In this document: positions 1 through 38,074 of the stretch, piece by piece
Numbering within the stretch: the stretch's first letter is position 1
Layout: each line of letters starts with the position of its first letter
Virus record (IMG/VR): IMGVR_UViG_3300027588_000004
Location: 1-38,074 of that record
DNA length: 38,074 nucleotides
Origin: a virus
Direction: 5' to 3' (one strand)
The notes under the pieces: generated by a model
Databases searched by the model: none
What the model was told of the DNA's origin: nothing
The model's input: only the letters and a program-made list of their open reading frames with translations
Made by a program: the position numbers and the translations under genes

Positions 1-2
1 GT

Positions 3-1034
3 AGTACGTACTGGTACGCCTTCATGGTGAAGGGCAAGACGTACCGGGGCAGTTGCAAAACCAGCAACGAGAGAGAAGCGCAGGAGTATCACGATCGCGA
101 GAAATCCAAAGCGTGGCGCGGTCGAGTTGTGGGCGACAAAGAGCAGCACACGGTTGACGAGGCGATCAACCTGTACCTGAAGGAGCATGAGCACAAGCGC
201 TCCTACCGGGACGATGAACGCAGCGGCGACTGGTGGAAGGAGCAGCTCAAGTCCGCCCAGGTCACCTTGCTGGACGACATCACGCCGGAGATCATCCGCG
301 ACATCCGCGATGAAGAGCTCCAGCGTACGGGTCGCACCGGCAAGAAGATCACCGTGGCGACGGTCAACCGCAAGCTCGCCTTCCTGCGTTCGGTGTTACG
401 CGCGGCACAGCTCGAATGGCAGTGGCTGGACAAGCCGATCAAGGTGAAGCTGCTGCCGGGTGAAGGACAACGTGAGCGCTATCTCGAGCCTCACGAAGTC
501 GAGCGCCTGGTGGCCGCGCTGCCGGAGCCGTTCAATTTCATGGCGCTCTTTGCCGTGTCAACGGGTCTCCGTCAGGGCAACGTCTTGGGCTTGAAGTGGA
601 GTCAGGTGAACCTGGCGCAACGCTTCATCAGGTTCTCCGACAAGGTGATGAAGAACGGTCGGCCCTTTGCGATCGCTCTGAACGAGACGGCCATCACCTG
701 TATCCGCGCCCAGCTCGGCAAGCACGACGAGTACGTCTTCGTGCGTGACGGTGAGCCGATGAGCTGGTTGCCCTCGAACATCTGGGCCGCGGCGCTGAAG
801 GAAGCAGGCTTGAACGATGTGCGCTGGCACGATCTGCGGCACACCTGGGCGAGCCTGATGCGTCAGGCAGGAATCGGTTTGGACGACTTGCAGGAGATGG
901 GCGGGTGGGAATCACCGCTGATGGTCAAGCGGTACGCGCATCTGGATGTGTCTCACCTGGCGCCGAAAGCAGCAGTGCTGGATTCGCTGATGGCGCGACG
1001 TCCTGCCTCTGTACAGAATTTGCACAGCGTCTGA
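3..1034 (+). CDS. int: Tyrosine-family site-specific integrase, 5'-truncated by the window edge
   Basis: Catalyses integration and probably excision by recombining attP with a tRNA-Asn gene. Counting from the ATG at 24, the protein shows an N-terminal core-binding region (about 40-130) and a catalytic domain with R183 in GLRQGN, K210 in VMKNGR, H269/R272 in WHDLRHTW, W295 in GGWES (where many relatives have His) and the nucleophile Y304 in VKRYAHL. The reading frame stays open upstream of that ATG to the first base, and the extra residues (STYWYAF) fit the usual integrase N-terminal beta strand. No ribosome site precedes the ATG, so the true start is probably outside the window. It is the only + strand gene, is followed at once by a hairpin terminator and lies next to the tRNA-Asn attachment core, the normal int-attP arrangement. 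Family call is firm; exact N-terminus is unknown. Confidence 0.96.
   Translation, partial: STYWYAFMVKGKTYRGSCKTSNEREAQEYHDREKSKAWRGRVVGDKEQHTVDEAINLYLKEHEHKRSYRDDERSGDWWKEQLKSAQVTLLDDITPEIIRDIRDEELQRTGRTGKKITVATVNRKLAFLRSVLRAAQLEWQWLDKPIKVKLLPGEGQRERYLEPHEVERLVAALPEPFNFMALFAVSTGLRQGNVLGLKWSQVNLAQRFIRFSDKVMKNGRPFAIALNETAITCIRAQLGKHDEYVFVRDGEPMSWLPSNIWAAALKEAGLNDVRWHDLRHTWASLMRQAGIGLDDLQEMGGWESPLMVKRYAHLDVSHLAPKAAVLDSLMARRPASVQNLHSV
1011..1026. repeat. Candidate integrase arm-type site, copy 1
   Basis: GTACAGAATTTGCACA, inside the last codons of the integrase gene, matches 14 of 16 bases of a direct repeat at 1230-1245. The two copies sit on either side of the tRNA-Asn core, as P and P' arm sites do. 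Binding by the integrase is inferred from position and similarity only. Confidence 0.5.
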
Positions 1035-1039
1035 AACGA

Positions 1040-1066
1040 AAGGGTGTGAAATGAACTCACACCCTT
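1040..1066. terminator. Perfect 10-bp hairpin, likely bidirectional terminator after int
   Basis: The arms AAGGGTGTGA and TCACACCCTT flank a 7-nt loop and begin 6 bp after the integrase stop codon. The T-tract is weak on both sides (GATTTGATT on +, TTCGTTT on -). It probably separates integrase transcription from the convergent leftward late transcripts. Confidence 0.7.
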
Positions 1067-1074
1067 GATTTGAT

Positions 1075-1119
1075 TGGCTCCCCGACCTGGGCTCGAACCA
1101 GGGACCTGCGGATTAACAG
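1075..1119 (-). other. Phage attachment core: 3' 45 nt of tRNA-Asn
   Basis: On the minus strand this reads as the anticodon (GTT) loop, variable region, T-arm (with GGTTCGAGCC), acceptor 3' strand and CCA of a bacterial tRNA-Asn. The homology stops abruptly at the anticodon stem, and the 5' half of the tRNA (TCCCCGA acceptor strand, normal anticodon-stem partner) does not follow. A 3' tRNA fragment that would rebuild the gene after insertion, next to an integrase, is the classical attP core. A 7-bp inverted pair (GGCTCCC at 1076-1082, GGGAGCC at 1119-1125) brackets the core. Because phage genes lie on both sides, this looks like attP rather than a prophage end. Confidence 0.85.
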
Positions 1120-1146
1120 GGAGCCTGTGGTAGTTGCGCTCTGTGT

Positions 1147-1223
1147 ATGTACGTTGTAACGCGTTGTTCTACCAAATGAGCCCGTTCGTAGACCGCGCAC
1201 AAGCAACGCCGAGCAACGTACAT
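1147..1223. repeat. Inverted pair ATGTACGTTG / CAACGTACAT beside the att core
   Basis: A 10-bp exact inverted repeat (1147-1156 and 1214-1223) is separated by 57 bp. Together with the 16-bp direct repeats at 1011 and 1230 it makes this stretch look like an attP arm crowded with integrase, IHF or Xis sites. Between them, on the minus strand at 1166-1182, GGCTCATTTGGTAGAAC resembles a tRNA D-arm. No gene was found between 1035 and 1263. Confidence 0.45.
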
Positions 1224-1229
1224 CACTGC

Positions 1230-1245
1230 GTACAAAATTCGCACA
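1230..1245. repeat. Candidate integrase arm-type site, copy 2
   Basis: GTACAAAATTCGCACA, a direct repeat of 1011-1026 with 14 of 16 identical bases. It lies on the far side of the tRNA-Asn core, between the core and the first leftward gene. Confidence 0.5.
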
Positions 1246-1263
1246 CTAACCCGTGAAGAAATT

Positions 1264-1431
1264 CTACTTGGTCTTACCCGCTCTCATATTATCAACGAGA
1301 TTAGGATAGGGCCGGCCAGCTTTCCTGGCCATCTCCTTGGCCTTGGCTTTCTGCTCCGGCGTCAGTGACTTGCTCTTGCTCTTCGGGTTGGGTGTATCCC
1401 ACACAGGTTTCTTCATCATCTTCCCTTTCAT
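1264..1431 (-). CDS. Small basic conserved phage protein (55 aa)
   Basis: The peptide starts MKGKMMKKPVWDTPNPKSKS and ends in a RKAGRPYPNLVDNMRAGKTK-like tail. It is Lys/Pro rich with no membrane segment. The RPYPNLVDN ending recalls a family of short proteins seen in many phage and proteobacterial genomes whose function is unknown to me. Its ATG overlaps the TGA of the metallophosphoesterase gene (ATGA), so it is probably translationally coupled as the last gene of the leftward operon before attP. The sequence AAAGGGAAG within the first codons could serve as the ribosome site for Met5 or Met6, so the real protein may be 50-51 aa. Its Lys-rich make-up is compatible with nucleic-acid binding, but nothing proves it. 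Confidence 0.75.
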   Translation of the reverse strand: MKGKMMKKPVWDTPNPKSKSKSLTPEQKAKAKEMARKAGRPYPNLVDNMRAGKTK

Positions 1432-2405
1432 GCGTATCTTTTGCCGCGGAAGTAGCAGTTCCCGTCATCGCGCACGGCGGCGAACTCGGGGTACAGCAGC
1501 ACTCCATCCACCCAGGTCAACACCGCGAATCCGGACTGCCAGTTCATGCCTGGCTTTCCGATGCGGTAGTCGAACTCCTCCTGGAATTCGTCGGCCAGCA
1601 TCCCGGTCTTGATCCCGTAGTGCAGCTCCTTGAAGCCTTTATGGGCCTTGCAGGAGAGCTCGTGGGTGTGTCCAGTCACCGTGTGGCATCCGCCCTTCAG
1701 GACGTCATTCCAGCCACTGTGGAGGCCGCTGTGCCAGTCATGGATGATCACCATGTCTTCGTTGACGTCGATGCGATCGGAGTCCGCCCAGAGGGGCAGA
1801 TGATCCTTCATCAGGAAGCCGCCGATGCCCTCGTATTCGGGCACCTGGTTGGCCAGGCGTGACTCAAAGCGAGCGCAGTGGTTGCCGTAGGTGCGCATCA
1901 GGCGGGTGCCAGGCTTGACAATCTTTTCGATCTCTCCCAGGCGGGCCTGCACTGCCTCGAGCTCGTCCTTCACGGAGGTTCGCTTCTGCCAGCGGATCCT
2001 GGGGTGACGGCTGATCGCCCCGCCGTCGAGGATGTCGCCGTTAAGGATTACGGCCTTGACCTGGGACCCCAGGTCTGCGATCAGATTGCACAGCGCCTTG
2101 TGCGCGGTGGGAATGTGGTCAGGGGAGTAGTGCGCGTCCGATCCTACGAGGATAGTTCCGTTCTCGATCTCGAGGCGGTTGGTATCACGCCGTGAGGACA
2201 TGATCATCTTGATCACGCCTTGGTCCGCCCTTCCTGCGGCACGGGGATCAATCGATCCCAACAGTACTCCTCGGCGTTCCTCGATCGACTTGCGCCGTCC
2301 GTACACAGCGCGCAACGAAAGCCCAGATATTTCCGCAATCGTGGACGCAGACTGGTGCTCGTTCCAGAGTTTCAAAAACTCAGCGTCGCTTATTTTTTGA
2401 TTCAT
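1428..2405 (-). CDS. HTH-metallophosphoesterase fusion
   Basis: Residues 5-45 look like a helix-turn-helix (SDAEFLKLWNEH, then TIAEISGLSLRAVYGRRKSI). Residues 84-325 are a calcineurin-like metallophosphoesterase with its full metal-ligand set: SDAH at 89-92, NGD at 122-124, GNH at 174-176, a His pair at 222 and 225 (HDWH) and GHTH at 245-248. Such enzymes hydrolyse phosphomonoesters or diesters, and the substrate cannot be told from sequence. Proteins with this combination are known in phages, usually near virion genes. The ATG has an AAAGGC-type ribosome site 5-6 nt upstream. The gene overlaps the stop region of the Ntn-hydrolase gene by 26 nt, implying coupled expression. It could act on nucleic acid with the HTH as tether, but that is inference. 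Confidence 0.9.
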   Translation of the reverse strand: MNQKISDAEFLKLWNEHQSASTIAEISGLSLRAVYGRRKSIEERRGVLLGSIDPRAAGRADQGVIKMIMSSRRDTNRLEIENGTILVGSDAHYSPDHIPTAHKALCNLIADLGSQVKAVILNGDILDGGAISRHPRIRWQKRTSVKDELEAVQARLGEIEKIVKPGTRLMRTYGNHCARFESRLANQVPEYEGIGGFLMKDHLPLWADSDRIDVNEDMVIIHDWHSGLHSGWNDVLKGGCHTVTGHTHELSCKAHKGFKELHYGIKTGMLADEFQEEFDYRIGKPGMNWQSGFAVLTWVDGVLLYPEFAAVRDDGNCYFRGKRYA

Positions 2406-2835
2406 TTACTGCCTTTAAGGGAATGACTTCGATCTCGCCGCCAGTTGCGGGGTCGAAGCGTGATGCAAGAGCCACCGCCTCTTGAGGTGATGCGCCCATT
2501 GCCATTGCGCCAATTGCGTATGGCGCACCGCTGCCAATGGCAAAGAAAGGATCCTTGATCTTGTAGCGTTTGCCTGAGCCGGCGTATAGGAATATGCCGT
2601 CCGGGTGAAGCTCGATGCCCTCGACTTCTGAATCATCATTGAGGCCAGACTCCTTTGCGGGTTTGCCTTCGATGTGTTCCCAGAACTTCAGGATGTCATC
2701 CCAATCGCCCGCCGCCCCGACAATTCCCTTGCCGATCCGTCGAACTTTTGAGACGCCAAACATGACGCCGTCAGCGCTGCACCTGGTGTCAGATGCGAGT
2801 ACGCCGTGCTTCGTTGATACTGCAATGCACGTCAC
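2380..2835 (-). CDS. Proteasome-beta/HslV-like Ntn hydrolase
   Basis: I place the start at GTG 2833-2835, which gives (M)TCIAVSTKHGVLASDTRCS; an AGGAACA ribosome site lies just upstream. A longer frame from TTG 2877 adds 14 residues unlike the family and overlaps the previous gene. With the GTG start, removal of the formyl-Met exposes Thr as N-terminal nucleophile, as in HslV and 20S beta subunits. D16 (ASDTR) and K30 (VSKVRRIGKG) match the expected Asp17 and Lys33 positions. A Gly-rich GSG loop precedes the helix PQEAVALASRFDPATGG, also family-like. At 151 aa it is slightly shorter than HslV (about 175). No HslU-type ATPase is present in the window. Proteolytic processing of a phage or host protein is the likely role, but the target is unknown. 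Confidence 0.85.
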   Translation of the reverse strand: MTCIAVSTKHGVLASDTRCSADGVMFGVSKVRRIGKGIVGAAGDWDDILKFWEHIEGKPAKESGLNDDSEVEGIELHPDGIFLYAGSGKRYKIKDPFFAIGSGAPYAIGAMAMGASPQEAVALASRFDPATGGEIEVIPLKAVNESKNKRR

Positions 2836-2843
2836 ACTTGTTC

Positions 2844-3035
2844 CTAGACAAACGTTCCAATTCTCACAGAAATGCAAGTACCTGCGGCTTGGGGAATACC
2901 CTTACCCTGGAGCTGTGTCATGAAACCTTCAAGCACAGCGTTGCACTTTTGCTCGCTCTTGAACTGGTGATCGTTGGTCCAGAACGCGGCTTGGCCATTG
3001 AGGACGAAGAACACAACTGCTATCCATACCTCCAT
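2844..3035 (-). CDS. Small protein with N-terminal hydrophobic/signal segment (63 aa)
   Basis: The protein begins MEVWIAVVFFVLNGQAAF, a short hydrophobic stretch that could be a signal peptide or a membrane anchor, followed by about 45 polar residues including two cysteines (C32 and a later AGTCIS). A strong GGAGG site sits 6-7 nt before the ATG, which supports a real gene. It lies 8 nt upstream of the Ntn-hydrolase start and directly after the giant virion protein gene. I do not recognise the family; a secreted or periplasmic protein is the best structural guess. Confidence 0.7.
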   Translation of the reverse strand: MEVWIAVVFFVLNGQAAFWTNDHQFKSEQKCNAVLEGFMTQLQGKGIPQAAGTCISVRIGTFV

Positions 3036-3046
3036 GGCACACCTCC

Positions 3047-6000
3047 TTAATCAGATGCCATCACCGCCTCGCGGAACTGCGGTCCCGCCTCCATCACCGC
3101 CTTCACAGCTCGGTTGTAAAGCTGCTTCTCGCGCTCTCGCACCCGGTTGAGTTTCGCCACCTTCTCTTCATCGCTGAAGCCGGGGTTGTTCTCCATCCGG
3201 GTCAGATCAGAACGTAGCTGGCGGATCTGCTGCGTAGTGCTCGAGATGATGGCGTGAGCTCTCAGCAGGCCAGGAGTCTCAGCGATGATCTCGCTGCGGT
3301 TCTGGGGCATGTTGCGGTACTCGTTGTACGACGTCTCGACCATTTCCTTGGCGCGGCGGAAGGCGCCGGAGTCGAAGCTCTCAGGAACCTTGGCGGTGAA
3401 GCGATCGACCAGCGGCATCGGGGTGTTCTTCACCTCTTCGCCACGCGCCACTCGAGCCGCGGTTCCCGCCGCCTTGTACGACTCGTTGATGAAGCCAGGC
3501 ATGTAGCTGCCGATGATGAAGTCGATCGCCGCAGGGTTGATGTCAATGGCGCCAGACTTCAGTCGGTTGCCACCGGTGAGCTCGTTGAGCCCCTGCATTG
3601 CGGAGGCAGACAGCGGGTTGACCGAGCGGAAAGCCATCTGGCTGTCGGGTAGTTTGGCGCCACCGAACACCGAGTCCTCTCGACGGATCGGAGCTCCGTA
3701 GCGGTTCTCGTTCATAACCCACTCAACGATCGGCAGGGCTGCGGTCGGAGCCACGCCCTTGAGCGCCGTGCCGGCCAGGGTCTTGGAGTCAAGTCCAGAG
3801 GATCCCATCGGAGCAAAAGACTCGAAGGTTGTCTGAGCGATGCGCTTGACGCTGGTTGTGATTGGCTGCACGCCGAGCAGGCTGTCCATCATGAAGTTGC
3901 CCATGGCGTAGAAGGCGTTCCAGCCATACGGGATGGGGATCGCTGCGCCAGGCACGTCAGCAGAGAACACCATCGATGTGGCTCGCTTGTACACCGGCAG
4001 CTTGTCGATCGCGTTGCGGCCAGCCTCGTCGTCGTCCGAGAGAGCGCGACCGATGAGGTTCATCATGGCGCCCAGGCCAACCCACAGTCCGACGTACACG
4101 AACCCCTTGGACTTGAACTTCAGCTTGTAGTCCGGCGTCAGGGTGCCGAACAGGCTGAGCAGCTTGGCCGAGCCCTGCACTGCGGGGTTGAAGAACAGAT
4201 AGAGCTGACGCGTAGCCTTGACCGAACCGCGCATGTTGAAGTTGACAGTGATCTCACCGGCAAACTGAGCGGCCTGGGCCTCGGACATCCCGGCTTCGCG
4301 CATTACCTTGTACGCAGCCAGGCGCGGGGCAATTTCGATCGGCAGCGAGAAGTTGTGCTCGATCATGTCCATCACGGCCATGAACTTGTCGCCGGCGTTC
4401 TGGAGCTTGGTGCGCTCACCCAGCAGCTTCTCGAGATCCTCGACCTGGGACGGCAGATCCTTGCGGTTGAGGAAGCTGGTGAGACCACCGTTGAGCTTCA
4501 TCTCACGGTAGATCCGCACCATCTCGGGATCAGGGTTTACCCCAGTGTTCTTGAGGTTCTCGGTGCGCGCCATGTAGTACGCCGTCTTGATGGCGGACGG
4601 GATGGCCTTGACCATTGCAGCGGCCTGCGCCTTGGTCACACGACCGTCAGCAGCGGCGTTGAAGAACATCGTCTGCAAGTCACGGGCGAAGTTGACGAAG
4701 CCCCAGGCGGGGTTCCAGGTTGTCAGCATCTGGCCGACAATCTGGTTGAATTTGCCCAGGCGCTCGAGCAGAGCGTTGCTGTCACGCATACCCACGACGC
4801 CGTGGATCGCCTCAGCAAACGAGCCAGGGCTGGTGTCCTTGAACTCGATCGTGTTGGGGATGCCGTTGATCTTGGCAACCATCACGTTCGGGTTCTTGAT
4901 GTAGTTCGGGTCTTCTTTCTCGACCACCATGTTGTCGTCGCCCATCGCCTGGTCGTACTTGATACGGTTGATGGAAACGAAGTTGGGGTCGTAGTTGGCC
5001 TCGAAGAACGCCAGGACGCGCTGAGAAACCTGGTTCTTCTGTCCCCGAATAAGCGCCGCCTCCATGCCCAGGATCGTGCGGGACAGGATCTCGGTGGCCT
5101 CGGACTTGCGACCGAGAGCGCGCTTCTCCTTGCCCTTCACGTTGAACTTGGAGCCGCCGGCCAGCATCATCGGATCATCGAACTCGTCCAGCTTCAGGTC
5201 AGAACGACCGGACAAGTTGACGTAGTGCTTGTAGACCTGCATCGCCTGGTACTGCTTGGCGGTGATCATGCCGGTGTCGAACTGATATTTCAGCTTCTTC
5301 TGGCTGATGGCGTCAGTGATGCGACCGATCTCCTCCAGCGCTTGCCAGTACGGCTGCTTCTGGAGCTGCTTGAGGTAGCGCTGCGCGGTCTTGGTCTTCA
5401 TGCCAGAACCGCCGTCCGGGAACTGCTCGTTGATCTTGGCGATCTGCTTGTTGCGCTCTGCGGCGTGGCGAGCCAGCAAGTAGCGATCGATGATCTGCTG
5501 CGTAGCGCCCTGCTTGCCAGCCTCTTGCACCAGGGATTCGAGGGGGCGGACAAAGCGACGGCGGAACTCGTCAACGACGGCGCCAGTCTTGCGCTCGTAA
5601 CGCAGCAGCGCATCTTTGATGTCCATGCGCTCGGTCAAACGGCCCTTCGCACGGATCGCGTCAACCAGGTCGAACACCGGACGGTACTCGTTCTGGTACT
5701 TCGTGATCATCGAGCGCATCCAAGCCTTCATTCCAGACAGGTTGGTGATCTCGGTCAGCTTGACCAGGTCAGTACCTTTGCGGTCTGCTACGAAAACGCC
5801 TGAACGCTTGCGGAACTCCACGTGACCCTTGCTGCGCATGAGCTTCAGCAGGTCGCCGTAGTTGTCCATCGCCATTGCGCCGCCCTGGCCGTTGCGGATG
5901 TCATCGCCAGTAGCGAAGTACGCAAACCAGGTCTGCGTGGCGGGATTGAAGCGGGCGTACGCCGTGGTCTTGTCTCCCTTGAGGGCGTACATCTCGGACA

Positions 6001-9000
6001 GACGCTCGTGCTGCACAGCCTCGGCCAGGCGAATCACGCCAGGTGCGCCGTTGTTGACGTAGCCACCGTTCTGGGCTGCGTCACGCGCACCCTTGAGGTA
6101 GTACGAGAGCTCGACGTTGGAGATCTTGGCAATCCAGTCAGCGACCCGGCCAAGGCCGATTTCGCGCAGACCAACAACCATGCGCGCGATGAAGGACTTG
6201 ACCAGTCCGATGTCCGGGTTGGTGCCGGCCATGTCGGACAGGACCTCATCGATCGCCTCGAGCTTGCCAACGCCACGCTCTTGCATAAAACGGTCGGCAG
6301 CTTCCCGTACATTCGGGTAAACCCTATACATCTGCTCCAGGAAGGCGTCGAACTTGGTGCCCAGGAACTGACGCAGACCACGGTGACCGTAGACCTCGTG
6401 GAACAGAACGAACTGAGCATCGGCCTCGCTGCCGATAAAGTCTGAGAACACGTACACGTGGCCCGTCTCTGAGTCGAACAGGCCGGCTGCATCCAGGAGA
6501 TCGCCGGTGCGGGCAAGCGCCTTGGAGCGCAGCGGCTCGGGCAGCATCGTGGCGTTCTGGAGCACGGTCACCTGGGGTGCAGCCTTCCACTTGGATGTGA
6601 TCTTCTGGATCCATCCGTTCACAACGGCGGCGGTGTACACGCCAGACCAGTTGCCGCGCTTGCGCAGAGGTCCGTCCTCGTCGGATTCGTCTTGCTGCTC
6701 TTCCTCAGCATCAAAATCGAAGGCTTCCGAGTCGAGGTCGTCCAACTCTTGCTCGGTGAGGTCGACATCAACAACACCTCGCTCAGCCATGCCATAGAAC
6801 TGATCGATCGTCTGACCGTTGATCATCTCGTCCTGGGCCTGCTTGCCATCCAGGTAGTCGGAGATCATCTGGTCAAGCGCCGCCTCGGTCTTGGCGTTGC
6901 TGGCGATCTTGGTGTACATCTCCTGAGCTTGGTGAATGATGCGAGGCAGATCGTTGATCTCGGCGCGAGCAATCATCGTCTTCATCCGACGATAGATGAT
7001 GTCGCGCATTTTCTTGGCCTTCTCCTCGTTCTTCGAGCCAGGCATCTTGTTCTCAGGCAGGGCGCCATCAAACGCAGCCAGAGCTTCGTAGTACGGGATG
7101 CGAGCCTTGGCATCTGCCTCACGGTCGAGCTTGGCGTCGTTCTTCTCTTTCCAGCGCTGGAATTCGTTGGCGTCGGTCGGGGCAATCAAGCCCTCTTCGG
7201 GATCGAGGAGCTGTTTGGCCAGGTCAGGACGCAGCTTCAGGGCGAAGTTCACGTCCTGCATCCAGGCTTCTTGCAGATCTCCGATCGTTCCTTTGAGCGC
7301 CATCATCTCGCGCTCAGGAATCGGCACTGCGCCGCGCATCTGAGACAGCGAGTACTTCATGAACAGCATGTCGCGGAATGCGTCCTCCGCGTTGCTGCTG
7401 TTCTCCATCACAAAGTCTTTGGTGCGGCGTTGCTCCAGCGTATTCAGGCGCTCCTTCCACATCTCGTACGCCACCCTCTCCGCCTCGGGGAAGATGTTGA
7501 GCTTCATGAGTGTGGGGTGACGCTTGACCAACTGATCCATGGAGGTCAACCAGGCCAGGCGGTAGGACGGGTGACCGCCGTGCTGTCTGAGGTAGTCCAG
7601 CATCCGAGTCTGGAAGGCCAGCAGCGGGGATGCAGAAAGCATCTCCTGGGGCACATCGATGCCGCGGTCACGCAACGCTTGCAGGAGCTGGCCCTGGTTC
7701 AGGCGACCAGATCGAATGGCGGTAGACGCCAGGGTGAACATCTCGTCCTGGCTCAGGGTGCGGTTCTTGATCCCGTCCGCCAGTTGGTTGACGACGTCGC
7801 CAGCCTCGAGCGGCGCCTCGTCCACAGCGATCTTGAGCGCCTCCTGGACTGACGGAACCTCGATCGCCAGCTTCGTAGCCTTGTCGTTCATCAGACCGAC
7901 GATGGCTTCGCGGGCCTGGTTGAAGATCGGATCCACAACAATGTCAGGGATGCCTTCCTTCAACGCTTTCGTGCGCTCGATGGAGAGTAAGTACTCAGCG
8001 TTCTTGGCAGAACGCTTGAACAACTCTGCAATCCCGCGAGTTGAGCGAGACTGCATCTCACGGACCTGGTCCACGAGTTGGCGGCGAATCTCGAGCAGGC
8101 GTTCTTGCGGCAGGTTCTTGGCGGTTCTGAACCCTTGCTCACCCCACAGGTAGGCGTTTTCGTCAGACTCGTCTTGGCCCACGAATCGAGTCTCGCCCTC
8201 GTTGATGACGCGTGAGTTGTTCAGACGGAAGTCGATGTCATCGATGGCCTTCTGGATCTTGGCAATCGTGCCGCGCAGGAATTGCGCCTGCTGTTGCGCG
8301 GAAGCAACAGAAATCTCTTCGCCCACTCCAGCTCTGGACGAAACGTCTCCGGCTGCTGTGGTGGTAAGCTCGGCCTCGGGCGCATTGAGGTTAAGCAGGT
8401 TCATGATGCCGTAGATACGGCGCTTGAATTCCAGGATCTGTTTGGCTTCAGGCGTGTTGAGCTGAGCCATGCGGTCCCCGATCTGCACCAGCTCATCTGC
8501 CGAGCGATCGGCCAGGGAAATGAGCGCGTCGATTCGCGCCTGGTTTGACAGGGGCAGGAGGTGGTCCATCAGGCCCTTGTTGCCGAGCTTGTTGAGCCAC
8601 TCACCGTCAACGTTCACCAGGGCGCGGCGGATCTGGTTGATCTGCGCACGCTTCAAGCCCTTCAGCAATTGCTTGAGCGGAGTGCTCAGACGGTCCTCGC
8701 TGAGCATGGCCGGTTCTTCCTTGACCTCTTCCGCTTTGTACGTGCCGAAATCCACCTCCGGCTCTTGAGCCGCCTGACGCTTTTCTTTCTCTTCCTTGAC
8801 CTCTTCTTTGGCCGCGGGGGCTGAGCCAGAGTTGTCTTTCTCGATCTCGCCCACCAGCTCTTTCTGGCGGTCGATCATCTTCTTCAGATTCTCACGCTCT
8901 GCTACGGGGGCGGTCTTGTCCCAGTCCTTGCCGAACTTGTCAGAGAGGCGCTTGTTCTCCGCCTTGATCTCGTTGTCCAGGTCGTTGGATTCCTGGATAG

Positions 9001-11482
9001 CTGTGCGCCCTTTTTTGACGGCGTCGCGCAACTGAGTCGAAGAGATGGCATCGACCTCTTCGTCGGACTGCTTTTGCTTGAAGCTGGGCAGGTTCTTGTA
9101 CGCGTTGCGGACCATTGCAGGCGTCACCTTGCCCACCAGGTGGCTCCAGCTCTTGTTGTCACGCATGCGCTTGACGAGCTCGGCGGTGATCTCTTCGAGC
9201 TTGTAGTAGCCCATCTTGACCAGGGCTTCCATCACGCGCTGAATAGCCTTGGGTAAATCAGATACGGTGTACTGTTTGCCCGTGATGTTCATCTTCGTGT
9301 TCGAGACGTCCATCACAATGTCCAGCGCCTGAGACGCCGCGTCCTTGAACTCTTGCTTGGCCTGCTCGAGCTTGGTCGGCTCTTTGCCCGTGCCAAGGTA
9401 TGCATCATCCAGCGCCTGCACGACAGCGCGCATCTCCTGCTGTCGCTCTGCGACATCGACCTTGATCTTGGCGTCGCTGTGCAGCTTTTCCTGAGCCGCG
9501 TATGCGCCCTTGCCGTAGATGGCGTCGAAGACACCTTTCTGGACATCGGGGTTCTCGATCTCGAAGATCGCGTCTTCGCCGTACTTTTCACGCACCTGCT
9601 GCATCAGGGATTGGAACTTCTTGTACTGGGCAATCTCCTTGTCTGTGTAGCCACGTATCTTGGAGAAAGCCTCCCAGTCTTTTGCCTTCCAGGCCGCGGA
9701 TTCCTCCGGAGTCCATGAGCGAGGATCGGAAGCCTTTTCATTCTTAAAGGCTACCGCCGAAGCAGCAGCCAACTGCGCTACGAGCGGATCGTTGCGCATC
9801 TCTTCAGAGATTGCGTCACCCTGAGACTGGATGTATGAAACGACGCGATCCATCGGCTTCTGCTGCTGAGCAGAACCTTCTGGTTTCGTTTCGTTGAGCG
9901 TAGTTGAGCCCGGAGGTTGCTGATCGAACTGCGAAGGCGGCGCCTCGATGGTGTTGCCTTTCTTGATGTTCAGGTCGGGCTTCTTGGCGAAACTGGTGAT
10001 CGCACTGTCCAGCGCCTGCTGGTACTCAGGGAATTCCAGGAGCAGCTTCTCGCCTTCCTGGATCGCATCCATGTTTCCTTTGACGGCATTGAACGCTTCA
10101 ATGGCGCCGGCTTTCTCGATAGCCTTTTCGATGTTCGCCTTCTGCTCGTCGTCGGCCTTCTGGTACAGATAGGCCATCGCCTCCGGCTTGCGCAGGGTAG
10201 AGAGCAGTTCTTCACGATCGATCGAGACCGGGGACTGAAGGTTGGGTTGAGCCTTGTCGGAAGCTGCCTCAGTCGAGATGTCGCCGGTCAAATCAGCGTC
10301 AGCTTTAGGCTTCTCGCTCGGTGAGAAAGCCTTCTTTACTGCGGCAGCTCCGCCGCCAGAGACGGTTCCGCCCAGGACGCCGACAGCAGCAGAGTCGATG
10401 TACTCCTTGAAGGCTTCCTTGCTGGCGAGATCCTTGTCAGCGCCCCAACGTTCAATCGCGGTCTGCACGCCTTCGGTCATGCCCTCGCGGAAGCCGCCCT
10501 TGAACGCCTCCATCGCAATACCGCCGACGCCCTTGCCGCCCTTCATGGCGCTCATCAGGTTGCCGACAGCCTTGGAATCTGCCCAGGAATCGACAGCAGT
10601 GGCGGCAATACCCGAGAGCCACACCTTGCCCAGCGAGTACTCCTTGCCCGTCAGAGCCGCTTCTTCCACGGCATCGCCGTAGATCGAGCCGAGCTCTTGG
10701 GTTGCGTTCAGGAAGGTGTTGGCGGTGGTCGCGCCGATCGTGCCGTAGACCGTCTTCACCGCGGCCTGGGTAGCCGCTTCCGCCGTCATGCCGCGAGCCA
10801 CGTTGGCAGTGACCTGTTTGTCGATCATCTTGCCGACGAAGCCACGGACGCCAGCCTCTACCGCACCCTTTTCGATGGCGCCAGCAGCCGCACCAGCGAC
10901 AGTGCCACCACCAGGAGCAGCGAGAGTGCCAAGAGCAGCTCCGGCGAGCGACGCGACGCCAAGCTCAGCGACCTGACCCAGGAGGTAACCCGAGCTGTAC
11001 GTGAGCCACTTGCCGATTTCGCCTGATTGAACTGCATTGGTGAACGAATCCGATTCTTTGGAGATTGCCTGGACTTCCTTCTCCGCCGCCTGGAATCCCT
11101 TGAGACCCCAGTTCTTGACGGTGTCAGAACCAAGCGTGTCGCCAAGCAACGCGGCTGTGCCGTACGCCGTTTGCCTGAGCTGCTTGCCGGAGACCGACAT
11201 GCCGCGAGAGAAGTCACCCTGCTCGGGGGCTTTCGGAGCTGCCGGTGCAGCAGGAGCGTTGGCCCACGCGTATGGATCGGCGTCCATCAACGCAGGACTT
11301 TGCTGGATCTGAGGCGGCGTGCTGGCGGGAGCTCCTGGCGCCGGAGGCGTGGCGGTAGGAACCGCCCATCCATACGGGTCGCCAAGATCTAGCTGACTGT
11401 TTGAGGGGCGAGCCCTGGGGACTACGTCCTGTTTGTATGCCTCGTCGGCGGACTTGAACAGGTTCAAACCGAAATCAGCCAT
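3047..11482 (-). CDS. Giant internal virion/ejection protein (2811 aa), large polyvalent (LPD38/PLxRFG-like) family
   Basis: Probably carried in the capsid and ejected with the DNA, like T7 gp16, Bcep22 and DarB-like giants. Visible parts: a Pro/Ala-rich N-terminus with two copies of a DPYxWA motif (35-40, 69-74); a Gly/Ala-rich hydrophobic region (about 150-390) that may enter membranes; a long charged, helical centre; a zincin motif HEVYGH at 1695-1700 followed by RGLRQF, typical of peptidase-like domains in large polyvalent proteins; a YKHYVNLSGR segment near 2085; and a C-terminal block starting WNPAWGFVNFARD (2256) with NFNMRG (2414) and SGAIDINPAAIDF that I associate with LPD38. No lysozyme or transglycosylase motif was noticed. 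ATG with an AAAGG site; 75 bp after the 513-aa gene. The enzymatic role of the zincin is inferred. Confidence 0.9.
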   Translation of the reverse strand: MADFGLNLFKSADEAYKQDVVPRARPSNSQLDLGDPYGWAVPTATPPAPGAPASTPPQIQQSPALMDADPYAWANAPAAPAAPKAPEQGDFSRGMSVSGKQLRQTAYGTAALLGDTLGSDTVKNWGLKGFQAAEKEVQAISKESDSFTNAVQSGEIGKWLTYSSGYLLGQVAELGVASLAGAALGTLAAPGGGTVAGAAAGAIEKGAVEAGVRGFVGKMIDKQVTANVARGMTAEAATQAAVKTVYGTIGATTANTFLNATQELGSIYGDAVEEAALTGKEYSLGKVWLSGIAATAVDSWADSKAVGNLMSAMKGGKGVGGIAMEAFKGGFREGMTEGVQTAIERWGADKDLASKEAFKEYIDSAAVGVLGGTVSGGGAAAVKKAFSPSEKPKADADLTGDISTEAASDKAQPNLQSPVSIDREELLSTLRKPEAMAYLYQKADDEQKANIEKAIEKAGAIEAFNAVKGNMDAIQEGEKLLLEFPEYQQALDSAITSFAKKPDLNIKKGNTIEAPPSQFDQQPPGSTTLNETKPEGSAQQQKPMDRVVSYIQSQGDAISEEMRNDPLVAQLAAASAVAFKNEKASDPRSWTPEESAAWKAKDWEAFSKIRGYTDKEIAQYKKFQSLMQQVREKYGEDAIFEIENPDVQKGVFDAIYGKGAYAAQEKLHSDAKIKVDVAERQQEMRAVVQALDDAYLGTGKEPTKLEQAKQEFKDAASQALDIVMDVSNTKMNITGKQYTVSDLPKAIQRVMEALVKMGYYKLEEITAELVKRMRDNKSWSHLVGKVTPAMVRNAYKNLPSFKQKQSDEEVDAISSTQLRDAVKKGRTAIQESNDLDNEIKAENKRLSDKFGKDWDKTAPVAERENLKKMIDRQKELVGEIEKDNSGSAPAAKEEVKEEKEKRQAAQEPEVDFGTYKAEEVKEEPAMLSEDRLSTPLKQLLKGLKRAQINQIRRALVNVDGEWLNKLGNKGLMDHLLPLSNQARIDALISLADRSADELVQIGDRMAQLNTPEAKQILEFKRRIYGIMNLLNLNAPEAELTTTAAGDVSSRAGVGEEISVASAQQQAQFLRGTIAKIQKAIDDIDFRLNNSRVINEGETRFVGQDESDENAYLWGEQGFRTAKNLPQERLLEIRRQLVDQVREMQSRSTRGIAELFKRSAKNAEYLLSIERTKALKEGIPDIVVDPIFNQAREAIVGLMNDKATKLAIEVPSVQEALKIAVDEAPLEAGDVVNQLADGIKNRTLSQDEMFTLASTAIRSGRLNQGQLLQALRDRGIDVPQEMLSASPLLAFQTRMLDYLRQHGGHPSYRLAWLTSMDQLVKRHPTLMKLNIFPEAERVAYEMWKERLNTLEQRRTKDFVMENSSNAEDAFRDMLFMKYSLSQMRGAVPIPEREMMALKGTIGDLQEAWMQDVNFALKLRPDLAKQLLDPEEGLIAPTDANEFQRWKEKNDAKLDREADAKARIPYYEALAAFDGALPENKMPGSKNEEKAKKMRDIIYRRMKTMIARAEINDLPRIIHQAQEMYTKIASNAKTEAALDQMISDYLDGKQAQDEMINGQTIDQFYGMAERGVVDVDLTEQELDDLDSEAFDFDAEEEQQDESDEDGPLRKRGNWSGVYTAAVVNGWIQKITSKWKAAPQVTVLQNATMLPEPLRSKALARTGDLLDAAGLFDSETGHVYVFSDFIGSEADAQFVLFHEVYGHRGLRQFLGTKFDAFLEQMYRVYPNVREAADRFMQERGVGKLEAIDEVLSDMAGTNPDIGLVKSFIARMVVGLREIGLGRVADWIAKISNVELSYYLKGARDAAQNGGYVNNGAPGVIRLAEAVQHERLSEMYALKGDKTTAYARFNPATQTWFAYFATGDDIRNGQGGAMAMDNYGDLLKLMRSKGHVEFRKRSGVFVADRKGTDLVKLTEITNLSGMKAWMRSMITKYQNEYRPVFDLVDAIRAKGRLTERMDIKDALLRYERKTGAVVDEFRRRFVRPLESLVQEAGKQGATQQIIDRYLLARHAAERNKQIAKINEQFPDGGSGMKTKTAQRYLKQLQKQPYWQALEEIGRITDAISQKKLKYQFDTGMITAKQYQAMQVYKHYVNLSGRSDLKLDEFDDPMMLAGGSKFNVKGKEKRALGRKSEATEILSRTILGMEAALIRGQKNQVSQRVLAFFEANYDPNFVSINRIKYDQAMGDDNMVVEKEDPNYIKNPNVMVAKINGIPNTIEFKDTSPGSFAEAIHGVVGMRDSNALLERLGKFNQIVGQMLTTWNPAWGFVNFARDLQTMFFNAAADGRVTKAQAAAMVKAIPSAIKTAYYMARTENLKNTGVNPDPEMVRIYREMKLNGGLTSFLNRKDLPSQVEDLEKLLGERTKLQNAGDKFMAVMDMIEHNFSLPIEIAPRLAAYKVMREAGMSEAQAAQFAGEITVNFNMRGSVKATRQLYLFFNPAVQGSAKLLSLFGTLTPDYKLKFKSKGFVYVGLWVGLGAMMNLIGRALSDDDEAGRNAIDKLPVYKRATSMVFSADVPGAAIPIPYGWNAFYAMGNFMMDSLLGVQPITTSVKRIAQTTFESFAPMGSSGLDSKTLAGTALKGVAPTAALPIVEWVMNENRYGAPIRREDSVFGGAKLPDSQMAFRSVNPLSASAMQGLNELTGGNRLKSGAIDINPAAIDFIIGSYMPGFINESYKAAGTAARVARGEEVKNTPMPLVDRFTAKVPESFDSGAFRRAKEMVETSYNEYRNMPQNRSEIIAETPGLLRAHAIISSTTQQIRQLRSDLTRMENNPGFSDEEKVAKLNRVREREKQLYNRAVKAVMEAGPQFREAVMASD

Positions 11483-11556
11483 CTCACAGCCTTTCTATGC
11501 CACCAAGTGACCAACGAGCTTCTCGGAGGCAGCAGGGCGGCGAGTTATTGTCGTGT

Positions 11557-13098
11557 TCAGTCGGGGCTGAACTGATTCACACCAGAAGAGTAATTGGGTG
11601 TGCGCAGGAGACCGCGTGCATTGGGAGTCGCTGTGCCAGCCGGGACAGCAGACGGAGCTCTAGGAACCGGGATGCCGTCTGCATCCACCGCTACCGGGGT
11701 CCGGATCGCGCCAGAAGCGGAACGAGAAGGAGCGCCAGGAGTAGCACCAGGTGCAACGGCAGGGGCCTGCGGACGATTCGGGGGGAGAACCTCAACCTTG
11801 CGATCACCCACCATCACGTAGGCACGGCCCAGGTCGTCAGTCTTCACGACCGTGTCCACCTTGCCCTCTTGGATGGCTTTGGCCACGAGGTTGTTGGCGC
11901 GATCAGCGATCGCCACCGGGAGTAGCTCTTTGCCCTGGGTGTCGCGACTGTTGTTCAGCGCGTAGATGGAAAGCGTGGTGCCCAGGCGAGCGTTGTACTG
12001 CTGGCGCTTCACGTCGTAAGCCGCCTGCTGGTCAGGCGTCCAGTCACGCATCTGCTCAGGCGTGAGCTCTTTGGGGACGCCGATCAATCGGACTGCCTCG
12101 TTCAGGGCGCTGGTGTTGCGAGCCTGTACCGCATCGAAGTTGAACTTTTGTCCGGCGATTTGAGCCTGGCGTTCGGCAGCAGCAGTCTGGCGCTTGAGCA
12201 GCTCGAGCTGAAGGGTGTGCTGATTGGCGTTCTGTTTGAGCATCTCTCCGTGATACCACTTCTGGTCTTCCAGCACCGCCGACTTGTACGCCAGGTCGCC
12301 GGCAGCTTTCGCGACTTCGGTTTCACGCGCAAAGAAGTCCTTGGGATCCATCCGCTTTGCCATGATGTCCAGCATCGAGATCGGCGCGCCATCAGCGCCG
12401 GACAGGACAACGTCCTTCGTCTTCACCTTGGAGCCGGGGAAGATCTCTCGTTCCTGAACAGACCACGTGGCGCCCTGCGGCAGGGGTAGACCAGCCTTCT
12501 GAGCATCAGCCGACGCACGGGCGGGATCACCGTGGAGCGCGAAGTCCTGCATGATGGCGAGAGCGTCGTCCATCTTGGCATCACGGAAGCGCTTCATCAT
12601 GCCGAGCGATAGGTCAAGGCCGTCCTTGACGCTCACGTTCCCGCTTGCCAGGCCGGCAGCGTTCATCTCGCTGTACATGCGCTGCATGGCATCGAGGCGA
12701 GACATCTTCGGCTGAGCAGGAGCAGCAGGAGCCGCAGCAGCAGGAGCATCGCCGGGGACCGAAATGCCAGCTCGAGGGGCGGCAGGCATCGGAGCCTCGG
12801 GTGCTTCTCCACCACCAGGAGGCGCGATCGCAGGGCCGGTTGCGGGGGCGGCGGCACTGGCTGCATCGCCATCGCCATTGAGGTACGGGCTGTACTTCGC
12901 CGCGATCTCTTCCATCCTGCGACGGCCGGCGGCTTTGCTCTCAGCTTCATCAACCTCGAGCTTGCCTTTGCGGATGCCAAGGCGCGCAGCCTCGCGGCGC
13001 AGCTCAGAATCCTCCATCTCGGAGCGATGCTTCTCGCCCTTCATGTAGCCTTCGGTAAACGACCCGACAGCAGTTCCAAGTGCAGCAATACCAGCCAT
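11557..13098 (-). CDS. Internal virion protein (513 aa), gp15-position
   Basis: No confident family. The first 75 residues are helical and charged (GSFTEGYMKGEKHRSEMEDS), then comes an Ala/Pro/Gly-rich linker (about 75-135), then a long, mostly helical, Gln- and Ala-rich body (for example KQTAAAERQAQIAGQKFNFD) and a disordered Pro/Ala tail. There is no signal peptide or clear membrane span. The gene lies between the 411-aa protein (1-nt overlap, TAATG) and the 2811-aa giant, the order of T7 gp14-gp15-gp16, so I infer an ejected internal core protein. Low-complexity linkers make sequence-based assignment unreliable. Confidence 0.8.
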   Translation of the reverse strand: MAGIAALGTAVGSFTEGYMKGEKHRSEMEDSELRREAARLGIRKGKLEVDEAESKAAGRRRMEEIAAKYSPYLNGDGDAASAAAPATGPAIAPPGGGEAPEAPMPAAPRAGISVPGDAPAAAAPAAPAQPKMSRLDAMQRMYSEMNAAGLASGNVSVKDGLDLSLGMMKRFRDAKMDDALAIMQDFALHGDPARASADAQKAGLPLPQGATWSVQEREIFPGSKVKTKDVVLSGADGAPISMLDIMAKRMDPKDFFARETEVAKAAGDLAYKSAVLEDQKWYHGEMLKQNANQHTLQLELLKRQTAAAERQAQIAGQKFNFDAVQARNTSALNEAVRLIGVPKELTPEQMRDWTPDQQAAYDVKRQQYNARLGTTLSIYALNNSRDTQGKELLPVAIADRANNLVAKAIQEGKVDTVVKTDDLGRAYVMVGDRKVEVLPPNRPQAPAVAPGATPGAPSRSASGAIRTPVAVDADGIPVPRAPSAVPAGTATPNARGLLRTPNYSSGVNQFSPD

Positions 13099-14333
13099 TA
13101 CGCTCTCCCAATACCGCGGCGTTGCAGCGCTGCCGGGGTGTGATACTTTTCTTTGAGCTTGTCGAAGAACTCGAGGCCCTTCGCTTTCACAACGTCAGCG
13201 GGGATGACGTATTCGCCGTCGCTCAACATCGCGGGAACTTTGTCGTCCACCGGACCGCCGGGGCCATGCACCTTGCCGCCGTTGGCATAACTCAAGCCCA
13301 TGCGTCTGGCATCGACGTGACCGCCGTCTGCCAAGAAGGCGCCGAGGTCCTGGTTGCCGTAGTCGTTTCCGGTGCCGAAGCCGCCGTTCATGTTCATGGT
13401 GAAGTCATTCCAGGCGCCGCCAATACGACCGCTCAAGTTGCCGAAAGCATCCTGACCCATCTTGCTCGAGGCAAAGTTTCCAAGCCCGCTGAAGAAGCCA
13501 GAGGCGCCCTGCTGCTGGATTCCGTACATGCGCATGTTGTTGGCGAACGTGTCGTTGTACGTGGAGCCTGCTCCGCGGAATGCGCCAGCAGCTACCTGAG
13601 CTCCTGAGATGGACGGGCTCACTGCGCTGACCGCGTTGTTTACGCCGGCGCTGGAGACGCCAGACGAGGTGCCTGCGGTCTGGTTGCCCAGGCCGTAATA
13701 GTTCGCCGCTGTGTTCGGCATGTTGCGACCGAAGTTCGCCGCGCCGGCACGCAATGCAATCGCCTTGTCCATCGTGTCGAAGGCTGCGCCGGTCTGAGCG
13801 CCAGCAGAGGCAAGGGCCTCGTTGTTGTACAGCTTGGCGTTCTCTCGGGCGAAGGCGCCGCTATTAGGGTTAATACCCATACGCGACAGGGCGCGAGTGG
13901 ACTGGCCAGACGCGTTCGAGAAAGCCTGGTTTACGTTGGCTGCTGCGATGCCCTGGCGGCGCTGGATGTTCTCCTGTGAGTCGTAGCCCGTGGCGTCACG
14001 GACCATCTGCTCTTCGACAGGCTTGAACGTCTCTTTGTAGTACTGGTTCTGCTCGTCAGCGAACTGGCGCTGCTGACGCATGGACGGGATGAGCTCGCTC
14101 TGGAGCTGCTCGCGCAACGCCATGTCGCGCTGCTGCAAAGGCTTCAGCGTGTTGTTGTAGTAGTCCCTCTGGAACTCTAGCTGCTCTTTGCCCAGGTCGT
14201 ACTGGAGCTGCGCCGAGTCCTTCGCGGCCTGCGTTTGTTGAGCCGCAGCATTGGACGCGGCGTCCGACGCATTGCTCGAGGCCATATAGCCGACGACTGC
14301 CGACCCAACGATAGCGGTTGCAATTCCACTCAT
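13098..14333 (-). CDS. Internal virion/ejection protein with C-terminal SDGEYV motif (411 aa), gp14-position
   Basis: The N-terminus MSGIATAIVGSAVVGYMASS is a hydrophobic Gly/Ala/Val segment that could insert into membrane. It is followed by Ala/Gln-rich coiled coil (30-150) and a Gly/Asn/Ala/Ser-rich middle. The C-terminus has the phage signature GGKVHGPGGPVDDKVPAMLS then DGEYVIPADVV, a motif seen at the ends of many phage structural proteins. Small size, membrane-like start and position upstream of the 513- and 2811-aa proteins match ejection proteins such as T7 gp14 that form the outer-membrane pore; this is inference. ATG overlaps the stop of the cupin-SET gene (ATGA). Confidence 0.85.
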   Translation of the reverse strand: MSGIATAIVGSAVVGYMASSNASDAASNAAAQQTQAAKDSAQLQYDLGKEQLEFQRDYYNNTLKPLQQRDMALREQLQSELIPSMRQQRQFADEQNQYYKETFKPVEEQMVRDATGYDSQENIQRRQGIAAANVNQAFSNASGQSTRALSRMGINPNSGAFARENAKLYNNEALASAGAQTGAAFDTMDKAIALRAGAANFGRNMPNTAANYYGLGNQTAGTSSGVSSAGVNNAVSAVSPSISGAQVAAGAFRGAGSTYNDTFANNMRMYGIQQQGASGFFSGLGNFASSKMGQDAFGNLSGRIGGAWNDFTMNMNGGFGTGNDYGNQDLGAFLADGGHVDARRMGLSYANGGKVHGPGGPVDDKVPAMLSDGEYVIPADVVKAKGLEFFDKLKEKYHTPAALQRRGIGRA

Positions 14334-15238
14334 TCCAAACTCCCGATTCCAGACAGCCGCAAGGCTTGCCGATAGTCGATTGTGATTTCCTCTCCAGGCT
14401 GGCCACCGGTACAGCCAGCAATCTGGCGGGTGGCTACGAGGTCGATGTCTCCGTTCGGTCGCTTCACCATGATCGCGTTTGGCGCGACTGAGTGATTCGT
14501 GTACCGACCTGCCGGCGTGCGCTTGCCGTCTATCCGAGCCGGAGCAATGACCGCTCCTTCCGAGATATTGGCCGTGGCGAACACGCCTTTGCCCTCGATC
14601 GGAGAGTCGGCAACCATCATCGAGTAGCTGCCAAGCGGCATCGGGATTTGGTCATCGGTGTTCTCTGATTGCGCCCTGGCAATCTCGTGGGGTATGCCCA
14701 CCTCTGCAAGCAGAGCCAGGTAATCCTGGCGATCGGCCTCGTACCGCAAGGCCAACGCCTCTGCTCGTTCTTTCTGGTCCTGGGCCCAGGTGTCGCTCTT
14801 CTCGAGGTAGGTCGCCTCGAGCTTCTCAATGTCGGTCTCGGTCGTGGCATAGATGTTCTGCCACACCATTTCCTCGTGGACGTAGCCGATCTTGCGACCG
14901 GGTTTGCCGACAAACACCATCGGCGCCACCAGCTCGGTCGTCGTGCCGTTGTCGTTGAAGACGGTGACCCGCCCCTTGAGCATCACGTTCATGTGCTCAA
15001 AGCGCTGACGGTGGCCAACGGCCAGGATGCCGGCAGGAATGATGACTTCACGGATGTAGATCCCAGGACCAAAGCGGTGAACGACCTGAGCCTCAGCTTG
15101 CGGCATGCCCAGCATCGTGCCCTCTACCTCCTCAACGGATTTGCTCAGGGCAAAATCGCGAGCGAGCATCACCACATCCCGCTCGTCAGGGAGTTGTTGG
15201 GTGAGTACTTTGGTATTGGGTTCCTGAAGCTCGAGCAT
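14330..15238 (-). CDS. Cupin-SET domain fusion (predicted protein-lysine methyltransferase)
   Basis: Residues about 50-130 form a cupin-like beta barrel (IYIREVIIPAG, H76, H82 in EHMNVMLKGRVTVF, H121 in YVHEEM). A charged helical linker (130-195) follows. Residues 205-290 carry SET motifs: GKGVFA (216-221, SAM-binding start), RYTNHSVAPNA (245-255, the NHSxxPN signature) and GEEITIDY (282-289, ending in the catalytic-type Tyr289). No pre-SET cysteine cluster is present and the SET insert is short. SET enzymes transfer a methyl group from S-adenosylmethionine to lysine; the target could be a virion or host protein. The ATG at 15238 has an AGAGG site, and the gene sits between the fibre-assembly chaperone and the ejection proteins. 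Activity and substrate are inferred. Confidence 0.88.
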   Translation of the reverse strand: MLELQEPNTKVLTQQLPDERDVVMLARDFALSKSVEEVEGTMLGMPQAEAQVVHRFGPGIYIREVIIPAGILAVGHRQRFEHMNVMLKGRVTVFNDNGTTTELVAPMVFVGKPGRKIGYVHEEMVWQNIYATTETDIEKLEATYLEKSDTWAQDQKERAEALALRYEADRQDYLALLAEVGIPHEIARAQSENTDDQIPMPLGSYSMMVADSPIEGKGVFATANISEGAVIAPARIDGKRTPAGRYTNHSVAPNAIMVKRPNGDIDLVATRQIAGCTGGQPGEEITIDYRQALRLSGIGSLE

Positions 15239-15249
15239 GAAAAACCTCT

Positions 15250-15270
15250 GGCCGATTTTAGGTGGGGCTC
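15250..15270. repeat. 21-bp dispersed repeat, copy A
   Basis: GGCCGATTTTAGGTGGGG plus CTC. It matches 22732-22752 at 18 of 21 positions. It overlaps the last codons and stop of the fibre-assembly chaperone gene and lies 12 nt upstream of the cupin-SET start. Function unknown: a regulatory site or a recombination scar. Confidence 0.55.
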
Positions 15271-15725
15271 GGAGGTTCCGGCCAAGCTACGTCGGTTGGG
15301 AAGCCGGCCTGTTGAGGAACGTCGCGCAGGATCTGACGGTAGTCCTGCCAGGCGTTGTAGAGGGCGTCGCCCAGGCGCGCCTTGGCGGATATGGTGTCGG
15401 TCCAGTCTGACGCCGTGAGCAAGCCGTTGCGTTTGTCGCGAACGGTCTCAGCCCAGGCGTCCAGGTTCGGAGTTCTTGTGTCATGCCACGCGAACGTCTC
15501 GTTGCTCCACTCGTGGCCTGGGCCGGGACGCGCTTTCTTTATCTCGACTTGCTCGGACGTGTACGCGACCAGTTCTCCATTGCTCACGTAATGCAGCGCA
15601 GGAGATCCGACGCCATCAAGCAAACCTTTGCCTTCGCGCATTTGCGCATAGAAAGATTCGTCCGGGCACCTGCCAGTGATCTCAATCTCTCCAGTAGCGA
15701 TGTCGTAAACGATGTAGTTCTTCAT
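15258..15725 (-). CDS. Tail-fibre assembly chaperone-like protein (155 aa)
   Basis: The C-terminal 75 residues match the phage tail assembly chaperone family (Pfam Phage_tail_APC): RDKRNGLLTASDWTDTISAK, then WQDYRQILRDVPQQAGFPTD and VAWPEPPSPT. The N-terminus (MKNYIVYDIATGEIEITGRC) is the usual short beta domain of these proteins. They help fold or trimerise fibre tips and sit directly after the fibre gene they serve, which here is the 649-aa protein, 1 nt upstream. The first 80 residues are less typical. ATG start at 15725. Confidence 0.85.
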   Translation of the reverse strand: MKNYIVYDIATGEIEITGRCPDESFYAQMREGKGLLDGVGSPALHYVSNGELVAYTSEQVEIKKARPGPGHEWSNETFAWHDTRTPNLDAWAETVRDKRNGLLTASDWTDTISAKARLGDALYNAWQDYRQILRDVPQQAGFPTDVAWPEPPSPT

Positions 15726-15726
15726 A

Positions 15727-17676
15727 TCAAACAGTCGCCTGATAAGCGAAAGATTGAGTTCCGCTCATATAGAAATAGTCACCATTGGCCATGACGGCGT
15801 TTTTCCACAGCGTTCCGTTTCCATACCACCATCTGCCGCGGAAGTAGCTGTAAGTCGTGTTGACCTTGAGTCTGTAAGTCCCAGGCGCCAGCGTTTGTAA
15901 TGCCGACATTGACCACGTCGTTCCCCACTGGTAGGTGCCGTGGACATTCATGTACTGGTTCCAAATCGATCCAGTGGAAACACCATCTTTGTACAGCTCG
16001 AATATGAAGTAACAGTCAATCAACCTGTTGTCAGACGCAGGGATGCCGTCGTAATTGGCGTTCATTGTCCACGTCGAGCCCCACATAATCGGGCCTCCTC
16101 TGCTGACGGTGAACGCTAGTATTTCAACTGTCTGACTCCCCAATAGCTGGATGTAATAACTGTAGCCTGATGTCGTTGCGTTAGTGAGTCCGTTGATATA
16201 TAGACCGCTGTTGTTCCAGACGACGCTGGTCGATCCATTACCCATAACCACACGACCATCGCTATACAAGCGAACGCCGCTTGTTCCGCTGGTCATGATT
16301 GTGTTGTTGGTGGAGTCAATCGACGGGTTGTTCCCGGCAATGACGCTACCGCGCACAGTGACGTTATTGAACTCGGCGCCGCCGTCCTTGTTCACGCTCC
16401 AGCCGGCAGAACCGCTGACGTAGTTGGGCGAGCTGATGCCGTTTGCATCAATGATGTTCTGACCGATGTATCCCGCAAGAGCGTTGATCGTTCCCTTGAC
16501 GCTCAGGTTTGTTCCGTTCCACAACAGATTCTGGTCGGGCGAGCCAATGAAGAACTGGTTGGCTCCGCCATATGCGCCGAGCAAATAGCCGGTGCCGAAG
16601 CTGGAAGTTCCAGGAGCCGAACCAGCAGGGTTGACGCCACCGTAGATGTAGCCGGTGTTGACATTAATTGCCGCGGTTAGATTCCCTGCCGTGATCTTGT
16701 CTGCCGTTAGGTCGGAGATCTTGGCATTGGTGATGGCGCCGTTCTGAATCGCGGCATTCCCAACGGCCAGGTTGCCGATCTTGGCCGAGGTAATGGCGGC
16801 GTCCGCGATTTGGGCAGATCCGATTGCGGCATTGGCGATAAGTGCCGTGGTGATTGCGCCGGTTTGAATTGCAGCAGTTCCGACAGCCAGGTTGGCGATC
16901 TTCGTTGCGGTCACAGACGAGTCCGCGAGCTTCGCCGCATCGACGGCCAGGTTTGCGAGCTTGGTGTTACCGATCAGCGAATCAGCGATCTTCGTCGGAT
17001 CGGTGATGACCGCCATATTGGCGTTCGCCAGTAATCCAGTGATCTTGCTACCGCCAAGATCAATCGCGCCGGATGCAATCTTGTCAGCAGTGATGATCAG
17101 GGGAGAAAGATCGACGCCTCCCACCAGTCCAGTCGATGCGACTGTGCCAGCGGTTGCGTTATACGGGCCAGAGACATTTGCTGCTGATACAAATCGAATC
17201 CAGTAGTAGTAGGTCTGGTTCGTCTTGCCAACTGGATCGGAGTACAGGTTGGTGATCGTCGTACCGATCCTGACAGCGCTACCAATCGAATCGGTAGAAG
17301 CGCGCCAGATCTCAGTGTACGCGTGATTTTGGTATGACGCTCCGGTCCATGCCAGGTATATGCTGGTCATGCCGGAGGTGATCGTGAGCCCGGTAGGTTG
17401 GCTCGGCGTTGTCAGATCGGCCGTCGGGTCATAACCGGTATCGACCGTTGGCGGAACTATTACCGGAACCCTGGTCCCGTTGGTGAGAGTTGATGTACCT
17501 CCGGCTGAGACAACGCTCACATCGGTAAGGTCACGCCAGGTGACGTACTGATCAAGGGTATCGCCAAGAAGACCCTCTCGGACCTGAAGCACGTTTTTGA
17601 CGGCACGCAGCACCTCCGTGACGTTGTCATCACGAACGTCTGGGATTGCCGCGACCTTAGTCTCTCTGGTGCTCAT
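15727..17676 (-). CDS. Tail fibre/host-specificity protein with FN3 domain and A-I-rich repeats (649 aa)
   Basis: The N-terminus (EVLRAVKNVLQVREGLLGDT) resembles the base of phage tip/fibre proteins. Residues about 90-185 look like a fibronectin type III domain (SQPTGLTITSGMTSIYLAW then TYYYWIRFVSAANVSGPYN). Residues 210-330 are a run of imperfect repeats of the kind NLAVGTAAIQTGAITTALIA, likely a beta-helical shaft. Beta-rich segments and a Trp/Tyr-rich C-terminus (WWYGNGTLWKNAVMANGDYF) follow, possibly the receptor-binding head, comparable to lambda J C-terminal regions. It overlaps the upstream 540-aa gene (ATGA) and is followed by a fibre-assembly chaperone. Receptor unknown. Confidence 0.85.
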   Translation of the reverse strand: MSTRETKVAAIPDVRDDNVTEVLRAVKNVLQVREGLLGDTLDQYVTWRDLTDVSVVSAGGTSTLTNGTRVPVIVPPTVDTGYDPTADLTTPSQPTGLTITSGMTSIYLAWTGASYQNHAYTEIWRASTDSIGSAVRIGTTITNLYSDPVGKTNQTYYYWIRFVSAANVSGPYNATAGTVASTGLVGGVDLSPLIITADKIASGAIDLGGSKITGLLANANMAVITDPTKIADSLIGNTKLANLAVDAAKLADSSVTATKIANLAVGTAAIQTGAITTALIANAAIGSAQIADAAITSAKIGNLAVGNAAIQNGAITNAKISDLTADKITAGNLTAAINVNTGYIYGGVNPAGSAPGTSSFGTGYLLGAYGGANQFFIGSPDQNLLWNGTNLSVKGTINALAGYIGQNIIDANGISSPNYVSGSAGWSVNKDGGAEFNNVTVRGSVIAGNNPSIDSTNNTIMTSGTSGVRLYSDGRVVMGNGSTSVVWNNSGLYINGLTNATTSGYSYYIQLLGSQTVEILAFTVSRGGPIMWGSTWTMNANYDGIPASDNRLIDCYFIFELYKDGVSTGSIWNQYMNVHGTYQWGTTWSMSALQTLAPGTYRLKVNTTYSYFRGRWWYGNGTLWKNAVMANGDYFYMSGTQSFAYQATV

Positions 17677-19295
17677 ACTTGCTTGAGCTCCGCCGTGCTA
17701 TCAGCAATCGCCGCCTCGATAACCTCGCTAGTACCCTCAAGCTGGAATGCCCACTCGTAAGCACGGAAGCCGGATGGCAATCGGAACTGGTTATTGTTCT
17801 GGACCGTCTTCGTCATCTTCAATACGCCGTCTGCGTACAGCTTGAACGTCACCGGGTACTGGTAGGCGGTGACCTGGCCAAAGCCAAAGTTGTGCGGGTA
17901 CTCCATGCGGAACTGCTTGCTCTTCCAGGTGTAGGTCTGGTTCGAGCCCTGATCGAAGCGGACGATGTTCCCACCTTGGGCTAGGTACAGCTTGTCCGTG
18001 GTGGCGTCGTAGAAGCCAGCGGTTACCGCCGTGGTCGTGTTAACGTCATTCGTGGTCAGGACGGCGCCCTGGCCCATAAAGTCAAACACCAAGACGCCGC
18101 GAGTCCCGTTGTTGTAGAAGCAGTGGATGCGACCGTTGTAGGTGTACGCCTCGATCGAAGACGGGTTGTACGCCTGCCACTGCTCACGGCTGAAGATGCC
18201 ACGGGTGACGACGTCGTTGGTCGTGCCTATCTCAACCATCCCATCAGGAGATGAGTAGAGCACGCCGTTGCCGGTTTCAATAATTGAGCGCTTGGACGTG
18301 CCCGCTTGCGGCAGCGGCAGCTTGCTAGAGCTCATAGCAGCAGGGTCAATGCCGTTGAACAGGTACGGGAACGACGTGGTAATCACCGCCACGTACTGCC
18401 CGTAGGTCGCAATCCCGATGATGTCGTAATCGATCGGATACTCGTGCGGCCAGGCATGCGGCAGGTACGGCTCCGAGAAATATAGGGTCTTCCCTACAAA
18501 ACCGACCGCTGCGCCGTTAGCCATCAGGCGCAGGCCCTTCAGCCCCGCCGGAGGAGCGACCCAGTCAGTAGATGGAAGAACCTCACCGAGGGCAGACTGG
18601 AGCTTGCTGTCGGTGTAGGAGCCGTTGGCCACCGGAACCTCATCCACGAACTGGAACTGTGCCGAGCTGCCCACAGCGGACGACCGGTAAATCCGGACCA
18701 AGGTGATGTTGTACGAGCCAGATGGATTGCCGGGCAAGGTCAGAGTAACGGAGGTGTCAGGCTTGATGGTGACCAGATTCGCCGCGGGTGACGGAGGCCC
18801 TTCTTCTCCGTACGCCGAGACGTAGGTTGTGACGTAGGTCCTGGTCTCCGGCGTGTCGCTGGTTGCTGGCGCGGTGGTGCTTGACAATGTCGGGGCGGTG
18901 GTTGGGGCCGGGATCCCGAGCTGGTACGAGGCACGCGGGTAGGCGCCAGAGCCAGCCTGAAGGATCATTGAGTTTGGGGCGTAGCGCGGGACGCCACTAC
19001 CGTTGGTCCAGTAGAGCCGGTCGTACTGGTCCTGGGCGATCGGGCTACGCATGACGTCGGTATCTTGCGCAAACTCAAGCCAGTAGTTTGTCTCGGTAGA
19101 GCTGGTGCCGTAGCGGAATATCGTTGCCGGGTTTGAGCTTTGCAGCGCTTGCAGCGTCGTGGCGCCCTTCATCGGCAACAGAGAGCCTGAGACCAGCTTC
19201 GCGTTGAGCGCCGTCTGGGCCTCATTAGCGCCGAGCATTCTGGCGCTGATGATCGGCTTAATGCCTCCGAATTGTTTGACGCTGATTGCTGTCAT
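17673..19295 (-). CDS. Podovirus tail protein, beta-rich (540 aa)
   Basis: Starts MTAISVKQFGGIKPIISARM and is almost entirely beta-strand in character, with an FN3-like stretch (TRTYVTTYVSAYGEEGPPSP then VTLTLPGNPSGSYNITLVRI) and repeated strand-turn units with Tyr/Phe (LYFSEPYLPHAWPHEYPIDY), suggestive of a propeller or hub. Proteins of this size and start occur in temperate podophages beside fibres, where I would compare them with tail hub or tubular B proteins; I cannot assign it to a named family. Coupled (ATGA) to the 649-aa fibre gene. No signal peptide. Confidence 0.8.
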   Translation of the reverse strand: MTAISVKQFGGIKPIISARMLGANEAQTALNAKLVSGSLLPMKGATTLQALQSSNPATIFRYGTSSTETNYWLEFAQDTDVMRSPIAQDQYDRLYWTNGSGVPRYAPNSMILQAGSGAYPRASYQLGIPAPTTAPTLSSTTAPATSDTPETRTYVTTYVSAYGEEGPPSPAANLVTIKPDTSVTLTLPGNPSGSYNITLVRIYRSSAVGSSAQFQFVDEVPVANGSYTDSKLQSALGEVLPSTDWVAPPAGLKGLRLMANGAAVGFVGKTLYFSEPYLPHAWPHEYPIDYDIIGIATYGQYVAVITTSFPYLFNGIDPAAMSSSKLPLPQAGTSKRSIIETGNGVLYSSPDGMVEIGTTNDVVTRGIFSREQWQAYNPSSIEAYTYNGRIHCFYNNGTRGVLVFDFMGQGAVLTTNDVNTTTAVTAGFYDATTDKLYLAQGGNIVRFDQGSNQTYTWKSKQFRMEYPHNFGFGQVTAYQYPVTFKLYADGVLKMTKTVQNNNQFRLPSGFRAYEWAFQLEGTSEVIEAAIADSTAELKQV

Positions 19296-19302
19296 ATAAA
19301 CC

Positions 19303-19614
19303 TCACCAGAGCTCTTTGCGAGCCCAATGGTTGGCGCTGAAAGGATCGTCCTTGGTGGGCTTGCCGTTTTTGTCCTTGATGCCAGCGGAGCGAGCCAGGT
19401 AGTTCTCGCGGCGCTTCTCGTCGTGGTGCTGGGTGTAGTCCTCCATGCCGCGCAGGCCGAACTTCACCAGCTTGACCTCGTCGCCCTTCTTGGCCAGGAC
19501 CATCTTCTTGTGGCTGTCACCAGACGGGGCGTTCACCGGCTTATTGAAACCGGGGAATTCGTGGCCGCGGTACTGGAGCTTTCCGCCTTCTCGCTTGACG
19601 TTTGATGCTTTCAT
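19303..19614 (-). CDS. Conserved phage hypothetical protein (103 aa)
   Basis: A basic, hydrophilic protein with the core KKMVLAKKGDEVKLVKFGL, then DYTQHHDEKRRENYLARSAG, and an ending FSANHWARKELW. I recognise this pattern from many phages, where it is found near structural or lysis genes, but it has no assigned function. Its ATG overlaps the TGA of the 58-aa gene upstream (ATGA), so the two are translationally coupled, and the tail-protein gene follows after 7 nt. Confidence 0.85.
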   Translation of the reverse strand: MKASNVKREGGKLQYRGHEFPGFNKPVNAPSGDSHKKMVLAKKGDEVKLVKFGLRGMEDYTQHHDEKRRENYLARSAGIKDKNGKPTKDDPFSANHWARKELW

Positions 19615-19787
19615 TTGTTGAGCTTCTTCAAGGTTTGGGCGAGGCGGGCTTGTTTGCCGAGCTTGCCAGGTGCGTGAGATGCCTTCTCCAGCGTCTTCGC
19701 TGGGATCTTCTTTCCCTCCGGGATACCCAGAGCGCGGTGCAATCCGCCTTTATTCTTGGTCGCTTCCTGAATCCATTTGGTAGCCAT
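19611..19787 (-). CDS. Small basic conserved phage protein (58 aa)
   Basis: MATKWIQEATKNKGGLHRAL, then GIPEGKKIPAKTLEKASHAP, ending RLAQTLKKLNK. The pattern WIQ-KGGLHRALG-PEGKKIPAK is a recurrent short phage protein of unknown function. The ATG at 19787 has an AAGGA site 7 nt upstream; the stop overlaps the next start. Being Lys-rich and helical it might bind DNA or a virion protein, but nothing shows this. Confidence 0.8.
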   Translation of the reverse strand: MATKWIQEATKNKGGLHRALGIPEGKKIPAKTLEKASHAPGKLGKQARLAQTLKKLNK

Positions 19788-19804
19788 CTGATTTTCCTTG
19801 GGAG

Positions 19805-20419
19805 TTAAGCCATCACACTGGAGTGATCGATCTGGGCCAGCGCCATCTGGGTGTGAGAAATGCGATCCTGCAAACCGATCGTCCCGCCGTTGATCTTCTT
19901 GGTCAGGCCAACCCAGTCCGCCCCTTCTGCCAGTCGGTTGCAGTCATGGGTCGCCCAGAACCAGCCGGCGGTCAGAGCCGCGTACTTGGGCGTGCCAACG
20001 AGCTCGGGCTGCATGACAAAGTCAACGCCCAGGGCCTGGCCGGCATGGTAGTAATTCGCATGGCCGGTGAGCTGGATGCACCCCCTGCCCCGGAACCGAT
20101 ACCCATCTCCAGACGCCTCGTCGCGGTTGCCCATGCGATTGGCGTACACCATGTTGGCGATCTTCTTAGGGTTGCCGGCGTACTGGTTGGCGATATCGAG
20201 CGTCGGGAACCGCTTGGGCCAGAGCTTCATCAGCGTGGCGGCACGGTAGTTCAGGTTCTCCTCGAGGACTCGGAAGCTGCCGCACTCGTGCCCGCACTGG
20301 CCAATGAACGCCGCTTGCTGGCGGGGCGTGACAATCCCCCAGCGCTCGAACGTACTGTTCAGCGGTTCAACCCATTCAGCCCCGATGTGAAGCTGTCGAA
20401 GCTGTTCAGCGTTGACCAT
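19805..20419 (-). CDS. Endolysin, glycoside hydrolase family 19 (chitinase-like)
   Basis: Cleaves peptidoglycan glycan strands at lysis. The GH19 features are the catalytic acid E45 in QCGHECGSF, a second acidic pair E53-E54 (VLEENLNYRA), the substrate-groove motif YRFRGRGCIQLTGHANY (107-123) and the C-terminal NGG (177-179). At 204 aa it is a single-domain endolysin without a cell-wall-binding module. No signal peptide or signal-anchor is visible, so release should depend on a holin. The gene overlaps the end of the Rz-like spanin gene by 14 nt and closes the lysis cassette. Confidence 0.95.
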   Translation of the reverse strand: MVNAEQLRQLHIGAEWVEPLNSTFERWGIVTPRQQAAFIGQCGHECGSFRVLEENLNYRAATLMKLWPKRFPTLDIANQYAGNPKKIANMVYANRMGNRDEASGDGYRFRGRGCIQLTGHANYYHAGQALGVDFVMQPELVGTPKYAALTAGWFWATHDCNRLAEGADWVGLTKKINGGTIGLQDRISHTQMALAQIDHSSVMA

Positions 20420-20882
20420 TTACTGACTCCATTACTTTGTTGTAGGCGTCGATGCAGGCGTTGAGCTGGTTGATGGCTCGGTCGCCTTCTGCGACGATGG
20501 CTGCAATAGCTGCAAGAGTCTGTCGCTCAGATTCGCTGGGCGCTTCTGCGCTATCTCCGCTGGGAGCGGGGGCACTCGGACCGGCTGAAACACAACTGGC
20601 GGGGGTGCTGATGCGCACCCGACCAGCGCGGATAGCGCGATCAAGAGCAGACTGTTTTTGATTGAGAACATTGTTCGCCTCCTTGAGTTGAACGGATTGG
20701 TCGTTGAGCTTACTCGTCAGATCCTGCTCGCGTTTGCGAGACTCCTCGTTCTTACGAGCGACGGCGCTTTGCATATCCAGGTCGCGTTCCTTCCAGCCGG
20801 CATGGTGTCCGTAGAAGTAAGTGCTAACCCAGATTGCAATTGCGCCAAGGATGAGCCACGGATTCGGCAACAGTCCGATCAT
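20406..20882 (-). CDS. Rz: Rz-like inner-membrane spanin
   Basis: One N-terminal membrane segment (NPWLILGAIAIWVSTYFYG, about 7-25) is followed by a charged periplasmic coiled coil (DLDMQSAVARKNEESRKREQ onward to about 85) and a Ser/Ala/Pro-rich linker before a C-terminal helix. This is the i-spanin layout: inner-membrane anchor with a periplasmic rod that joins the outer-membrane partner to fuse the two membranes. The partner, Rz1-like, is encoded inside it in another frame. The ATG overlaps the stop of the holin-candidate gene (ATGA). Confidence 0.9.
   Translation of the reverse strand: MIGLLPNPWLILGAIAIWVSTYFYGHHAGWKERDLDMQSAVARKNEESRKREQDLTSKLNDQSVQLKEANNVLNQKQSALDRAIRAGRVRISTPASCVSAGPSAPAPSGDSAEAPSESERQTLAAIAAIVAEGDRAINQLNACIDAYNKVMESVNGQR
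20432..20671 (-). CDS. Rz1: Rz1-like outer-membrane spanin lipoprotein, nested in Rz
   Basis: MFSIKNSLLLIALSALVGC is a lipoprotein signal with lipobox ALVGC and lipidated C19. The mature part (ASAPPPVVFQPVRVPPLPAE) is Pro-rich, as in Rz1. It is wholly embedded in the Rz-like gene in a different frame, the lambda Rz/Rz1 arrangement. At 79 aa with a Ser/Thr/Pro-rich tail it is longer than lambda Rz1. Expected to pair with the Rz-like protein across the periplasm. Confidence 0.9.
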   Translation of the reverse strand: MFSIKNSLLLIALSALVGCASAPPPVVFQPVRVPPLPAEIAQKRPANLSDRLLQLLQPSSQKATEPSTSSTPASTPTTK

Positions 20883-21397
20883 GTTCCGGCCTCCTTCCGG
20901 GCTGCTGCGAGCTCTTCGCGTTCAGCATCGGGCTCGAGATGGTGGGGCGGAGTCGTCGGCGGGGGCGGCGGTCTCCACGACTCATCCAACTCAGGGTTGA
21001 TATAGACCGGCATCGCGCCAAACGGACTTCCAAACGGCCCGCCGGTCACGGGCGATTGGAGAGGGGGCTGAGCCCCCTGTGCCAGGCATGCAGCCGGAGG
21101 TGGCGGAGCCGGAGGTGTGCCTAGAGCGTTGGCGATCGCGCTGACGCCCTTCTTACTCATGACGCCGCCGATACCGCCCACGATGAGCAGTACGATGTCG
21201 TTGAGCATCTTCAAGTAGCCCTGGTCGATGGGCGCCATGGACTTGATCGGCTGCGTCACGAACGTCACGCTGTACAGCATGAAGAACACGATTCCGGCCA
21301 GGATCAGCGTCACAACGCCGACAACGAAGGCCCAGACGCGGACCTCAATTTCTTCCGGGGTTAGCGGTGGGAGCTGGGGTTTGTTGCTGTTGTTCAA
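20879..21397 (-). CDS. Two-span membrane protein, holin candidate
   Basis: Two hydrophobic segments are visible: VWAFVVGVVTLILAGIVFFM and a second, MLNDIVLLIVGGIGGVMSKK. They are followed by a long Pro-rich cytosolic-type tail. A start at TTG 21397 (LNNSNKPQLPPLTPEEIEV) has a GGAAAAG ribosome site; the ATG at 21478 would add 27 residues, has no good site and would overlap the lipoprotein gene by 134 nt, so I prefer TTG (172 aa). It directly precedes Rz/Rz1 and the endolysin, so it is the best holin candidate, though neighbouring small membrane proteins are alternatives. Confidence 0.7.
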   Translation of the reverse strand: MNNSNKPQLPPLTPEEIEVRVWAFVVGVVTLILAGIVFFMLYSVTFVTQPIKSMAPIDQGYLKMLNDIVLLIVGGIGGVMSKKGVSAIANALGTPPAPPPPAACLAQGAQPPLQSPVTGGPFGSPFGAMPVYINPELDESWRPPPPPTTPPHHLEPDAEREELAAARKEAGT

Positions 21398-21572
21398 TTT
21401 TCTTTTCCAGGATGGGAGCCACGAGGTATTCCGGGCAGGTTTGGGTGAACTGGCACCGAGGCTTCTGGCAGGACTCATGAACGAAGTTGTCCGGATTCTG
21501 ACAGAAGTATCGGTATCGGTCCTGGCATCCAGCCAGCGCCAATACAGCCAGCAGTAAAAGTCTCACGGGCAT
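21345..21572 (-). CDS. Cysteine-rich lipoprotein (75 aa)
   Basis: MPVRLLLLAVLALAGC is a clear lipoprotein signal (LALAGC lipobox, C16). The mature region holds four further cysteines in CQNPDNFVHESCQKPRC and QTCPEYLV, suggesting two disulphides in the periplasm. Similar short Cys/Pro-rich phage lipoproteins occur beside lysis genes, function unknown. A GGGAGA site precedes the ATG. It overlaps the TM protein upstream by 10 nt and the holin candidate downstream. It could be a lysis regulator, a superinfection-exclusion lipoprotein or a second spanin-like subunit. Confidence 0.8.
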   Translation of the reverse strand: MPVRLLLLAVLALAGCQDRYRYFCQNPDNFVHESCQKPRCQFTQTCPEYLVAPILEKKIEQQQQTPAPTANPGRN

Positions 21573-21745
21573 TGAATCAATCTCCCAACAATCTTCGCTT
21601 TCAGAATATCGTTTACATCTCGCTCGGTCTTTAGGCTCAGGTACAGCCCGACGACAAATAGAAACAGCACCAGCACCAGCACCATCAGGAAGGTAGTCCC
21701 GGCCAGGAGGGCAGTGCGTTCTGCCGATGCAGTAGGATCGTCCAT
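21563..21745 (-). CDS. Single-span small membrane protein (60 aa)
   Basis: From ATG 21745 (GGGGG site 5 nt upstream) the protein reads MDDPTASAERTALLAG, then a strongly hydrophobic span TTFLMVLVLVLFLFVVGLYL (about 17-37), then a charged tail SLKTERDVNDILKAKIVGRL. A longer frame from ATG 21838 exists but would overlap the upstream gene much further. N-out/C-in topology and size fit a pinholin, antiholin or lysis accessory protein, but I cannot assign it. It overlaps the 3' end of the 235-aa gene by 61 nt in another frame. Confidence 0.65.
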   Translation of the reverse strand: MDDPTASAERTALLAGTTFLMVLVLVLFLFVVGLYLSLKTERDVNDILKAKIVGRLIQCP

Positions 21746-22392
21746 AGAACCCCCATAACCTCCGCCGCGACCAGTAGCAGCACGACCAGCCAAATTAGGT
21801 TGTCCTCTACCGCGTTGCGAATTTGCTGCCGTTGCCATGCCGCTAGTGCATCTTTCCTGTGCTGCTCCGCTCTTGCGGCTTCCTGTTCCTCAGTGATCTG
21901 AGCCCGCATCTTCTCGAATCGACCCCATAGATCTTTCAATTCCGTCGGGGAGTGATAGATCATCTGTTCTCGAATCTCGGCCTCCATTGTCTGAAGGCGC
22001 GATCGGATCAGAACACGCTGCAAAGCCCTCTTACTCAGCGACTCATCGCCGGTGTAAAGGCGCTTTGCGGCACGCTCTTCTTCCCAGAAAGCCTTCTCGA
22101 TCTTGTCGAATGCGTCAAAGAAAGCTCCAAGCTGCTCACCAACCTGGGATATGACGTCGTTGGGGTCGCTGTTGGCGACGTGCTTAACTCGCTCGCGCTC
22201 CTCGTGGTACTGCTTGGTCTGTTCAGGTGTTGGGGGTTTGTCCTTGTGTTGTGCTCGGAATGTTTTATCGAGGTCGTTGAGGACGTCTTTAACCTGGCCG
22301 GCTGCTCCACGGATCTCTTTGTAGAGCTGGCAACCTTTCTTGACGGCAGCAACTGCGCCGTTTGCCATTGCCAGGAGAGTGAGCGGATCAAT
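21685..22392 (-). CDS. Helical protein with C-terminal membrane anchor (235 aa), probable ATT start
   Basis: The frame reads (M)DPLTLLAMANGAVAAVKKG after an ATT at 22390-22392, preceded by GAGGACACC, a good ribosome site. I recall homologous phage proteins that begin M-I/L-DPLT, which also points here. The ATG for Met9 (22368) lacks a ribosome site, and the TTG at 22449 lies inside the upstream gene. The body is charged and helical (DKTFRAQHKDKPPTPEQTKQ, EEERAAKRLYTGDESLSKRA), ending in a membrane span (NLIWLVVLLLVAAEVMGVLW). A tail-anchored, coiled-coil protein in the lysis region; function unknown. Start assignment is moderately sure. Confidence 0.7.
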   Translation of the reverse strand: MDPLTLLAMANGAVAAVKKGCQLYKEIRGAAGQVKDVLNDLDKTFRAQHKDKPPTPEQTKQYHEERERVKHVANSDPNDVISQVGEQLGAFFDAFDKIEKAFWEEERAAKRLYTGDESLSKRALQRVLIRSRLQTMEAEIREQMIYHSPTELKDLWGRFEKMRAQITEEQEAARAEQHRKDALAAWQRQQIRNAVEDNLIWLVVLLLVAAEVMGVLWTILLHRQNALPSWPGLPS

Positions 22393-22399
22393 GGTGTCC

Positions 22400-22705
22400 T
22401 CACTTTGGGAGGTGGGCGCCGTGACCGGTCTTGAGGTACAGGCCGGCAACGATAGCCAGCAGCAGACCCTTCACGCCCCACGATATGAACGTCTTCCAAG
22501 CTGTGCGCTTGGTGTCGCGCCACGTATCGATAAGACTGCGCAACTCTCTGACGTCACTGGCGGCGTCTTCGTCGTGAAGCCCGATGTCCGACAGCGCTTT
22601 GCGCGCCCCGTATTCGGCAGCTTTGTTCAGCATCAGCTCGAGCTGCGCCTCTGAGAGATGAACGCCGCTCTGCGGCTGTGAATCGCTATGGACCTGACCT
22701 TCCAT
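22400..22705 (-). CDS. DUF6127-like small membrane protein (101 aa)
   Basis: From ATG 22705 the protein contains LSEAQLELMLNKAAEYGARK, then GLHDEDAASDVRELRSLIDT, then a span WGVKGLLLAIVAGLYLKTGH. This helix - RELRSL - TM layout resembles the DUF6127 family of phage/GTA small membrane proteins, an assignment from memory. A GAGG-type site precedes the ATG. A longer frame from GTG 22801 would run through a terminator hairpin and is rejected. It is the first gene after that terminator and starts the lysis-region gene run. Confidence 0.75.
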   Translation of the reverse strand: MEGQVHSDSQPQSGVHLSEAQLELMLNKAAEYGARKALSDIGLHDEDAASDVRELRSLIDTWRDTKRTAWKTFISWGVKGLLLAIVAGLYLKTGHGAHLPK

Positions 22706-22731
22706 GGGAGCCTCGCGGAGCTGGAAATCAG

Positions 22732-22752
22732 GGCCTATTTTCGGTGGGGTTC
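22732..22752. repeat. 21-bp dispersed repeat, copy B
   Basis: GGCCTATTTTCGGTGGGG plus TTC, 18 of 21 identical to 15250-15270. It lies 27 nt upstream of the 101-aa gene and between that gene and the terminator. On the minus strand both copies share the core CCCCACC-AAAAT-GGCC. Confidence 0.55.
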
Positions 22753-22754
22753 CA

Positions 22755-22779
22755 AATAAAAAACCCCGCCGAAGCGGGG
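22755..22779 (-). terminator. Rho-independent terminator after the cupin gene
   Basis: On the minus strand: stem CCCCGC, loop TTCG, stem GCGGGG, then TTTTTTATT. It lies 109 nt after the cupin stop and ends the terminase-to-fibre transcript before the lysis genes, which must be reached by read-through or a separate start. The 22780-22887 stretch shows no convincing gene or promoter. Confidence 0.92.
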
Positions 22780-22887
22780 CTCTGTGTATGTTAGTAGACA
22801 CTTACCAAGTGTGTAGAAAGAGCGCGATTTTCTCATCGATCAACGATCGAAGCGAAACCGCAATTCGTTTTACTGCCGCGTATATGA

Positions 22888-23232
22888 TCAGCCGCCGGCT
22901 ACCGGGGCTGGGGTAACCCCGTTTGGAATCATATCGGGGTCGAGAATCTCGCCGGTTCCTTGGTCTCGCAACGCGTGGATGCAATACGCCACCGTGTCGT
23001 CCTCGAGCGCGACCAACTCGTGGATCTTGTCCTTGCGGATGTAGATCATGTGCGGGGCGGTAAACTCGCTCACCCGGCCCTCCACGGTGACCCTCAGCGA
23101 GCCCTTGGCCAGAAGCGTCAGGTGGTCGAACTGGTGCGTGTGGCCGAGCTCGGTGTCGCCACTTTTGGTGAAGCGCATCATCCGCGAGTAGATGTTGGCT
23201 ACGCTTCCTATCTTCACTTGGGGTTGGTTCAT
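22888..23232 (-). CDS. Single-domain cupin protein (114 aa)
   Basis: The core GHTHQFDHLTLLAKGSLRVT is cupin motif 1 (H31, H33, H37 as probable metal ligands, G44), with motif 2 around PHMIYIRKDKIHELVALEDD (H71). The usual motif-1 Glu is replaced (FDH). Stand-alone cupins of this type are found near phage tail-fibre genes, and whether they bind metal or sugar or serve as enzymes is not known. The ATG overlaps the stop of the 91-aa gene (ATGA); a terminator follows. A second cupin domain occurs in the window fused to SET. Confidence 0.9.
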   Translation of the reverse strand: MNQPQVKIGSVANIYSRMMRFTKSGDTELGHTHQFDHLTLLAKGSLRVTVEGRVSEFTAPHMIYIRKDKIHELVALEDDTVAYCIHALRDQGTGEILDPDMIPNGVTPAPVAGG

Positions 23233-23504
23233 GACATCTCCGAAACAGGAATTATGCTAGGTGGCGTGTAGGTCTGGATCGTGATCCGCTCGATGGACGA
23301 CGTCGCCGTGTTCCAATACCAGTTAACTGCATCTACCACGTCATCACAATCGACCCAGAACAGCGGAGGGCACACCGGAAACTCCGTGTCGCAGACCTCC
23401 GCAACACGGGCTGAGTTATCGACAGTCGTTAGCACCGGTTGATCGTTGACCACGTCGGTCACGACTACGACCGGCTCGTTCGGGGAAATGAGCGCCTTCT
23501 TCAC
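23229..23504 (-). CDS. Small protein after the tail fibre (91 aa)
   Basis: Starts at GTG 23504 with a strong AAGGAG site 8-9 nt upstream that overlaps the end of the fibre gene. The sequence holds three or four cysteines and the pattern PLFWVDCDDVVDAVNWYWN, reminiscent of short proteins encoded after phage fibre genes (the FWVDC-type module). It may assist fibre folding or attachment; no named family is assigned. Coupled to the cupin gene (ATGA). Confidence 0.8.
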   Translation of the reverse strand: MKKALISPNEPVVVVTDVVNDQPVLTTVDNSARVAEVCDTEFPVCPPLFWVDCDDVVDAVNWYWNTATSSIERITIQTYTPPSIIPVSEMS

Positions 23505-23516
23505 TGTGTTATCTCC

Positions 23517-26500
23517 TTACCATTCGATCAGCATGCCACCGCCGCCTCCGCCGCCACGGCCGGAGTAAGAGGTGTAGCCGTCGAAGTATCCGGTACCGCC
23601 AGCGCCTCCATTCGATCCCCCGCCAGCACCTCCGCTTGGGTTGCTATAAACTCCGGCCGACCCCATGATGGAGGTTCCGACATACGTACTATTCAGGGCG
23701 GCGCCGGAAGATCCGCCTCCGCTCATGCCGCCCCCGCCTCCTCCTATGGAACCCGTAGCCGTAGCGGTTGAGCCGCCGTGCAGATACAGGTTTGTAGTGT
23801 TGCCCTTCATTGAGCCAATGAGGGTTCCGGTGGTGCTGAACGTGCCGGATGTGGCGTTACCAGCCCCGCCTCCGGTCGCCGTGACCAGAGACCCGAAGCT
23901 GGTGGTCCCTCCCGCCGTAGCGCCTGCGTTGGTGTAAGCCGCTCCGTTGCCGCCAGAGCCAATGGTGACGGTGTAACTGGCGCCAGCGGTGACGGTCACG
24001 AGCGCAACGCCGGCGCCACCCAAACCACCGTTGTTTGAACTGCCGCCACCACCACCACCAAACGCCGTGATCTTGAGCTTGGTAATGCCAGCCGGAACCG
24101 TGAAGGTGCCGCTCGAAGTGAAGAGCTGCGCATTGCCCCCAACGTACGATCCACCACCGCTAGATCCACTTGAAGCCGATGTGACGCGACCGTAGGCATC
24201 AACAGTGACGGTGGCGTTGGTGTAGCTCCCGGCAGTGACGCCGGATGTTGCCGTTGAGATGCCGGAGATGTTGATACCCCAGGTGCCAGATGCGCCGGAG
24301 CCTGTCAGGCTCGGGGAGTAATTGGTGAAGTTGCTGCTGTGCAACGATTGCCGAATGTTTGCAGAAAGCGCAACCTCTTTCGCGGTAGTTGGCTTTGCGA
24401 CGCCGGTAATCGATGTGACGCGGTTTGTGGCGCGGGTTGCATATGCGGCGTAAACCTTTACGTTGTAACCGTTCCAATACCCTTGGTTTGGAAACCAGAA
24501 GCACAGGTTGCCACCGTTGTTGATCGCAACAAGGCCGGAGATGCTAAATCCGTTGGACACGCCGCCGTGGTTGATGATGGTGTCGCTGTAGATGTAACCC
24601 TGATAAAGCAAATCCAGCGGGACAGCGTTCCCGTATGAGTTGCCTCGAATTTCCAGAACGAACGGATCTCCACTACTTACGGCGTAGTTGATGTTCGTTG
24701 TGATGAGTGTGCCGTTCGGGAAATCGCGGTCTGAGTGAAACCACTCGGTCGTGTCGATGTTCGCAGAACCATTAAATCCCGTGCCGTTGATTGTTCGTGC
24801 CGTTTGCAGGGCGGTGGCCGTTGCGGCGTTGCCGCTGATCGAACCGCTGCTGGTGATGTACCCGTTCGGGTTGGTGCTGTTGTAGGGTGTGTACCCCAGC
24901 GCAGTGGTGACATCGGAAGAAGCCAGCGAGGTGCCGCTGGTGGCTCGCCCTTTGGCGTCAACCGTGATCTTGGTGTAAGTGCCAGCGGTCACGCCACTGT
25001 TGGCCAGAGTCAGCGCAATCGACGTGGTTCCGGAGCCGCTTGCATCGCCAGAAACGGTGATGGACTGGTTGCCAGTCAGGTACGTGTTGGTGTCCAGCGC
25101 CCAGGTGTTGGCCGCAGTTTTCTTCAAGAAGCCGCTGGTGCCAGCCAGCGCAGCAATCGCATCCAGGTCGGCGTCCCATGCCTGCACGTTGGTTCCGATC
25201 GCCAGGCCCAGGTTGGTACGAGCTGTTGCCGCGTCTGCGGCTCCGGTGCCACCGTTGGCGATCGCTACCGTGCCGGTGACGTTGGCCGCGTTGCCCGAGA
25301 TGCTGCCTGTGATGGTCGAACCGAACGTCCAATTGCCGCTGGCGGTGACGTTGGTCGTTGCGCCGGCCGTAGCCGAGCCGATGGCAATGTTCGTCGTAGA
25401 GCCGCTGTCTCCACCCGTACCCAGGTTTAGCGTCTTGGTGTTACCAGTGCTGGTGACGCCGCCATGCAAGCTGATGGTTTGGCTGACCGTAGACTGACCC
25501 AGTCTGATCAAGCCCGTCTGCGAGGTGCCGCCCAGGTTCAGCGTGCCGGAGGTGGCGCTAGTGCCCAACGAAGTCGTGCTGGTGGTCGACCCGGTGAGCG
25601 AGATCGTGCTCGAGCCGGTGAGCGTACCGCTGACGGTTGCGGCGGTGGAGAAGGTCTGTGCCCCGGTCCACGTCTGGTTGGTGCTGAGGAAGGCCACCGT
25701 GTAGGTGCTGGTTGGGCCGCGATACATCAGCGTGGAGCTCGTGCCCCACACGTCGCCAGCAACTGGAGTCGTGGGCGCGGCGCCGTTGCCGATGTTCAGG
25801 CCTGCGGCTGTGGATGTGCTGGCAGGAAGGGTCAGCTTGCCGGTCAGCGTGCCTCCGACCAGAGGCAGGTACGTGCTGGCGGCAGCAGACGTGGTCAGGT
25901 AGGACGAGAGATCAACGGTTGCCCACGAGGCATTCGTGCCGTCCGTGGTCAGGAACTTCCCGCTGTTGCCGGTCTGCGTGGGCAGACTAGATCCTCCAGC
26001 AGCCCAAATCGGATCGACGCCTGGGCCTTGGGACGTGAGAACTTGCCCAGCCGTGCCAACTGAGCTACCACCAAGCGCAAGCGCGCCGAAGAGACGCGTC
26101 TTGGTGTGCAAAGAATTGCCGAGCGTGACCTCGTTGTTCACGTCGTACGCGGAGGCCGTCGCCGCATTCCCGATGACGACGTTGTTGCGACCTTTAGCGA
26201 TGTTGCCGCCGGCATTTACGCCCAAGACAACGTTCTCTCCGCCTGTCGTGACACCTGCGCCGGCGTTGAGACCAAGGAAGACGTTCTCCGCAACAGTGCC
26301 GCCAATGACAAACGTCTTCACGTAGAAGCCGTAGATGTGATAGACCGGACGCCACGTCGCGCCGGTGCCGTCAAAACCGTTCGGGTTGGTGACGCTGATG
26401 GAGTAGTAGTGCGTCCCGTACTCTAGGGACCTGGACATCGCCGTGATCGCGCCCAAGTCGATCAGGTTGTAGACGCCTGACCCGGACTCGTCGTTACCCG

Positions 26501-29033
26501 GATTCGGAACCTCCACCACGATCTTGAGGTTCTGCCCGATCTGGAGCGTGCCGTCCCCGATGGCGTTGTAGATCGATACAGCTACGGATCCAGAGTCGTA
26601 GCTGTCTCCGGAAATAGTCGATGTAGAGGCGCCGATGCTAATCTTGGCAGTTCCGGTTCCATAGTCGATCTCTTGGGGCGCCGAATAAACGCCGGTGTCC
26701 GTTTTCCCGTACAACAAACCGCTAGCAGTGGGAGTGCCGGAAGTAATACCTAACGAGGACCACGATGCAGCGGTTCCGTTCGTGGTGAGGAACTTGCCAC
26801 TGTTGCCCGTTTGGCTCGGCAGCGCATCGATTGTAAGATTGCCGGAGCCAAGGATGGAACTGCCGTTGACGGTCTTGATTCCGGTCAGTCCGGCGGCGCT
26901 GCCATTGAACTGCGTGGCGCTGACGGTTCCGTTGACCTGGAGGTTGCCGGACATTGATCCGCCAGCCGATGAAAATGGCGTAAATCCAAGCGCCGTGGTG
27001 ACGTCGCCGCTGGCGAGAGCTCGGTTTTTCCACAGGCCGTCTGAGGCTAGCACCAGGAAGTCGTTGGTAGCTTTCGACGTAATCAGGATGTCGTGCAGCT
27101 CATCCAGCTCGTAGCCGTTCTGGATCTTGACCTGGATGACGCCATTGTTGGCTTGAACACGCGAAACCACGCCAAGGTACACTGTGTTGTTCGGCGCAAC
27201 CGGCTTGTTGGCAAGGCCAAAAACCATGCCGCCGGCCGTGGTTGGGGATAACCACACCGGATCGCCAGCCGTCGCGGCAGACGTATCAATGCCCGACAGG
27301 GCGCCCTCGCACACCACGTTGCCGATGGTGTCGTTGGCGATGTCCGCAAACACAATACCGAAGGTCTTGCTCGATGTGGATTCTGCGTTGGCCAGAGCCT
27401 TGCTGACGAGGATGTTGTCGCCGTTGGCGCCGGAGATGTAGACCACCGTGCCCTTGGAGAGAGTTGCGCCGGTGCTGTTTTTCACCGCCACACGAACGTC
27501 GGTGGCAAAGTTGTCGATCCACTGGCTGTTGTAGTTGGTGCCGTCAATCTTTGACAGAACTTGTCCAGCCGCGCCGCCGGTCGGTTGTCCGGCTGCTGCC
27601 GTGGCGGGCGTGAAGCCCAGGGCCGTGGTGACGTTGCTCGAGGTGAGCTCACCGAGAATGGTGGACGCGCTCTTGTTCTCGACGTTGCCGATGCCGAGGT
27701 TGGTGCGCGCCGTTGTGGCGCTGGCCAGGTCGGACAGGTTGTTGGATGACAGCAGAGCGCCGGTAAGTGACGAGTAAGCCGCATACCAGGCCGTTCCGTC
27801 GTACACCTTCATTCCGCCGCCAGAGGCCAGCGAATTGGTGTTGTAGTACAGGTTGCCAGCGGCGAGCGGCCCACCGGTGTTGTCGGTGGCGGGGTCAGAC
27901 GATTTCGGCCCCAGGTACTGGTCGTTGAAGTTGGCGAACGCTGACAACGCCGAGTCGCGTGCGGCTTCTGCACCAGCCTTTGCGGTGGCAGCATCGGTGG
28001 CGCTCGAGGACGCGTTCGTTGCCTGTGTCGTAGCCGTGGTTGCGCTGGACGCTGCGTTCGTCGCACTGGTCGCCGCTTCAGATGCCTTCGTGGTGGCAAT
28101 GCCTGCTTGTGTGGTGGCGGTCGATGCGCTCGAGGCAGCATTCGTTGCGCTGGTGGCCGCTTCTGCCGCCTTGGTTGTGGCCGTGCTGGCAGATGTGGAC
28201 GCAGACGACGCCGAGCTCGCGGCGTTGGTCGCGCTAGTGGCTGCTGCGGTCGCAGACGTAGAGGCGGCGGTGGCGCTGTTTGCCGCATTGGTAGCCGACG
28301 TAGCAGCGTTGGTAGCGCTGGTCGAGGCTTCCGTCGCCTTTGTTGTTGCGGTCGTTGCTGAACCAGCGGCAGACGTTGCGCTGGTGGCTGCGTTCGTAGC
28401 GGAGGCTGCTGCCTCAGCCGCTTTGGTAGTTGCGATACCAGCCTCAGTAGTCGCGGTCGAGGCCGACGTCGCGGCATTGGTAGCTGATGTTGCAGCCTCG
28501 GATGCCTTGGTCGTTGCGGTAGTTGCAGAGCCGGATGCAGCGGTTGCGGATGCGGCAGAGTTTGTCGCGCTGGTTGCGGCATTGGCTTGAGAAGTTGCTG
28601 CCGAGCTCGCGCTTGCAGCGGCGTTGGTTGCCGATGTGGCGGCTGCGGACGCACTCGATGCAGCCTCGCTTGCTTTTGTAGTCGCTGTCGTGGCGGAACC
28701 GGCGGCGGCAGTGGCTGAACTGGCCGCGCCAGTAGCCGACGTTGCAGCCTCCGCAGCCTTCGTGGTCGCGGTCGAAGCCGAAGTAGAAGCGGACGTGGCT
28801 GAGCTGGCGGCATTTGTTGCCGCAGTCTCGGCGGCATTTTTTGCCGCCATGAGCTCAGGCGTCACGTCACCGGTGTCACCCTTTGGTCCCTGGATACCTT
28901 GGATACCCTGGATGCCCTGGATGCCTTGCGGCCCTTGCGGCCCCTCGCTAACGATGGTAACCGTTTGCGCAGAGGAAACCTCTTGGACGACAACGGTTGC
29001 GCCGATTTCTTCGACAACGACCAAATCGCTCAT
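23517..29033 (-). CDS. Giant tail fibre with collagen-like, Ala/Ser/Thr-repeat and Gly-rich tip regions (1838 aa)
   Basis: Probably the main receptor-binding fibre. In order: a short N-terminal attachment region (1-30); nine collagen-like Gly-X-Y triplets (31-57, [12 protein letters not shown] onward); an Ala/Ser/Thr coiled-coil-like repeat region (about 58-360, as in lambda Stf); many beta-helical fibre modules marked by repeats such as VTTALGFTP (three or more copies, one as VTTALGYTP); and a Gly-rich tip with [20 protein letters not shown] and several GGGGG runs up to [12 protein letters not shown]. Such Gly-rich ends recall polyglycine receptor-binding tips of phage adhesins. No chaperone self-cleavage (peptidase S74) domain was seen. 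Overlaps the 120-aa gene by 4 nt. Confidence 0.92.
27954..28862 (-). repeat. Ala/Ser/Thr protein repeat tract in the tail fibre
   Basis: The DNA encodes dozens of short units such as [18 protein letters not shown], giving imperfect tandem repeats that mimic spacer arrays at the DNA level. The tract forms the fibre shaft; unit number may vary by recombination or slippage. Confidence 0.8.
28863..28943 (-). repeat. Collagen-like Gly-X-Y tract (nine triplets)
   Basis: Near-identical 9-bp units encode GPQ and GIQ triplets. It forms a trimeric collagen-like stalk at the base of the fibre, and the repetition makes length change by slippage possible. Confidence 0.85.
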
Positions 29034-29392
29034 CGAGTGATCTCCTTGGAAACAGTGATCTCGCCTTCCATGAGACGGGTCACGGTTCCGTCAGCGGAGG
29101 TCAGCTCGAGGTCGTACTTGCCACGAGACCAGCCGATCGCCGCGGTGGTCGTCGCGCTGAAAATCATCGTGATCGTTCCGGCGCCAGTTCCTGAACCAGT
29201 GGTGAGCACCAGCTTGCCATTGGTCGAGGACAGCTCGAGCAACACCTCTTCCGATGCAGCGCTCTTGCGGATCTGCATCTTGGCTGTGTAGCCGGTCAGG
29301 TTGACAGCAGCCCCGGAGCTGTCTTTCCATACGATTGGCTTGATCAGGGTCGCGCCCTGTTCGATCTCGAAGTCGTAGCTTGCTGCTGGCAT
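29030..29392 (-). CDS. Conserved phage structural protein, Ig-like (120 aa)
   Basis: Beta-rich: [20 protein letters not shown], then [14 protein letters not shown], then a closing strand set [20 protein letters not shown]. The pattern 'EQGAT - W - LTGYTA-MQIR' recurs in phage proteins encoded next to tail fibres or adaptors, probably one immunoglobulin-like domain. Likely a fibre-attachment or virion accessory protein. It overlaps the fibre gene (ATGA) and is 1 nt from the adaptor gene upstream. Confidence 0.8.
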
Positions 29393-29393
29393 A

Positions 29394-30047
29394 TCAAATT
29401 CTCCGGAGCTTGGCCTGCATGACAGAACGGACCTGGCCGTGGGTACTGCGCTGACGAGCCACGTTGATGCCCTGCTGGAACAGGGTCCTGTGAACTGCCG
29501 CCATCTTCTCGTTGCTGTACGGCTTGCCCACGCTGATCATTAAGCGAGACAGAGCGCCGCTTGCGATCGTCTCGGCGTAGTCCTCGAGGATCACGCTTTC
29601 GACGCTTTCGCTGGCTCGAGTCGGCTTCAGGGCCACGCGCATGGTTAGGCCGTTGGCGTAGTCCTTCTCCGGAGGATTCCACACGGACACCGAGCGCTCG
29701 TCCTTCTGGAGGTAGAAGCGCGGCGTGCTGGACTTGTCCTGGTACGAGCTGAACAGACGGTTGTAGACCGATGCTTCACGCACGAAGTCAGGCGCCAGAG
29801 GCGTGAGCTCGTTGTCCTCGAGCCAGGCTTTCATCACCTTCACGACGATGTAACCCTTGGGCGGCTCCAGGTCGTAATCCACCACACCAGACCTCAACGT
29901 GACCGGATCGTGGTCGCGTTGGAGGATCAGGCTTTTCTCGCAGAACTCGATGCAGGCGTTGCGCACTGCGTTGACGACCACCATCTCTGCCGCACCAGGA
30001 ACCTCGGTCAGGATGTTGGGAAAGAAATCTTCGTAGGACGCTGACAT
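29394..30047 (-). CDS. Putative head-tail adaptor/tail protein (217 aa)
   Basis: The N-terminal helices (VVNAVRNACIEFCEKSLILQ) followed by a beta section with GVVDYDLEPPKGYIVVKVMK, and a C-terminal helical part (DYAETIASGALSRLMIS), match the general form of podovirus adaptor proteins (T7 gp11 / P22 gp4-like fold class). No specific family is assigned. It shares its first base with the stop of the DUF6682-like gene. Confidence 0.75.
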   Translation of the reverse strand: MSASYEDFFPNILTEVPGAAEMVVVNAVRNACIEFCEKSLILQRDHDPVTLRSGVVDYDLEPPKGYIVVKVMKAWLEDNELTPLAPDFVREASVYNRLFSSYQDKSSTPRFYLQKDERSVSVWNPPEKDYANGLTMRVALKPTRASESVESVILEDYAETIASGALSRLMISVGKPYSNEKMAAVHRTLFQQGINVARQRSTHGQVRSVMQAKLRRI

Positions 30048-30739
30048 CAGACGCCTCCAGCTTGAATGCTTTGCGGATTGGACTCGCCGCCTTTACGGTT
30101 CAAGGACTGGCCGAACGCCACATCCTTCTGCAACTTCATGCCCATGAGTCCGCCGAACAGATTCAGGTAGCTGTTGGCGAGCGCTGCGTTGCCGCCGAAG
30201 TCGGCTTCCTTGGCGTATGCGCGGAACAGAACAAACAACACGATGCCCTCGAAGTAGGCATCAGCGATTGCCAGGTCGTTGTTGGTTGCCGTCAGAGTCG
30301 TCGGTCGCTTGGAGTACAGGAGCTCGACCTTCACCCCGGAGTTGACAGGAGGATTCACCCAGAATGTCGTCGGGTTGCGCTCGTCGTAGACAGAGTTCTT
30401 GACCTCGGACTTCTTGGTGTTGGTGTGCCAGTACGGATCGTAGGCATCTAGGGTGTCGCGATCGGTGGGGCGGATTGCGCGACCAGGCGTCGTGCCGTCC
30501 GAGCCGATGTTGCGGATCACGTCCAGCAGGCGGTAGCCGGCGGAGGGAATGGATTGCTTGGATCCAGCGACCAGCGTGACGACCTCGTTGACCGGGAAAC
30601 AGTCAGGGCGGTAGACCGCGATGATGCCTTGCGCATCGTTGATGGCGTCGATCAGCTCCTGATCGGTCCAGCGGTAGCCGGTAGCGTCAGCGTCGTTGAG
30701 GATGGATCGAACCCGCGAAAGAACGTCAGAGACCTTCAT
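30047..30739 (-). CDS. DUF6682-like phage adaptor protein (230 aa)
   Basis: MKVSDVLSRVRSILNDADAT then RWTDQELIDAINDAQGIIAV and YRPDCFPVNEVVTLVAGSKQ: the start and W-T-D-x-E-L pattern match a family I know as DUF6682, encoded between coat and tail genes in podophages, probably a head-tail connector. The C-terminal helical segment (YFEGIVLFVLFRAYAKEADF) is also typical. Coupled to the 82-aa gene (4-nt overlap). Confidence 0.85.
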   Translation of the reverse strand: MKVSDVLSRVRSILNDADATGYRWTDQELIDAINDAQGIIAVYRPDCFPVNEVVTLVAGSKQSIPSAGYRLLDVIRNIGSDGTTPGRAIRPTDRDTLDAYDPYWHTNTKKSEVKNSVYDERNPTTFWVNPPVNSGVKVELLYSKRPTTLTATNNDLAIADAYFEGIVLFVLFRAYAKEADFGGNAALANSYLNLFGGLMGMKLQKDVAFGQSLNRKGGESNPQSIQAGGV

Positions 30740-30984
30740 GCTTCACCCGGCGGTTGTTTGGACTTGCGCGGGGGCTTGCCGGCCTCTTTCCTGAATTCCT
30801 TGAGGGCGTCCTCAATCCCGAGACCAGGCGCCGTGTCCGACTGCGCTGTCTCTGGATTTTCGTTGGGGTTTTCTTGTGGAACGGTCTGCGTCGGGCGCTC
30901 GTAAGGCTCCATATCGTCCCGCTGCGCGAGCTGCGGAGTCCACGCGTAGATGTGGCCAGATGTCTTTTGTTTGAGCAATTTCAT
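30736..30984 (-). CDS. Small hydrophilic phage protein (82 aa)
   Basis: Begins MKLLKQKTSGHIYAWTPQLA, then a Pro/Gln/Asn-rich acidic middle and a Lys/Pro-rich end. The N-terminus recalls phage proteins that sit directly after the coat gene; no function assigned. The ATG follows immediately after the T-tract of a strong terminator hairpin and has no normal ribosome site in front of it, since the GGAGG-like bases are inside the stem. Expression may therefore be limited. Confidence 0.75.
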   Translation of the reverse strand: MKLLKQKTSGHIYAWTPQLAQRDDMEPYERPTQTVPQENPNENPETAQSDTAPGLGIEDALKEFRKEAGKPPRKSKQPPGEA

Positions 30985-31013
30985 AAAAAAAGGGAGGGAG
31001 TTTCCTCCCTCCC
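30985..31013 (-). terminator. Strong rho-independent terminator between coat gene and downstream genes
   Basis: On the minus strand: stem GGGAGGGAG, GAAA tetraloop, stem CTCCCTCCC, then seven T. It begins 20 nt after the coat stop codon and its T-run abuts the next ATG. It should sharply reduce transcription after the coat gene; partial read-through must feed the adaptors and fibres. Confidence 0.93.
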
Positions 31014-31033
31014 CTCCATCAGGGTTTACCCGA

Positions 31034-32020
31034 TCACTTGCGGACGTATCCGTGAACCAGAGCTTCGGGCTTGGTCACCTTGAAGCCGTACACGTTCAGA
31101 CCGCGGACGATGTTGCCGAACGTGCTTTGGGCGCGCAGGGTCTCGACGTTGGTCATTTGCGAAGCGAAAGAGATCGCGTCGCGGGTGCCGGCCATGATGT
31201 TCCATGCCTTGTAGTCGGCAGCGCCGCCGGTGCCGCCAGCAGCAGCATCGGATCCCAGGTCGGTGACGCTGGACAGGTTGTTGCTGACGTACAGGGTGAA
31301 GCGGTCCACAATGCCCAGCTTGCCGTTACGCAGAGGCGTTACGGAGTCGCCGGTCAGGTAAGCCGCCTTCAGGTCCGAGCGCTTGATCAGCGAAGCCATC
31401 CAAGCGGGGAGCACGGCCCAACGGCCATCTTCGGGCACGTTCTGCTCGTCCAAGCACTGACCCATGTCCAGGATCATGTCCAGAACCGTGGAGCTGGTCA
31501 CTTGGCGGGGAGCGCCGGTGGCACCCAGGTTGATGTCGCCAGAAATGGCGCCAGCGGTGGCACCCTTGTTGGCGGCGGCTGCGTCAGCGTATACGCTTCC
31601 GAGCACGTCGCCGTCGATAGCGATTTTCATCTGCTGCGAAGCGTCGTTCGTGAAGATATCCATCAGCTTGACGTCGGCTTGGGTAGCATCCACGTCGTCC
31701 AGGACGACTGCGAAGTACTTACCCTTGTCGATGTTTAGCTCCAGGGGGGCGGAGGTAGGAACCTGGTTGGTCAGGTTCTGGCCCTTGGAGTAGTTGCTGA
31801 TGGTGATCGTGGGGATCGAGCGAATGTTGACCTTGTCGCCTTGGCCCTTGATCTCGCCTTCCCAGTCGTTGTTGGTGATCTCGCCCAGGACGGTGCTCTT
31901 GTAGAACTTGACCTGGAGCTTGCCCGACCAAACTTCAGGGATGAAGTTGGATCCGGAAGCGGATGCGTAATCACCAGCGTTGCTGGCGCCGTAGTAGTTG
32001 CTAGATGCGGTAACTGACAT
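31034..32020 (-). CDS. Major capsid protein (N4-gp56/P22-coat-like family)
   Basis: Forms the icosahedral shell (HK97-type fold expected). The features fit the N4-gp56-like coat family: NFIPEVWSGKLQVKFYKSTV and VLGEITNNDWEGEIKGQGDK at the start, DKGKYFAVVLDDVDATQADV in the middle, and NVETLRAQSTFGNIVRGLNV followed by a tail ending EALVHGYVRK. At 328 aa it is normal for the family. A GAAAGG site precedes the ATG. The scaffold gene lies just upstream and a terminator follows, typical of high expression. Confidence 0.93.
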   Translation of the reverse strand: MSVTASSNYYGASNAGDYASASGSNFIPEVWSGKLQVKFYKSTVLGEITNNDWEGEIKGQGDKVNIRSIPTITISNYSKGQNLTNQVPTSAPLELNIDKGKYFAVVLDDVDATQADVKLMDIFTNDASQQMKIAIDGDVLGSVYADAAAANKGATAGAISGDINLGATGAPRQVTSSTVLDMILDMGQCLDEQNVPEDGRWAVLPAWMASLIKRSDLKAAYLTGDSVTPLRNGKLGIVDRFTLYVSNNLSSVTDLGSDAAAGGTGGAADYKAWNIMAGTRDAISFASQMTNVETLRAQSTFGNIVRGLNVYGFKVTKPEALVHGYVRK

Positions 32021-32051
32021 GATTCAAACCTTTCGGTACTGATCAGTCGGC

Positions 32052-32987
32052 TTATCGAACTCTTTTTTCTCGAATCGCCAACTGAATTTCTGCGTCGATG
32101 GCAGCAGCATCCGCCTCAGAGATCTCGCCCCTCCGGTCTCGAGCGTAGAAATCTGCGATCTCTCCGCGAGTCCAGAGCTTCTTGCCCGCTGGCGCCTCGG
32201 GAGTCCGAGTCGCTACCGGAACAAGTTGCGAATCCAGCGAGTTGGTAGCTGCTGCCGCTTTGTTCTGTTGAACCTTTTTGAACGCATTGAAGAATCTGGC
32301 AACGCGATCCGCATCGCGCTTCCCTTCAGCCTCCGACAGAATGTCCTGGCGCGTGTAGCCGGTGATTTCGTCGATCTCACTCAGCCATGTATGGAAGTCG
32401 GGGTCATCGTTGATAGCCATCCAGTCCGGAACTGACGAGGCCAACTTCTCATAAAAGCCGACCTCTTTGTTCTGAACCAGAGTCGAATCGAGCGACTCCA
32501 GCCGTTTCTTGAGTTGGGCGATCTCGTCGTCTTTACCCTGAACCTCTTCCCGCGCTGCGCGGCGGATCAGGTCTACGAGCGGCTCACCGTACTCATTCAC
32601 TTCCTCCGGCTTCACCAGCGATTCCTTCGGTTTCGCGAGCGATGCCTTAAGCGCCTCCACTTCCTCGGTCAGGCTATTCAACTTGCCGTCACGCTCCTTG
32701 AGCGCCGCATGCAGTCGTGGAACCTCGGCGTTGTACTTGCCGTGCAGCGTCTTGTACCTTGCTTCCCACTTGTCGTCTCCCTCTGACGGAGGGGTGGCCG
32801 CGGGTGCGGTGGTTGCCTGAGCTGTTGGTTCACTCGGAGCCGGCGTATTGGCCGGAGGGTCCGAAGCAGAAGGATCGCCTGGCGGGGGATCTTGCTGCTG
32901 CTGCTGCGGCTGTCGAGCCTGTTGCAGTCGTTGAAGAGCTTCGTCTGCCTTTCTTTCCGCCTCGAGGACGGCACGTGGTAGGTTCAA
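32052..32987 (-). CDS. Capsid scaffold protein
   Basis: Start is TTG 32987 with a strong AAGGAG site 7-8 nt upstream. Layout: Gln/Pro/Ala-rich N-terminus (poly-Gln, then PPGDPSASDPPANTPAPSEP), coiled coil about 95-165 (HAALKERDGKLNSLTEEVEA, KDDEIAQLKKRLESLDSTLV) and a charged C-terminal helical region (KKLWTRGEIADFYARDRRGE) likely to bind coat. It directly precedes the coat gene, the standard scaffold position. No protease domain is visible. Confidence 0.85.
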   Translation of the reverse strand: MNLPRAVLEAERKADEALQRLQQARQPQQQQQDPPPGDPSASDPPANTPAPSEPTAQATTAPAATPPSEGDDKWEARYKTLHGKYNAEVPRLHAALKERDGKLNSLTEEVEALKASLAKPKESLVKPEEVNEYGEPLVDLIRRAAREEVQGKDDEIAQLKKRLESLDSTLVQNKEVGFYEKLASSVPDWMAINDDPDFHTWLSEIDEITGYTRQDILSEAEGKRDADRVARFFNAFKKVQQNKAAAATNSLDSQLVPVATRTPEAPAGKKLWTRGEIADFYARDRRGEISEADAAAIDAEIQLAIREKRVR

Positions 32988-33112
32988 TTCAAACTCCTTG
33001 AGCCTTCACTCCGTGTCAGGGGCCTCTGAGGGTTTTCCCTAATACTTCGATCCGGTGTTCTCGGTTGCCAGCGATACCGCCGCTGGTCATGCGGTTGCCC
33101 CAACGGGGCGGG
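32988..33112. other. Intergenic region with several hairpins, before the scaffold gene
   Basis: Three short inverted repeats lie between the 77-aa gene stop and the scaffold start: GCCCC-AAC-GGGGC (33097-33109), CCAGCG-N7-CGCTGG (33068-33086) and AGGG-TTTT-CCCT (33029-33040). None has a T-run long enough for a clear terminator. They might form an mRNA stabiliser or processing site ahead of scaffold/coat; I see no clear promoter. Confidence 0.4.
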
Positions 33113-33346
33113 TCACTTCATTTTTCGGAGGATGTCTCTTGCTGACTGCTTCTTTTCCAGAAACTCAGCCAGCGCTTGAGACGCTCCTTGATTCCACCGG
33201 GACTGAACTTCGTCACGAGTGGCGTCATTCGTGCTGCGAATTTGGCCCAAAGATTCTTCAAGCCAGCTACACACCACTTCAAAATCACTGTTCCCTCCCA
33301 GCGAGGCTAACGATTGGAGAACTGTAATTGGTGGTTTTGCAAGCAT
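33113..33346 (-). CDS. Small conserved phage protein (77 aa)
   Basis: From ATG 33346: MLAKPPITVLQSLASLGGNS, then DFEVVCSWLEESLGQIRSTN, ending LEKKQSARDILRKMK. A longer frame adds 32 residues in antisense to the neighbouring gene and is rejected. The LQSLASL-x4-DFE-W pattern occurs in short proteins near phage portal and scaffold genes; function unknown. Helical and charged, possibly a coat-assembly or head-completion helper. Confidence 0.8.
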   Translation of the reverse strand: MLAKPPITVLQSLASLGGNSDFEVVCSWLEESLGQIRSTNDATRDEVQSRWNQGASQALAEFLEKKQSARDILRKMK

Positions 33347-33350
33347 GTGC

Positions 33351-33656
33351 TTACTTCTTGTAGTCCTGGCGGCTACGGACCCCAGGGCCCAAGTTGTACG
33401 TGCATTCGTTGGGAGCGCCATAGCCGCCGCGAACCAGGCCACCGTCAGCCATGTGATCGCCGGCGTATTTGGCAGGGCTCATGCGGCCAGACTTGATGGC
33501 GTCGGCGTTGCGCTTTATCTCCTTCGCGCTGTGATTGCCTTCACTCTTCTCGCCGGCCATGTACTGATCCTTGCTGATCTTGCCGCTCTTCAGCGCCTTG
33601 GCTTCTGCCATCTCTTCGGCGCGGGTTTCTTTTCCACGAAACATTTTTGCCGCCAT
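33351..33656 (-). CDS. Small phage protein with C-terminal GPGxRSxQxYKK tag (101 aa)
   Basis: MAAKMFRGKETRAEEMAEAK, then ALKSGKISKDQYMAGEKSEG; a basic helical protein with a turn-rich end (MADGGLVRGGYGAPNECTYN) and the C-terminus GPGVRSRQDYKK. The front part (FRGKET-x-EE-x-AEAKALKSGKI) is common among phage proteins of unknown role. The same ending closes the next protein upstream. Probably a head-region accessory protein. Confidence 0.8.
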   Translation of the reverse strand: MAAKMFRGKETRAEEMAEAKALKSGKISKDQYMAGEKSEGNHSAKEIKRNADAIKSGRMSPAKYAGDHMADGGLVRGGYGAPNECTYNLGPGVRSRQDYKK

Positions 33657-33664
33657 AACGGACC

Positions 33665-33865
33665 TTACTTTTTGTAGTTTTGCAGAGATCGAATCCCAGG
33701 CCCCTGCGTCTCATCGCACACATTAGGCGGCAGGAAGCCAGGAAGATGGCGCAGCAGCGGAGCTTCGTCGATGTCGTGCTCCATGTCGTGCTCCATGTAA
33801 ATGTTTTGCTCCTCGGGCTTGATCTTTCCGGTGTTGGGCTTCTTTGCGTTGTACGGTTGTTTCAT
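33665..33865 (-). CDS. Small phage protein with C-terminal GPGxRSxQxYKK tag (66 aa)
   Basis: MKQPYNAKKPNTGKIKPEEQ then NIYMEHDMEHDIDEAPLLRH (with two MEHD units) and LPGFLPPNVCDETQGPGIRS; it ends GPGIRSLQNYKK, the same tag as the neighbouring 101-aa protein although the rest differs. It lies between the portal and the 101-aa gene. Unknown function, possibly a virion minor protein. Confidence 0.78.
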   Translation of the reverse strand: MKQPYNAKKPNTGKIKPEEQNIYMEHDMEHDIDEAPLLRHLPGFLPPNVCDETQGPGIRSLQNYKK

Positions 33866-33875
33866 GACATATCCT

Positions 33876-35891
33876 TCACTGGACTAGGTTTGCCGATTCC
33901 CCGCCGGAGGGGTTGCCTGCGGTATCGAGTGTCGCTGGTGCTTGAGCTTGCTGAGCTGCCATCTGCTGCATTTGCATGGTTTGCACTTGTTCCTGCTTGA
34001 ACTGGAGCTCCTCCGGGGTGGGCACGATCTTGTCGGTGTCCATCTGGAGAGACTCGGCAACCTGGCGCAGAAGGTAGGCGCGACCTTGCGGCCCGACGAT
34101 CTGAAGATCGACCGGGTTGGCCGTGGCTTGCAGGAACTCGTTGCGACGCATCTGCAACTGCTCCTTGGCCACCAGACCCATGGCGCCCTTGGCCATGACC
34201 TTGAAGTCGCCCTTGGCCGAGGTGTCCGGGTCGTAGATCATGTTGTGGACGTACAGTCGGTTGACGATAGATGCCACAACGACGTCCACCGAAGCGATCG
34301 CTGACTTGATACCCTTCGCCGCGTTGTCCATCAGCATCGACAGACCGGACGCCGTGCGACCTGCACCGCCCGTGGCGCCGCTGCCGTACACGTAGTTCGG
34401 GATGCCGGTGACCTCGTCGGCCTGGCGCATGTAGAACTGGTATACGTTGAGCAGCTCAGCCGCATTCATGTTCGGCTGGAAGAAACGAACAGCCGGCTGA
34501 CCGCCGCCGGTGCGATCGCTGGTCGTCTGCCAGATCTTCCAAGGGAACATCGACGTCACGTCTTCGCCATCAGGCAAACGATCGACGTGGATCTCAGCCT
34601 GGGGACCAGACGCCACGCCCATGTTGTTGGCCAGGCTGCGAGCCGCTGCATTGCACATGATTTGCACGTCGCGCATCACTTCGCCCAGAGCCACGCCCCA
34701 GAAGGAGCCAGGCACCGGAACCCACTGCGCAATCTCGTAGGGGCGGGCGCCCAGCGGATCAGGGTTGAGAGACACCTTGATGATGAAGGGGCCGATCTGC
34801 CAGACGTTGACCTCGTACTCCTTGTACGGGTCGAGCTTCTTCTTGAAGCCCCAGTCCATGAGCATCTTGCCGCTGACCGAACCCCAGAACTCCAGGGCCT
34901 CGATCACCTCTTTGGTGTACAGACGAGAGTGAGGCTTGCCCTCGAGGCGGTCGCGCTCCTGGTCGCCCATCAGCCACTGACGGAAACCCTGATCGCCAAA
35001 GCGATCGAGCACCTGGTCGATGTCCTTATCGCTGTATCCAGGCGTGCCGCGCATGGCTTGCAGGCTGGAGCGGGTCAAGCGGTGACGCTCGATCAAGTAG
35101 CCGTCGTTGACGTTGCTCGAGTTGGGCGAGGGGAACATATCATGCGGCGACACACGCTCGGTCTGGCGCACGTAGTCATTCACGACAACCGGCTGAAAGC
35201 CCTGGCCCCAGTGCATCGTCTTCTTGCGACGCACGACAGGACCTTTCAGTATGGCGGTCGGATAGGTAACAAAGTCGTCAATGAACTCGCGGAACGCAAC
35301 CTCGAAGCCGCCGGCGTTGAGCTGATCCTCGATCTTGTTCTCCATGCGGTTGGCGCAGCGGTCGGCCTCCTCTCGCATGCGAGCCATGATCGTGTCGTGG
35401 ACCTGCTCCATACGGACACGGAAGGCTTCAGGGTGAACCTGTCCACCAGCCTGAACGAACTGCTGCATCTCCATCTGCACGAGTTCAACGATGCCGGCGG
35501 AGATCTCGGGCGGAAGATCGGGCTCCTTGGACGGCTGAAGCTCGTAGGCACGACGTCCGCCACCAAGCATAACGTCCGTGATCCAGTTGGCAGCAGCACG
35601 GGCCTTGATGTCCGTGATCCGCATGTAGATGTCAGAGCCGCCAGTCCTGGCGATCTCCATAGCCTTGTCCGGATCGTAGACGCCGCGGCGCTGACGCTCA
35701 CACTTGAGCAGGCGCTCGGTAGTCTCGGTCTTGGAGAACTTGGCTCGTTCCCAGCAATCCGAGATGTGGCGTGAGAGGCCGGAGTACAGGACGTCAATCA
35801 GGTCGTTCTTCTGCTTAACCTTGATGTCCACTTCTGTCGGAGGCGTAGCTCCGAGCATTCCAATTGCAAGTCCGTTCATGTTCAGGTCCAT
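33876..35891 (-). CDS. Portal protein (671 aa)
   Basis: Forms the dodecameric DNA-entry vertex and docks the terminase and tail adaptors. Size, position after the large terminase and segments such as DIKARAAANWITDVMLGGGR, VSPHDMFPSPNSSNVNDGYL and YVYGSGATGGAGRTASGLSM match podovirus portals of the P22/Bcep22-type class. The C-terminus (MQMQQMAAQQAQAPATLDTA) is Gln-rich and disordered, like portal barrel tails. The first ATG (35891) overlaps the terminase stop by 10 nt; Met5 (35879) is an alternative start. Confidence 0.92.
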   Translation of the reverse strand: MDLNMNGLAIGMLGATPPTEVDIKVKQKNDLIDVLYSGLSRHISDCWERAKFSKTETTERLLKCERQRRGVYDPDKAMEIARTGGSDIYMRITDIKARAAANWITDVMLGGGRRAYELQPSKEPDLPPEISAGIVELVQMEMQQFVQAGGQVHPEAFRVRMEQVHDTIMARMREEADRCANRMENKIEDQLNAGGFEVAFREFIDDFVTYPTAILKGPVVRRKKTMHWGQGFQPVVVNDYVRQTERVSPHDMFPSPNSSNVNDGYLIERHRLTRSSLQAMRGTPGYSDKDIDQVLDRFGDQGFRQWLMGDQERDRLEGKPHSRLYTKEVIEALEFWGSVSGKMLMDWGFKKKLDPYKEYEVNVWQIGPFIIKVSLNPDPLGARPYEIAQWVPVPGSFWGVALGEVMRDVQIMCNAAARSLANNMGVASGPQAEIHVDRLPDGEDVTSMFPWKIWQTTSDRTGGGQPAVRFFQPNMNAAELLNVYQFYMRQADEVTGIPNYVYGSGATGGAGRTASGLSMLMDNAAKGIKSAIASVDVVVASIVNRLYVHNMIYDPDTSAKGDFKVMAKGAMGLVAKEQLQMRRNEFLQATANPVDLQIVGPQGRAYLLRQVAESLQMDTDKIVPTPEELQFKQEQVQTMQMQQMAAQQAQAPATLDTAGNPSGGESANLVQ

Positions 35892-37339
35892 CCCCTGCTG
35901 GATGCTTGTACGACCGATCGCGCCCTGGCAGGACGCAGGCCGTTACGCACCCGCATGCACAAATACTGAAGAGCGTCATGAGGATGCGAGAAAGCATCCT
36001 TGACGGGACGGTCCCTGTATCGCGCAGCGCCTGAACTTTTCACGCGCTCATACCGGTAGCGACCATTGAATCCTTTACGCAACGCCGAACAACGTGGGTC
36101 TAACAACAGACCCGGCCCGCCGTCGATCATGCGTGTCAGGAAGAATGCAACCGATTCTCGCCGGGGTATCCAATCATTGGTTGGCGCGGGCTCAGTTGGG
36201 ATGCCCAGCTCGAACAGCTCCTGGAGACAGGTGCGCTCGTCGGTCTGCGCCCGGATCTGGCCGGCGGGGTCGCCCTCCGAGAACCTGGTGAAGCCGTTGT
36301 ACTTGTTGGTCAGGATGGGGCGGACGACGTCAGCGGTGAACTGACGGATACCCATGTCCTCAGCAATGATCTCTTCCAGGATCCGTAGCTGCCCGTTTGG
36401 CATCTGCTGACCAATGATGCAGGCTGGGGTAAGTCCGAAGTCCCAGCCCAGGATGATGGGCAGGCCGCGCACCGGCTCGAGGTGTTTCTCGCTGACGTGA
36501 ACCCGATCGTTGAACTCGGGGAAGACAGGCTTGCCGTCTGAGGTCGTGCCGTAGTTGCCGAGCAGGAAAACGTTGATCCAGCCGTCCTGCTTGCCGCCGA
36601 TCTGGCGCATGTAGTACTCATGGCCAGACGGGAGGTTGTCGATGTTCTCGGCCTCCGGGTTTGGATGGTAGGCGCCGTCCTCATCCCGATACAGACCGCC
36701 AGGCTGACGGAAGAACTGCCAGCCCTTGGGCGTGTCAAGCTCCGCGATCTGGTAGTACCAGTGGTCGTCGTCCGGCGGGTTCGTGTCCATGATCACACCG
36801 GTCCAGGACGGGCCACCTTTGAGCTTGGACGGGTATCTGCCTACACGTTGTGTACACATATCGAAAACGCCCTTGGAGATCTCGGACGCTTCGTTGATCC
36901 ACACCCCGGTCAGTTCCAGGGAGCGCAGCTTTCCGGTGTCCAGCTCGGAGTCAAGCGCCAGGAATATGACCTCGAGCTCCATCGAGGTGCCGTCGCCGAT
37001 GTCATCGATCCGCATGAAACTGGTGATGGGCGTATCCCAGCGGATAGGCGCCACGTTCTGCGGGAACCAGGTCTGCCACGTCTTGATCGTGGTGGACTTC
37101 AGTTCGGGGTAGGTGTTTCGGATGATGGCCCAGCGGGATCGCCGGACGTTGTCGTACCAGGGCCGCTGCTGGAGCGCCCGCATAACGATCTCGGAACAGC
37201 AGGAAGACGACTTCCCAGAACCGACTGGACCCATGAGGCCACGGACGAATGAACTGTCAGCGTGAAACGCTGCGGCGTTGGGGCCAGGCGGGTAATACGT
37301 GACCAGCCCGTCGTCATGTTCGACTACCTCGAGACTCAT
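35882..37339 (-). CDS. terL: Terminase large subunit
   Basis: DNA-packaging motor ATPase and nuclease. Walker A is GPVGSGKS (37-44) and Walker B is TGVWINE (144-150), with E150 as catalytic Glu. The nuclease domain shows D300 in GWDFG, D357 in GDPAG and the C-terminal acidic pair region DAFSHPHDALQYL (D448, D455), an RNase H-like set. At 485 aa it is complete. Coupled to the small subunit (4-nt overlap) and to the portal. Confidence 0.95.
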   Translation of the reverse strand: MSLEVVEHDDGLVTYYPPGPNAAAFHADSSFVRGLMGPVGSGKSSSCCSEIVMRALQQRPWYDNVRRSRWAIIRNTYPELKSTTIKTWQTWFPQNVAPIRWDTPITSFMRIDDIGDGTSMELEVIFLALDSELDTGKLRSLELTGVWINEASEISKGVFDMCTQRVGRYPSKLKGGPSWTGVIMDTNPPDDDHWYYQIAELDTPKGWQFFRQPGGLYRDEDGAYHPNPEAENIDNLPSGHEYYMRQIGGKQDGWINVFLLGNYGTTSDGKPVFPEFNDRVHVSEKHLEPVRGLPIILGWDFGLTPACIIGQQMPNGQLRILEEIIAEDMGIRQFTADVVRPILTNKYNGFTRFSEGDPAGQIRAQTDERTCLQELFELGIPTEPAPTNDWIPRRESVAFFLTRMIDGGPGLLLDPRCSALRKGFNGRYRYERVKSSGAARYRDRPVKDAFSHPHDALQYLCMRVRNGLRPARARSVVQASSRGWT

Positions 37340-37575
37340 TTCTTGGGCGGGAGCGCCGAGTTCAGATTAAACGTGATGCCTTGAGTCCCGGTTTCAATCT
37401 TGACGTCGGACAGGTTCGGGAGGGATTTATCCAGGAGGATCTTTGCCGCACGGATCTGGGACTCGGACATTTCCTTCTTGCCGGTCACGTGGTCGTGCAA
37501 GGCTCCGATGTAGTACGAAGCCTGGATCTTTTTGCGTACGTCGTCTTGATGGGTCTTGCGCATGCGTGCAGCCAT
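37336..37575 (-). CDS. Terminase small subunit-like protein (79 aa)
   Basis: MAARMRKTHQDDVRKKIQAS then MSESQIRAAKILLDKSLPNL and DVKIETG. The 'MS-x-SQIRAA-ILL-KSLPNLS' pattern is common in short phage proteins placed directly ahead of TerL and annotated as small terminases, which recognise the packaging site on DNA. It is much shorter than typical P22-like TerS (about 160 aa), so it may be a reduced form. The ATG has a GAGG site; the stop overlaps the TerL start. Confidence 0.8.
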   Translation of the reverse strand: MAARMRKTHQDDVRKKIQASYYIGALHDHVTGKKEMSESQIRAAKILLDKSLPNLSDVKIETGTQGITFNLNSALPPKK

Positions 37576-37633
37576 ATCAACCTCATGTCTGCCGTTGGTG
37601 GCATGCGCCGATTGTCGTTGGGGATTGGCCTGA

Positions 37634-37707
37634 TGGAGCTGGCGGCAGGAATCGAACCCACACCCACGGACTACAAAACCGTGACGCTACCGTTACGCCA
37701 CGCCAGC
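37634..37707 (-). tRNA. tRNA, anticodon probably UGU (Thr)
   Basis: A complete 74-nt cloverleaf with encoded CCA: 7-bp acceptor GCTGGCG/CGCCAGC, 4-bp D-stem GCGT/GCGT with two G-U pairs, loop AACGGTA, anticodon stem ACGGT/TCCGT with a U-U pair next to the loop TTTGTAG, short variable region, T-stem GTGGG/CCTGC and loop TTCGATT. The loop gives anticodon UGU if numbered normally. The discriminator is U73, unusual for bacterial tRNA-Thr (usually A), so identity is uncertain. It is transcribed with the terminases and is not related to the tRNA-Asn core of attP. Confidence 0.85.
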
Positions 37708-37790
37708 TTTACCGGAGGTGGTTGCGGGACGTGGTAACGATCCACGCTCAGTACGGCTTATGAGACCGTCCTGGTCACCTGACCATCCCG

Positions 37791-37821
37791 CCAAAAAGGA
37801 ACGGTGCCTTACGGGCACCAG
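37791..37821 (-). terminator. Leftward terminator upstream of the tRNA and terminase genes
   Basis: On the minus strand: GGTGCC, loop CGTAA, GGCACC, then GTTCCTTTTTGG. It would stop leftward transcripts arriving from outside the window before the late block. An additional ACCTGACC/GGTCAGGT pair (37777-37784, 37824-37831) surrounds it. Confidence 0.8.
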
Positions 37822-37972
37822 TCGGTCAGGTCACGCCGGGGAGGAGCACTTTCGTGTAGGACCCAGGCCCTGACTGCGGATGTTACGCGCCACCGTCCGC
37901 TGGGCGCATGGCCAATGTCTAAACCAGCCATCATGAGCAGTTGGAAGTATGGCTGAGGTTTTGCCCAAAGGT

Positions 37973-37990
37973 ATTGGGACAAACCCCAAT
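37973..37990. promoter_or_regulatory. Inverted repeat ATTGGG-N6-CCCAAT, operator-like
   Basis: A 6-bp perfect inverted repeat with a 6-bp centre, ending 6 bp before the sigma-54-like -24 box. It could be an operator; a chance occurrence is possible. Confidence 0.35.
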
Positions 37991-37996
37991 GAAAGT

Positions 37997-38012
37997 TGGC
38001 ACGCTTCCTGCA
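37997..38012 (+). promoter_or_regulatory. Sigma-54-like -24/-12 promoter, pointing out of the window
   Basis: TGGCACG-CTTC-CTGCA has GG and GC with exactly 10 bp between them and differs from the sigma-54 consensus TGGCACG-N4-TTGCA at one base. Transcription would run rightward past the edge. No activator site was identified, so this is a sequence match only. Confidence 0.4.
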
Positions 38013-38017
38013 ATATA

Positions 38018-38074
38018 GGTATATAAGATATATACCGGTATATAAGAACTACGTATAACCGTACTACGTATAAC
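38018..38074. repeat. AT-rich repeats at the right edge
   Basis: GGTATATAAGA occurs twice with a TATATACC inversion between them, followed by two copies of ACTACGTATAAC 15 bp apart (38048-38059, 38063-38074), the last ending exactly at the window edge. Iteron-like, possibly a replication or repressor region that continues outside. Confidence 0.45.

Follow-up and report, generated by a model that had tools for sequence, protein, structure and literature searches.

A phage protein combining a short-tail-fibre-type cupin with a mini-SET domain: a candidate lysine methyltransferase of the tail/ejection module

Introduction

Research on SET methyltransferases has centred on histone writers and on effectors secreted by bacteria. 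In SET enzymes, a GxG motif and an Asn-His pair contact S-adenosylmethionine (SAM), the tyrosine of a DY motif is the catalytic residue, and the SET-I region normally makes up much of the substrate groove. MLL1/KMT2A, EZH2 and PBCV-1 vSET have in common with the phage SET domain considered here the fold (Z 9.3-10.2) and the GxG, RYxNHS and E..DY motifs. The phage domain differs from all three in its short SET-I, in an RTxxG motif, in a GCxGG insert found in the clade of the protein described below and in its fusion to a cupin; no post-SET zinc site is seen in it.

Among phages, a SET-domain ORF is listed, with no function given, in a Stenotrophomonas phage paper. Stand-alone mini-SETs of about 100 residues, with an RTPxG...NHS arrangement, a GxG-to-NH spacing of 36-37 residues and matches to the Pfam SET profile, are found in cyanophages P-RSM6 and P-SSM7 and in pelagiphage Kolga (L086:3968-4276, L087:3974-4273 and L088:3977-4276 for the pelagiphage and the two cyanophages). 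They are not fused to a cupin and occupy gene neighbourhoods other than those of the cupin-SET proteins, one cyanophage gene adjoining nrdB and another lying beside baseplate genes. Conversely, the short tail fibre cupins of BPP-1 (Bbp23), Vibrio phage 234P9 (gp12), VvAW1 (gp04) and Shewanella phage X14 (gp38) have an N-terminal cupin 23-45% identical to that of the fusion and no SET domain, and their genes, too, mostly precede the first ejection gene.

The two domains occur together, in the same order, in PHROG 34170, examples of which are Rhodoferax phage P26218 gp30 and the Manatee Spring podovirus protein UOF81456.1, with records labelled as hypothetical, as ‘similar to putative tail fiber protein’ or as ‘pbcV-1 histone H3-lys 27 methyltransferase structure’. 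The family is thus present in databases with no function attached, and neither a description of a cupin-SET phage protein nor a paper bringing together SET domain, cupin and phage was found in the open-access literature searched. What is new here is not the SET methyltransferase, which is already known, but a phage cupin-SET protein with an apparently rebuilt substrate region.

The cupin-SET gene and its neighbourhood

The window, namely the whole 38,074-nucleotide stretch of IMG/VR record IMGVR_UViG_3300027588_000004, encodes the fusion at 14330..15238 on the minus strand (as are all parts of the gene and the late genes given below) as an ORF of 302 residues with an ATG start. The protein is a full-length member of PHROG 34170 (E 1.1e-91, residues 32-298 on positions 17-287 of the 296 of the profile), and the motifs GKGVF, RYTNHSVAPNA and GEEITIDY, recognized in the initial annotation, are all present, Y289 being the tyrosine of the last one. 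An RmlC/cupin-like barrel (residues 47-131, 14846..15100) is connected by a linker (residues 135-195, 14654..14836), helical according to DSSP of the AlphaFold2 model, to the mini-SET domain (residues 203-296, 14351..14632). The first half of the protein matches PHROG 12032 ‘short tail fiber protein’ (E 7.9e-32) and PHROG 24280 ‘tail fiber adhesin’ (E 4.6e-26), the barrel being the same domain as the podovirus ‘short tail fibre’ protein exemplified by Bbp23. An NCBIfam search with the window protein gave no match, and a PDB search with its single sequence returned weak cupin matches only, as did the one with Bbp23.

The surrounding genes form a podovirus-type late operon, and the integrase at 24-1034 suggests that the phage is temperate. 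Upstream of the fusion are a tail-fibre assembly chaperone (155 aa, 15258..15725; PF16778, E 2.3e-20) and a tail fibre or tail-tip protein (649 aa, 15727..17676; PHROG 496, PF09327). The next gene, which shares 4 nt with the end of the cupin-SET gene, encodes an ejection-protein-like virion protein (411 aa, 13098..14333; PHROG 8003 virion structural, E 3.5e-44, and a weak match to phrog_21132, ‘DNA ejection’). The placement of the gene between fibre and ejection genes, as originally proposed, is therefore correct. A GPGGPVDDKVPAMLSDGEYV motif, which is otherwise matched in tape-measure proteins and is absent from the sister phage L261, closes the C-terminal third of this protein.

The SET domain

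By profile, motifs and fold, the window protein is a member of the SET superfamily. It matches PF00856 over residues 243-289 with E 1.8e-7 and 32.0 bits, against a Pfam gathering cut-off of 22.4, and the same profile is matched by all of the 57 relatives (46-65% identical to the window protein) that were aligned with it (E up to 0.1; best 9.4e-10). When the profile of this alignment was compared with the PDB, MLL1 was found at E 1e-5, in an alignment that takes in the GxG half as well as the NHS...DY half. In the AlphaFold2 model obtained with the alignment (mean pLDDT 88.1, pTM 0.83), residues 200-290 overlay the SET domains of MLL1 (7u5v_A; VIA-align Z 10.2, 1.9 Å over 80 residues, 34% identity) and of vSET (3kma_A; Z 9.3, 2.0 Å over 80 residues, 31% identity). 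Invariant in the 57 sequences are G216 and G218 of the SAM-binding GxG motif of SET-N (G216-K-G218, 14585..14593), R245, T247, the N248 and H249 of the SAM-binding/knot motif (N248-H249-S250 of RYTNHS, 14489..14497), N254 and the whole of GEEITIDY (residues 282-289, 14372..14395), including E284, D288 and the catalytic-type Y289. Profile search, structure prediction and conservation thus all bear out the short SET domain of the initial annotation, with SAM-binding and catalytic motifs intact, the pocket of the model having been assessed from the identity of its residues rather than from its geometry.

The domain, of about 94 residues, is a mini-SET in which approximately 20-30 residues of SET-I are absent. 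The distance between GxG and NH is 32 residues in 99 of the 102 phage loci in which the motif was matched and 36-37 in the other three, and an RTxxG motif precedes NH in 98 of them; in 16 bacterial SETs matched by the same profile, which were drawn by a scan for the GEEITIDY/TNH pattern and are not an unbiased survey, the distance is 52-64 residues and RTxxG is never found. Since SET-N and SET-C are not separated by a canonical-length SET-I in these phage loci, the phage domain is assigned to the SET superfamily only, and not to the histone-type subfamilies (MLL, EZH2, vSET). A six-residue GCxGG insert before GEEITIDY characterizes the clade of the window protein and is absent in Pseudoalteromonas phage PH1 and at loci L243 and L260.

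Cupin-SET is under purifying selection, with a dN/dS of approximately 0.1 (pooled pairwise values of 0.09 for the cupin, 0.08 for the linker and 0.11 for the SET part). We infer that the mini-SET is, with high probability, an active SAM-dependent enzyme.

The cupin domain and the modularity of the fusion

The barrel claimed in the initial annotation is confirmed by the PHROG matches and by the overlay of residues 47-131 on cupins of the PpnP/DUF1255 type (VIA-align, Z ~9.6); for the H76, H82 and H121 listed with it, the hint of a metal site is weak. H76 and H82 are found in 55 of the 57 aligned relatives, H121 in only 28, and the pattern of metal-ligand histidines is not kept in the SET-less, cupin-only relatives; the residues invariant in all 57 are E122, W126 and N128. 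The Cupin_2 profile is matched by two of the 57, weakly (best E 0.02). On these grounds, a metal-binding cupin enzyme of the Cupin_2 type was rejected, no support is left for a metal-type ligand-binding domain, and the cupin is read as probably structural. Near its lysis genes, the window encodes one more small cupin (114 aa, 22888-23232, minus strand), which has the motif GHTHQFDH and shows a weak similarity to the short-tail-fibre PHROGs named above.

The fusion had been regarded as unusual; it turns out to be a recurrent and abundant phage family, named as PHROG 34170 but uncharacterized, that is present on more than 130 viral contigs. By tblastn, 64 phage records were found, eight of which cover at least 80% of the query, with most of the others matching the cupin part only; the latter include Bbp23 of BPP-1 and proteins of Shewanella phages and of numerous Vibrio phages. 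Relatives are encoded on 135 IMG/VR stretches, from which 80 loci were kept; a further scan that started from SET-only sequences also gave 80 loci, none of which scored as SET without cupin. As the cupin is common to many phages that have no SET, such as BPP-1 and the Vibrio phages, the SET domain is an optional add-on. Phage L261 is a case in point: its hub and ejection proteins are 49% and 46% identical to those of the window, yet it encodes the cupin only. In phages whose head-closure set is another one, of P22-like type, the cupin-SET gene nevertheless reaches 65% identity. In the type strain of Paraburkholderia ferrariae (NBRC 106233), cupin and SET are encoded by separate genes that overlap by 4 nt (ATGA), the split falling in the linker; the pair is found at L181:7671-9118 (L245:9230-10677), and the SET chain is extended at its C-terminus by about 90 residues.

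Cupin-only and many cupin-SET proteins end in a short tail with a cysteine (LCQ, LCLG, CHG or CLE; C-termini at L090:5372, L091:5561, L092:5447, L094:5381 and L003:6738), so that SET seems to have been inserted before the tail; the window protein lacks this cysteine.

Linkage to ejection genes

Among the loci for which the next gene was found, its start lies mostly between −15 and +5 nt from the stop of the cupin or cupin-SET gene. Its product is usually annotated or recognizable as a DNA-ejection protein, and it is labelled as DNA ejection in the annotated genomes of P26218, PH1, 234P9 and VvAW1. BPP-1, in which a small gene occupies the place after the cupin, is different. This nearly universal linkage and the similarity of the cupin half to ‘short tail fibre’ PHROGs both support the association with a virion/ejection operon, first noticed in the window. 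In BPP-1, a GNAT acetyltransferase gene (bbp24, PF00583) directly precedes the cupin gene bbp23 (L004:7477-8396), which would place another possible protein-modifying enzyme there.

A target lysine was sought by co-variation in 119 downstream ejection-type proteins, 113 of which accompany a SET and only six do not, which makes it a weak test: no lysine is invariant or tracks with SET. The few lysine-rich columns reach about 40% Lys and are neither invariant nor SET-specific, so that no target lysine is proposed.

Capsid-less islands

In bacterial genomes, the cupin-SET gene is also found on integrated islands with no recognizable capsid, portal or terminase gene near it (L242/L177, L243, L245/L181 and L246). 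That of L242/L177, which in L242 adjoins a tRNA-Ser gene, encodes an integrase, a DUF5906 primase, the cupin-SET, an ejection protein and an SLT protein; in L243, an integrase beside tRNA-Leu is accompanied by an ejection protein, the cupin-SET and a helicase; L246 (L176) has an integrase beside tRNA-Val, a primase, the cupin-SET and three ejection-type genes. The P. ferrariae island (L245/L181) carries replication genes, the split cupin and SET genes and an integrase beside tmRNA, and no ejection gene is recognizable beside the pair. No fibre gene was found on the capsid-less islands. At locus L260, the same gene is within an apparently full prophage.

The terminase and portal check of the islands was made with two families, TerL (phrog_2) and P22-portal, and could therefore miss a divergent packaging gene. 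In genome G001, the only matches to either family sit in a separate, cupin-only prophage; neither was matched in P. ferrariae, and genome G003 gave one weak TerL match on another contig. The islands of L243 and L245, although inserted at different sites, have in common the integrase (59%) and the helicase (approx. 53%). The sole convincing att repeat is that of L242, where 14 bp of the end of the tRNA-Ser gene recur exactly; none was found at the tmRNA and tRNA-Val islands. A shared ‘protein X’ was considered as a hallmark of the islands and dropped, since the proteins have only a short motif in common. Cupin-SET is rare: when 399 genomes from the order to which G001 belongs were sampled, it was matched (E up to 1e-30) in one, G001 itself. 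The islands could be satellites or decayed prophages, with the recurrence of the gene set speaking for satellites; they are possibly phage satellites carrying their own injection module.

Proposed function

The explanation that we consider the best, with a probability somewhat short of even, is that the cupin-SET protein of the tail/ejection module methylates one or more lysines of a tail/ejection-complex protein during virion assembly, with the cupin positioning the enzyme. In a temperate podovirus, the barrel would be a structural component of the ‘short tail fibre’ type, which is placed before the first ejection protein and may hold the enzyme at the tail/ejection assembly. The mini-SET would be a SAM-dependent protein lysine methyltransferase, with a peptide groove rebuilt around a short RTxxG hairpin that replaces SET-I, and its substrate would be lysine(s) on a tail/ejection-complex protein from the same operon, methylated while the virion assembles. 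Taken by itself, the proposal that a virion protein is the target has about an even chance of being correct. In its favour, the cupin-SET gene of the islands is in most cases accompanied by one to three genes for ejection proteins, and no fibre gene was found there. Against it are the adjacent ejection protein, with no invariant or SET-tracking lysine, the cupin-only sisters such as L261, which manage without SET with homologous ejection proteins (E1, 46% identity), the absence of the canonical SET-I substrate platform and the P. ferrariae island, which keeps cupin and SET with no recognizable ejection gene.

The main rival is host-directed methylation by a virion-borne enzyme: the cupin would bring an active SET into or onto the next host along with the ejection proteins, where a nucleoid protein, an envelope protein or a defence component might be methylated. 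The linkage to ejection genes fits this proposal equally well; cupin-SET is carried by temperate phages and integrated islands, the stand-alone mini-SETs of cyanophages sit outside a podovirus ejection module, and several of the bacterial SET proteins that have been studied methylate host proteins (review PMC10117894). No delivery signal is seen, however, and the likeness of the cupin to tail proteins is one of homology; delivery to the host is judged unlikely, if clearly worth considering.

If catalysis had been lost, the SET lobe could be a structural module, SAM-binding or an inactive beta-clip, that stabilizes a tail protein, as the reduction of SET-I and the optional presence of the lobe on a structural protein might indicate. 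This is improbable: Y289, the GxG and NH motifs and the acidic E/D residues do not vary among the 57 divergent relatives, dN/dS shows a constraint on SET like that on the cupin, and SET can be a separate gene; its production as a chain of its own from a gene with a 4-nt overlap is as expected of an enzyme and not of a purely structural lobe. Self-modification, by which SET would methylate the cupin-SET oligomer to tune assembly (e.g. at K147, at the cupin-linker boundary, or at K116, both invariant in the 57 relatives), is very unlikely. Many relatives that have no SET also retain a lysine near K116 (G-x-KR pattern), so that this lysine is probably structural.

Conclusion

Returning to the preferred reading, methylation of a tail/ejection-complex protein, its extension to the whole family can be offered only as a tentative and rather doubtful proposal: that a widespread clade of podoviruses, and perhaps of satellites, uses a tail-anchored lysine methyltransferase to modify its own ejection or tail proteins, which would make lysine methylation part of how the DNA-injection machine is built or fired. 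Cultured entry points are Rhodoferax phage P26218, Pseudoalteromonas phage PH1 and the Paraburkholderia ferrariae type strain. As a minimal natural SET, of about 94 residues and with almost no SET-I, the domain offers a way of asking how much of the fold lysine methylation requires. If the proposal is true, protein methylation, for which no such report was found in the literature searched, would become part of phage assembly or injection.
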